This document shows, one piece after another, positions 1 to 64,000 of a DNA stretch of 64,000 nt. Below the pieces are notes generated by a model. It was given only the letters and a program-made list of their open reading frames with translations. It was not told the DNA's origin and did no database searches. The position numbers and the translations under genes were made by a program. Each line of letters begins with the position of its first letter. Within the stretch, counting starts at the first letter, position 1. The DNA is from Polytrichum commune (Eukaryota; Streptophyta; Polytrichopsida; Polytrichales; Polytrichaceae). The stretch spans positions 35,774,001-35,838,000 of the forward strand of contig OX485806.1 in the NCBI GenBank assembly GCA_950295325.1, given 5' to 3'.

Positions 1-130
1 TATAAGGGATGACAAATAGTGGTGGGTTAACATTTAGTGTTGGTGACCCTACACTGTGGTTTACAATTAGTATTGACCAAGACAATTAGAATCGGTGACG
101 CTAAATACCACATTCAGTCTAGTGCTAGGC
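1..130 (+). repeat. Dispersed repeat, family with TTAACATTTAGTGTTGG core (partial copy)
   Basis: This segment matches the reverse complement of 53068-53196 nearly base for base, and 40677-40761 in the direct orientation. Shared landmarks are GACAAATA, GGGTTAACATTTAGTGTTGG, GTTTACAATTAGTATTGA and AAGACAATTAGAAT. The window edge probably truncates it. No coding capacity is visible, so it is a non-autonomous repeat of unknown class. Confidence 0.7.
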
Positions 131-922
131 TCCTACCACATTATGTACTCTGAGGGTGCACTCAACATTGTCCGGACATACCACGTGGTTTACAAGAGGG
201 TATTATAGTGAGACTTCCGGTCACAAAGCATTCATATGGGATGGGTAATTTGTCATATAGTAGTACTTATTCTAGTACCTATTCAACAAAGAAACCCCCT
301 TGCTAAATTTTCTTATACATATAAAGAGACAGAAAATCCTATAGGGGAAGCCACATTATTTGAAAGATCGCTAGTCCAATAACAAAAATAAGTCAATCTC
401 TACCTTGCCTTACTTCATCTCCTTTTAATCCTCTCCTCCTCCTCTCTCTCCCTTCTTTGCTACCTTATGGCTTCCATTGGTCTTCTCTTGTCTCATATAC
501 ATTGTGCTCATTGAAGCTCTAGTAATTAGTTTCAAGATTAAGACTATGTGACTGAGGAAAAAGGAGAAGCATGGAGGAAGTGATGAAATTACCAAGGAAT
601 ATAAAACATATGGGAACTACATCATTTGTGGTATTTAGTGTCACGTACACTACTTGCAAAGGGCCTAAAATAGATGCCTAGAGGTTTCAAAGTGTCATGT
701 CCACTAATTGTCAATATGATTTAATTCGTCAACATAAGTAACACTTCTAGCTGAAAAATTATCTCCATAACCGCTCATCTAAATGTTGATTCTCGGTTAC
801 AACAGTTGTCAAAACTCTTGTGAGGGTGTTCAATCACAAGCCGCCACCACATAAAACTTAACTCTGTTCGCCTACAATATATATATCAACAACATGTCTC
901 ATCCATGTCAGCATTACATGTA
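131..922. other. No gene recognised
   Basis: AT-rich sequence with stops in all frames. The only landmark is another TATTTAGTGTCAC motif near 637-650, the same motif that forms the ends of the small elements at 2400-2589 and 5997-6175. Confidence 0.5.
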
Positions 923-930
923 CTCTAATG

Positions 931-1764
931 CACGGGTAGATCACTTAGTGCATTTTAAAAACGACGTGCAGCATAATATAGAGAGGATTAAAATCATTTG
1001 AAATAAAAATTAGAGAGGAATTCCAAATAATGAAGGGGCCATTAAATGTAGACAATCCCATTATAAGTAAGTTAGATGGACATAAAACGTGGGCCATTAT
1101 TTTTTTGTAAAATTAATATAGGGGCTGAAGATAAGGATCCTAGAAGGTATGTTTAGTATGGTATGAAAATGGATCAGCATTTTGTAAACCGCATGTTGTG
1201 TTTGTAAACACATGGACACTTTTCCTTTGTTTCCACCCTTACCCTATTTGTGGTGTACTTGGGGTTATTTTGTATGTGCTGTAACATTGTGGACTCCACC
1301 CTAAATTATAAATTCTAAACCCGTTTTACTATGCTTTGTGTTTTTGGTCATTTGCATTGCAATGACCGCTATGGTATTTGTGCTGGCATCTCCTATGTGT
1401 TTTCATCATAACAATGTTTGCAATGGTATTACTTTGCTATGGTCTCCTATGTGTTTTCTTCATAACTATGTTTGCAATGGTATTACTGTTTGCACCCTTC
1501 TTTGTTTCCATGCTTTCCCTCAACACTCGTCAATTGCGTTAGGAAGTAGATTAGCTTTTATTACTTAAAAGGAATATAGAGTACAAAAAATTGCAGTGAC
1601 TTAGACAATATAAGTAATGGAAGGGTGCAAACAAATGGGTCATTTTTGAAATTTAAGTAATTATAGGGAGGCTTTAATTCAGCCCTTGAAGGTAAATAGC
1701 CCCAAAACAAAAAACCCCCAGCCGCACGTGGTGCACAAAAATGCCTTAGAGCGATGTACCCGTG
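931..1764 (-). mobile_element. CACGGG-family DNA transposon, non-autonomous, 834 bp, probable hAT type
   Basis: The element is bounded by inverted ends CACGGGTAGATCACT (931) and its near complement ending GTACCCGTG (1764). It is flanked by a perfect 8-bp direct duplication CTCTAATG (923-930 and 1765-1772). Relative to the copies at 29128 and 32324 it lies inverted: CCGCACGTGGTGCAC sits near its right end and the AAAACGACGTGC end at its left. An 8-bp duplication is usual for hAT elements, though the terminus fits the hAT consensus only loosely. It contains a 54-bp direct tandem duplication (units start at 1389 and 1443) and no credible transposase. The 76-codon ORF at 1338-1568 merely reads through that duplication. 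Confidence 0.85.
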
Positions 1765-1790
1765 CTCTAATGAGCGGTTAAATAAACATG

Positions 1791-2300
1791 TGCGACCATG
1801 GATGCCTCAACCTTAGTATGCTCAAAAATATCTTCCCCTTGCATACTAAAATACAAGACTATCATCTCAAGTATCCCAATGTGCTACTCTAAACTTCATA
1901 ATGGAGATAACATATAAATTCACAATGTGTTCCAATAAACCTTACCGGGTTTTAAATTTGTAGCGATTTCCATATTTATGAAAAAAAGAAAATTAAAATT
2001 TGCATTCTCCTTAGAATTTGTGTTCCTTCACAAGCAAAATTAACCCCTCCTATTACTCCTCCTAAAAAAATGAAAAATGTCTTATTTTATCGGTCATAGA
2101 TGCAACATTAATGGTAAGTGTCATGTGTTTACATTTTAGTATACAAGGGGAAAATATTCTTGAGCATACTAATGCCAAGTGTCATTTGTGCTCACTTTGG
2201 TCAACTCGTAGACCATTGTGTAACATAGGCATTCACCTCATAACACTATGAAACATACTCATGCCAAGTGTTATAAGGTGACACTATGGCGAACTTGTTA
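1791..2300. repeat. Dispersed repeat with GCATACTAAAAT / CCAAGTGTCAT motifs, inverted halves
   Basis: The left half (1815-1925: AGTATGCTCAAAAATATCTT, CCCCTTGCATACTAAAAT, AGTATCCCAATGTGCTACTC) is closely related to 35500-35600. The right half (about 2105-2290: TACATTTTAGTATACAAGGG, GAGCATACTAATGCCAAGTG) is the reverse complement of 35360-35520. A third relative is at 50330-50475. The inverted arrangement suggests two adjacent copies or a fold-back element. Not coding. Confidence 0.65.
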
Positions 2301-2399
2301 ATCATCAATGTAACCTAGCATATGCCTCAAAATAGGGTAAGTGATACTATTACGCATGTGACACTAAATAACATAAATGGTGTACTACAATTAATAATG

Positions 2400-2589
2400 T
2401 ATTTAGTGTCACTTTATTTGGATTTATGCATGCTATATCTTTTATTATTATTTTCTTTTTTTACCAAGTAAAGATGTTAATGTTCTATAATGTCTAATCA
2501 ATCAATTTGACCTTTGTTGGCAAAAAAATGAGATATACAATAAATAGTTATAGAATTATGTAATTCCAAATAGTAAGTGACACTAAATA
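2400..2589. mobile_element. Small inverted-repeat element (MITE), TATTTAGTGTCAC ends
   Basis: A perfect 13-bp inverted repeat (TATTTAGTGTCAC at 2400-2412; complement at 2577-2589) bounds 190 bp. The inner ends are also related (TTTATTTGGATTTA against a right end reading TAATTCCAAATAGTAA). A second copy lies at 5997-6175. No clear target duplication could be fixed because the flanks also carry TATTTAGTGT motifs. Confidence 0.6.
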
Positions 2590-3434
2590 CAATATTTAGT
2601 GTAGTTATCACACTGAAAAGTACTCATTATTATAGTTACCAAGCAATGGCCATGAGGTCAACTTACTTTCATAGGCCATGAGCAATGGTTTTCCTTTTTA
2701 AAATACTAGTTGTTGAACTTAACCCCAACCTCCCTCACCACCTACAAGCCTACTAGTCCCTTCTTCTGCCTCCTATCATTGGATGTTCCAATTTAATCTC
2801 TTGATATTTACATTGCCCTTAAGCTGCCCACAACTAATGATCCCAATAGGCTCTAAATATTTTTTCCGCCTAAAGTTGCCAAAAATATTAGAGAGATATG
2901 AAATTTAAGGGAGAGATACTGTACCATAAGTGCTTCAATCACCTATATTTATCATGCATAATTAAGCTAGCTACCTGCACAACTATCTTGTGTATCCATA
3001 GTGTAGCCACATGCACAGTCCGGGGAGTTTTATACAAAAATCGGTACATTTCCGATCTTTTATAAAGACATTCGGATTTTTATTTTTTTGCTCGGAAGCT
3101 ACCTAAATCCAATTTTTATTCTCGGTTTAAAACCAATATTTAACTTTACCTTTCGGTAATTTTTCGACTTTCTGAATTTCATTTCGGTACGTTTCCGAAG
3201 ATTTGTATTGTATGTCGGATTTGTTTTTTTAGATATTGTAAAAACAAATTGGTGTTATGTTTTTAAAGGGGTGAATTTGTGTTGATAGAAAATCCAAGTA
3301 TCCTTGGAAGGATTTGAACCTTGCCAAGCCCCCACCAACTTGGGGCCAAGGATTTAGCCTTCAAAAAATATATAAATCCAAAAAGGGTTCATACATTATT
3401 TAGAGGCTAGTTAGTACAACAATACATGCAACTT

Positions 3435-3665
3435 TTAAACATCCGTATCCTCATAATTAGAAAACATAGTTGAACTTACTGAACAAGATGTATCACTTGC
3501 AGAAGTCACATAACGTGAAGGATTAGCATATAAAAACCGGTATTTGGTTCCAGTTTTCCACAAAGGAATTGCCTCTTCGATAATATTAACAAAGTTTTCA
3601 TTTGGTCCCTCTAAAGCAATTCTAAGCATAGCTTCCAAATTTCTACTCCCAAGTTTGTTTCTCAC
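3435..3665 (-). pseudogene. hAT-like transposase C-terminal fragment
   Basis: A 76-codon minus-strand frame reads LGSRNLEAMLRIALEGP near its start, then EEAIPLWKTGTKYRFLY. By recollection this resembles the C-terminal part of plant hAT transposases, where an N-R/K-L-...-L-M-R-I-...-EGP segment is followed by a ...W...K...R stretch. No domain search was run. Nothing upstream on the minus strand continues the protein, so only a fragment remains. It lies inside the putative 3021-4648 element. Confidence 0.45.
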
Positions 3666-3696
3666 TCATGTTTTTATTAAATTTTGGACACTAAAT

Positions 3697-3716
3697 CCTA
3701 AACCCTAAACCCTAAA
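3697..3716 (+). repeat. Interstitial telomere-like run (CCCTAAA)
   Basis: CCTAAA-CCCTAAA-CCCTAAA, the plant telomere repeat, occurs here in just under three units. Such short runs are also known as telo-box motifs in plant promoters. Here it lies inside a transposon-like segment, so neither a telomere nor a regulatory role is implied. Confidence 0.8.
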
Positions 3717-3925
3717 CTTCATCCCACGCTCTGTACTTCACGGTGTCATGCACAAAACTGCAGTGTGATGTCACTGTGAAGTCTTTGAATCGTTGTGAGA
3801 GATCCAGGAGATTCAAGAATCGTTGTGAGAGATTCAAGAGATCTAGGAGACGAGCATTGGTTCTGCACAAGTTTGTTTCCTACTCTTCAAGACTTATCTA
3901 CAAGATTTCAAGAGATTCACGACCT

Positions 3926-4165
3926 CTGAAACAGATGTCTCTGACTGGATCGCAGTGGATCGCCGCACCGAACTGGACCTCCAAAGTGGACCTCCAAAAC
4001 AGATGTTTCCAATTGGATCGCAGTGGATGGCCGCACCAAACTGGACCTTCACCTTGGACCTTCGAAATAGATGTCACCAACTGGATTGCAGGTGGATTGC
4101 CGCACCGAACTGGACCTCCGAAACAGATGTCTCCAACTAGATCGCAAGTGGATTGCCGCAGGTGG
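3926..4165. repeat. Minisatellite, about 3.5 diverged units of 45-68 bp
   Basis: Units begin AAACAGATGTCTCTGACTGG (3930), then AAACAGATGTTTCCAATTGG (about 3999), AAATAGATGTCACCAACTGG (about 4066) and AAACAGATGTCTCCAACTAG (about 4121). Each continues into GGATCGCAGTGGAT-GCCGCACCGAACTGGACC-like sequence. The open frames on both strands here (for example 3743-4198) are a by-product of this repetition and are not called as genes. Confidence 0.75.
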
Positions 4166-4688
4166 ATGCAGAAACAAACAGAAGCGGAAGAGCAGTAGCG
4201 AAAGAGCACAGAAAGAAATCCCAGTAGAGGAGTGAGAGGAGTGAGACACTTTGCACAAGGGACTCAAACTCCTTATACTCGTGAGAGAGGGTCCTTGGGT
4301 GCTTAGAGCCTCAAAACTCTAATCGGCCCAGTGAACGGAACCAACCCTAAATTAATTAGCCTCCATGGTTCTTGACCTTATGAGTCATGACTCTAGTATT
4401 ACCCTAGTAGAAATTTCCGCCCTATCCCTAGTCCCTTCGGCTACTTGCCTAAAATTTAAAAATTGGCTCGGTAAATATCCTAAAATTTGATGCCTCAACC
4501 GGCTATATTGCCGATCTTTTCTCATTTGAACCAGTCAATTTCCGACCTTAACAATTTTAAGTCGGTACCTCGTCCGAATCATTGCGAACTCATTCGGAAA
4601 TCTCCAAAAAAATTCGGCTAGCTCGTAACTAAAGTTTGGTACTCCCCGTTCATTGGCCACATGCACTCTACCTCAATCATTGGCAACA

Positions 4689-4786
4689 TCCTCTCTACTT
4701 GACGGAAAACTTGTCAGGTGGTGAACTACCTCCTGTGCTTTGGCACTGGCCTGTCGGCCTTATGTCTCAAAAAAAAAAAAAAAAAA
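4689..4786 (+). mobile_element. Short retroinsertion with poly(A) tail (SINE or truncated LINE)
   Basis: 98 bp ending in 18 A residues (4769-4786) is flanked by a perfect 15-bp direct duplication CAATCATTGGCAACA (4674-4688 and 4787-4801). This is the signature of target-primed reverse transcription. The body has a G+C-rich end, TTTGGCACTGGCCTGTCGGC, just before TTATGTCTC and the tail. There is no A/B-box pair that would prove a tRNA-derived SINE, so it may equally be a 5'-truncated LINE end. Confidence 0.8.
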
Positions 4787-4801
4787 CAATCATTGGCAAC
4801 A

Positions 4802-5399
4802 CCGCACGGTGATTCTTGCAATGAAGGAGGAATTAGAATTTTCAGACCACAAAGACGATGTGTATGCAGATGAATCTCCTCCCAAGCCAGACAACAACCA
4901 TTTAATGAAGAATGTATGCGACATTTTGTTCCGAAACGTGCACGACTATTCAAATTAGGGGAACCTATTAATCCACCCCTAGCTCTAAAGTGGTATGCTC
5001 CCTTCTTTATTAAAAGCCTTTCGAAACTATTTTTGTTTTTTAAGGTCCCCACTAACACATTTTCCGGAGATAGAATTCTACATGGAGCGTTTGCAACAAC
5101 CTTAATTTGATTGCACCACGACGTAGAACCTCCTAGAGATTAAGCATTCCGGTATGGAAATGTTAGAATTGTTTCGTGGCAATGATGACCCAAGGTAAAA
5201 ACGGTGTCACTTACACCAAAAAAACGGGTGATTTTGGGAAGGATGAGGATAGAACTGTTGATTGAGGTAGTTAATTCCGAGGATAGACGTCGTTTTGGTA
5301 TCTAAGTAACCCGAAGTAGGGATATAATAGCATCAAGATGTGTAAAGGTTGACTCATCAAGCATACAACTTGTCAAAGTAGGCTAAGTTATTTCTTGTG
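4802..5399. other. No gene recognised
   Basis: A short plus-strand frame, 4803-4958 (ILAMKEELEFSDHKDDVYAD is part of it), has a protein-like composition and could be a gene relic, but I do not recognise it. The rest has no sustained frame. Confidence 0.4.
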
Positions 5400-5815
5400 A
5401 CCAAGTACACTAAATATGATATGTAGTGTTTGATACACTAAATACGAACGTATACACTAAATGTCAATAACCCTATGAAAGTAAGTAACATTAATTGGAA
5501 ACTCAAACACTAAATATCAACTATGGTAAAATGTGGAAGTTACATGTTTGAATTTAGTGTTGGTAAGGATATGAAAAGAATGACATCAACTTCGGTAGAT
5601 GAGAAATCAGCGAGCAAGAAGGTGGGGCGCCATCCCTAAAATCACAAGTCCAATGAAATCCATGCTTCACAGGAAGGGATGTGGCAATAGGGAAGATAGC
5701 GACACATTTATGTCTAACACTAACTGTCAAGGAATTGAAAATTAGTGTTGAGCAAGGTAGGGTGGTAACAACATTAAATATAATCAAACACTAAATATCA
5801 TATTTAGTGTAGTTA
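5400..5815. repeat. Cluster of CACTAAATA / TATTTAGTGT motifs
   Basis: ACTAAATATGATATGTAGTG, ACACTAAATACGAACG, ACACTAAATGTC, ACACTAAATATCAAC, TTTAGTGTTGG and ACTAAATATCATATTTAGTG occur within about 400 bp. Several are near-palindromes. Related motifs bound the elements at 2400-2589 and 5997-6175, so this looks like a zone of nested or degenerate copies. Confidence 0.6.
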
Positions 5816-5996
5816 GTCTAAGAGGAAGGTCACAGAATGTGTAGCCCCTCCCCATGTTTTGAGAAGTAAACAAGGTATTGTGGACCCAAGTTTTGGAAAC
5901 AATGTGTTGCAAACGTAGAACTAGATTGCACCATTCATTTCATCCCAGCATAAATCTTATGTGGAGCTTAACAATGCACAACTACACTAAATATGA

Positions 5997-6175
5997 TATT
6001 TAGTGTCCATTACTATTTGGAATTACGCAATGCTATATTTATTTACTGCATATCTCATATTTTACCAACAAATGTTAAATTGGTAGTTTAGACATTATAG
6101 AACATCAACAATTGTACATTAATAGTTAAAAAGATATACCATTGGGTAAATCCAAATAGTACATGACACTAAATA
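5997..6175. mobile_element. Small inverted-repeat element (MITE), second copy
   Basis: 179 bp between TATTTAGTGTCCATTACTAT (5997) and the inverted ATAGTACATGACACTAAATA (ends 6175). The inner sequence (GGAATTAC near the left, GGTAAATCC near the right, CATATCTCATATTTTACCAA in the middle) is a diverged reverse-oriented relative of 2400-2589. Confidence 0.6.
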
Positions 6176-7237
6176 TCATATTAATGTACTACTCATTTTG
6201 AAGCGGTCAAATAAAGAGGACAAGATATTCTTATGTGAGAATTGAAAGCTCCTATTAGATTAATTTAATCAAATGTGCTACCCAAAAAATAGCGGACTTG
6301 ATACTCTTGACTTTGAAACTTGAAAAGAAAGATGATTAACCTGAATGAGGACGGCCGTGGTCTTTCCACTAGATCTCTTCCAGTATATGGTCTTATGACC
6401 TGCGTACATAGGATTCTAAATTCACATTCACTGAGGTTATAACCGCCTAGTGGAAAATGACAACAGAGCATGCAATGCAAGTAAGGTAGTGTCAGGACTC
6501 AGGAGGTTCAAGTGGCGCTCTTCTTCAATCAGGCTCCATGTCTTGATTCAGATTTCTTCAATGCAACATGACTTTTAGTTGTCTCCTCTTGTTCCGGTGG
6601 TTAGGGCATTGCAATGCAACATGGTGCCACGTGAGATTACAGGGGGAAAAGTGTATTGAACGGTCCTGGCAGCTTCAAACCAGGTGTGAATTTGTCTCTA
6701 GTCATTCATTGTCGGTTTGTGTTCTGCCTCGAGTGGCGCGAAATGCGGAGTCGATTAAAGCTCTTCTATGAGTTTAGGTCGCACACTGATGAGTCGTCAA
6801 CACTTGACATTTACTTGACACACGATGGTGGGCTATATATGGTGGGTTTTGTGTGTGTGTGTAAATTGACATGTTGTTTCCTGTCGGATTTCTTGTCATA
6901 TTCATGTCCTCGGGGTGAGGCTCATCAGTTTCAGAAAGTCTGACATGAATGCCCTGCCCCGTTACATGATGAAGACATGATCAAATTTTCTTCGTTATAT
7001 TTAGACACCAAATCTTAGAAAGGCCTTTGTACATCCAATTTAGGTTTTTGGAAGGTTTCTCTATTCTAACTTACCTAATGAGCTTTCCAGATCTAAACAC
7101 ATATTATCCATTTGGTGTACCATAAATTAGGTATGTTCTCTTCAAAGGAGATTGGCACCATCTTTTGACCCTCTTAAACATTTTGGGCCCTTTTGGAAAA
7201 CTTGGACTACCACCCTTGCATGAAGTTCACTTGGCTC
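6176..7237. other. No gene recognised
   Basis: Short frames of 67-95 codons occur at 6568-6943 on the plus strand, but they overlap in different frames and carry no motif I recognise. A GT-rich run (GTGTGTGTGTGTG) lies near 6850. Confidence 0.45.
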
Positions 7238-7241
7238 TTAA

Positions 7242-7834
7242 CCCCTAAAGGACCGTAAGGCCCCCAAGGGGCTTTTGATTGTAGAAAAGTGCAAATTGGA
7301 TGAGATTGTTCCAAAGAAGCCCAAATTTGCGGGGAGAGGACCCTGGCTGTTTTTGCGAGATGGATCCAATGGTCTTTTCCGATCAGAAAATGATGAAGGA
7401 TTGGATTTTTGGCGAATTCTTTGAGTTTTCAGTTTTTGGGCCCAATCTCATTGCTTGGAGACTTCAGAGTCCCAAATCTTTTTTTCCACACCTCAGAATT
7501 TGACGAAAAAAAATTCCACGTGAGGGTCATAATGTTCTTTACATGTGGTAAAAATTTCAGATGTTTTGGAGCACTTCTAAGCAATCTGATTCCAGCATAA
7601 GTACGAAGTATCCCCTGCCCGAACAATTTCCATCAATCTTCTCAACGGTGGCAATTTCTCAGAAATTGTGCGATCTTGTTGATCTTTTTTTGCATAAACA
7701 AGCTATGTAAGTCTTCTTTAGTTTCAACAGTGCCGATCGTGAAAATTACCCCACACCAATAAGAAATTGAGCTTGTTACAAGAGCTAATCAAGAAAACAT
7801 GACCTAAGCTAAAACACCCTTGGTCCTATAGGGG
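7242..7834. mobile_element. TTAA-flanked inverted-repeat element, 593 bp (piggyBac-like termini)
   Basis: The ends CCCCTAAAGGACC (7242) and GGTCCTATAGGGG (ends 7834) are inverted with one mismatch in 13, and each is flanked by TTAA (7238-7241 and 7835-7838). Duplication of TTAA next to termini beginning CCC is typical of piggyBac-type elements; a Kolobok-type origin is the alternative. No transposase remains. The element at 22540-22772 has the same architecture and a similar sub-terminal block with GCCCC followed by GGG. Confidence 0.55.
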
Positions 7835-8288
7835 TTAATCTACAAAAAGACCAAAAGGAGTATCTATGTATCGAAAGTCTCTTATGTAGAGGAGGTGCCA
7901 TACTCCTATACACAAATGACTCTCGTGAGTTTGCTTACTTTCGTATTGCAAATTGTTGAAGGACCAGACCATAAGGTGTGTTGTTGCTTTCATTTTCATT
8001 GTTGTAAAACACCTCTTGATTGACCTTTTAAACATTTGTGGAGTGTAAACAAGTTGATCACTGAGATGAGAGTCACATTTCACCAAATTGAGGATGCCAT
8101 GCAAAGTGCATAACATTCTTGAGTGACCCCCACAATCTACTTTTTGAAGACGTATATTATCATGGAATACGGGGATGACGTGACCCCTAGAAGAAGGCCA
8201 TGGCATCTGGCCTTACATCAACTTGAAGCCATCTCTTTTGAAATTCATGGCCACCATGGGCAAACAAGTAAGGTCAACTAAGGTAGAC
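7835..8288. other. No gene recognised
   Basis: The 123-codon minus-strand frame at 7835-8206 shows no motif, no homologue I recognise and no clear splice context. It is left unannotated. Confidence 0.4.
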
Positions 8289-8291
8289 TAA

Positions 8292-9177
8292 GGGCCAAGT
8301 TCCATGTGCCGGTCCTGGTCCGTTTTTTAAATGGGTGAGAAACGGGTGACATCATCCAAAAAATGGGTGATGTCACCCATTTTATGGAGGGGTACTTCTA
8401 TGTGGGGTGCCGGTTATTTCGATTTCCTACTTTCTAACTAAATTTGGTGAGTGATAAGACATGACACTTTATGAAGGTCACTGGCAATGGAGGTCATCAT
8501 CATTTAACTTTTCATATTTGATTTGCACATCAATTTCCATACATTTATTGAATGAATGAATTTATTAGAGTGAGGCGAGTGGCTGTCAACATTGCATGTA
8601 TTGATACATAAAGATTTTTTAAGTTTATACCCCTAATTGATAATCTAATTGTCAATGTAACCACTACATAAAGTGAAATAATCCTGTGTTTGTTTTAATA
8701 AAACTTAACTGTGACACCTAAATGATGCCAAAATAGTATTTTAAATATTTTACAAGTGTTTCCTTTGGTTTGTTTGCCTTATATATATATATATATATAT
8801 CTAGATCTAGATCTAGATATTGTTAAGATCTAGATTCTAAAACCATCATAAAATACACAATACACGTTCCGTAGGAGTGCTCCTTAAAAGAAAGGACTTG
8901 AAGAACAAAGTGGCCTTTAGTATCCAAGGGTGTACCATAGGTGACCGGCCAATCCGGTCACCGGAGCTTTCTAACCGGCACATGTCCTTCTTGTGACCGT
9001 TAGGACCGCTCGTCCTTTGGCACCCGTTCTTGCACAACACAAAATGTGGGACACCCATCCATGGGGGGTACCGGTCCTTGGGTGAGAGGAATGGGCATAT
9101 GGCACCACCCTCTTTTCACTGGCCCACCCATTTATTATTTTAAAAACGGACCGGGACCGGCACATGGAACTTGGCCC
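8292..9177. mobile_element. PIF/Harbinger-like non-autonomous element, 886 bp
   Basis: The ends GGGCCAAGTTCCATGTGCCG (8292) and CGGCACATGGAACTTGGCCC (ends 9177) are inverted. The match continues as GGTCC...GGTCCGTTTTTAAA with one indel, giving about 40 bp of terminal inverted repeat. The flanks are TAA on both sides (8289-8291 and 9178-9180). A 3-bp TAA/TTA duplication with termini starting GGG is the PIF/Harbinger (Tourist-like) signature. Inside are an (AT)n tract (about 8780-8800), CTAGAT repeats and a GGTGACCGG-type palindrome near 8940-8965, but no transposase. Confidence 0.8.
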
Positions 9178-9180
9178 TAA

Positions 9181-12100
9181 GGGCTTGTTAACCCGAAACC
9201 TATTGGGTCATGGCTTTTGAGAATCTTTCAATTCTTATTGGTTGAGAGTGTCACGGACCCCTACTTTAGGTTTACATAAGGACAATTTTGGATTACAACC
9301 CAGAACATTTTTTTAGTGGATAAAAAAATCTACATGGAATCTCACATGGCAAGTATGCATGATGTTAGCCGGGGATTTGTAAGGGAAACTTACGGGACGG
9401 CTCTTGAAAGTATGTGAGATAGATAGTGCGGCATGTCTTGGGGGACAACCCATGACAATTTAATAAAGATATCTATTCTACTCCTTTCTTGTTTAATTCA
9501 GAATGTGACTATTGGAGTATGTAGTAGGAAAATTTTGGCTATAGCCCTTTCACACGTTCTATAGGATATAGATTGCTCAAATTTGAGGCATAAAGTAAGG
9601 CTAGAACCTTAAAATAATGTGAATGGTAGGCTATAGGCGGTTGCCAACAGTTTCAACCCTAGACAATTGCATATGAGGCCGGCGCTATAAGGGAAATTCC
9701 CATGACGAAGAAGACAAATCATTTGTAATAGACAAATCATATTATAGTTGTGAGAGCTAGTATGAGTAGCACATGCCATAGGCTTAGCGAGAATGTGATA
9801 GAATGTGGGAAGAATATAGCTACAAAATCATGAGATGGGAGTGATGGTTACATGCAAGAGTTGTCTTAACAAAGGAGAAGAAACATTATTCCAAGATCTT
9901 GGGGGGCACACTTCCAATACTTTCCAAAAGGGGTGGAATATAACATAGGGTAACATTAAATTCTTCAAAAGTAAAAATCATAACAAAGTCATAATTAACA
10001 AAGGATGGCCTCTATACGTGATACTTAGGTTAAAGAAACTTATTAGGTGATTTTAGATTTAATATCAAAAAAATGTGACATACATGAACAAATATCCCAT
10101 GAGAAAAAGAAAAAGTTTGTTGAGATAATTATTTTGAAGAATGCCACCAAAGGCCTAATTGTTGTATAAACCTTAGGATACCTTCTCTTATTTGGTTAAT
10201 GAGAATAATCTTTATCCCGTCATCCCAAATAGCGAGATTAATTTCATTCATAACATTTAATATTTCATTCATTAAAGGAAATTCTTAGGGAAGGAGGAAT
10301 GACCTTTCCGAGGCCCTGATGGGGGCTCAATTCCACCCCTTTTCTCTCATGTGTTGTGTGGCTAATAAGGGTGTTTAAACTCATAAGGATGTGCAAGTTT
10401 TGAGTGTGGCGAGGTTAGGTTGTGATTACACAAGCAATGTGCTTCCACTATGAAAACCATGTTTTCTTTTTCTTTGAAATGCTTTAAATTTAGGGTTAGG
10501 AACTTTGTGCGAGGAGAATGTTTGTTTCTTATTTGTTTGGAAGCTTGGTTTAGGGTAAATCCTTCAGCTAGGTAGATAATCTCAACGGCCATTCTCTTAG
10601 CTTAATCATGTCATTAGATTCAAGCTCGATTGCTAGATTTATAGGATTCCATGCTTCAAACTCTAAGTGGAGAGATACCAATTCAATAATATCAACCACG
10701 ACAATGACATATCAACCATCCTCCAAAGTTATATGCATTGGATAATAATGATGATGAGTGTCTAGCATAATTTGTTTCTTTTTGAGGTTAAGTTGTTTAT
10801 GGGTATGCTAGACCTTATTGGTTCATACTTGAATCAATGGTGATGTAATTTCTACACTACATCTCATCAATAAATGTATACCAAAAGTAAATTTCATTGT
10901 TATGTTTTTTGTATTGGAATCTTGAAAATGCCTCTATTACTTCTAGTCCTACTTTCAAAGTTTTTAATTTCTTAATATCAATATACATTTATGGATACAA
11001 GAGCTCCAAAATTTTATAATTTACATACCATCTCATCAAAAGGTTGAATTCCAATATTATGTAATTATGGGGTCCTCATAATGTATGCAGTCATGATAAA
11101 CATGTAATTGATTGCATGATAAACATGTAGTTATGGGGTCCTCGAAATGTATACATTCATGATAGATTGCATGTCAAGTGAAATTTACATAAGTGGGATA
11201 GAGTATAGCTAGGTTTGATGTGTGAGAGGAAAATTCTTGTTGTTTGGATTGCAATTACAAAGAGGAGTTTGGTAAGCATTAGGCTATGGTCTTATAATTG
11301 GATAGTTATTTGAATTAGGCTAACAAAATCATTTGAGTAAGTCTATAACCAAGGGAAAACATTCAGAACGATGATTAGCAATAGTACAAAGTTTGAATTA
11401 CCTTGTAATATAGTATATCAAATAAGAGGGAGGAATAGATTAATGGCAGAGCAAGGTAAGAGTAACTTGACCTTGCTGCTTGGCTCTCGGGGGGTAATCA
11501 TTGGTTGGAGTAGCAATATACACGCGAACAAATGATAGGGTATTTTAAAAACATAGGGGCAAAAAATTATAAATGGACTTAAGAGTAATATAGGGTATCA
11601 AAAATGGCACTAGACATCTTTAAAGTACTATAGGGTATGGAATAATAGGTAATTTGGAATTATAAGTAATGCAAGCCATTTTTCTATTAATCCAAAGTAG
11701 AAAATCACACAATGATAGCATGTGAAAAAAAAAAAAAATTGAAAGTAATACCCCCCTATAAAATAGTGGTTGTTCGCACCTATATCCTCAACTTTTTAAC
11801 ACACTGCCCCCCCCCCCCCCCGAGGCTTGGCTATACTATTACTTGCATATTTTCAAGGAAGGAATTGATTATATAAATAACATTACATAGTTTATAGTGA
11901 TGGCCATAAGCTTGATCCACTGACTATATCTTCATATTGAAGTGATAGCTATAGTCTTCGTGAGATGAAATTGCTAACATGTAAGTTGAACCAAACTACA
12001 ACATGTTTTCATTCATGAAAATTCATAATAAAAATGCCAAATCACAATTAATCAAAAGTTAATTAAGGTTTGCAATAGGGAAAATTAAAATATTACTTGA

Positions 12101-12837
12101 CCCTTGAAGAGGCAGTCACCAAATTATTGCATCTAAAAGGGAGATTGCAAGATTATTTGCCAAGCTATTGAGCTTCATGATTAGTATAGTTGATGGGATT
12201 AAAGTAATAGGAGTTCACATATGAGACGAAAACCCACACGAGAGAATGGGCACAAATGAACCATAAGAGTATGAATTAAGCTTAACTAAGAAGATAATGA
12301 ATGAGTAAAGACATAGATTGCTATTTAAAACCTTAATCCAATGTGACATTAGTCCTTATAAACAATAGCTTAATCTCAAGACCTAGTACCATGGTTTGTT
12401 TCCCTTGGGTTAGTTGTAAGTGATAGCAAAGCATTAACTACATAGTTGTTGTAGAAGGCTATATTTTGTGTAAGTACTATGCAATAATTTTCTACTGTGC
12501 AATACACAAAGTTTATTTCTCTAATTCATACCCTATAAATAGACATTGAATCCTTAAAAAAATTAACATATATAAGCACTAGTACATAAACAAAGCTTCA
12601 AATTTTCTTTCTCCTTTCCTCCAAAATGCATTCTCATATCTAATTAATATATTGATATGAGATCTTTCTTATGATCCCATGTGGGTTTACACTAAGGGCT
12701 TGTGACCTTCAAAAGACTTTGGGCTATAGTCCATGGACTTCTCTATACTCTCACTCAGAAAGCAGGGTATCATGGTAATTTAAGAGCCATGACCTAATGT
12801 CTTTAGTGTAAAATGCCCTAAGGTCAACTTTCTCTTT
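9181..12837. other. Gene-poor AT-rich stretch
   Basis: There is no frame worth calling in 3.7 kb. Visible details are a homopolymer of 15 C (11807-11821), a poly(A) run near 11730, and an imperfect direct repeat around 11064-11150 (TTATGGGGTCCTC...ATGATAAACATG). Confidence 0.6.
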
Positions 12838-13145
12838 GCACCCACTTCTTGTAGGATATACAACACCCAATTACCGCAAAACAATTGGCAAATCCAAATC
12901 ATGCCCACAACCATTTGCCTCATAATTTTTGGAGCTCATATGAAAATTGTATTCATTATCAAGTGAAGATTCTCATGCTTATAAAGTGGTCATATAGGTC
13001 TCCTGTATCATTCGAGTATCAAGCCTAGAATGGTTAGCATAATTTTGCACATAGTCCAATTTCTTCTAAACGTATGTTTTTTTGTTTAGCATCATTTCTT
13101 AGATCCATACCTAACCACATTTCACTCAAATATAGGTGTCCAAGT
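12838..13145 (+). repeat. Dispersed repeat (CATAATTTTTGGAGCTCATA family)
   Basis: Landmarks in order are AAATCATGCCCACAACCATT, CATAATTTTTGGAGCTCATA, AAGTGAAGATT, AGTGGTCATATAGGTC, CCTAGAATGGTTAGCAT and a terminal TATAGGTGTCCAA. Related copies are at 45571-45875 (+), 46480-46766 (-), 48510-48700 (+), 59458-59735 (+) and, partially, 55680-55960 (-). Non-coding, class unknown. Confidence 0.75.
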
Positions 13146-13926
13146 TATTGTTTCATTTGATTGATACATGTCTATCTTAAGTATATTGATTATGGTAAAT
13201 ATTGTGGATTATTGTTAGGTGTATGATGAGTAGTGGATGGGACCAACCTATTCTTTTTTTCATTTAGCCTTCAAGAGTGTTCATCTCACAAGCAACATTG
13301 GAATGATGAATGTTATTTACACATGGGAGGGGAGGGGGGAGATAACTCCCTTATAAAGATATATGAGGTACTTATGATAATGGGATATTTTAGGGGGCTT
13401 TGAAGTAATGTACATATTCATGGAACATTCCACACATATCATTGATGTTTTTGAAACATAATTATCATATTCTTAAAATGTATTTTCAATCCCTTAGATA
13501 TTTTTGAATGTATTTATAGATTTTGTTTTAATGAGTTGAAGGTGTCAAAGTGTCAAATTGTGACAAACTCAAAGAGCATATATCTTATGTTCCAAAGTGG
13601 TTATTAAAGTGTGCACAAAGTGGTTTAAGGTTGAGTAGTTGTTTAGCATTGACTTGTTGGCTAAGGGTGAGTTCCCACGTAGGCCATTCATCCACTAGAT
13701 TCTAGATACTAGTGGGTCGGAGGTGTTCGTATGTAGTTAAGCACGAGCTGCCATCCAATCACATTCTCGTGGTCCGCTAGAATATGGAGGGCCGTGGACA
13801 TGGGCTACTAGACTTCCACGCGTCCATTATAGAATCTTTTACTTACAAGAGCCAATCACTGATGGATTAAGACTAGTTGAAGACTCAAGAGAACCAATGT
13901 TGGTCTAAGCTTAGAACTCCATCCTT
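13146..13926. other. No gene recognised
   Basis: Nothing called here. The 5' part of the pogo-like gene that follows might begin in this stretch, but I could not extend its frame upstream of 13927. Confidence 0.4.
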
Positions 13927-14053
13927 GGTAACCGGGAGGAGGAGGTTAGTAGGTAAGAGATTATTGAATTTGCCAAACGAATGATGGTGATTGGTCATCC
14001 CCTAACCCTTGGTCAATTGAAGCTCAAGGTGGCAGAGGTGACTCAAGATAGAC

Positions 14054-15551
14054 CACGGGGAGGTCACTCAGTAGAATTTTTGTGTACCACGTGCGGCGGA
14101 GGGGTATTTGTTTAGGGGCTATTTACCTCCAAGGCACGAATTAAAAGCTCCCTATAATTACATAATATTCTAAAATGGCCTATTTTTTTGTACCCTACCA
14201 TTACTTATAAAGCCCATGTCATTGAAATTTTTTGTAGTCTATATTCCTTTTAATTAAAAAAACTGAATTTAAGAATGTATGCAATGCAAAAGTGATGGGA
14301 AAAGCATGGCAACAAAAAAATATAAAAATTACGTACCAGTGCAAAAACCAAGTGCAAAAACTTAAAGTGAAAATACAAAAAGAAGACTTAGGATGGAACA
14401 CAACATGATTGAGTGTGTGTTTACAAACACAACAAGATTGTGTGTGTGTTCACAAACACAACACCCGCTCCATAAAAATCCTTTATTCAAAAACACTTTA
14501 CATGCTAGTGAAGACCAAAACCATATAGTGTGAAACACTTTAAGCTTGGTCATGAATCTTATACAGTTCATTATGTCACAAACTTGGACATTTGCTCTGA
14601 ATCATTCCTATCAAAAGTGTACACCTCATTTGTAGAATTGTAGCTCATGGTTACCGTAGATATAATGCAATCTACATCAATCCATTTGCTATCCGTGTGA
14701 TCATACTTAAATTTGTTACGGCCTGGATATTTTCTATAATATTGCAACATTACTTCGATGTGGGGATTATTAGGATTTCTCCTCCCTGATTCCTCCGTTC
14801 GAGCAAGGAGGTCAACCGCTTGCCTAAGTACTCCAAATTGTTTCCCATTGCGCCGCCGCATAGCCTGCACCCTACCCACCCACCATGAATTGGAATCTAC
14901 TCCGTTCAATATGTTAGTAGCATTTCCAACTTTAACATCAGTCATTGAACGTCCCCTTTTTCGTTTGGCAGTGGATTTTACAGTTGACAATAGCATTGTT
15001 GTGCTCCGTTGGACAAAATGCACCCCACAATCAGATCCTATAGATAACAAACTTGATCCACATGAAGATCTTGCTTGGAGACAATTATCATGGTTGTTGA
15101 AATGAATACTATGTTTAATTCTTGCTAATCTATCTTTGGATAGAAAAACATTACCATTGAGTTGCGAGAAATGTTGACTTGTAAATGGAATGCCCATCAA
15201 CTTCTACGGTTGGCAAAAATTTTCCGGTTCTCTGTACTGAGGCTTCCAATTTCATCCATTTTTGGGTGAATGATGAGTAATTTTTCATCCATCCCTTGTG
15301 ATGCATGCGTACGAAATTGATTCTGCTAAACATACATCCTAAGATCCTTATTTTTAGCCCTCATATTATTTTTACTAAAAGGGAATGGCCCATATTTTAT
15401 ACCTATCTATTTTACTTGTAATGGGCTTATGTACTTTTAATGGACCCTTCATTATTTGGAATTCTTTTATAATTTTTATGTCAAATGATTTAAATCCTCC
15501 CTATATTATGCCACACGTCGTTTTTAAAATGCACTAAGTGACCTCCCCGTG
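14054..15551. mobile_element. CACGGG-family DNA transposon, 1498 bp, inserted in a pogo-like gene
   Basis: The ends CACGGGGAGGTCACTCAGTA (14054) and CTAAGTGACCTCCCCGTG (ends 15551) are flanked by a perfect 8-bp duplication AGATAGAC (14046-14053 and 15552-15559). The outer 150-200 bp on each side match the 29128 and 32324 copies: left CCACGTGCGGCG and CCCTATAATTAC; right CCTTCATTATTTGGAATTC, ATTATGCC and CGTCGTTTTTAAAATGCAC. It is longer than the other simple copies because it carries about 1 kb of internal sequence with a minus-strand coding fragment. An 8-bp duplication points to hAT or another 8-bp superfamily. Confidence 0.9.
14571..15333 (-). pseudogene. Unidentified protein-coding fragment carried inside the 14054-15551 element
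   Basis: Two minus-strand frames, 15333-15151 and 15200-14571, appear to be one protein broken by a frameshift near 15180. The first ends in TGKFLPTVEVDGHSIYKSTF and the second continues HFSQLNGNVFLSKDRLARIK. Further along are a basic patch KSTAKRKRGRSM, WWVGRVQAMRRRNGKQFG and SKWIDVDCIISTVTMSY. The composition is protein-like over about 250 residues, but I do not recognise the family. It is either cargo captured by the transposon or a remnant of the element's own protein. No zinc-finger BED or hAT dimerisation motif is seen. Confidence 0.5.
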
Positions 15552-16929
15552 AGATAGACCCATCCCTTTTCGCAACCAAGTTCTCGGACCGGGATGGGTC
15601 AAGTGGTTCCGCCTAAGACAAGCTTTGGAGCAAAATCATGTGAAAGGTCTTTGTCCCATGAATGTTAAAGCACTCTATGACAACCTCATTGATGCTTACG
15701 GGTCTCACAACTACACACCGGATAGAATTTGGAATGCCAACGAATCGGGAGCTCAAGCTCAAGCCGGTCACAACAAGGGGACCATTGTCCTTGCTTCCAA
15801 AGGCATTCGACAAGATCACACAAGGACTCCCAACGAGCGGGAACATGTGTTAGTTGTAAGTTGCATCAATATAAATGGAGGCTCTATCCCTAACTTCTAC
15901 ATACTCAAGGGTAAGCAATTTAATCATAATTAGGTCTGATGGAGACCAAATTATGGACGAGCCCCCCTGTCCAAGAGAAAGTCCACATTATTTTCAAATT
16001 ATTGATGTATTATAATACATAAACATCTTCAAATCAAAAAATTATTCCGTATTATGGATGGTCTCAATGTGCACTACATCACTCCATTCTAAGTTCCGTA
16101 AAATTATTCTTTGGTATGAATGTACAAGGATAATATGGATGGATAATCTGTTACAAATTATTTTGCACTAGCTGCCACTCCGGGGCCGGGAGCTTGCCAC
16201 TACTTCGTTGAAGTGGAGGGGGGTGAAGGAGATGTGAGCATCAGCAATGAGCACAACGTTGAGGAATACGATGTTATACCAAGCACTCAAGAGATTGAAG
16301 ACGACCTCGGGGACACAGCAGAGCCGAGCATCTCTAGGTTCCTAACCCTACTTTTGATACATGAATCAAGCACTTGGAGAAAAAATGTGGAGCAACCTTT
16401 GATCGACTACTCGAAATGAATCCTCGTGACATCAAATCAATACGTTCAGCCTTGGAGGTGAAGGCTGAACGTGCGGATGAAGCAAAGAAAGAAAGAGAGA
16501 AGAGGCAAGCAAGGAACAAGAAGGCGACAGAGAGGGCATCAAAGGAAGAGGAGAAGCGATTGAAGGTCTTGAACAAGGCAACAAGTAAGAGGAAATTTGA
16601 TGCGGAGTGGTCACTGAAACATTGCAAAGAAGTTGGTGAGAGACTCCATCAAACAATCAAAGTAGGTTCACCAATCCCACGTCGAGGATACATTGCACCA
16701 TTTTGTGGCCAGTCCCCACCCATTTGCAGGCACAACATGCGTGTTGCAATTGCGCAGAGGGCGTGCCAACAAACAAGGCCTCACCATGACTGATTCGCAT
16801 GAGCAAACACCCATGTGGGCTTCTAGGCCATTGTCAAATTCTATGCCCGTGGACGTGGCCACAAAGCATCCAGAGAACAATTGTGTGCGAGTGAAACCTC
16901 CACAAGAGCCGACTTGTTTAGGCACTTGA

Positions 16930-17693
16930 AGACAGTTGATGTCCAGGAAGGTTTTTGGGCATAATCAATCAGCTGAGATCCTAGTGTCTCCAAGTCCAAC
17001 TGGTTTATAGCACATCGACATCTTTCAGGTTTCTTTCTTCATCTGAGGCATACTCTCTACATTCCTCAAATACAATCAGTAGTTTTCCTGAAGTTCTGTA
17101 AATGTGTATGAAATATTTGTGGAAACCTACGCCTTGTGCTCCATTACCTTCTATTACGGTAATTTACACTTAATTAGTTTGAATGTGTATGAATACTTGT
17201 GAAAGTAGACGGCATTAACTCAAATATTATAGAATAAACATACTAAAAATAAATCACTAATATCAGTTTTATTTTAGAATGACAAAAGACCCTTTCAAAT
17301 GGTAAGTCGCAAAAATTATAACCTTAGTGCTAATGAGGATTTCGTAATATTTTAGACTTCCAAGTTAATTACGTGTTTTATTGACGGTTTCACTTTGAAA
17401 AGTCAAAAATTTGAAGTTGGGCGGAGCGGGCAACAATTTTGGGTTGGGATTTGAAAATTTTAAACTTTTTTTTGTGAAGGGGGGGGGGGGGTTGGCCAAG
17501 GGTGCCAAATCGCACGCCCTAGCATGTATCCACCTCCCCCCTAAAAGTTCGTAGGGGGAGGTTTAGCATCTGCCATTTTTTTGTTTTGCGAGATCAAAAA
17601 GATTCTAGTGCACTAAGAACAAATTGCTTGGACATTGTGTGCAAAAAATAGGAGAGTTCAAAATTTCATTTGTAGGCAACTTAGGGCATATGG
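16930..17693. repeat. 3' flank of the pogo-like element, shared with 63.03-63.18 kb
   Basis: 16952-17000 (TTTTTGGGCATAATC, then TAGTGTCTCCAAGTCCA) recurs at 63026-63077. Similarity fades through GAGGCATACTCT... and ...AGTAGTTTTCCT to about 17095. This is probably the terminal region of the same transposon family. The remainder has no frame and includes a poly(G) run near 17480. Confidence 0.5.
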
Positions 17694-18033
17694 GGTCCCA
17701 AGTCCCACTCATGTTAGCAAGTCCCAACATGGAGGCAAAGTCCCAACTTTGGAGCCTCAAGAAACCATTAAAATATGGTTGTTTATAATCAAAGTTGGAT
17801 CTTGATTATTTTAAGCAAAAATATTCACAAGACTGGTGTTAAGAGGTTGTTGAGAGTTGGGTCTACCTTTTTTGCTCGACCCAACCCTCAACACAAGTCC
17901 ATGTCTCGCCTCCAAAAAGTGTTGCCTCAGGCATCCATGCCATACTTGGAACTCCGTGTGAGTGGTAAGTCCCAACTTCCAAGCTCTCAACAACCGAGAT
18001 TGCACGGATTGACCTCGAGTGACTTGGGACCCG
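17694..18033. repeat. Inverted repeat GGGTCCCAAGTC, 340 bp apart
   Basis: GGGTCCCAAGTCCCAC (about 17694) and GTGACTTGGGACCC (ends about 18033) are inverted with a small gap. The interior repeats AAGTCCCAAC at least three times. It may be a small DNA element, but no target duplication is evident. Confidence 0.35.
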
Positions 18034-20234
18034 TGTGAACCAACCCTTACAACGCCTTTGTAAGATGTTTACATGGTGTACATCTTCATAATAAATATGT
18101 ACCTATTATATAACATTTGTAGGTATTGGAATTTAGGTCAGGTCTTGGTTCAGACTAAATTCTGAATTTGAACCCACCTTGCATATCCTTCTTATGATCC
18201 CCGTACAATGCTCAATTGGGTCCAGAACCAACATAGTATTGTGATGAACACTTTGCCATGAGATTCAAGGATGCCATATACAATTAATTGTATACACTTA
18301 CATTTTCTCATTTCCTTTTCACGAGGGTGTATGATTCCCAGCCAGGGTACAATAGTCTTCCTTACCTTAGGAGTATTTGAGGTCAGGACTCTCATGAGTC
18401 TTTCCCTTTTGGGTACGAAATTGAACACACTCAATTGCAAAAGGTGACCAAAACACAACCACCTAGAGGAAAAACCCCACACACCCAGGGCTTTGAGCGG
18501 ACACATCATTTCCAGCTGATATATTCGTCACATCTTAGGGGTTGTTAATATCATGGACTATGAAGTCGTTTCAAGGCCATGTAAAATTTGTGATTGGTTG
18601 TTGAATTTGTCATGGGACCACTTTAGTTTTCACCGAAGTGGTCAGAGTGATCATGGAGTTCGAGGTCCCCAAAAGACATATTTAAGGCCTACATTATCCA
18701 CTGGCATGGTCCAACGGGTTCTGCAGCGGGAGAGGCAATAGGGGTGTTCTAGTAGAAAAATGCAAGGGCCCATGGTAAAGAAATATTTTTATGATGATTT
18801 TATAATGATTTTTTTGGGGGGAAGAGAATATCAAGACAAGACAAGACAAGAGAATGATCAAACTTGAATTTCTTTTCTTTTCTTTCCAAAACTACCCTTT
18901 TTGGGCATTTATTAAAAAAAATCAACGCATTCGCTTTTTGGTGCATGGTTATTCCTCTTGGTCCACATTCGGTTTACCTAGTGAGGGACCCTAACTCCAC
19001 CCAAATTTCCATAAAGTTCGGCCTAAATGTGCATATTGTACACAAATATCTTTACTTTTCAGGGGGGGGCATGAAATTCAATCGACATATTCCAAGATCA
19101 TGGAACCGACCCACATGGCTGAATAACGTCATTGAAATATTAATTTTGTATACGAAGGTCTGCCAAGCTGCCGCCCCTGAACACTCCCGTAAGGGCCAGA
19201 AGTAAAGAGCAGCAAGGACACTCTTGAACAAGTTAAACACAAAGAAGAAGAAGAAGGGGCCGGGGTGTGATGGGGAGATAAGTTACGAATGCTGTTTCAG
19301 CCGCTTTTGATGGCTTTGAAGTTATTGACGGCCATGTGAGATTGGCATCCAAAACATCTGGCGACATGCTTCAGCAACGACCTGTGTCTTATAAGTGCCT
19401 TTTCTTTTCTTTTCTTTTTTTCCTCTGGGCTTAATTCGTGAGGCTCGATTGCATGGGAAATAACGACGGGGTGTCTTTTTACCCTTGGAAGAATCAGAAG
19501 TTGGGAAAAAGAGGGTCAAAAAGCCAACCAAGGCAACATGGCTTGCTGGGTCACAACCGACTCTGCACCAAAATGCCACGTAATCGGCCTGTGCCATCAC
19601 CAACACATGTGTTGTGTTATGGTAGACAAACCCACTTTTAATAGCCACCTCAATCTTAATACAGAGAATTTCCTAACGCCATGAAGTTTCACACATGTAG
19701 CCGTCATTCTCTTATCTGGAATGTTGGAAATAGGTAGTGACCAGTTGAGAGAGGAGTTGTAGATGTTGAGGGGTTGAGCATGTTGGAAAAGGTAAGTTAA
19801 AAAAAGCACGGATTTGGGTTCTTTGGAAAATGCACTGGATTTACTCGAGTTTTTGTGTACCGGTCGTTAAAAAAAGGTTGCCCTATGATGTGAATATGCC
19901 TTTGGAATTTACTGCAATTTCATTACTTCAAATTTTATCGTGATTATTTTGGTTTAACATCGTGATACCAATTTCTAGGCCTATAAAATCACTTTGTTAT
20001 CATACATGCACCACACTCATGCCAAATTGCTCGAGTTATTGGAAATGGGTCTATCTTACTTTAGTCGTCCCCTTGTGATCTAACTTCAAATTTTTAGGGA
20101 AATATTTGCAGCTTATCGTCCCCTTTAAACCATGATAAAGTAAACAAAAACATATGGCATTTTCATTATGCATTGTGCAACCAACATGTAATAGTGACAA
20201 GATTCATATTTATTTACAATTTTCAAAACAATGC
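18034..20234. other. No gene recognised; partial dispersed repeat at 18975-19115
   Basis: 18990-19115 (CTCCACCCAAATTTCC, then CATATTCCAAGATCATGGAA and CGACCCACATGG) is related to 25835-25960 and to the complement of 39776-39900. Simple-sequence patches are ACAAG repeats (18835-18850) and CTTTT repeats (19395-19425). Frames up to 113 codons are unsupported. Confidence 0.5.
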
Positions 20235-20237
20235 TAA

Positions 20238-20508
20238 GGGTGGGTTTACATTAGGGTCCAAGAACAAAGAGACTCCAAAACCTTGCAAGCCTAGTGGTTC
20301 AAAGTAATTTTTTTGACCCCAGGAGTTCACACTAGGACATGAGTCCAAAGTTTGAGAACATAAAGCATTGTTAATGTGGCACCACTATCCTGCCAAAACT
20401 TGTGGGTCCTAACTCAAGAAAACATTCCAACCATTTTGAGAACCCAAACGTCAAGCTTGGGTTCAATCTTGAGTCCAATGATATTTGGACCTTAATATAA
20501 ATCCCACC
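20238..20508. mobile_element. Probable PIF/Harbinger-type MITE, 271 bp
   Basis: GGGTGGGTTTACATTAGGGT (20238) and a right end that complements to GGTGGGATTTATATTAAGGT (ends 20508) form an imperfect inverted repeat of about 25 bp, both followed inward by CCAA. Flanks are TAA on the left and TAG on the right, so a decayed 3-bp duplication is possible. The interior repeats AGTCCAA/TTGGACC motifs and has no ORF. Confidence 0.5.
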
Positions 20509-20511
20509 TAG

Positions 20512-22535
20512 TGTTTAAGGGTTGGGCCTAAGGGCTAAGAGACACAAGAATGGTTACTGGACATACTTTTCTAAAACAGGGTCCTATAGCTAAGATTTTT
20601 TTGTTAAAAAGAAAAAGAAAAGGAAAGACAAGGAAATAGCGGGATAGCACATAAGCCCTCACATAAATCTCTAGGAAATCACATGACATGATATATGGCT
20701 CAAATGATAGTATTTCCGTGCATCTAAAGTTTTTGTATAGATTTAGCCAATTTATTAGGTATGCGATTTAACATGTCAAAGAGGCCAATATGTTTCTCAT
20801 ACGATTCCTTTTTAAGACCACATTTGTATGAATAGCTGAGCAATTGAAGATTTTTAGTCGAAAATTGACTTGACATGCTCTCCATCCCTATGATTTAGAA
20901 TAACATATACTTAGTAGAATTTTCTCCACGTGTTATCAAAGGACATGCACAAAAATGAAGCCTTTTAGATGGAATTAGGGCTAAGAGTTTAGCAGTTAAA
21001 GTAATTGGGAGGAAGAGCATGAGAACCTCACACACATCAATTTTACGTACCTCCGTATTTTAATGGAGATGCATTTAGTATGTGCTAGGACACCAAGTCA
21101 TGGTACATGACCTTCCAACCCAAGCATCAAGGTGGATGATCTTAAGATATTAATGTCCTTAAATGGTTTTAGAAGTGTAGGTACATGTATAAAGAATAGG
21201 GTTGTCATGACTCATGGCTAGAGATAACATGGATGGAGTCCACTCCTGAAAGGAGGCCATAGGATGTGGTCAAAAAGTCTCTTCATTCATGCTTGTTTTC
21301 AAGAGAGCGGCATTTACATTCATTAAAATGGATGATTGTTACGTAATTACCTATCATATTGCCAAATAATGGGATACAAGACATTACCTTGGGGGGGGTG
21401 ACTCAAAAAAAGAGCTAGAATGGTGCAACCAAAGATATGGTGTACTTTTTTATTTGTACCAGAAAAATTCAAAATGTTTGGAGGTAATATATTATGGACA
21501 AAATATGCCATATTGGATTATAACTAATATAAGGTCCTATATAACCTATCCAATTTGGTTTTTTTAAAAGATATAATATACCGTGTGGGATAAACCATCT
21601 TCATGTTGGTAATGGAGCAATTGTGTGTTGTTTGTGGCATTGAATATGTAATAATACTCTAAACCTAACATTTTAGAATTTATGGTCATCAATTAAAAAA
21701 AACAACTACCAATTGGACCAAACTGTTTCATGGTGTCATTCCTTGATAACTTAGAAATATATTTGTCTTTAGTCTTTGGATTTCACTTTTCTATTTTGAT
21801 TTAATTTATTATAGTAAATTAACGGGTTGAATTAATTACCCCCCTTCACAATTTGTAAGTAACTATATGGACCCTTAACACACCATGAAGTAGATAATTA
21901 GATAATTGAACAAAATATCTAGTTAATCTAGGCCATCAAAACACATAATACTCCTCGGTCGCACATGATATACAACCCTCCCCAAGAAGTCAACCCCCCT
22001 GTGGACATTACGACGCCACAATTGGGAGTTTGTGATTACTTTCCAAGTCCTTTTATATTATGGATTGGGTGCCACACATTTAGTTGTTGACAAGCATAAA
22101 TGTTACGTACGTGCTTTGCAAATATAAGCACATGCATGTGTCCGATCAAAGCCTTCAGACAAAGCCCCCTCTATAATATACCCACGGTGGTGGACAATGA
22201 GCGATTTCGGTTAGAAATGAGTGGAAAAGTATGTATGTCAGCGTACTTCTTTTGTCTTTTTTTTTGGCACAAATGTCAGCGTACTTTTGAAGGCCTCAAA
22301 ACTTAAAAGCCAATGATAGCGGAATACATTGCCATGTCATTTGGGCCAGTGTGTATGTTTGACAAAGTTTTTGCAAGTTTTTCACTTTTGACAGGCGCAA
22401 ACTCGCACACAAAAAAACATGCACGTCAATTGACATGCACAATTTAGAACTTGACACGTACTATGACTTGTGAAGAAAAAAAACACACGTCAATTGACAC
22501 GCTAGAAATTGAAATGACATGTAACACTAGGCAAA
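20512..22535. other. No gene recognised
   Basis: AT-rich sequence with no frame above 70 codons that looks coding. The tandem CACGTCAATTGACA palindromes (22424-22500, two copies) are the only visible structure. Confidence 0.5.
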
Positions 22536-22539
22536 TTAA

Positions 22540-22772
22540 CCCTTAAAGGACAATGCTGCCCCACGGGCTTGGTATTATTTTGGGAGAAGCTTGTTCAAAA
22601 CTTCTACTCCATTGCACCAAATGGGGTTTTTAGAATGCCAAATCGAGCACCTTAGCAAGATCTATACTTCTTTAGAATAGAGCCTATGTAAATTAATTGG
22701 TTAATCATGCTTAAAATGAATTTTAAAAGATATTTTGGGTGTGGTATCAGGAAAGCATATGTCCTTTAAGGG
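22540..22772. mobile_element. TTAA-flanked inverted-repeat element, 233 bp
   Basis: CCCTTAAAGGACA (22540) and TGTCCTTTAAGGG (ends 22772) are a perfect 13-bp inverted repeat flanked by TTAA (22536-22539 and 22773-22776). Its termini and a GCCCCACGGG block near the left end match the architecture of 7242-7834, so the two look like one family. Too short to code for anything. Confidence 0.55.
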
Positions 22773-22897
22773 TTAAGCACTATAAACTGCAACTCAAGTA
22801 TCAGGAAAACATAACCCATAATAGTAGAAGAACTTCCTAAACTCACTTACATACTTAAGTTTGGTCTTGTTCTTGTAATTTCCTTTGTAACCGGGAA

Positions 22898-23008
22898 GGC
22901 TCTACAACTGAGACGGTGACTAGGGAGATGGTGGAGGCTAAGCACAAGGCCGACAAGATCATTGTTCATGGTCTCTTGCATATGTATTTCCACGATTGTT
23001 TTATACAG
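22898..23008 (+). pseudogene. Class III peroxidase exon relic
   Basis: The plus frame reads ETVTREMVEAKHKADKIIVH followed by GLLHMYFHDCFIQ, ending exactly at a CAG|GT donor (23008/23009). This matches the N-terminal region of secretory plant peroxidases: a helix before the distal haem site, then the L-L-R-x-H-F-H-D-C-F-V motif. An intron directly after that motif is also where peroxidase genes commonly have intron 1. The distal His (FHDCF) is kept, but the catalytic Arg of LLR is His and the following residues have changed. No downstream exons (GCDAS, haem-His) were found, so this is a relic. Confidence 0.6.
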
Positions 23009-23009
23009 G

Positions 23010-25627
23010 TGTGTGAATGAACAATATGTCCCAACAGATCTCAAAGAGTGATGCTTTGGTTGGTTGAATATTGAGTTAATTATGAGGCGACTCAACTTGA
23101 CATTGGGACAACTCTTTCGGCTAGCGATGACAATCTTATTTGTGGCCTAAATGTCCCTTGATCTTACAACACAATAATTATTTCCAGACCTTTTTTTCTC
23201 TCTCTAAATGTCGCTTGTGAAATTCCTGTCACCTCCAAAAGCTTGATCTTGAAATTGTATGCATTGTTATCTCCTATGCCTCATGAGGAGCTCACATCTT
23301 GAGAGATGTTTTGATAGCTTAAGGTTACATTATGCTTACAACAATCCATCAATCTCCAAGGTTTGTGAATCCAACCAACCCTATTAAGGTTGTAGAAAAG
23401 CACTGAGATTTGTGACTACTATAGATTTTCAATGTTTCTACTGCTTAATTCACTACAAGAGGAACAAATATATTTTAAGTATTTGAATCGGTATGGATGT
23501 GGTCATTTGATGGTGGGTCTCTTAACTTCTATTTGTTACGATTTTCAAGAAACCTTCGAAATATTATCATATAGCAACTCTTCGAATTTTCTTCACCCCT
23601 TAAATCCTCATAGCCCTTTAGTGTCTCCAACATGATTTGAAATTGCAATATCTTGTGCTACCTTCTAAAATCAGAGAGCAAAAGCATGTCCAACAAGCAT
23701 GGAAGCAAAAAGAAAAAAGAAAAAAGAAAAATGGGGTTTATCCATGACAACCCTTGCATTCCATGATGACTGCCCCAAAGAGCTCATGGGCGGATGATGA
23801 CCTGCCCCTACATTCATATGGTTGGAATAGAGGTCATTACCCTTGATGTATACCAAATCAATTTAGAAGTATTTTACTTCATGAAATAATGAATTCAAAC
23901 TCCAAGATAAATTCAAATAAGTTGATATCTGAATATTCAAATAAGTTGATATGTGTTTTGTAACTTTATGGGCAAATAAAATATACATCTCAATAACCTT
24001 GTTGTTTCCTCAACCGAAAAAAACAGTAAGGGTTCCAACAATTTCAAAGTTCATAAAAAAAAATTCTAATAGGTAATTTCAATCAGTTGCTCAAGATGGT
24101 GTAGGAAAAATATTAAATCATAGTACAAGGAAAGAACTAAGACCTTCTTGCCATGAATTTGTTAGGTGTGATTTTTTTATTTTTTTTAAAAAAACAACCC
24201 TTAAATATTTTTGGGTGTTCATGCCCAAAACACTTTGACCCCTATAAGCAAAAAGTAGAAGCCTATAAGCTTTGAGCCAAAAGCTCTGACATGATCATGC
24301 TTGTGTCAATATGCCCATAATGTTGCAATCCCTCATGTCATGATATTTGCAAGCCCCTAACTATAGGGTTTCTTAAATGCCAAAAATCATATGTTTACAT
24401 TTTCAATCATATAGTTTGATTTATAAAAAATAAAGTAAATATGAAAACATATTGATTGGAAAAAAAAAAAAAAAAAAATCTGCACATGGGTGCGAAATTG
24501 GCCTACATGGTACACCGGTAAGCTTAAGCTAAAGTGAATGCCCATCATTATCTCTCCGTGGCTCTTTATGGTAGTTGGCCCTTTGGAATTGGGAGATGTC
24601 ATAAAAGGAAACGAGCACGACTCTTATCAATAATTGTATTGGCCATTGGGGGAAGTCCTTTGAGTGGCATAATGTGACCGGATTGAATGATAGGTAGTAG
24701 GTGGAATGAATAAACGTATTTAAACCTTTTACGTAGTACACTTTCCAAACTCACACTACCATAGAGGGGTTGCTAATACCAACAAAAATAATAATTTTTC
24801 CCTTCAATTTTGTCATGTGTCAATCCTCCCTTAATTCAGACCACGGTCGTCGCCAGGCCTACTAAAAGGCCAACTTGAAAGCCTAGGTCATATACAAAAA
24901 ATGACATTTTTCTTGAAAAAATATGTATTGGATAAAATTCAATGTCCTGAGCGGGCCTACCTTGAAAATCAAGGCTAGCGACGCCCTTGGTTAAGGCCCT
25001 CTTGAATTCCATGGGAAACTACATTTTCAGCATTTGTGAAGATGAAATAAAGCAACGTCAATTGTTGTATAATGCAATTAACTTGAATAATTTATCATTA
25101 TTGTCTTACCCCAAGGTGATTTCTACAACTCAGTGTCGAATGATTAATTTGTTTTTTAGGGTTTCATTTTGGTAATGAAATGTTCTATGGGATTCTCATC
25201 TATTATTTGTAAAAATAAACATTTTTGACTAAAATAAATCACAGGGACTCAACAATTGAAAGCTTTAAATACTGTAACAATTGCCAAAATCGCCGTGATA
25301 TTACCAGTAGGCAATTTTCAAAGTTATTTTTATCTGACCAAATCCACTACTCCATGTTTGGAAAGCTATTCAAACTCCAACCTATCAAAAGGTTTTTAGC
25401 ACTTCATTTCAACCCCCATAACACTATTCAACAACTTGATTGTGCTCTTTGGCAACGAAACAACAATCAAATATGCTAAAATAAATCATCACATATGCAA
25501 AATTACTTTGGATTTTTCTAAGAATCGAATACATATAGGATGGTCTTCATTAGTATTTACTATGGGTTGACGGACCCACCATTTGATAGTTAGCATTCTA
25601 TAGTTTCATTCTATAGTTAGCATTTGA
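23010..25627. other. No gene recognised
   Basis: No motif-bearing frame found. The peroxidase relic is not continued here. Poly(A) runs lie near 24460-24478. Confidence 0.5.
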
Positions 25628-25970
25628 CATGGGTCTCCACTATCTTATCTTCATGGGAAGAGACTTCAAAAATAGGAAGAAGTTGATGCTGGTACGGATA
25701 ATGATTAGTAAGAATATTGTGAATGGTGTTGGTATTTTTAGTGATATGGATGCTATAAATAGTAGTTTAATTGAATAATGTCGGGATGGAAAAAGTTTCC
25801 TAGGAATAGTGCAGGGATGAATAATGATTCTAGGAGTATAACTCCACCCAAATTTCCAATTACAAGCTTGAATGTATGAATAGTAAATGGATGTTCCTAC
25901 TTTGTTCCAAGAGCCCACAAAATATAATTGACATATTCCAGGGCCATGAAACCAACCCACATGGGTAAAT
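25628..25970 (+). repeat. Dispersed repeat (GACATGGG ... CCACATGGG)
   Basis: This stretch is a diverged reverse complement of 39776-40115. Shared landmarks are CTTCATGGGAAGA, GGATGAATAATGATTC, GAGTATAACTCCACC, AATATAATTGACATATTCCA and AACCCACATGG. Its right third is also related to 18990-19115. Non-coding. Confidence 0.65.
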
Positions 25971-27654
25971 CATGTTATGTTGTTGCCTACAATCAAGTTC
26001 CATGAAAATTGTGTAAAGTACCGTAGGCTGTTCATTGGTGCAACACATTGACGCTAGGAGCCAGTTTCCATGTTGGATTGAACATGGCCTTCACCAATTA
26101 TGCAGATATAACATGTAGCAATTTTCTTCCATTTAAAAATAAAAAATAAAAAATCATGATGTTTCGTCAAACCATACTACCCTCTAGTTTGGACTAGTGT
26201 CGTTTTGGCCTGTTGAACCCCGACCGCCCCAACCCTCTAAGCCCATGCAACCATATGCCCATGTGTACCCGCCTCATGCATGTATGCCTATATCCATGCC
26301 CATAAGCCCCCCATGACCTACCACCATGCCCCCCCATGGTCGCCACCTTGGCTCCATATTTGTGAACTTCCCAGGGTTGCCTCCATCATACCCACCTTTT
26401 GCATTTGTATCCTATTTGTATTCCCTTCCACCTTTCCTTTTCTTTTGGTTTTTTTGGCAAGAAGAACGGGGCAACATACTCACCAACACCACGTCTTCCG
26501 TTGTATAAATTGTTTCCCTATTGTGACCACTTCCACATTCATATTGTTGATCAAATTGGGAATTGTGTCATGTGGTTAACATTAGGGAATCAAGCACATG
26601 GTCATTTCAAAGTTCAAAGTTGGAATTGAGATACAAATGTTATAGGAGGTCAAACTGAAGAGACTTTTTCTCTTTAAGTGATCACATGTGCCCTCTCATT
26701 TTTGTTCACAAATATACTCATTTATGGTAAATATATGTTGAGTACATAATCCAATCTCATCGTAAGACATGTCTTTTTAGTGTCCATATAGGTTGTCTTC
26801 ACAAATAGGTTGATCCCTTACCCATGCAAATTATCTTGGGTCAAAACCGAATCCCAAATGCTTAAGTAACTTTGTTTGAATCATCCGTTTAGCAACATTG
26901 ATACAAAATGAATATTGTACTTTGCTAAATGTGGCAATAAATATTCAAAATAGTGTGAAATAACGAGTGACCTAATTGCACTGTTTCAATGAATTGGAAC
27001 CATGCATCTTCTATCAATCTGGAGGTCCAAGTTTTATAAAAAAAAAATTGACTTTGATGAATTAGTCTTGAAGCATGAGTTGCAATTTGGCAATCACCGT
27101 AGATTGCAATTACGGCAATTCATTTTGTTTGCAGGGGACATTAGGCAATTATGATTTCATTAAGAAATAATGAATTAATCTCCATGTAAATGGTAGAGGC
27201 TTATTTTGGCAAAATTTCCTCTTTCTTGTATACATAGAGTATGTTATTACTTCTGTATTAAAAAATATTAATCGTAGATGTAATTCTTTTTTGCTATTTC
27301 TTAGCTATTGCTTTGTATGTTATAAAGGTATAAAATGAAGTCGACGTATGCAAATGATGTGTGCTTTCAGTGAAAGGGGCACCCCCAAAACTAAAGGACA
27401 TAGTTTCTTCCTCCTTCAAGTGACTGAGATAGTGACCGAGATATCCTTTTTTGTTGGTCTTTCAAGGTATTTCTCGAGAATTGTGCTCTTATTGTGTGTG
27501 CTTCATCAACTGGGTCAGTAAGTTGATTTTGTTTAACATTTGGGATGAGCACACTGATTATGAGCACACATTTAGTGTGTGTCGTATTAATTCCAAGAAC
27601 ACACATTATTTTACCAAATCTTAAATGAGTGAGTGTTGAAATTTTTACTAAGTG
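25971..27654. other. No gene recognised
   Basis: 26220-26340 is C-rich with repeated CCATGCCC / CCCATG words. The overlapping 60-99-codon frames there are low-complexity and are not supported as genes. Confidence 0.45.
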
Positions 27655-29127
27655 ATACTAAATTCAAGACCAAATAAGAACCCAACCGAAATCCTCAAAG
27701 ACCTATACCAATCTTCCATGACTTGCTCTTCCTCTTCCAACATTGCTATGCACAAAAAAAAATCCCAAATTATCGGAAATACAACAAAACCATACTCCTA
27801 CATAAAAAGGACGGCCCTCTTATACTCACAACCTATAGACCCATAGCCCTTGCCAACACCATATATAAACTATATACTATCACACTCACCTCATTCCTCA
27901 CTTGTTATGGAGAACAACATTAAAACCTACACTTCAACCAAGAAGGCTTTAAACCACAAAGAAACACCACAAGACAAATGCATATGATAATAATGGCCCT
28001 AGAATATGCACAATTTACCAACAATGACATCTACCTCGCATACATAGACTTCCAAATTGCCTTTGGCTCAGTGGACCATGTGAGATTACTAAGCAATCAT
28101 GGAAGATCTAGGATTACCTAAAGACGCAATAGAACTCATTGGCAACATATACACAAACGCCGCTACCTCCTTCCATGGCAACCACTTTGGCACTACCCGA
28201 CCAATCCATATAAATTGCAGGACCATCCAAGGCAACATACTCAACCCATACCTATTCATCATCTTCCTAGAACCCCTCCTACTATGGTTAGAAAAGACAA
28301 TATTGGCTACCATTGAAACACATCCACCGCAACATATAACACCACAACATATGTGGACAATGCAGGCATCATCACAAAAAAACTCTTAATGACCTCACTC
28401 GCCTCCATGAAACAAAAAAATGCACTTTACTAAATGCAATTATAAAACTAGGCATAGCCTATGCATACTATGCGGTCCACTTCTCTAAACCATACATCAA
28501 AAAGCTAGATAAAGTCATATGTAGCATTCCCAAAAGCATGACCAACATACTAACCCACCTCCCCCATAAAGGATTCAACATAAAAACCACATCCCTATTA
28601 CCAAACTACATAAACTGCATAGCAAACAACTATTGCATGCACTAAACGACCAAGGCCAACTTGGACAAATCTACAAAGGAATAACCAAACATATAATTGC
28701 TAACTTTGGCAGATCATTACATCTCTCACACCTAAAATACCAAGCATGCTCAAGGTCACCTATAACCCAAACGTTTTACATGCTAGAAAGAGAATACGAG
28801 ATCTACGTTAACACCAAAGACAAGACTTTCCCATAAACGAAACCCCCTAGAAATAACATGGAAAATCTCACCCCACTACAACTCACTCACACCCAAACAA
28901 AAAAGAACTCCAAGAAATACCTCAACAACCTCTACATGTACAACATTACAAACCATTACATAAATCCAAAACCCAATCACACAACTAATCATCTCTTAAA
29001 ACCAAACACATAGCCACCCAAAATTCATCAAAGAAGCTTTCCAACAAGCCATAACCATGTTCCCACAACACCTGCCCCAAATCCAACCACTCACATCACC
29101 TTGCCACCCCATGAACCCACAACTTGC

Positions 29128-29647
29128 CACGGGTAGATCACTCTAAGGCATTTTTGTGCACCACGTGCGGCTGGGGTTTTTTTTGTTTTGGGGCTATTTA
29201 CCTTCAAGGGCTAAATTAAAGCCTCCCTATAATTACTTAAATTTCAAAAATGGCCCATTTGTTTGCACCCTTCCATTACTTATATTGTCCAAGTCATTGC
29301 AATTTTTTGTACTCTATATTCCTTTTAACGACGGCGCGTTCCCTTTTCATCCATTTTTGGACAAACGGAAATCCCAATTATCATCCATCCCCGTGAGTCC
29401 TAAACCCATTTACATACCATACTAAACATACCTTCTAGGATACTTATCTTCAGCCCCTGTATTAATTTTACAAAAAAATAATGGCCCACGTTTTATGTCC
29501 ATCTAACTTACTTATAATGGGATTGTCTACACTTAATGGCCCCTTCATTATTTGGAATTCCTTTATAATTTTTATTGCAAATGATTTTAATCCTCTCTAT
29601 ATTATGCCGCACGTCGTTTTTAAAATGCACTAAGTGATCTACCCGTG
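29128..29647 (+). mobile_element. CACGGG-family element, left copy of the composite, 520 bp
   Basis: Begins CACGGGTAGATCACTCTAAG and ends ACTAAGTGATCTACCCGTG. Near the left end is CACCACGTGCGGCTGG, with a CACGTG core, and near the right end AACGACGTGCGGCATAAT (read on the complement). It is nearly identical to 32324-32819, differing mainly by an extra stretch around 29330-29360 (GACGGCGCGTTCCC). No ORF of interest. Confidence 0.85.
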
Positions 29648-29686
29648 ACCTAATCTCAAGCTCTTTTCAACTAGATCTGCACATTA

Positions 29687-31063
29687 TTGTGTTTTCCAAA
29701 AATGTTATGGGTCCATTATGAACTGCTAGTGCCACCATTCACGTGGCACATGCTCGTCAAAATGATTTGGGACACAATTTTTGGATTTCTTGCCTTGGTC
29801 CATATTGTGGCGGGAATTTGGTGTCCTATAGTGGTCCGGTTTTTTGATCTTTTTAGTGCTTCTATTGTTCTTGCCTCTTTGTCCACAATACGTGACTTTG
29901 ATGAGAATATGTTTCTCTATACTCCACCCACTTCCATTGCCCAAAATCGATTTGTCCAAATATGTCTTCCTGGTCTACCTAATTCACCTTTTACACTATC
30001 ATTTGCCATTGCTGACGATTGTGATAATATCACTAACATTGTTGATATCTTGAAGGACTTGCGTTATAGGCCATATTGCTCTAGTTTCATTTGAGACATT
30101 GACATTGATATTCTCACCTATCAATTTGTGTAGTTCTTGCCTGACCAATGCAACGGAGATGCCATGTATGAATTGCCACCTATCTTAGTTGTGCCATTGG
30201 GCTACACAAATCTCCTTCAAGATATGGATCGAGACATTATTTGCAACGACAATGATCTTTGCTTCCGGTATGTAGCATATGTGGGTCATATTTTGTGTCC
30301 TAACAACAATTGTTCATATCTTCATCATCATTGTTGTCCAAATTCAACACAATGGAAGGAGAATTTTGCCAAACTACCATCTATTGGGCCAGTGTTGGAG
30401 ACAAAATGCACACTCATTTGTCAACATTGCAATTTGAGTGTATTGCTTTGTGTCATGCAAATATGTACTACATTGTCCATTTCAAGGAGAATGTCACATG
30501 GACTTGTCTGCATATTGGTTTTCATGCATATCCAGTTGCCTTGGCGGAGTGTAAAGACATAGTCGGCACAGTAAGAAAGCTAGTGAGGGGAAAAACTTCC
30601 AAAATCTCCTAGCAGAACAATATCTTCCATTGTTTTGGCCATTTCAATAAATCATGGATGTCATCAAACATGTTGGAGCTAGAGGGGAAAACTGCAACTA
30701 CCTTTGATGAAACGTCCATGTCAAATTTTCTCAGAATTCAAAAACATTTCATCTCCAAACATACAAAATCAAGTTCATTTATTTGAAAGACAATATGCCC
30801 AAAATGTTAGCATTGACTGCATTTTTGAGTTGAAGCGCAAAACAAATTTAATTTTATACATGACAATGTATTCCTAGAACAAGGCTTTTCCAATGTGTAC
30901 TTATTCAAGATGTCCAACATTGGACTTGGATCCGGTGTGGACTTGGTGAAGCACATGAAGCTAGGTGGGTCATTGAAAGGGGCTTGGATGTTTCTTGACC
31001 ATGCCAAGAGAGTGAAAGATTGGATGACAATGACATGCCACATCTGTAGAAGGTAGAGCATTA
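29687..31063 (+). pseudogene. Unidentified transposase-like gene relic in the composite's passenger
   Basis: Plus-strand pieces in different frames follow one another. 29687-30094 encodes a hydrophobic N-terminal piece. 30137-30400 contains GHILCPNNNCSYLHHHCC, then CTLICQHC, a Cys/His pattern suggesting a zinc-binding fold. About 30430-30612 reads CHANMYYIVHFKENVTWTCL, then HIGFHAYPVALAECKDIV. About 30868-31050 reads VFLEQGFSNVYLFKMSNIGL, GSGVDLVKHMKLGG and WMFLDHAKRVKDWMTM. The pieces keep order and protein-like composition, so one frameshifted gene is likely. I associate the H-x-G-x-H-x-(H/Y)-P-V and FKMS...GSGVDL blocks with transposon-derived proteins of non-seed plants from memory only. 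The family is unassigned. Confidence 0.4.
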
Positions 31064-31504
31064 GATTGTTGGTAGTCAATAAAAATATAAAAGAAAGATG
31101 CATGAGAAAGAATAAGGTTAGAATAAGGCTACCATGCTAGTCCGAAGAGGGATACGAATAATCTTATATTATTTGTATGAACCAATGAAGAGAAGAAAAA
31201 TAATATAAGACAAAGCAAGGAGAGCATGAGACCATGTCACTCCAAGCATTGTTCATATGCCTTTGTATAGGTGTCTATGTTTGTGCAATCTTATCTTTTA
31301 TTGATTCCAATAAGTTATGGGCCCACCATGCAAGTGAAGTGCCTAGAAATTTGATTGCATTTGAGTTTGCAGAATGGATCTTGAGGAGTTGGCGCTTCAT
31401 AGCGTTGGAGGTGTTCGAGGGCGAATTTTGTTGTTATAAGTATTTATTTGTTTTTTTTTTTTGCTTGAATGTATGTTTGATGCAAGATCATGTGATTTGG
31501 GTTT

Positions 31505-31909
31505 CTTGAGTGTTGAAAAATTTATTTGAGAGATTTGGAGATGTGTAGACTTCAAACATTTGACTTAAGTATTTTAAGTGCTCAAGGTTTTTTTTTAGAG
31601 TTTTGAAGGTGTTTACTCTCCAATAGTACATGACTTGAGAAACTTGAGTGTTGAGAGTTCTATTTGAGGTGTTTAGACTTTAAAGATTTGACTTGAATGT
31701 TTAGAGCGTTCGATTATTTCTTTGAGAGCTTTGAAGGTGTTTAGACTCCAATAGCACATAACTTGAGAAACTTGAGTGTTGAGAAACTTATTTGAGAGGT
31801 ATGGAGGTGTTTAGACTTTCAAACATTTGACTTGAATATTTTGAGAGTTCAAAAATTTCTTTGAAATCTTTGAAGGTGTTTAGACTCCAATAGAATATGA
31901 CTTGAGAGG
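31505..31909. repeat. Tandem repeat, three units of 128-139 bp
   Basis: Units start CTTGAGTGTTGA at 31505, 31643 and 31771. Each continues with TATTTGAG, GTGTTTAGACTT, ACATTTGACTTGAAT, CTTTGAAGGTGTTTAGACTC and CAATAG. From 31950 to about 32230 a second, related array of about 105-bp units (TTGAATGATTTGAGAGTATA, CATTTGAGGTGAAAGAGATC) follows. Both lie inside the composite transposon's passenger. Confidence 0.8.
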
Positions 31910-32323
31910 CTTGAATTTTGAGATAATTCTTTGAGAGTGTAACACGTATTTGAGTTAAAGAGATCTCATTTGAATGATTTGTGTCATTATAACTCTCTTG
32001 AGGTCTAAAAAATATTATTTAAATAATTTGAGAATGTAAGATATTTGAGGTGAAGGAGATCTTATTTAAATGATTTGAATGTGATTATAGCTCTCTTAAG
32101 GTGTAGAAAATATTATTTGAATGATTTGAGAGTATAAGACATTTGAGGTGAAAGAGATCTTAACATTTGAGGTGTAGAAAATCTAACTTGAGATATTTGA
32201 GAATGTAAGGCATTTAGGGTGAGAAATATATTGTTTGAATGCTTTGAACGTATATCCAAGCATAAGATGGCATCATTTAAAAGCGAGGCTACTAGAATCA
32301 TTGACAGATTCAATGAAGGGAAG

Positions 32324-32819
32324 CACGGGTAGATCACTCTAAGGCATTTTTGTGCACCACGTGCGGCTGGGGGTTTTTTGTTTTGGGGCTATTTACCTTC
32401 AAGGGCTGAATTAAAGCCTCCCTATAATTACTTGAATTTCAAAAATGGCCCATTTGTTTGCACCCTTCCATTACTTATATTGTCCAAGTCACTACAATTT
32501 TTTGTACTCTATATTCCTTTAAAGTAATTTTGGACAGACGGAACTCCTAATTATCATCCATCCCCGTGAGTCCTAAGCCCATTTACATATCATACTAAAC
32601 ATACCTTCTAGGATCCTTATCTTCAGCCCCTATATTAATTTTACAAAAAATAATGGCCCACGTTTTACGTCCATCTAACTTACTTATAATGGGATTGTCT
32701 ACATTTAATGGTCCCTTCATTATTTGGAATTCCTTTATAATTTTTATTTCAAATGGTTTTAATCCTCTCTATATTATGCCGCACGTCGTTTTTAAAATGC
32801 ACTAAGTGATCTACCCGTG
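32324..32819 (+). mobile_element. CACGGG-family element, right copy of the composite, 496 bp
   Basis: Same orientation and nearly the same sequence as 29128-29647, from CACGGGTAGATCACTCTAAG to AAGTGATCTACCCGTG. Only its right flank (CAACTTGC) takes part in an 8-bp duplication, and its partner is the left flank of the other copy. Confidence 0.85.
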
Positions 32820-35355
32820 CAACTTGCTAACAACCAAACCAATGGTATGCACATAAAAGTTGTCATTGACTCCAAAAACCTCTACAAGAAGAAACAGTGG
32901 GGGGCCCAAACCATCATACTTATGCCATTGGAATACAATACTACACAACACCACTAGATGGATAGAAGAATCACAACTCCTGAACCCAATCGACATGGCC
33001 TTTGAGCACAACTTACTTTTAACAAATAAATTCATCAGAAAACACAAATCAATGCCACTATAAACGCATTTTAAAATTGTGCATTCACTTTTCACAATCC
33101 AAAGGCCCTAGATTCATTCAACCATTAGTTGATGCTCCAAATTTAACTCTATCCATTAAAGAATGCAACTTGAACAAAGCCATCATCACCAATACACCCA
33201 CCATAAAAAATACAAAAACTAGACATCAACATTTTCGACCATAATGGAGCTTACGTCACAACCATTCCCACATGTAGACTACAATGGCTATGGGAACAAT
33301 ACAACCAAAGTTGCACACATCCCATGGCTAACCTTCTACAATTGGATCCTCAAAATGTTGGAACAAAAATTCTTTGGCTAATTTAAAGATACATCACTAT
33401 CCTCTCTAGAAATAAACCAAAAAACACAACCCGCACAATAATCATCGGACACTCTATCCCATTATCATCAACAATCTATCCCATAATCCTCAACACCCTA
33501 ATTGACACATACAAAAGAACCCATCAATACTACTCTTCACCCTCACATGCCCAATGAACCTCACACAATACAACTCCCCACATAATTGAGACATAGTTTT
33601 TGGTTCAATTAGACTCACACAATCATCATAATGGGAGGGAACCAAATTGGCGCATCCCAAAGACATGAACCTCACCATGGAAACACTCCACTGGGCAAGA
33701 ATGGCCACCAAAGAAGATCACAACACCTCAACCATAGTCATATTTAACTAGAAAGATAATGCCCTACACACACCACACAAAGAAGTGCACATAATCCTCA
33801 CCATCTCACCAAACACTATTGAATACAACCCTACACTAGAATGGCAACAACATTTTCACACACATGAACCCAACTACACCACCACCTTGTGTATACATAA
33901 TCAAAATTTTCACCAAGGCAACCATCACATACGATATATGCTTACAACCACTATACTTGAACTCTACGACACACATGTTGTAACCAACCACAAACTAAGA
34001 ATGTTCCTTGACTACAAACTCAAATTCACCAAGAATTTGAAAATAACCCCAAGAGCCACCTTGGCCACACCAACACACAACACACTTCACTAATCACCCC
34101 CTCAAATACGAGCCACAAATGTGCGTCTACACAAACGGCTCATTCATTCCCCTAGATGAGAATGGCATTGGAAATATTGCCGGCTCGGGAGTCTACATCC
34201 CACACGCATATCTCCACATTGCAAAATGACTACCAATGCTACAAATCATACTCCGAGCCGAAGTCAATGCTATAGTCATTACTGCAACCGCCACAAAACA
34301 CTTCCCACATGACATTTTCATCCTCATAGATAGCCTTATCAACATCTACTTAAGAAACAACCACATAAGATACCCTTCCTTCCAACACCACCACCTTGAC
34401 AAATTACTCATTGTGGCCATAGTCAACCAAATCAGGTGAACCACACGCAAGATAACAATACAAAAAGTCAAAGCCCACACCCACATTATAGGCAACAAAA
34501 TAGTAGACCACCTAGCAAATGACGGAAGCACTCTAAGTAAGCCTAACCCCACATTGCACATCCACATAGCACACACCACATCATACTGGCTCAATGGAAT
34601 CCCTATGGGAGTACGTAATAGAGAAAGTTGTCACCTACATACCTACATAAACAAAACACACAAAATAAATGAACTAACACTTGCCCGAGCCAAATACCCA
34701 TACGTAGATAAGTGGGTCTCCAATGACCTAATTAATAAAAAATTATCCAACCATTTTTGGAAAGCACCTAGCATATCCGACGCACTAAAGTTATGATATG
34801 CACAACACATGGGCAACCACCGCAATAACATATTTTGGCCACTTACATATCCAAATCCAAACCGGGTAATATGCCCAAGCAACGAAATTGACACTTGGTC
34901 ACACCTGTTATCCTCATGTACAAACCAACTATAAAAGGACTATGGATAGCTTGTCATGATAAAGTGGTCCACCGAATAGCTCACACACTACAATGCAATA
35001 AACACACTCGATTCTACACGCTCACCAATGCAAGTATTTGAAACTCACGACCACAAAACAAACACAAGACCCGAATGGCTACTACAATGTACATGCTCCT
35101 CCGCCCCATGCACATGCATGGCCCACCTTAGACCATACATATTGTGTAGGCTAAGAGCCCCTACCACCAACCACCCCCCGGTCCACCCTTCTCCACCAAT
35201 ATCATCCAAATCATAGAATCCACATAATGCCATGACCGATTTGCCACCACTGCAACCCAACAGAAAGCCAACAAATACGACTCACTCATCCAAGTCCTTC
35301 GTTCAAAAGGGTGGAAAGTCAATCCCCTAATCACCATTAGGGCCGATTGGCATGA

Positions 35356-35640
35356 ATATGTATGTTCAATAATGTTTTTGAGGTGCATGCCTATTTTACA
35401 CAATGGTCTACAAGTTGACAAAAGTGTACACAAATGACACTTGCCATTAGTATGCTCAACAATATTTTCCTCTTGCATACTAAAATGTAAACATATGACA
35501 CTTGCCATTAGTACGCTAAAAAATATCTTCCCCTTGCATACTAAAAAGCAAGATTATTATGTAAAGTATCCCAATTTGCTACTCTAAATGTCATAATGTA
35601 GATATTTGTTCACTTAAAGTAGTTGCTTATGTTGACAAAT
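35356..35640. repeat. Dispersed repeat with GCATACTAAAATGTAAACAT units
   Basis: Contains two tandem units reading ACACTTGCCATTAGTATGCT and ACACTTGCCATTAGTACGCT, each followed by CTTGCATACTAAAA. It is related to 1791-2300 and 50330-50475. It abuts the recognisable end of the LINE C-terminus. Confidence 0.65.
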
Positions 35641-36500
35641 GGAATCTTCTTGACAATTAACGGGCGTGACACTTTGACACCTCTAGGCATCTAGTTTAGG
35701 CCCTTCGCAAATAATGTTCATAGGATTAAATACCATAAATGGTTGTACTCCTCAAATGAATATCGAATTCAACATCAAATTGTAAATTGATCAATTATTT
35801 TTTCTTCTTGAAGAATCAAGTAAATTCCTTAAACCTTAAGCCTAGAATAATAATTGATTTAAATATCTGAACATGAATTTTTAAATATCAGAAACTTGTT
35901 CTCACAAAATTTCTTATTAATTTTTTTTCTTATATTTACATATTGATTTTCTAAAACATGTGTTTTTTTTACTATATGTTTGCGTGGTTTATGTACTTGT
36001 TCTAGTAGTTGTTAATCACACACTTGCACATACATACATACACACATACGTACATGTGATCCCCCAAATATTATGTGTATTAATTTGAAAGTGAATCCAC
36101 ACACAATTGATTCATACTTCCATTGAAGGGTGCACCCGGGTAGTCCGGGACAAGATTGAATGAATCACAAGTCTAATTTAGGTACCACATCTATTTCATT
36201 GAGAATCCAATGTAGTAACTCAATGTACATGCTTGTGTCAAAAGATTTGGCCCAAATGGCGGCCACTTCAAATAGAATCAAAGTGGTTCTTAATTACCTA
36301 GTCCAATTTTGGGCACATTTCGCCTCACTAATGAGTGCACTTACGATAAGGGCAGTTGCCATGTGCGGAATAGAAGGTTGAGAGTTCGATCCCGATTGGT
36401 CACATCCTTCCCAAGTTTTTGTACCATTGTTGTTATGGCTACACTAAGTATCTGATTTAGTGTGGCATTAAAATTGGTACTTGATTTTAATTAGAGTGGT
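35641..36500. other. No gene recognised
   Basis: AT-rich with a CATA-type microsatellite near 36025-36050. The 73-codon frame at 36160-36381 has no recognisable motif. Confidence 0.45.
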
Positions 36501-36508
36501 TTTTGTGG

Positions 36509-36917
36509 CACGGGTAGATCACTCCATTGTCAAGTTGAACACCACGTGCGACCAAAAAAAATCTTCTTTTGGTAAGTTGCACCACCAAAATGGGTCAAAA
36601 TTTTATCAAAATTTTATCATGAGTAGATATACACAGTACCTATGACATAGTCAAAAGTGGTAACTAAATTTGATGATTTGTTTTTTTCATAAAACATACC
36701 ATTTCTAACTAGAATGACACAAAATTGAACTAAAACAATTACTAAAAAAATAAAAATGACTACAAATTTCAAAATAGTATTCAAAAGATACTATCAATGG
36801 TTATGTATATGTAGAAAAAATATCATAAATTTTAAAATTATATATGGCATGTAATATAGGGGTAGCAAACTTTGTCCGCACGTGGTGTCAACTTGACAAT
36901 GAAGTGACCTCCCCGTG
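36509..36917. mobile_element. CACGGG-family element, 409 bp, long inverted repeats
   Basis: The flanks TTTTGTGG (36501-36508 and 36918-36925) form a perfect 8-bp duplication. The left end CACGGGTAGATCACTCCATT and the right end (complement CACGGGGAGGTCACTTCATT) continue inward as GTCAAGTTGA...CACCACGTGCG, giving about 42 bp of inverted repeat. The interior differs from the other copies, so this is a separate subfamily sharing only the termini. Both ends carry CACGTG. Confidence 0.9.
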
Positions 36918-36925
36918 TTTTGTGG

Positions 36926-37695
36926 CTAGGTATGTAACATCAAGTGTCATGTGATATTCTTCTAGTCATCATCCCATATTTGCTAAACTGTGGGTTAATG
37001 ATGAATAGTGTGGGCCACACGAAATCAAATGTTTAGTGATCTAGTTGTTAATGGGAGGAATTCCAAAATTAGGAGTAAACTAATTCAGGCTAGTAGATAA
37101 GTAATGACCATTAGTTAAGAGCATGTAACTCACCCCAAAGGCATGGAGGGAGAGCCGGTTAATTGTATGCTTGAGGACTAGTTGAGGAGAGCTTCAACTC
37201 TTAGTTCCTACATGTATATAAGGCTCAAGGTGGGGTGGATCATGCCTCTTATTTTGTCTCAATTTTTGAGAGGCATTATAGTTACATGACCTCTTTTTTT
37301 CTAGATTTTTTTTGATAGCATTGCATTATGAAAGGTTCAGATATATACCTATATATAAATATATGTATACAGTGACAACCAAAATTGGGTTAGTTAGCAA
37401 AAACAACAAATTTTGGGAAGCCATATTTGGAAGAGTATTGTTCTTTTTGCCAAATCATAAATTAGGTCACTTGCACAACCAAGCTAGCTGTCATCTATCC
37501 AAAATTCAGCTTGAGTGTTATAGCAACTTGAGAGAAATTGCATTTTAATTGAACTTAGGTCCTTGGACTCAATTTTGAAATTGGTTTCATCACTCACCTT
37601 TAGTTGCAAGAATAAGGTCATAATGTTGCCTAGGGTTCTTCCTCTCACTTCAGGTTAGTAGCGCGGTCTCTAAGGACATTTTTTCTTACAATTGC
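36926..37695. other. No gene recognised
   Basis: 36926-37035 (ATCAAGTGTCATGTG, TTAATGATGAATAGTGTGGG, ATCAAATGTTTAGTG) is related to 63780-63890. The remainder has only short frames, including a 78-codon frame at 37312-37548 without recognisable features. Confidence 0.45.
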
Positions 37696-37709
37696 AAAGT
37701 TTTTTTTTT

Positions 37710-38204
37710 GGCCCATGAGAGCATTACTAGAGGAGAAGATGTTGAATGTTAGAGGCATGTTCCAACATGGCCGTAGCACATGTGAAGTTTCAAAATAGTT
37801 GGGTATCTCTCAAATCTACATGCTCTAGGATTCGTACAAAGTATGTTCTTCATGTGGAGCCTTCAAGAGGAGGGTACTCAAGAAGTATCACCCATGCTCA
37901 ATGACGAGCGCGTGTAAGATCCATTACAATTTGTGGACTAGATAATGTTGTAGACATGAGAAATGCCTTGAGTGAGCAATTGAATGTGGTAGTGAGCACC
38001 AACACAATGAGGTGTGGACTTCAAGAAACATGTCTTGGATCATTAGAGAAGCAAAAGAAACCGTTGCTCACGGCCAAGAATGTGCATTGCGAGTTGAAAG
38101 TTGCTCAACGTCATCAAGATTGGACTATCCATGATTGGTATAGGGTGATTTTTAGTGATGAGACTAAGATCAATCAATTTCAATCTAATGGTCGCGTTAC
38201 ATAA
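37710..38204 (+). pseudogene. Tc1/mariner-type transposase relic
   Basis: 37956-38204 reads ALSEQLNVVVSTNTMRCGLQ, LGSLEKQKKPLLTAKNV, then RHQDWTIHDWYRVIFSDETK and INQFQSNGR. This is the Tc1/mariner pattern from the second helix-turn-helix to the first catalytic Asp (FSDETK). Upstream, in other frames, GRSTCEVSK (about 37770) and LGISQIYM (about 37800), then EPSRGGYSRSI (about 37858), look like the first helix-turn-helix and the linker with a GG(R/Y) motif. The remainder of the catalytic domain after 38204 is missing. It is a frameshifted fragment and terminal repeats were not found. Confidence 0.75.
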
Positions 38205-39774
38205 GAGCATGCCCTTCTTGACATGATCAAGTACTAAAGCTACATGAATTTATGTATTGTAATATGTAATAACCAAAACAAATTCATCCATGAAGTCTAC
38301 CTACCTTAACTTGAGAGGAAGAATTGAATCTCCATTTTCCTCTGATGATGATGAGATATATAAATTGTTGCAATTGTTTAGTCAATAACCTAAACCTATT
38401 ATACGGGTGTTTATGTGTTATTAGTGTAACCATCATGTTTTTGGAAAACTAATTGCAATAGTAACTTGTGGGTAAAGAGGCTCTTCATTTATTCTTGCTT
38501 CCACAAGGAGCCATCCTTTGAAGGGTATCGGCATCTATCTATCTATCTATGTAGCTAGCTAGCATATGCACTTCGGACTGGACCAACCCCCCACCAATTA
38601 TAATTTCTTTTAGAGGATCATGATGGCCCACACTTGTTACCTTTTCAATGATGGGTTGACGTAGACAATGCCACTAACTTGGCTCTAGGCTAAGCCCCTA
38701 GCATACCATGGTGTACTATAGGGAAATATCACCACCACTCCCACCACAATGCCCTTCAATTCCCACTAAGTGACAGTGGAGGAGTTTGTGGAGTATTAGG
38801 TAGAGGGGCGTTAAATTTATAGTGGTGGAGGCCCATCACTATCCTAGTGCCAATTGCTACATTATACTTTTAATCCCAAGATGTACAAGACAATAATGCT
38901 TGCATTTGTTGATATCAATGAAATAACTATGTAAAAGTTAATACAAACCATGTAAGTGCTATGAAAATAGCACTTTCTAACATTGAAAGAGGTTTGATAG
39001 GGGTGATGCTAGGTCTGAAGTTGAATCACCTACTACATTAGCCATTGTCATATGGTATTTTATGCCATTATGATACCTTCTCTATTGACAGTTCTTGTTA
39101 ATAAGTTTACAAGTACTGTCATCCCAACTTACTTTGTTAGTGTTATAAATATTGGTGATTGCATTGCCACCCTAAGTAAGGTTGTTGAAAATGGTAAAGG
39201 GCAACACATTCATCATAGTGAAGTAGTTGGAAACTTGATGACCTGTTAACTCATCGCAAGAGACTGAGAGGGGAGGGAAAAGTTAATCAAGGTAGGCACA
39301 ACAATGGAGGGCGGAGGATGGAGGAGGAACTAGACTTTGAGTGATGAAGTTTTAAAGGAGTAGCTAGTCGACATGGAGGTCAGGTCCTCTGCCGCATTGA
39401 AGCAAAATCCAACCACTTTCTTGCAGCGAGTTTCAGACATGGCTTGTGGATTCACAGTAGGTAGCTAGCTCTGCCAAATCCTTGCAATTACTTCAGGAGG
39501 GATCCAAGATCCCAAGGTAGATACTTAGACAGTTACTGCACCTATATAAGTTTCTTCACCAGCAACATATATCAACATATACCTACTCTGGTCCACCGAG
39601 TCTGGACCTTATACATGCATGTTGGCCATCACTTATGATTTATGTTCAACTGCAAAAAATTATGTGCAAGCAACAAACATGCTGATCTTCAGGGGAGGCC
39701 CAGACCTGGGGTGGCAACTCGCAGGGGGGGTCACTGTCTTTAGAAATTGGTTTTGTTTTAAAAAGGAGGGTTCA
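38205..39774. other. No gene recognised
   Basis: Contains a CTAT microsatellite (about 38535-38550) followed by GTAGCTAGCTAGC. The frame at 39052-39249 has no recognisable motif. Confidence 0.45.
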
Positions 39775-39775
39775 T

Positions 39776-40115
39776 AGCCATGTGGGTCGGTTCCATCACC
39801 TTGGAATATGTCAATTATATTATGTGAGCCCCTCGAACAAACTTGGAAAATTCGTTGACTATTCATGCATTCAGGTTGAACTTTAAAAAATTAGGTGGAG
39901 TTATACTCCCGGCACTATGTGTAGGACTGATTGTTCATCCAGGAAATATTCTTAATAAACATTGTTCATCCCAGTATTATTCCATACATTTATTATTAAT
40001 AGAACTACTATCATTAAAAATTCTAGAACTATTCATTATTCATACCGACGTCAGTTTCTTCCTCTTTTCTAAGTTTCTTCCCATGAAGGTAAGATAGAGG
40101 CGACCCATGTCAGGT
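39776..40115 (-). repeat. Dispersed repeat, inverted copy of 25628-25970
   Basis: From CATGTGGGTCGGTTCC to GGCGACCCATGTCAGGTGCT it runs as the diverged reverse complement of 25628-25970 (GGAATATGTCAATTATATTA, GGAGTTATACTCC, CTTCCCATGAAGGTAAGATA). No ORF. Confidence 0.65.
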
Positions 40116-40568
40116 GCTAAATATAGAAAGAAACACAGTCATGCAGCTGAATAATGTTAAGTTGCAACCCCGGGAACCAGAATCTCCTTAAACTCCTCTC
40201 TGCAGTTGATCAATTTTCAAGAAGCACTGGCTAATTTGATCTGAAAAGCCATGCTTAAGAGCTTGTGTAAGTAGCTTGTTGCAGTACTGGGAACTAACTC
40301 GTGCTATCAAAGCAGGCAGCTCTTCTTTAATGCACGATTAGGACACGTGTCGAACATGAGGAAACTTATTAACCCTCTGTCTGCTTGAGTTCTTTCAATG
40401 TGACACTCTAATAAGTACACTAAATACGATATGTAGTGTCATATGGTATTTAATGTCACTATACTAACTTTTTGGATGACACTTCTCATGCATAAGTTTA
40501 CATGTATTGTCATGGATGATGGATGAGTTCACCCATTGGCCAAAACTCTACCTTATCTTGTTAGCAAT

Positions 40569-40761
40569 TTGTGATGAAATATTATCATGGATGGTTGAAA
40601 TTTGGATGAAATATTACTTGGTAAGTGACAGTAATTTTGCAACACTGGAAATCTATAATCCCCCCAAAAATTACAAGGAATGACAAATAATGTTGGGTTA
40701 ACATTTAGTGTTGGTCACACTATACCAGTTTACAACAAGTATTGAGTAAGACAATTAGAAT
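40569..40761 (+). repeat. Dispersed repeat with TTAACATTTAGTGTTGG core
   Basis: Matches the reverse complement of 53106-53306 (TTGTGATGAAATATTATCAT, TACTTGGTAAGTGACAGTAA, ATCTATAATCCCCCC, GACAAATAATGTTGGG). The flanking CACTAAATACGATATGTAGT (about 40420) is the palindrome also seen at 5400-6175. Confidence 0.75.
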
Positions 40762-41390
40762 GACCCCCGGGTTGGAGTTATCATGAGCATGTGCATGCAG
40801 TATATATATTCAAGTGTAATGAAATAGTATGAAACGTGTCCATGATGATGACGATAGTGCACATGCTGGTTAATTAAATGCCTTAGATGCATGGTTGGCT
40901 GACTGGCACTGCCAGACATACATGTCAAGGGCAGAAGGATGTATCATGATGATCATCCCCAAAGGAAGCGCTTTGCACTCGAGACAGTTGATCAGCATAT
41001 ACGGATGGGTTTTGTGTGACACATCCATGGACGGCTAGTGGAGGACCGGAGGATATGGGTGGTTGGGGCAATTACTAGACTATCTACATATAGTGGAGGA
41101 GCATCCACTATTTTACATGTCATGTAATGAATGATTGCAATGTATACATGGCAGTGGTGAGGTGAGCCACCGGAGGACTAGTATATGAGAAGAATTCGAA
41201 AGAGATCACTCGAAACTGAAAGTGATCTCAGTCGGCTGTTATCGAAACATGGCAACTGTAGGAGCAGTTTGCAATTAAGAATCAGATGTGCAATACTTTG
41301 TTAGCTTCTTTGGAGCAGGGCTGCAGACGAACTCTGCACATGACTATGCACATTGGCTAAAAGGTGTGTGACAAGTTCTTACCCATGGAA
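40762..41390. other. P450 upstream region, no gene recognised
   Basis: No frame of interest. This is the distal upstream sequence of the P450 gene; no core promoter element could be fixed. Confidence 0.4.
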
Positions 41391-41394
41391 GTTC

Positions 41395-42000
41395 TAGCTA
41401 GAGTTTGTGGCTTTGCAAACATATACTTTGAAACGGTTACACTCGTGGACATGATGGAACATGATGTTTTTTCGCATTTCCGAATCTGGAGAATTGGAGG
41501 GTCGACCTTCTACATCCACAGTTAGTCTCCGAGATTTTCTTAAAGCTGTCAATTTTTTATGTACTTCAATTATCCTGTGATGGTGCACAAAAGCTTATCC
41601 ATGAAAGTTCTAGTTTGTGGGTTTGACTGGTAGACATGTAGAGACTCGTAGACATGATGTTTCTTCGCATTTCAGAATCTGTTGAATTAGAAAGAGCTTC
41701 TACATTCATGTAGAGGCCGTCCTTGAGATTTCTTGAGAAACCAACCTCTTGAAAAAGCATCTTTCTGATGTACTTAGGTACAGATGTCAAGGTGGACAAA
41801 AACTATAAGTTACCTATGAACTACATTGCGGATTTGCAAGTGTATGTGTACTGTGAATAGCCGATTCATGGGTACCTGTGCTACAAACTCGTAGACATGA
41901 TGGTGATTCTTCGCATTTCATCAGAATCTGGTGAATAATCAGAAGGCTCAACTTATTCTACGTTCATAGTCTGTGGTCTTTGAGATCTTCAAAAATCATC
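41395..42000. repeat. Diverged tandem repeat upstream of the P450, three units of about 200-240 bp
   Basis: A core reading ACTCGTGGACATGATG...TTCGCATTTCCGAATCTG recurs at 41441, 41644 and 41887 (ACTCGTAGACATGATG in the latter two). Each is preceded by CATGGAAGTTCTAG-like or CTATGAACTAC-like sequence and followed by CTTCTACATCCA / CTTCTACATTCA / ATTCTACGTTCA and GAGATTTTC-like words. It ends about 300 bp before the P450 start codon, so it may lie in the promoter or 5' UTR. Confidence 0.7.
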
Positions 42001-42295
42001 TTCAGAAGGACTTCATTCCTTTTGTGGTTGGTTGACGGAGTACATTGGTTGGAGAAATCTGGAACACTGACAATGGTGATTTTCCGTGTCTGGATTCATT
42101 TGGTGCAGGAAATTCAGCTCTTCAGCTGGAAGTAGTTAACCCATGAATTCGAGGATCATCATCCTGAGAAAAGAAACCTACACAAACAAACATACAAACA
42201 ATATTGCGAGCCAATGTGAGTGAGTCAGTCGCAGCTGCGCTTCGGATCAAAGGCGAAACAAACATTGAGATCAATTTGATCGGTCAAAAAATTCC

Positions 42296-45200
42296 ATGAC
42301 GACGATCTCTTTGAAAATGCAGAGGTTTGGTGATTACTGGTTGTTCCACCGGGACAACACCGAGATGTCTCCTACCGACGCTGTGGGCATCATGGTGAGC
42401 GTTGCCGTTGCGATCGGTGTGTGGCTATGGTGGTACCGATGGTCGTATCGGAACTCCGTGGGACCCAAACCGTGGCCACTGATCGGGGCACTGATCGAAG
42501 CCAACTCACATTGGGAGGATTTGCATGATTACTGCACCGGATATTTGTACAAGGCTCCAACGATCGAACTTAGCCTGGGGTTCGGCTACGGGATTACGTT
42601 CACCGCGGACCCGGACTGTGTAGAGCACATCATGAAGACCAACTTCAACAACTACCCTAAAGGCCCAAGAATCATCTCTGTGAACTATGATTTCTTCGGC
42701 CAAGGCATCTTCAATGTCGACGGCGACCTGTGGAGGCATCAACGCAAAGTGGCCGCTGTCGAGTTTGCGTCTTCCAGGTTACGTGATTTCAGCACCGTTG
42801 TCTTCAGAGATTACGCTTTGCGCCTCTGCGCAATTCTGTTGGAGAAGGCCCGCTCACCCGGAGCTCAGGTCGATCTGCAGGTAAAATCTCATCAACACCG
42901 GAAGTTACAGAAAAGATCTTTCTATGTAACTTATCATCTGCAAAGACCTTCAAAAACCAAAATTTGAGCTTTGAAGGTTTTTGCAGTTGAGAAACCGAAG
43001 TTACAGAAAAATCATGTAACTCCCGTCTGAGATGAGAAACTGTTGCATGATTGTGGTGACGATTGTGAAAATCCGATTGCAGAACCAGGCTTCAAAAGTT
43101 GTTAGGTAATCATGGCGATACGAAGTAGTGGGTTTCTGCGAGACATTTTGCCGAAGGCTATATGAGTATTTGTTTAGCTGATATTGCCTTCGTGATGGGG
43201 TTAAGTTGCAAAACGAAATGGAAAAGATCTTCATGTTGGTAGACATTGCAAGGTCGTGCAAATCCTACTGCAAAAAACCTTCAAAATCCTTTAATAATTC
43301 AAGGCGGCTTTGCAGCACATTTGGAAGGCTATATAAGCGTTTGTTTAGCTGATGTCTTCAATGTGGAGTTACATATTTGCAACATTATTTTGTCAATCTG
43401 CAGGTGAATCGAGACAGGGGACGAAGTAGATATAATTTACATACTATTACGTGATTTGTTTTCTGTCTTACATTTTGAGGGACATTGCAAGGTCGGTGAG
43501 AAACCTGACGTTGCGGCAGAAAGTGCTTCCAAATTCCATTTCAAAATCTTCGAAAATCCGCCAGCTGGTAATTGGTGATTGGCATTCGAGAGTGGAATCT
43601 CTTTGCCACGCATTTGGAAGTCTATCTGAGCGTTTTTGTGTTGAGTTGATGGAAAGAGTTGTGTTGTGTTGAGTTGTGCAAGGAGTTGTTGGATTTTTGT
43701 GGTTGGAAGGAAATTGGCATGGTTGTTGTAAATGGACATGTTTTGAGGAAACCCAAAAATCCTCAACCCATTGCAAAAACATCACAAAGGCGTTCATGTG
43801 CTGTTCATATGAGCCAGAATTAAGTGTAGTGGAACATGTACACATTTGTGACACTGTTTTTGCAAGCTTGATTGATGCTGCTCTGGCAAGTGAACCGAAA
43901 TCGAACAAGACGGAACAAAATGTTGGTGATTGAAATTTGGATTGGTCTGAATTGTGGAGCAGGATTTGCTGGCGCGGATGACATTGGACACAACCGTGAA
44001 AGTGGGGTTCGGTGTGGACCTGGGCTGTTTGGCACCGTCGATGCCGCACCTCCCCGTTGCGAAGAGCTACGAGGAAGCGAGTGCCTGTTCCTTTAACAGA
44101 TTCGTGGACCCGCTCTGGAGGATTAAGCGGTTCCTGCAAGTGGGACAAGAGAAACAGTTGAGGCAAGCTGTGAAAACACTCGACGACTTCGCCTACGATG
44201 TCATCCGAAGGCGAAGAGCTGAGCTTCCGGAGGGCAAGGGCATGGAGAAAGTGAACGAGGTATTTAGAGCCCCCAACAGTATCCTTGCAACTGACGACTC
44301 TGAGATTGATATTCCTTGTTGCTGACTTGTTTATGTTTGTACATGTGTTCGACTTCTCTCGTCCCGATCGAGCTGTCAGGCCATGCTAATTCGAAATCTG
44401 CCGTGTTATCTCGAAGCCTAACTCTAATTCGTTGGCTCCTGTCACCCGACCACCGTATCTATCCTTCGACCACCATGCAACTTCAACGACAGAATTACAC
44501 AGACATCAACACACTTTGTCAGTTTGTGTCAAGTTACATCATTATTTTTAATCCACTCTGAAACAACTCATGGATCATCGCCACAAAGCCCATTCACAAG
44601 GAGGATATAATGTCTGTACTGCAGGTTCCTGTGAAACCAGCAGCGATAGCATCATCCGTTTCTCTGTGAAAGCTTACGTCGAACGGGATTTATCCTAGAT
44701 TGTTTCCTGTGGGGAGTATTTCATTCCAAATCCTGCAAATCTAGTAACATTAGAGAGTGTGTATTGATGCCCTGTTCGAGTGGCAACTTAAAATGCCCAT
44801 CTCTGAGGCAATTTACGGGAAAGTGAAAGATATCCTCCTCTGATTCCCTCCTCTTATGTTGATGTTTTGGTGAGCTGGAAACGTGACACCCCCCCCCCCC
44901 TTCCCTCTTCCACTCCTACATTCCAAATTCTAATTCCTCCTCTTAACTTATTCCCATGAATTGTTGTTGATGGTTTGAATATTCTTCCGCTGCCATTGCA
45001 GGAGAAGGACGACCTTCTGTCGAGATTTGTGAAGCTGAGCACGCAGGGTGACAGTCGATTCGACGACAGAGCTCTCCGCGACATCATGATCAACTTCATC
45101 CTCGCGGGTCGAGATTCAACGGCCTCGGTTCTGAGCTGGTTCCTCTACATGCTGTATCGCCACCCCCACGTCACAGCCAAGGTTCGGGACGAGCTGGCCG

Positions 45201-48200
45201 CCCTCGAAAATCGCTGCTCCAACCCAGGTGTTTACTGACTGGCTCGAACACGATATAAATACTACTGTGTCGTCAATGAAAGAATGAAGAATCGGCTCAT
45301 ATCATACCTACAAATTGTTTGCATAAAGTCCACCTCCCAAGGTGTAGTACATTGTAAGTTAGCTTCACAAAGTGGAAGCAAGTGCATGCAGCTACTGATT
45401 GAGGCTGCTAGTTCAGAGGCTGATGCTTCAGTAATCCAGAGTCTGATGCTTCATGGAACTGTTTCTAAACTGCAACATCGTTAACCTCCACCCTACTAAG
45501 GTAGATGGCTCTAAAAATGGTCACTTATTATTTATTTATTTTTATAATAATAATAGAAAATTAAAATAAAATTCTTCCTAAACTAGCCCACTTCTCCTAG
45601 GATATGAACCATGTGGTTAGTACAACATGGTTAGCAAATCCAAATTGAGGCCATAGCCACTTTCCTCATAATTTTTGGAGCTCATATGAAAGTTTTCTTC
45701 ATTATCAAAGTGAAGATTTGCATGCGTGCTCATTAAAATGGTCATATAGGTCCTTCTAGTCATGTTGACTATGGAACCTAGAATGATTATGGCATTTTAA
45801 GCGCACTTCAAACACGTGGTTTTTTGGTATCCCAAACCAAACCACATACCACTCAAAAGTAGGTATCCAAAAAAAAAGAGGTAATCAAATATTAAGAGTT
45901 CTTAGTATCACATTTGGCTCAATTTGGGCTCATATTTTAATTGCAATTTGGTACTTGGAACAATGTTCATTTCAACCTGGCACCTAGTCATCACATTTGG
46001 CCAATTATGGGCTCAATCTTTTCAATGTTGATACTAAAACAACAAAGTTGTGTTGCACCTAAGGTTGACATGCCTAATTTAATTACTAATCTTAATTGGA
46101 CACCTATATGTGAAGGGGAGGCCGCACAAGTTTAAAATGTCAGTTTTGAAATGGAGTTTGGTAGGCCAAGGCAAAAGAATATCGGCCTTGACATGTGCCT
46201 AACTTCAAGGATTTGGGTTTCAAGGTTGGTCTCTCTTTTTTTGGTTAAAACCATTTGTTTCCAACTCCGATCGGAAACAATGGTTTTGAGCCTTGCAAAT
46301 ATGCTGTCTTGGATTAGGGTTGGAGTTGGATGGTTTAAACCCAAAAAAGAGGGACCAACCCTGAAATCCAAATCCTTGAAGTTAGGCACATGTCAAGGCC
46401 GATATTCTTTTGCCTTGGCCTACCAAACTCCATTTCAAAACTGGCGTTTTCAAACTTGTGTGGCCTCTTGTTGAGTGGTGTGTGGCTAGGTGTTAGGTGT
46501 GAGGTGCGGGTGTAAGAACGGATACCAAAAAGACATCATGAGATAGGACTATATGTTCAAGAATTAAAATATGATCCATTCTAAACTCACTAGTCAACAT
46601 AATTGAAGGGACATCTATGACCACTCAAGGAGCACGGGAGTCTTCACATTGATAATGAATAAAATATTCATATGAGCTCCAAATATTTATGAGGAAAGTG
46701 GCTATGGCTTCAATTTGGTTTTGCTAACCACATGTTTCATCTTAGGAGAAATGGGCTGCTTGGAAAAAGTAAGATTTCAAGACCCGTAATCTACCTTAGT
46801 GATTACATCTTGCACACTTTGGGCTCAATTTTTGCAACGTTGACACTTGCAACAAAGTTAATCTCTGCACGCATCTGGCTCATTTTGGGCTCATCATTTG
46901 CAATGTTGATGAGTGCAACACAGGTAAGCCAACACCGGTAAGCTCCACCTAGTGTTCACATCTGGCTCATTTTGGGCTCCGATTTTAATTTTATTTTAAA
47001 GTTTAATTTTATTTTTTTGGGCCAATGTTGGTACTTACAACAGAGTTAACTTCCACCTAGTCATGACATGAACTCATGGCTCATTTGTTTCGCAATGTTG
47101 ACAGGGAAGAAGAGCAATCAGACAGTAGAAGAAGCCTTCACCTCTTTTGCTGAGATCTTAACGTTTGAGAATGTGGGTAATCTGACTTACTTACATGCCG
47201 CAGTAACAGAAACCATGCGACTCTACCCACCAGTGCCCATGGCAAGTTCTCAATCTCTCAACTCCCACACTCCAAATGTATTATAGACTCAATAAAATAA
47301 AATAATGTAGTAAACCTAAGAAGTGACAATTGTGGCTGAAGTATCAATCCCTGGGTTGAAACTATCCTCTCTAGAACAGCTGTTTTGAAATCTCTTCTTG
47401 AATGGTGAATCCAATGAATTGATGACTTGCTGGCTCTAAAATTGAAGCAACATGCTTGGAAAGAGGGCATCAAGAGAAATGCATTGTAGTTACATTAGTG
47501 TCTGAATTAGAAAAGGTTTACACTTCAGATGATCTTAGAACTAATTAGAAGCTATCTTTGTAAAGCAGGGGTCACCATCCAGACAACCCAATAATTGATT
47601 TTTTCACTTTGAACACAATCTACGAATCTTCTTAGGTGCTGACCCCCTGCATGCAATATAATTGCTTGCCACCCTGGGTATCGATATAACAAACCTTGCA
47701 AAATCTGATTGCATGTTATGGTACGTAGTTTTGATATTCTATTATGTTGGGGTTGGATGGGATTTAGTTTTTATTTTTTATTTTTATTTAAATTTTCTTG
47801 TGTTGAGGTTGATATGTGTCATGTAATATATCAATCTCTGCTACTGGCCCACACTAATTCTTGCATTGTGGACTCCAGAACGCGAAACAAGCTCAAGAGG
47901 ATGATGTATTACCAGATGGAACGAAGGTGAAAAAGGGGACCATGGTTGCATTTCATCCATACGGGATGGGGAGAATGCCGTACATTTGGGGAGCTGATGC
48001 AGCAGAATTCAAGCCAGAACGATGGATCAAGGATGGTGTCTTTGTGCCTGAATCCCCGTTCAAGTACATTGCCTTTCAGGTGAGATTGTTTTGCAAAATA
48101 TGTTCATATTATCCAATCAATGACCAATCACAAGTAGGAAAAGGGGGTCTTCTTGACTCTGTTTTCTACTTGACACACTATCGTCTAGGACTTGTCAAAA

Positions 48201-49039
48201 ACATCGCATTTTGTATTGAAATGGTCAATTTGACACATTTGACTCAAAATCCATTCTTTTGATAGATCTTATTAAGTGACACATGTCAAATGGGTTGTGT
48301 CGAAAAGAAATCTTGATTTGCTAGTGAATAGCAATATGTGGTCCTATAGTGGGTGCTTTCCACAACTCCTAGTTATTTTCAGCCGTTGGATAAGCTCAAG
48401 AATCTCCTCCTCTAGTGAGTTACACTTGCGATGATTCACAAAGATTGTCATATGAAGTTCTAGAATTGGAGTAAAAATGCATAAGTTATAAGAATCCAAA
48501 GAGAGCCGATTCTCTACTCTTAAAAAATGTTCACATAGGCCCTCCCAATTGTGTTTACTCTTGAACATAGAATGCTGCATACATATTCTTAAGCACATTG
48601 TTCACACTGTTTATAAATTCACTTGCCTTTTTGGTGTCCGTTCTTAACTGCAAGCTTTGCCATATACCACTCAAGTATAGATGTCTGTATAAGAAGAGTG
48701 ACCACATAATTACAAGGCCCACATATACACCTTATCGTAGCCATATGAGGAACATAGTCCATATTATAGAAGAATGTGCTTCATGATGACAAATTACATG
48801 TTTTGTTTGACTTTGAATATGTATTTTATCCATCATGTGTGCAGGGTGGACCTCGGTTGTGTCTTGGCAAGGATTCTGCCTACTTGCAAATAAAGCTGAC
48901 TGCTGCACTTATAACCCGCTTCTTCGATTTCCACCTGGTTCCAGGCCATATTGTGACCTACCGTACTATGATTTCGCTCATTATGCGTTACGGTTTGAAG
49001 GTCACGGTCAGCTTGGCAGATTCGTCACAGGAGAAGTAA
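42296..49039 (+). CDS. Cytochrome P450, CYP704-like (CYP86 clan) fatty-acid hydroxylase, 6 exons
   Basis: Exons: 42296-42880, 43963-44259, 45002-45227, 47105-47241, 47879-48079, 48845-49039 (TAA at 49037), giving 546 residues, the usual length. An N-terminal anchor (AVGIMVSVAVAIGVWLWWY, about 29-47) predicts an ER membrane protein. Hallmarks are GPKPWPLIG, I-helix AGRDS (329-333), K-helix ETMR (405-408), PPVPM, PERW (461-464) and haem loop FQGGPRLCLG with Cys488. MTLDTTVKVGFGV, VLPDGTKVKKG and GPRLCLGKDSAY resemble CYP704 proteins, which omega-hydroxylate long-chain fatty acids for sporopollenin, cutin or related polymers. The exact substrate is inferred. The first ATG is used; Met8 (42317) and Met24 (42365) are alternatives. 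All splice sites are GT-AG except intron 4, which needs a GC donor. Repeats fill introns 1, 3 and 5. Confidence 0.9.
43080..43660. repeat. Diverged tandem repeat in P450 intron 1
   Basis: Three blocks near 43140, 43318 and 43610 read ACATTTTGCCGAAGGCTATA, CACATTTGGAAGGCTATATA and GCATTTGGAAGTCTATCTGA, each followed by a GAG/AAGCGTTTGT-like word and then TTTAGCTGAT or GTTGAGTTGAT. ACATTGCAAGGTCG recurs at about 43243 and 43482. Periods are about 180-290 bp. Confidence 0.55.
45571..46766. repeat. Large nested inverted repeat in P450 intron 3
   Basis: Outer arms: 45571-45875 (CCACTTCTCCTAGGATATGA, CCATAGCCACTTTCCTCATA, TTTTTGGAGCTCATATGAA, TTTTTTGGTATCC) and the diverged reverse complement at 46480-46766 (GGATACCAAAAAGAC, TTCATATGAGCTCCAAATAT, TATGAGGAAAGTGGCTATGG). 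Inner arms: about 46113-46255 and 46325-46473, including a perfect 76-bp stem. The outer arms belong to the same dispersed family as 12838-13145. The whole lies inside the 1877-bp intron 3. Confidence 0.85.
45935..47104. repeat. Diverged direct repeats in P450 intron 3 ending at the splice acceptor
   Basis: Units of about 90-130 bp share TGGCTCATTTTGGGCTC, then CAATGTTGA(C/T), then a CAACAAAGTTAA-like word and CACCTAGT. They occur near 45915-45990, 45990-46050, 46800-46860, 46875-46930, 46960-47050 and 47060-47104. The inverted-repeat element separates the first two from the rest. The last unit supplies CGCAATGTTGACAG, the acceptor of exon 4 (AG at 47103-47104). Confidence 0.6.
46141..46443. 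repeat. Perfect 76-bp inverted repeat, hairpin-forming
   Basis: The left arm 46141-46216 starts CAGTTTTGAAATGGAGTTTG and ends CTTCAAGGATTTGG. The right arm 46368-46443 is its exact reverse complement. The loop is 151 bp (46217-46367), and weaker pairing extends about 25-30 bp outward and 35 bp inward. As part of an intron it would be transcribed with the P450 pre-mRNA and could fold into a long duplex. Identity of the arms implies recent origin or ongoing correction. Confidence 0.9.
47242..47243 (+). other. Non-canonical GC 5' splice site of P450 intron 4
   Basis: Exon 4 ends ...CCAGTGCCCATG, and the intron starts GCAAGT, the preferred context of plant GC-AG introns. The acceptor is CTCCAG (47873-47878). 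Using the nearest GT (CCA|GTGCCC, 47233) would delete Val-Pro-Met from the conserved PPVPM region. Only the GC donor keeps frame and motif. Confidence 0.75.
48510..48700 (+). repeat. Dispersed repeat fragment in P450 intron 5
   Basis: TTCACATAGGCCCTCCCAAT, GAACATAGAATGCT, TTTTTGGTGTCCGTTCTTAA, ACCACTCAAGTATAGATGTC: a diverged partial copy of the 12838-13145 family. Confidence 0.55.
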
Positions 49040-50285
49040 ATGTGTTGTGAGTGGCCGACAGCCCGGTGATATATTCTAGATCCTTCAAAGCACACAACCC
49101 TCACTTGGGATATGCATAATTGGAGATTTCAGGATACAAAGAATCAAGGTTTTGGGTTGTGTATCTTTTGCTAGACTGCATGGTAAACCTGCAAATCTGT
49201 GACTTGTCAGGATACTAGGCACTAATTATTTCCAGCAAGCCCTATAATGATAGAATAATTGATTCAAAGGACTGCAACCAATCTCAGTGGATGCGCCCTA
49301 CACTTGAGTGTGCCGGTTGCTTTAAAGTAGCTAGGTTGCGGTTGAAGTAGTTTTGCTTCACTTGTACATCAGTATTTTAGAGATGTAAACCAAAGAGTGT
49401 TTTATTGACGAAGTTAGAAAAATAAATTCTAGTATTTGATAAATGATTGTATGATTCTCCTAGATTTTCTGTTTTGAAATGATTCAAACATCGACATCTC
49501 AATTTCATGTACATGAAACCATTAGAATTAGCATATGCCTCATGTTGAAAGAATCAGTTCAATTCAGTTCAGTTGAGCTTGTCTACAGAAAATTGTCATT
49601 TGCACTTGATCACTAAATAGAGCTATTATGTTTACAACTTTTCAATGATGCATTATCATGGGTTTCTATAAGTAACCATCTCTCAACAGGTTTACATCAA
49701 ATATTAAAATAATGCTATACCTTTGATAGGTAGATCACACTGGATCCGGCTACTGCAACCTGGACTTGGAAAGAATAAAATCAGGAACCCACCCAAACAT
49801 GTAGAGGTGAAGATACCTGTGCGAAAAGTCCTGAGAGAGGACTGAATCCTGCTAGTCATCAAGGCTTTACAATTATTATGTGACATGTCCATGTATAATG
49901 CCTTCAAATGTTTTCCAATTTCCCAAATAAAGCTAGTCCTACAGAAGCTCATGTCATTGAAGACATCCTGATTTAAATCCTTTAAATCTCCATAGCTATC
50001 CTTAGATTTTCAATCTGGGAGCCGATTGTCTTTGTCATTCAAGGTCTTCGCCATTTACAGCCAGCTTTGAAAATGACAAAGTTCATCTTCCAATGATGAG
50101 ATAATTTTTCACCCAATGACGATTCTGTACATAATCATGAAAGAGGTGACCTAGACATATATTTGTGCTTAAATGTTCTCGGTCGACAGCATGAGAGTCG
50201 TCAAAAATTTTGAAACTTTCTCGGTAAAATTTACAAAAAGGTAACTCCCCAACTTGCACGTGGTCCTTGACCTTCCAAAATGTTG
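49040..50285. other. P450 3' flank, no gene recognised
   Basis: Probable 3' UTR and downstream spacer. The 82-codon minus frame at 49704-49952 has no supporting feature. No poly(A) signal can be placed with confidence. Confidence 0.4.
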
Positions 50286-50329
50286 GATGTTTGTTGTGTT
50301 TATTATGAGGTGTATGCCTGCTACCTAGG

Positions 50330-50475
50330 GTACATAGTGGTCAACCATAAATGTAAGCACATGACACTTGGCATTTGTATGCTCAATAACATTTTCCTCT
50401 TGCATATTAAAACATAAAACCTTCATCTCAAATACTCCAATGTTCTCCGCTCAATGTCATAACTATCACCATCCA
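50330..50475 (+). repeat. Dispersed repeat (GCATACTAAAAT family), copy
   Basis: TGACACTTGGCATTTGTATG, AACATTTTCCTCTTGCATAT and CTCAAATACTCCAATGTTCT align with 35440-35590 and 1815-1925. Confidence 0.6.
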
Positions 50476-50892
50476 ATGCATGCATGAATTGCTTTGTATG
50501 CAATACCACAAGGCCCTCCTAGTTGTGATGGACACGAGTTAGAATTTCACCAGAAATTTTAGTATGCACATATTGATCGTACCCTAAAATACATTGTAAC
50601 TCACCAAAGGATTATGTCCAAAATTGTAATGGTGACCAACCCTTGAAGGGAGAGAGGAAATTACTACATACAAACATATCTCTTATTTATCCAGTATAAA
50701 AGCCTTGAAATAGTATACAACCTAAAAGTTACTTTTCGATTTATTTGACACCAGAATTTCTCTAAAGACCCTACATTAGTCTAGATAGCCCAAGTCACTT
50801 GAGATGAATCGGCAATAAACCCATAAGGGTCATGTTTTTTTGTGTTGGATGGATGAGAGGTACACTCATGCAATAATTCCCTCTCTCCCCCT

Positions 50893-51300
50893 CGACGTGA
50901 TTATCAGGTCAAACCAATATGATGCACGAAGACCGCCTGTGAGACCCTCAGAAGGGGATATACAAAGCATCTGATGTGCAACTCTCAAATGAGCCAAACA
51001 GATTGTGATATACCATCCTGGCTATGACACTAGGACATGTGAGAAAGAATCATGATTCATGTTATATCTGAACAAATTGTAGTAAAGTACATGCAAAGAT
51101 CTTTTCTGAACTAACCAATGCCTGTGCAAAATCCTAGCTAATGATCTGCACTCGAAGTGACCATCCTATCCTGTTCGGCCAACGTGATGTATGAAGACCG
51201 GCTAGGTCGACACCCTCGGAGGAGGATGTATAAAGAGTATGATGTACAATTTCTCAAATGGGTCAATCTGATTGTAGTATAACAAAGCATCCTGAAATAG
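50893..51300. repeat. Two diverged direct copies 3' of the first C2 gene
   Basis: 50893-51030 (CGACGTGATT, GATGCACGAAGACCGCC, CCCTCAGAAGGGGATATACA, GATGTGCAACTCTCAAATGA) and 51160-51300 (CAACGTGATG, GTATGAAGACCGGC, CCCTCGGAGGAGGATGTATA, GATGTACAATTTCTCAAATG) are about 265 bp apart. They lie just beyond the stop codon of the C2 gene at 51364. Confidence 0.65.
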
Positions 51301-51363
51301 ATACATCAGAACGCAGTATAAGACGTTGAACGATTAATTGTTGGTGGTAGGAAATAAAATTTA

Positions 51364-52589
51364 TCAGCCTCCGCAGCCACCACCGCATCCACCACCACCA
51401 TCTCCTCCATCCAGTGCCGATCCCAACAATATCCCTCCCAACGCCCCGCCCAACAGGCCAGTGCCGAATCCTGCCCCTCCGAAGCCGCTTCTGCGTGTCT
51501 TCGCCGGCTTTTGAGTGGCATATGCTTGCTGGTATGTGTAAGGAGGGGGCTGACTATAGGATTGCCGCTGCTGCGAGTTATACTGGTTCCCGGCGCCCAC
51601 TGGGTAGCCAGTTGGTGCTGCTGCTGCTGCTGCTGCTGCGGGGTAGGCTGTCATTGGTGTTGTGCTGCCAACATTAGCTTTGCTGTAGTGATCTGTCTGC
51701 ACCAGGCTGGGCACCGCCCAAGGTGTGCCCTGTGGCTGCTTCACCAGCTGCCCAACCTTGAGGGACACGTTCAGAAGTCCTTGAGGCTTCCCTGATGGTT
51801 TGCGCACCTGCCAAATGATTCACATACTGAGGTCAGCGCCTGAGGTGACAACTATCTGTAGCTTTCGAATTACAAAGCATTTTTAAGCCTGTGAATTCAA
51901 AGCAATTTTATTAATTTCTTTCTGTTTAGTGGTAAGAACATCGACATTCTGAATGACTAAGATTTTACTGATTCAGTTACGAAATGGTATCAATGGATTC
52001 CTCTCAACGCCCTCTTTCCAATCATCTCACTCTTCATTACGAAACAAAAAAGAACTAAATCAATAGAGGCATTAGAATCTTTAAGAATCAGTGGCGAGCA
52101 GTCCTCAGTTTGTGAGATTCTTCAAACACAATATCTAGTTAGAAAAGACATGACCTAAGAAACTGATCGTCAACAAATAGTTAGTACTTGCTTTCGATGT
52201 TTTGAACTCACCTCATAAGTTGTAGCAATCGGCGGCATGCTGGACCCAGATTGATCCGTCGCCTTGATTCCCGCCCTCAGATCGGAGAGTGGGATGGTGA
52301 CGGTCCCGATGAGCTTGTTGGAGAAGGAGCCGTGGTGGTAGATTTCGACGGTCATCTTGGCACCCCTTTGTGCCAACAGGCCCTCCTCGCACACCAACCT
52401 CACCACCGAGTTCCACGATGGGTTGGCTCCTCCCCGACTGGCCACCGCTGACGGCACCTTCATGTTGGGGTAGATCCACGCCACCACGAAGGGGCTCATC
52501 GTCCCCCCCGACAGCTTCACATTCTTCAAATCCTGTGCCGATAACACCGTCACCTCTATCTCCCGCTCACCCATTTCGACCCTACTCAC
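51364..52589 (-). CDS. SRC2-like C2-domain protein, Gly-rich C-terminus (copy A)
   Basis: Exon 1 is 52589-52212 and exon 2 is 51807-51364 (TGA), joined through a GT-AG intron of 404 bp in phase 0 after TTYE, giving 273 residues. The C2 domain spans about 8-145 (EIEVTVLSAQDLKNVKLSGG, VVAWIYPNM, NPSWNSVVRLVCEE, GTVTIPLSDL, then QGLLNVSLKVGQLV in exon 2). A Pro/Ala/Gln/Tyr-rich linker follows, then a basic TRRSGFGGAGFGTGLLGGAL block and a Gly-Cys tail GGGGCGGGCGG. SRC2-type proteins are small C2 proteins of endomembranes and plasma membrane linked to cold or immune signalling. The loop position usually reading K-M-D-x-Y is MSPFVV, so a Ca2+-binding Asp seems absent. Start: Met1 (52589) or, by alignment with copy C, Met6 (52574). 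Confidence 0.88.
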
Positions 52590-52744
52590 AGCAATTCACT
52601 AACAACACTCAACCTTGCACTCAATCTCAATGAAGATTATCCTCCACCAAAATTTGGTGACTTTGTGTCCCAATTGTGTGGCACCGATCTCAAGTGAATG
52701 AGAAAACGACTAAGATGATGAGGAGTGTTGGACCATATTGTGGG

Positions 52745-52752
52745 ATTTATAC
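52745..52752 (-). promoter_or_regulatory. Candidate TATA box for C2 gene copy A
   Basis: On the minus strand GTATAAAT lies about 156-170 bp upstream of the start codon, in the context AAGTATAAATCCC. That would place transcription start near 52715. It is a sequence match only. Confidence 0.4.
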
Positions 52753-52759
52753 TTACGCG

Positions 52760-53067
52760 AAGAGTCTGTGGGTACTATGGGGATGCGTGTTCGAGGCCTA
52801 GGTCCATTCGAGGAAGGAATCGGAAGATTTGGAACTGCAGTGTTAGCGCGTCGGTATGGATGATTTGATTCAGGCGGAAGATTCTACGCAAACATAGGAA
52901 TTTTCGTTTCGCGCTTGCGTGCTATACACTTTGGGGGTTGCGGTCACACGGTCTCAAACGTGTGGGCGCCGTTCACACTGGCACTAAGCTAAGGTACCCA
53001 AAGCTACCAAAACTACACTAAATAGTCCTATTTAGTGTGGGTGGAAGACCGTGCAATTAAATAACTT
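52760..53067. other. Upstream spacer, no gene recognised
   Basis: Contains the palindrome ACTAAATAGTCCTATTTAGT (about 53014-53033), a relative of the CACTAAATA motifs elsewhere. Confidence 0.45.
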
Positions 53068-53306
53068 GGCCCACACTACACTGAATATGATATTTACTGT
53101 CACGAATTCTGATTGTCTTTCTCAATACTAATTGTAAACCGCGGTGTAGTGTCACCAACACTAAATGTTAACCCAACATTATTTGTCATTCCTTGTAATT
53201 TTTTTGGGGGGGGGGGATTATAGATTTATAGTGCTGCAATTACTGTTACTTACCAAGTGATTGTTCAGCCAAATTTCAATCATCCATGACAATATTTCAT
53301 CACAAG
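53068..53306 (-). repeat. Dispersed repeat with TTAACATTTAGTGTTGG core, inverted copy
   Basis: The reverse complement matches 1-130 over its left half and 40569-40761 over most of its length. It includes a G-run (ATTTTTTTGGGGGGGGGG) that corresponds to CCCCCC at 40659-40665 in the other copy. Confidence 0.75.
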
Positions 53307-55679
53307 TTCCTGACAGCAAGAGAAGGTAGGGTGTTGGCCAATGGGTCACTATGTAATTAAACCCCTACATATGAGAAGATTATAGAGAAAAACAATAACT
53401 TGTGTATTAATGGTAAACTAGAAAATGGACTCATGTATTTAGACTAAGCTAGTCAATTTGGTGTGATAAGTGCCTCCTTACATATACAAAGTCTAAATCA
53501 TGAATAAATACGCCTTTTTTACATATAAAATTCACGTTCGTTTTCCAATGAGAAAGTTATTGAACCTTTTTTCATTCATAGCATGTAAGTCAACAATTGC
53601 ATCAAGCAAAGAAAGACAAGAGTATAATAACTTAGCAATAAGATGGAGAGCAAAACTAAAGGGAGTCCTATGAGTGCTCCAATGTAAAAACTTAGAACCC
53701 AAATGCAAACCCTAACAACAATATATGGAACATGCTCCAGACTATTGGCTTGAGGGGGCTAGCCTGGAATATATAGTGACTAGAAATATAATGACTTGGA
53801 AAATCGTAATTGGCCAAAGGTGGGGGGGCTTGATGTTACCAGAGTTTCCAAGGTGGGCACTTGCCACATGGACTAGTGTTTTCTAGCACTTTCCATGTGA
53901 GGAGAGGGAAAGCAACACTACATGTGCCACTGGTAAAGATGGAGCTTTCAGTATAATGTTTTTGCTACATGATGTTTTTGGGTCATGTTCTCTTCATGTT
54001 GGGGAATGTGCAAAGTTTGTTTGTTATTTGTGTGTAGGGTATTGCTTGTGTTAGGGACAATATGCATGGGCACTAGGCATGTGCACTATAGATGTGCAAG
54101 TTGATTAAGTACAATCTAACCTCATTAATAAGACACTCATTTATACAACACCCTCGATATTACGACACATTTTTGCGCGACCAAAATTTTTAGGTCAAAA
54201 CTCCCTCTTTTATATGATCACAACACTCGATAATGCAACATTTAGAATCTCCATTTTGTCATATTAAAGAGGTAGTTAATACTAAAATTCTTTTCATCTA
54301 TGTTATGTACATCTAAAACACATCCATTTTCACTTGGGAACTCTGCTTATCATTAGGAACTTAATGATAATCAGGGTTACTAGTGTAAAATGGACATGGT
54401 TAGGGTTAGAGTGGCCTCTTGCCTAGTATGTTGCCTTGGACATGGGTGATATAGTATCACCAATATCTTTGTGGACTCTCTTGCATTCTTGCAATTTACA
54501 ATTCAATCTTCTATAGTCTCCAATTCAATCTTGCAGAATTGCACAAGGCTTTGATATTAATGTTGATCTACGTTTAGTAGATGTGAATGATGTTGTTCCA
54601 CCTACAGTAAAACTTAGTGACGCTAAACGTCATGCATCATTGTTGTCTAATTTCTTATTAGACAACTCTTTGCATTTTGGTGTTAATGAAATTATTAGTT
54701 TTTAAAAGTTAATAAGGAATTTGGATAAGATGACAGTTGCTAACTTTGGTAGGCAACACCAGAGATCTTTGGACTCTTATTTCAAGAGTTCTTGAGAATA
54801 TTTATATTTATTTGGAGTTATAAGTTATTATTTCATACCATCTACATTGCTTAAACTCATTGTATATATTTTTAAGCTCATATTACTTATGTTTTTGTAT
54901 TCCCTCAAGAGTACGACAATTTTATGCCATTTGTCATATTAATGAGAAGATGACACCTCAATAATACAACTTTTTTGGTGTTTCCCAAACGTCTCATGCT
55001 AAAGAGGGAGAACAGTAGTAGTATGAGGGATGTGCAAACTTGTGTCGGGGTTTGTGTGCATTTGATAGTTTTCTAATTGTGAGTTTGGAGCTCTTACATG
55101 CACTAGGGTTTGATTTTACTGGCTATTCTTGGTTGCTATTCAATTTTGAATTCGGAGCTCTTTTGGTTTGCATTTGTTGTGTGAGTTGTAAGGTGTGTGT
55201 TTGGAAGTTGTGAGCTCACGATGAAGTATTGAGGAGGCCCTTTTAAAAACCGACATGTACATGTTTTCTTTGTAAATAAAGTTACTTTTTGTGTTTTTTT
55301 GTTGTCTAATGCGGGTTTTTTCGGTTCATTTTGTTGCCCCTCCACTATATTAATGTTGTTCCCAATATACACTCATTCAACATTGTAGGGTAGTTGTTGA
55401 GGACTATTATCATCTAACAACAATGAATGAAAACGTGAATTAGATGAAACCAACACATTAATTGTCATTTTTTTCTCTAAATTTTTAAGGCTCCCTTTTG
55501 TATTCTACGTTTACTTCAAAAATCTTAATAGCTTTTTTGAAAGTATACACTAGACAAAGATAATACCTCTCCCTTATGTATACTATATATGCTAATGCCT
55601 CAAATAATACCCCTACTTACATTCATAATACTTCACTCGTGGTATGAAGAGTCCACCCTCTAGGCTCGGGATATACAAT
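53307..55679. other. No gene recognised
   Basis: AT-rich with no frame showing motifs. 54160-54260 and 54960-55010 repeat word groups such as TACGACA and AATACAACA, suggesting degraded repeats. Confidence 0.5.
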
Positions 55680-55705
55680 GTTTAAGATAAGCATGCCTGA
55701 TTTGG

Positions 55706-55871
55706 TTAGCAATCTTAATTGGACATCTATATTTGTGTGGTGTGTGACTAAGAGTGGATCTAAGAGGTGATAACATAAAGAGATTCGATTAGCAATCTTA
55801 ATTGGACATCTATATTTGTGTGGTGTGTGACTAAGAGTGGATCTAAGAGGTGATAACATAAAGAGATTCGA
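55706..55871. repeat. Perfect tandem duplication, 2 x 83 bp
   Basis: Units 55706-55788 and 55789-55871 are identical, each starting TTAGCAATCTTAATTGGACA and ending AACATAAAGAGATTCGA. The unit is part of the reverse-oriented member of the 12838-13145 repeat family that extends to about 55960. Confidence 0.95.
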
Positions 55872-55960
55872 TTACATGCTCAACATTCGTTAACTATTCT
55901 AGACCTTATAAACAACATGATTAGAGGGACCTATATGACATTTATTTATAGAACCAAAAA

Positions 55961-57376
55961 AACACCAAAATCAAATTTAAACAAAACCAAAAAAAACAAC
56001 CTTATCTCATGAACCAAATAAAAATAAAAATACTGACATGAAAATTGAAGAAAAAGTTAATTAAAAACCAAAGAACTCAAAGAAAAACATATGGTTGAGG
56101 TACAAGAGTGGTGACATACTTAGATCATCACACAATCACTTCTTCAAATCCAGCACGGCAGTTGCATCAACACTGTTTTGGCTAGGTAAGGAAACCACCC
56201 ACTCTGGTTCTCTCGATATTACGGTAAGGGTAGTTGATTGTATGGAAAATGATGACTTGTGGCTTACAAATTTCATGTGCGATTTGACACGGTTGAAACC
56301 ATCTCACAGACTGACTTCTTCGTATGCGTCACGGCAGTAGTATCAACGTGGTCATTGTTACATTGAAGGATTTGCAGTCGAAATTACCTATGGACAAGAT
56401 TACCGCTTACAAGATTTCTGGAGGTTTAGGGTTTTGGGGGTACGTTAAGAGTTCAGTGGTAGAAGTGGTGTGTGTGGCTGCACATTGTTGCATCTTCGAT
56501 ATCCACTTTATTAATCTTATCTGGGATACTTAAGAATATTTCAAGTTACAGTAGTGCGGTGTTAAATTCTTGAAATTGAATCAATAACTATAAACCTCTC
56601 TCCGTGATCAAGTTCTAGTGCAAAGAGCAATCTGGAATGCCGATGTTTAGCATTTTAGCTTGTGGATTGAACACCAGCAAATACTTCGAAAGTTGGGGTA
56701 ACTTCTGAGTTGGCTTCTCTTGATAATCTGTTTTAGGTTGAAGCGTCCAACAGAATGAGTTCAGAGGGGGAGAAGGATTTTCATGTCATCATCGACGATA
56801 GACTGGATTAATAATGAGTAGGAGGATTGAATTGGGGATGCATGACATCGAAATCCCCCTCCAAGACCAAACCCTAAAACACTGTGCAAAGCTTGGACTG
56901 TAGCTTATGCCCTTGGCAACAAATTATATACACCAAAGAGAATACTCGGTCGATTTATGCAAGCTGCCTTCCACATCGACCAAAGCAAAATCTATGTCAC
57001 AAATTTCTCAACAGAGCACTACATGACACATATGAGGGCCGGGGCAAATCCGTAGCCTCTCTTACTGCCATGACTACCTAAGCTCATATATATTACAAGA
57101 ATCATCAAGCGGGGAATATTTGCACAATTCGGAATTTGCAAGATGCTAATTCGACCATCCGGGACCCAGAAATGCTGGTTGCCGAGACTCAATCGAAATT
57201 CGACAAATATTGCTGAAGAAGTGCTTCAATCCCGGGTTTGAAGCTTTAGGATCGCCACTGCTCATCTCATGCTATGCTTCTTGACGATGCCTTGTGATGG
57301 TCAGTAGAAGCTGCTATGTTGCATTGCATGCAACACTTCGGAGGCGAGAAATTGGCCTGCAAAAAGTTGATTCGAT
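55961..57376. other. No confident gene; possible C2-like remnant near 56340-56440
   Basis: Plus-strand frames 56095-56340 and 56324-56533 overlap in different frames. The second contains INVVIVTLKDLQSKLPMDKI followed by TAYKIS, which loosely resembles the first two strands of SRC2-type C2 domains (E-V-x-I-x-S-A-x-D-L-K-...-K-M-D-x-Y). Without the rest of the domain this is only a suggestion. The frame at 56884-57081 is not recognised. Confidence 0.25.
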
Positions 57377-58550
57377 CTAAAAGTGCCATGCGGATGGATC
57401 GTATGTTTGCGGATACGGAGAGTGAGGAGGTTGAGTCGGGCATTCAGGTGGATATGGCGGAGGATATGGCATAGGAGATGGTGGAGGATATGGTTGCTGA
57501 TTGTTGCCACAAGGAAATTGGTAATTCATGGGATTATAGGTCGGTGGAAATGCAGGAGCAGTTCTCCCCGAGGTGTAATTTCCTTGTTCGAGCAGTTTCA
57601 CCGAAACAGTTAGGACTCCGTGAAATCTCCCGGACGACGGGATGCGCACCTGCATGGCAGAGTTGAAGGTTAGCGAATTTGTGATATCTCCTTCAAACCT
57701 TTCTCGTTTTCCACCAAGAAGCAGCCTACCTCTTGTAGATCTTCTCGCACTCTTCCTATAGATACCAAGATCGCCTCCTAAATCTTAGCCATTTGGGTGC
57801 AGTTACCTTCAAGAAATACCTACAGCTCCTTCAAATGAGGATGTCCTTCAAATCTTGCTTGTGTTCCCCAAAAAAACCAATATATCTTCTAGAAAATTTG
57901 GGCACAATGAACACTTTAAAATAAGATACTCTTCATGTCAAATTTGATGTTTTCTCCTTCGATTCTTGGACTTAGGAAGTGAGTTTATGCTCTTTGGATT
58001 GACGTTCTCAGTTCCTTTCGATAGATACCTTACCCTCAACTACCAGTGAGAAAATAAGTACATAATGAGTGCTTGAAGATTTAAGTTAAATTGCTTGTTG
58101 AAACCATCCGCTTCTTTGGCATTGCGTGAAAATGCAGCAACATTTCATTTAACGATATGCGCAATTTCTGTACTTTTGGGAAAGGGGGATTACCTGATAC
58201 TTGAATGGAAGTGCTAGGTTGGTGGCTGGGACACTCGACCTGATGTCGACAAGCGGTATGTTGACTGTCCCGACCACTTTGGTTTTGTGTGAGAATCTGC
58301 TGTAATTACAAATGTGGATGGTTAGCTTGGACTCCATATGTTGGAAGGTTTCCTCGTCGCAAATGAATCTTAGTACTGAGTTCCAATAGGGATTCACCCC
58401 ACCCCGCTTCGCCTCCGTCGTTGCCATTTTCTTGGTAGGGTAGATCCAAGCTTCAACAAACGGATTCATCGTGGCCCCACACCAATTCACGTTCTTCAAA
58501 TTCTCCGCCGAAATCACCGTTACTTCAAGCTCCCGCTGCCGCTTCGACAT
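57377..58550 (-). CDS. SRC2-like C2-domain protein, Pro/Tyr-rich C-terminus (copy B)
   Basis: Exon 1 is 58550-58194 and exon 2 is 57649-57377 (stop), with a 544-bp GT-AG intron in phase 0 after FKYQ, the same position as in copies A and C; 209 residues. The C2 domain includes ELEVTVISAENLKNVNWCGA, VEAWIYPTKK, NPYWNSVLRFICDEETF, GTVNIPLVDI and, in exon 2, VRIPSSGRFHGVLTVSVKLL. The tail is short, rich in Pro and Tyr (QQPYPPPSPMPYPPPYPPE), and lacks the basic RRSGFGG block and the Gly-Cys end. It is the most diverged member, consistent with partner or localisation change after tandem duplication. The loop reads MNPFVE, again without the expected Asp. Confidence 0.85.
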
Positions 58551-58562
58551 TCCTGCTCACTT

Positions 58563-58865
58563 GCTGGAACTTAACCCTGTGGTCACCCTGAATTCTTATC
58601 TAACAACAAACGACTGATGAGGTAGAAAATTCTCGACTACGAGAAATCAATCAAAAGTATGAAACGTAAACCTGCCGTCAGTCTGAAATCTTATCTAAGA
58701 ACGTTTGATGAAATAAAAGATTCTCGGCTACAACAAATCGATCTAAGTCTAAACTTCCTGGACCTTAACCCTGCCCGTCTGCCTGTACTTAATCCTGTCG
58801 AACTAAATACGAACAACGTTTGATGAAATAGAATCTATAAGTAGGCTACAACGAAACAATCAAAG
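58563..58865. repeat. Diverged tandem repeat just upstream of C2 gene copy B
   Basis: Three units of about 90-130 bp share a CTTATCTAA(C/G)AAC-like or ATACGAACAAC word, then (T/A)GATGA(A/G)(A/G)TA, then GATTCTCGGCTACAACAAAT / AATTCTCGACTACGAGAAAT / AGTAGGCTACAACGAAACAA, then ATC(A/T)AAG. The array starts 13 bp upstream of the ATG, so it occupies the 5' UTR or core promoter. Confidence 0.6.
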
Positions 58866-59457
58866 TGGCAGAGGCGATAACTGAAGTCCTAATATGACCG
58901 ACGTCCTGTCGGTCCTAACTAAGAAGATCGACCAAAGGTGAGAACCCGAACACCTAATTGTAGTAAAGTCGGCATTTAGGATTTCATCAAGAGTTTAAAG
59001 TATATGCGGTGTACAGTATGTGTAGTCTTGATCCAAGTTTGTCTCTCTTATACTGTAGGTATTGTTGTGAGTAGTGATGCACTGAATCATTGTGGAAACG
59101 TCGTCACTTTTTTTAGGGGGTGAATTGGCATCTGCAGCTTCGTCGAACTGGGTCAAGTGGAGCAAGTATTAAAACAATTGCAGTTTCTGTGTACCTTCAC
59201 TGTGAAGGTACTGTAGCTTCAAAATCCGCAGGGATCACCTAATACTTGAATTAAGTGACCTGCAAGCATGCGAATTTTGGGAGATATGATCCTCATTTCT
59301 TATGCTGAGATTTACTCAGTAGCGGTGTTGGAGAGGACCAAGATTCTTGTATTACTTGTTTCTGGGTTCACTAAGGAGGAAATATAAGGTAAGCAGGTCT
59401 TAAACAGACACTTTCCTTTCTGCACTCCTCGTCCAAATATGAAACACGTACTCCGTG
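58866..59457. other. No gene recognised
   Basis: Includes an imperfect hairpin CTGTGTACCTTCACTGTGAA GGTAC near 59188-59212. Nothing codes. Confidence 0.45.
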
Positions 59458-59735
59458 CAAGATGATTAGCAACTCCAAATCATGCCCATAGCTACTTGCC
59501 TAATAATTTTCGGAGTTCATATGAATCTCCTTCACTTTTGTCTAGTGAAGAATTTTTGAGTTACTAAATGAGCAAATAGTTGCCCCTAATTATGTTGACT
59601 ATTATGTCTAGAATGGTTAACCAATTTTGAGCACGTAGTCTAATCTCTTTTCAACACATGTGATTTTGTGTTCATTCTGAGATTCAAACCCAACCATACT
59701 GAAATTTAGGTGTTTGTTTAAGAAACAGACATCGA
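59458..59735 (+). repeat. Dispersed repeat, copy of the 12838-13145 family
   Basis: AAATCATGCCCATAGCTACT, CCTAATAATTTTCGGAGTTC, AATTATGTTGACTATTATGT, CTAGAATGGTTAACC and AAATTTAGGTGTTTG follow the family order. Confidence 0.7.
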
Positions 59736-60522
59736 ATTAGGCACATTTACCTATACATATGAAAGAAGATGCAGAATTTCGATTTATTTCTATGAACCTT
59801 TCTGAACGAGTCTTTTTAAGACACAGATTTTGAATCTTCAACATCCTCTTTGGCAACCTCGGTGATTTATTTGGAATTATTTATGTGCAGGAAAGGCTTA
59901 CGCAACTATATATCTCAACAGCTTACATAGTAATGACGCGTGACCTGCCATGCATCTTGGGTTTCGTATCATGATCTGGATGTCATGCAACAGCAGTCAA
60001 ATTCAAACAATTATCACTGAATTCAAAAAGTATCACAATTTACTTTGACTGCTCTTGATGCAATCACACATTGTAATAAAAAAAAATTAAGAAAATTCTT
60101 GGCATTTTTCCTTGGAAGATGACAAGCTCATGATAAAAATTGCACCTTTTGCTTTCACAATTCAATGGCAGCAAACAAATCTGCCAGTGCTCTACACTGA
60201 AAAGTAACCACTCCACGGTAAAATCTGGCTGAAGGTACCACCACCCTCTACCTATTGCCTACAGTTGACATGCGTTTTCTCCAGCTGCGTTAGACTCCAG
60301 TTTGCACCTGTTTATTTTAATCCACTGCAATCAATGCGGCTAGCTGTACAATGAAGAGAGGACAAGAGAATCAACCTCTAATTATGGTCTTGGAAGATGA
60401 GAACCTCATCATTAAAAAAAGGTTATGTTATGCTCGGTGACATCAAAAGTTGTTGATGAAACAAATGAATCGGATATAGCCACTCATATTACACATTCAG
60501 GTTTGCAACTGTTACAATTTTC
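59736..60522. other. 3' flank of C2 gene copy C, no gene recognised
   Basis: No frame of interest. Part of this stretch is likely to be the 3' UTR of the gene ending at 60523. Confidence 0.45.
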
Positions 60523-62230
60523 TTAACCTCCGCATCCTCCACCACCGCATCCTCCACCACAGCCACCACCGCCATCGCCTCCGTCCATGGCCGACCCTAG
60601 TAACATGCCTCCCAACGCTCCTCCCAAGAGACCGGTCCCAAACCCTGCCCCTCCAAACCCACTTCGTCTCGTCCTGGCCGGCGCCTGTTGGGCGTATCCC
60701 TGCTGGTAGTAGGGAGCAGGTTGGTAATATTGTTGGTTTTGTTGAGGATATCGGCCTGCACTCATAGGATATCCGGCTGCTGGGTATGCTGTCATGGGTG
60801 TGTTTCCATTTGAGCTCATCTTGTCTGAGCTTGTTGCCTGCACGTTTGGAGCAACCCAGGAGGCTGCCGCTGCCGCCTTCACCACCTCCCCTAGCTTCAC
60901 TGACACGTTCAACATTCCTTGGAACTTGCCTGATGGCTTGCGAATCTGCAAGAGTACATGAGATTGATTCACCCTTGGGGTTGTTAGTAACTGTTGTGTT
61001 TGTCCGTTCATCAGCATGGTCAGAAATTGATGCATCTTATGTAAGAATCAAACATATTTGTCAGGTGTTCAGTACTCAATTATGGATTATGTAACCGGCG
61101 AGATGAGAGTGGGTTACGAGGTGCAATAGCAGCGAGATCGAGACATCGATATACTCAAACAGTTTGTGGGACTTAACTGATGTGTTCATGCACGTAAATT
61201 GAAGGTTATGAATGAAATGTTCTCAATGTGTTGGAAGTGGTCATCACTTGGATGAGCAATTAGTTAGGGCAACACGTGTTCATTATTGAACGAAATGGTC
61301 GCATCAAAATAGGGCAATTGATTACGGGTGGTTTTGTGCCTACTCGTAACCAACCTAGATAGAAACATCAACAACATGCCTGAGCCTGACCATTATGTTC
61401 TTGAATGATTATCTTCTGAAAAGTTCTCAGCCCCTGGGACGGCAAATCTAATGCAGCACAAGCAGGGGTCCGCATCTTTAGAACTTGGTTTGTACTATAT
61501 AGCACTATCGTAAGCCAATCTGATTCCGTAGGTTTATAGCACCATTTTCAAGTCTATAGATCCTACTAAGATGCTTTGTAGAGTTTCTTAGAATTAAGAA
61601 GAAATATCTAGAGGTCTGGATGGTGAACGCTGCTTTCGAAAAAATGCTTCTAATCACTTTGAAAAACAGTGACATCTTAAAGCATGATGTTTTTTCTAAT
61701 TCAGAAAGCAATTATGTTGCTCTCATCTTTGTATCTGAACCATGAGTTAAGAAAACAAATCATGAGTTCGTCAAAAGCATTAGAAGTGATTCAGAAACAG
61801 CAGTTGTAGACTGCGGGAAGACTTGCCACCCGGGGCACCGACCCGGAAGATGGAGATGGAGATTTTACAGTACCTGATACGAAGAGGTCTTGGTGGAGTC
61901 TGCGGAGGAGGAACCCTGTGCCGCCTTGCTGCTGACACTCGATAGCGGGATCCTGACAGTCCCGATGGCCTTGTTGGAGAAGGAGCCATGGTTGAAAATC
62001 TCCAATGTGAGGTTAGCTCCCCCTTGTTGCAGCAAACTCTCCTCACACACCAACCGCAGCACCGAGTTCCAGGTAGGGTTGACACCACCTTTGGTGGACA
62101 CCGGCGACGGCACCTTCATGTTAGGGTAAATCCAAGCCACCACGTAAGGACTCATCGTCCCCCCGGATAACTTCACATTCTTCAAATCTTGCGCTGATAA
62201 CACCGTCACCTCTATCTCCCTCTGATCCAT
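60523..62230 (-). CDS. SRC2-like C2-domain protein, Gly-rich C-terminus (copy C)
   Basis: Exon 1 is 62230-61874 (from MDQREIEV) and exon 2 is 60945-60523 (stop), with a 928-bp GT-AG intron in phase 0 after SSYQ; 259 residues. An in-frame Met 13 codons earlier (62269) is possible, but its extension is not shared with copies A and B. C2 hallmarks are EVTVLSAQDLKNVKLSGGTM, VVAWIYPNMKV, NPTWNSVLRLVCEESLL, GTVRIPLSSV, then IRKPSGKFQGMLNVSVKLGE. The Ala/Tyr/Gln-rich linker (YPQQNQQYYQPAPYYQQGYA) leads to TRRSGFGGAGFGTGLLGGAL and a longer Gly-Cys tail with three Cys. It is closest to copy A (AQDLKNVKLSGGTMSP shared), so A and C are the more recent pair although B lies between them. Confidence 0.88.
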
Positions 62231-62269
62231 CTCCCTATTCAATTCACAAAAACCAAAACTCTCCACCAA

Positions 62270-63025
62270 TTAAGATTCCGAAGCCGACAACCGAGTCTGA
62301 AACCAATCCACAAGCAAGCCTTCTTCTTCTTCTTCTACTACAACACCCTCCTCCACGAATCACTGGTCGTGACGTGCCAAAATGATCCTGCTTGTAATCT
62401 CTGACCAATTCACAGGAAATCCATGAACAAATCAGTGATTCTTCACCACAATTCACAGTGATATGCTACAACCATCCGAGGTTGAGAATCTCTTTCTTGT
62501 GGACCTACTTGCCGAAGCCAGTGATTGTTTTTTCAAGCTGTCCTATGACGATTGCAACCCTGAAGGGCATGAGAGTGGGATGATGAGCATGGAGGTTTTT
62601 ATATGTGACTTTGTGTTCGGTTGGATCTATGCAGGCGGTTGTGGATGGATCGGGGAAATTGTGCGTGTCGGTAGGCCCCGCGTAGGGGAGGGGAGGTGTC
62701 GATGCGTGGTGGGAGGTGCCACCCTGTCGGAAGACTCGACACTTCCCACCTACCGTTTTGCTGATTGATGTTTCGGAGGCAGGTGTCACTTTCTGCCCCT
62801 GGGCCACCTGGGCGCTCGTGAGTGGTCCAACTCTTGAAGATATTGAAGTGGCTTCGACTCCTCCCACTGCACTGCCACGTCCCCTGCGGACTGCCCAGTG
62901 CACTATTCTATGTGCAGTAGGTAATTCTAACTTTAGCTCTACGAAACTGGTGTGTCAGCTATCCGTGTTTTGGATTCTCGAGGGTCATTCACACTGGTTG
63001 TGGTTGTGGTCAGTGTTTGGGGAGA
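62270..63025. other. 5' region of C2 gene copy C, no other gene recognised
   Basis: 62318-62334 is a CTT-type repeat. 62640-62900 is G+C-rich, and the overlapping frames there on both strands (100-132 codons) reflect composition only. Confidence 0.45.
62596..62604 (-). promoter_or_regulatory. Candidate TATA box for C2 gene copy C
   Basis: The minus strand reads ATATAAAAA in the context CACATATAAAAACCTCC, about 370 bp upstream of the chosen start codon. It would give a 5' UTR of roughly 340 bp. It is a sequence match only. Confidence 0.35.
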
Positions 63026-63180
63026 TTTTTGGGCATAATCGCTCAAAATCTTAGTGTCTCCAAGTCCACCTTGTTAAATGTTGTGATTTTTTGGTTGTCT
63101 TTATTTTTTTGAGGTATATTCTATAGATTCACCATAAATTATTGGTAATTTTCCTACATTTTAAAACTTTAACCGATAAT
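63026..63180 (+). repeat. Repeat shared with the 3' flank of the pogo-like element
   Basis: TTTTTGGGCATAATC, then TAGTGTCTCCAAGTCCA and weaker similarity as far as TTGGTAATTTTCCTA, parallel to 16952-17095. Confidence 0.5.
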
Positions 63181-63324
63181 TTTTTCAAACTCAATCGGTT
63201 CATCTATAATCAGTTGTAGATTCTCTCCATTCACTGGTTGTGGATGTGGTTACACTATATATAGCTGGGTATATTAAATAGATTATTTAGCGGGTGGCGT
63301 CAAGATTGGTGTGCCATGTTAAAT

Positions 63325-63746
63325 AAGGTAGAAATACCATAACCCGTGAACATAAGGTGATTCACATTGAAGATCTAGTCTGACAATCATGAGATAATTT
63401 TCCAAGATAGACGAGAAGGATTCATGAAGAATGCAAGTTGTTTCATATTTTTTTGCCTTGTACAAAAAATGCTACAATTTTTCAAAGTGGAAAGTTGTCC
63501 AACCCCCTACTCGTTCACTAGATTCTCCCTACACCGAACACGGTAATCCGCATTTCCATACACAACATCGTCTAAATCGGTTACCTCATGAGTACATTAA
63601 CACTTGACTCCCATTGGCTACACTAAATGTACACGCATTGCAGTGCCGCCGAGCCATGATCGGTTTTAGAAATGGCACTTCACCATTATGACAACGGTCT
63701 AGTGCACGGCTAGAGGGTGGTTAACGGGTTATGGTATTTCTACCTT
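63325..63746. mobile_element. Inverted-repeat element, 422 bp, 23-bp perfect termini
   Basis: AAGGTAGAAATACCATAACC (63325, 23 bp perfect through CGT) has its exact complement at 63724-63746. Pairing then continues with one mismatch for another 4 bp. The flanks (GTTAAAT on the left, AGAGAGT on the right) do not give a target duplication, so the superfamily is undetermined. No ORF. Confidence 0.65.
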
Positions 63747-64000
63747 AGAGAGTCTTCTTGACTTGTCATGTACCACCAAGTGTCATGTGTGACACCCTCT
63801 CTAGTTGCCACCCATTGATTGCAAGCATTTAGTGAGGGTAGATGATGAATAGTTTAGGACACACACTAAATCAAATGCTAAGTGTAATTGGAGTGTACGC
63901 TCTTCTTGATTAAATAGCTAAATTTGGGTGATAGATGGCAAGGCTATAGTTGAGATGGAGACCAAAAAGAGTGTTATGATGATGTATACAACATATAGAG
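63747..64000. repeat. Segment related to 36926-37035
   Basis: ACCAAGTGTCATGTG, GGGTAGATGATGAATAGTTT and ACTAAATCAAATGCTAAGTG follow the same order as AACATCAAGTGTCATGTG, GGGTTAATGATGAATAGTGT and GAAATCAAATGTTTAGTG at 36938-37040. Confidence 0.45.

Follow-up and report, generated by a model that had tools for sequence, protein, structure and literature searches.

Can two short transposable elements that lie near each other be mobilised as one, carrying the DNA between them to a new site? A locus of the moss Polytrichum commune raises this question. Within the window, the 64,000-base stretch analysed here (C4:35774001-35838000, in a searched genome of 407.8 Mb in 64 contigs), two related elements enclose a passenger segment. 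The elements and their flanks are given below; L001 is a copy of the passenger on C1.

29120..29127, no strand: outer target-site duplication, left copy CAACTTGC, an exact match to 32820-32827
29128..29647, plus strand: element 1, 520 bp, MITE-sized, with perfect 15-bp inverted ends CACGGGTAGATCACT; read directly and by repeat search
29648..29655, no strand: inner flank ACCTAATC, donor side of element 1; occurs once at this point in L001
32316..32323, no strand: inner flank AAGGGAAG, donor side of element 2; occurs once at this point in L001
32324..32819, plus strand: element 2, 496 bp, with perfect 15-bp inverted ends, of a separate sublineage from element 1; read directly and by repeat search
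32820..32827, no strand: outer target-site duplication, right copy CAACTTGC, an exact match to 29120-29127

Both elements lie in one orientation, and CACGGGTAGATCACT matches at 15 of 15 positions at all four ends. The outer flanks agree at 8 of 8 positions; the two flanks of element 1 mismatch each other at 7 of 8, as do those of element 2. In this direct-orientation pair, the target duplication therefore borders the outermost ends only, and the whole block, from element 1 through element 2, spans 3,692 bp. The original prediction had described two same-orientation copies around 2.7 kb of other DNA, which our reading bears out (the passenger measures 2,676 bp), and had held that the sole 8-bp match joins the outer flanks while the inner ones are unmatched, which is likewise what we observed (CAACTTGC versus ACCTAATC and AAGGGAAG).

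The elements belong to a large family. Searching the genome for the flank-plus-end pattern with at most one mismatch returned 1,296 forward and 1,285 reverse matches, and the reversed control pattern returned 3 and 5, respectively. The first 373 bp of element 1 matched at 95-100% identity at 40 places, itself included (40 of 1,681 candidates scored). The family displays the traits of MITEs, namely short length (496-520 bp), high copy number, inverted ends and a constant duplication length, and the ORF list holds no frame of at least 100 aa inside either element. The 8-bp target duplication has the length expected of the hAT superfamily and suggests membership in it. hAT elements have the terminal consensus YARNG and the target preference nTnnnnAn; the terminal CACGG seen here departs from that consensus at base 3, and the target preference of the family is weak, of the form nnTnnAnn (T in 43% and A in 41% of 369 ends). 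No transposase gene with these ends was found in the 5-6 kb around 12 of 150 listed hAT-domain matches.

How exceptional the flank arrangement is depends on how often flanks match within the family. We compared 45 further copies in which both ends were present (37 of 39 from one set and 8 from other loci), excluding L035 and L044, in each of which one end only was recognised. The 8-bp flanks of a copy were identical in 40 of the 45, and the remaining five differed by 1, 2, 2, 2 and 3 bases. A wider survey of C1 used 369 of 400 listed perfect-end rows, spanning C1:1-60.1 Mb (of the 31 omitted rows, 30 lie past ~60.1 Mb on C1 and the other is at 60,118,399). Among 94 pairs of ends at most 900 bp apart in this interval, 76 had identical flanks, 15 differed at 1-3 positions and 3 at 6-7. 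For the last group (C1:13830029, 18965026 and 49822193), no partner was found within roughly 3 kb. Because such pairs exist, unmatched inner flanks alone are not diagnostic. As a chance control, we compared 33,822 left/right flank pairs from unlinked C1 ends, of which 2 were identical over 8 bp (~6e-5 per pair). The outer flank match and the passenger copy on C1 are what count.

We also surveyed C1:1-60.1 Mb for further composites. Left/right end pairs 0.9-40 kb apart numbered 29, with equal flanks in three (2.0, 14.6 and 17.1 kb); we rejected these three as composites, each being a single element split or expanded mid-way. Ten ORFs were examined, nine within the 14.6- and 17.1-kb split elements and one in another element of the window (14054-15551), and Pfam gave no match at E 0.001 for any of the ten (for four of the nine, the search was repeated at E 10). 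The window element at 14054-15551, used as a query, had at least 44 matches among the 40 candidates scored; full-length matches numbered 36, itself included. On the same 60 Mb, perfect ends lying within 6 kb of one another formed 20 clusters, and all were read with up to 4 mismatches allowed per end. In thirteen, a pair of complete elements was present, and each element was flanked by a duplication of its own with 0-3 mismatches. The other seven were one expanded element (L069), an own-duplicated element next to one with unmatched flanks (L075), a left end and a right end whose flanks do not match (L081), and four clusters with an end whose partner was unrecognised or did not match within 2 mismatches (L085, L089, L090 and L091). 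A two-element composite, with outer match and inner mismatch, occurred in 0 of the 29 end pairs and in 0 of the 20 clusters, the cluster survey being blind to composites above 6 kb with an imperfect outer end. The composite event is therefore rare at best.

The passenger itself provides the second line of evidence. Its parts are:

29648..32323, plus strand: passenger, 2,676 bp, 97.6% identical over its full length to C1:52452588-52455256
29648..31044, plus strand: left half, a decayed gene fragment related to the 890-codon ORF of a ~14-kb nested element on C1
31045..32323, plus strand: right half, a Copia LTR, leader and first gag codons (gag domain PF14223 in L001)
31536..32162, plus strand: tandem repeats within the Copia part

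The passenger had one other full-length match, L001 at C1:52452588-52455256 (40 of 1,054 candidates scored). A base-by-base comparison shows 1.65% divergence (44 substitutions over 2,662 aligned positions) along with 21 gap columns. All 2,676 bp of the passenger are collinear with this single continuous stretch of C1. The alignment halts precisely at both element termini, beyond each of which the L001 sequence continues. L001 carries neither element; ACCTAATC and AAGGGAAG read straight through there, and neither is duplicated alongside.

Both junctions of L001 are continuous in other copies as well. The left junction is unbroken in two ~77% paralogues (C7:36270153-36270857 and C5:47726656-47727355). 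The right junction falls inside a Copia gag frame (PF14223, E 4e-36); it was spanned by 39 of 40 matches among those listed, L001 included, and the five Copia copies aligned across it (of six fetched) were all gapless there. L001 thus does not look like a locus that lost its elements by removal, and fits an unoccupied site paralogous or allelic to the donor. Since L001 runs uninterrupted beyond both breakpoints at the element ends, the borders of the passenger are arbitrary, taking in a gene fragment and the start of a Copia element. We rejected the passenger as an autonomous transposon, its ends sitting mid-way in the continuous sequence of its paralogues.

The gene fragment matched the 890-codon ORF, which lies in the nested ~14-kb element at C1:10.12-10.14 Mb, by tblastn at 5e-24 (29% over 218 aa). 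Its context lets us read this ORF as putatively transposase-like; searches up to E 10 against Pfam and up to E 1 against solved structures gave no match in support of this. Within the left half of the passenger, no Pfam family exceeded its own cut-off. The original prediction had suggested looking for the passenger, within the same ends, at other sites. The 40 of 1,054 candidates scored include the element-free, full-length L001 but no second copy enclosed by these ends. Searches with the passenger and the junctions likewise found no donor locus holding both elements, nor a footprint joining its two sides.

The histories of the two elements can be compared through their relatives. Elements 1 and 2 are 95.8% identical, and the median for the other copies above 480 bp is 96.0%. 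Among the copies examined, the closest relative of element 2 is L014a (97.2%), and those of element 1 are L018 and L029 (97.7%). A 22-bp deletion with adjoining changes is common to element 2 and L014a and absent from element 1. These L014a-type markers lie at positions 172-345 of element 2, and the rest of the element is uninformative. The membership of the elements in different sublineages fits an independent insertion of each at the donor. Tandem duplication of one element is not favoured, given an identity that is ordinary for the family and the sublineage markers that element 2 has of its own. Compared with all 45 other copies, element 1 has two unique changes and element 2 has four.

At the receiving site, the block interrupts an old repeat:

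28600..29119, plus strand: host repeat left of the insertion; other matches among those listed are partial and 66-74% identical
32828..33500, plus strand: host repeat right of the insertion; an RNase H-like domain lies farther downstream, at ~34.1-34.5 kb

The left and right flanks of the host repeat adjoin at C2:36645240-36646381, at ~70% identity. We reconstructed the empty site by script, joining the host flanks with a single CAACTTGC (1,701 bases). The reconstruction aligned to L008 over bases 131-1403 of 1,701 at 70% identity, spanning the junction at 828; L010 passes the insertion point by ~70 bases, and L009 begins just beyond it. Of the empty host site that the original prediction had suggested looking for, we recovered this continuous ~70% relative on C2, which is not an allele, and no empty allele of the same site. 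The insertion is judged to be recent relative to the ~30% divergence between the host repeat and its relatives. The host had also been called a LINE. In favour of this, it has an RNase H match at 1.1e-6, with stops read through; a reverse transcriptase was absent at E 0.01. On these grounds the name LINE is only partly supported, and the host repeat is likely one.

Together, these observations make it probable that the block is a macrotransposon, in which elements 1 and 2 moved the passenger together by a single transposition. On a donor chromosome resembling C1:52.45 Mb, two MITE-sized elements would have inserted independently, in the same orientation and 2.68 kb apart. Element 1 would have landed in the decayed gene, generating a duplication of ACCTAATC, and element 2 in the gag region of the neighbouring Copia element, generating one of AAGGGAAG. 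Because the elements share an orientation, the outermost pair is made up of a left end (of element 1) and a right end (of element 2). A transposase provided in trans could then have treated these two as the ends of one element and cut there, and the 3,692-bp block would have inserted into the old repeat on C4, generating the CAACTTGC duplication. The inner halves of both original duplications would have travelled with the block, leaving the outer halves at the donor. Three parts of this account are inferred: a two-element donor allele, the transposase and a single joint transposition. The idea that the outermost ends were mobilised together, already put forward in the original prediction, gains support from the outer match, the exact cut points relative to C1, the element-free L001 and the different sublineages. 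A copy with the two elements inserted separately was looked for among the copies found, and none was seen.

The main rival is that the passenger entered a single resident element, by circle integration or by gap repair. For circle integration, which we consider unlikely, a resident element with CAACTTGC on both sides would have recombined with a circle of passenger plus element. The circle would have been released by recombination from an element-passenger-element donor. The final structure predicted is identical, and the elements share ~96% identity across about 500 bp over which to recombine. Two directly oriented bacterial MITE composites occupy sites also known with a single MITE, and circle integration is speculated on for them in part of the text of PMC13367494; because such composites invite the same route here, we keep it in consideration at this low level. 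It would take, however, two rounds of ectopic recombination within 500 bp and would still call for the same donor pair. Nor do the markers of element 2 at 172-345 bear any sign of mixing with element 1. As the markers are uninformative outside these positions, the elements could still be mosaics of the kind circle integration or gap repair would leave. Gap repair, to which we give a smaller chance still, would start when a lone resident element broke or was excised; the gap would then be filled with an element-passenger-element copy made from a donor locus. It too yields the identical structure, and copying leaves the donor in place, in keeping with the presence of a passenger copy on C1. Yet each break end would have to pair with a different element of a single donor, and the C1 copy in the assembly is element-free and so cannot serve as template as it stands.

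Two further readings are more remote. Transposition of reversed ends with re-replication, as at maize p1, likewise yields transposon ends at the borders and an 8-bp outer duplication (described in part of PMC4270019), but it joins two flanking segments inside the insert. The passenger, collinear with C1 over 2,676 bp, contains no such internal junction, and we reject this route, the least probable of all those weighed. Only slightly less improbable are a false assembly join and two independent insertions whose duplications decayed and whose outer flanks match by chance. The three of 94 small C1 end pairs with unmatched flanks and no partner within ~3 kb show that single elements can have such flanks. 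Against this, the outer match would be a coincidence of the order of the C1 chance control, and two independent insertions do not account for the end of C1 homology at each of the two element termini. As for a faulty join, the passenger differs from C1 by 1.65% and is not that contig joined in error.

Joint movement of this kind has precedents. Direct-orientation macrotransposition of Ac/Ds in maize was reportedly described by Huang and Dooner in 2008, and Wang et al. are said to have treated Ac/Ds macrotransposons of maize in 2022. According to portions of the published accounts, a macrotransposon bounded by one Ds and one Ac mobilised up to 100 kb (PMC3260210), and Ac/Ds blocks excise leaving a modified 8-bp footprint and then reinsert (PMC9910405). 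As in the moss, the two hAT elements of maize act as one through their outermost ends, produce an 8-bp outer duplication and move kilobases of intervening DNA, consisting in one case mostly of nested retrotransposons (PMC3260210, PMC9910405, in the parts available). In maize, at least one partner is Ac or derives from it and movement was observed, whereas in the moss both elements are MITE-sized, their terminal sequence is different and movement is inferred from sequence. The maize p1 reversed-ends insertions resemble the C4 block in having elements at both ends and an 8-bp outer duplication, and differ in their internal two-segment junction, which the C4 passenger lacks (from part of PMC4270019).

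Closest in element size are the bacterial TIME-COMPs, whose passenger is also bounded by two MITEs and whose past movement was deduced from direct repeats at the outermost ends only (sections of PMC13367494). They differ in having Tn3-type ends, repeats of 5-6 bp and a hypothesised 'paste-and-copy' mechanism, and in being bacterial; the repeat here is an 8-bp duplication (same sections of PMC13367494). In Anopheles, the AgaP2-P12 MITE has ends from two P subfamilies, and macrotransposition of two neighbouring elements was proposed for it (an excerpt of PMC1562414). The shared feature is the appeal to macrotransposition of an adjacent element pair; that proposal concerns P elements and is a hypothesis for the birth of a MITE with internal deletion, for which the excerpt presents no donor copy (same excerpt of PMC1562414). 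Among the open-licence papers listed, there was no eukaryotic two-MITE macrotransposon, and the main text of a 2025 plant MITE review lacks the words composite, macrotranspos, captur, nested and intervening. The earlier remark that composite movement is rarely documented for MITE-sized elements thus agrees with the eukaryotic literature found, but not with bacteria, where TIME-COMPs are documented (as far as the text of PMC13367494 available goes).

On balance, we lean towards viewing the C4 block as a eukaryotic counterpart of the bacterial MITE composites, in which a pair of ~500-bp elements from separate sublineages carried an arbitrary 2.7-kb segment from one chromosome to another in one cut-and-paste event. 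In this case an outer duplication coincides with inner flanks that do not match, and both the passenger and the host repeat have relatives free of the elements. Many genomes hold MITEs in very large numbers, and close pairs of ends do occur, as the 20 clusters within 6 kb on 60 Mb of C1 illustrate. The C1 survey suggests that such composite events are rare, and for this reason their effect on genome evolution may be small. If the account is true, the perfection of all four ends means that the block could move again as a unit. Ordinary MITE pairs would then offer a route to duplicate or shuffle kilobases of DNA without a coding transposon at the site, and pairs moving as a unit would relocate or duplicate gene fragments with no transposase on board.

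Across the 369 perfect family ends surveyed in the first 60.1 Mb of chromosome C1, the target preference was weak and symmetric, of the form nnTnnAnn, with T at position 3 for 43% and A at position 6 for 41% of these ends. The target pattern of hAT transposons differs from this one. Three further elements in the window have ends similar to those of the family, each with an exact 8-bp duplication:

931-1764, duplication CTCTAATG
14054-15551, duplication AGATAGAC
36509-36917, duplication TTTTGTGG

For the 1.5-kb element at 14054-15551, the 40 candidates scored gave 44 matches, of which at least 36, itself included, were full-length at 95-100%.

Family members also vary in size and in their ends. 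The copy at C1:33277489-33279493 (L069) reaches 2,005 bp, its middle expanded by imperfect repeats. A recurrent variant of 405-411 bp combines one perfect end with another carrying 2-3 changes; its copies, which lie near other family members, were seen in the window (36509-36917) and in the genome stretches L079, L083, L087, L088, L091, L092 and L013b.

Several elements on C1 have unmatched or repeated flanks. Three small elements with perfect ends, at 13830029 (L074), 18965026 (L075) and 49822193 (L076), lie between unrelated flanks; a partner was sought within about 3 kb and none was found, and they are possibly halves of larger rearrangements. At C1:6936724-6937379 (L077, 2225-2880), next to one element, the right end with its flank ACACAAAG occurs twice, 158 bp apart, and the same flank follows the element ending at C1:3138287. 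Another flank, TTTTGGGC, is common to three left ends within 86 kb (C1:21867193, 21918608 and 21952434), which suggests a local segmental duplication.

Among the Copia copies related to the passenger, one on C6 (L004) holds a family element within its gag region, at 3505-4115, with its own duplication AGAGATGA and an insertion point near, and not identical to, that of element 2. The C1 Copia in L001 (2592-5201), the locus of another full-length copy of the passenger, contains gag and, by eye, RNase H-like frames; a Pfam search with the latter gave no match. This Copia looks internally deleted, because a second LTR already starts only ~2.5 kb downstream.

Two family members on C1 are interrupted by large elements. 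The first (C1:10124369-10138927, L070+L071) harbors a ~14-kb element that has a duplication of 10 bp, AGTCCTAAAC, and whose inverted ends, read by eye, begin GAG. Inside it lies an 890-codon ORF to which the passenger's left half is related; Pfam returned no match for this ORF up to E 10. The second (C1:45380826-45397890, L072+L073) is interrupted by a 16.2-kb element carrying a 694-codon ORF without a Pfam match at E 0.001; nested within this element, at 7115-9420 of the two pieces put together, is another of 2.3 kb, whose ends read CACGGGGGGGT and whose flanks, GGCCACCT, match. The 16.2-kb element itself, flanked by CTCTATAT and CTCTATGT, has ends, CTCGGGGAGTTCACT, that resemble the family's own, and is possibly one of the family's larger relatives.
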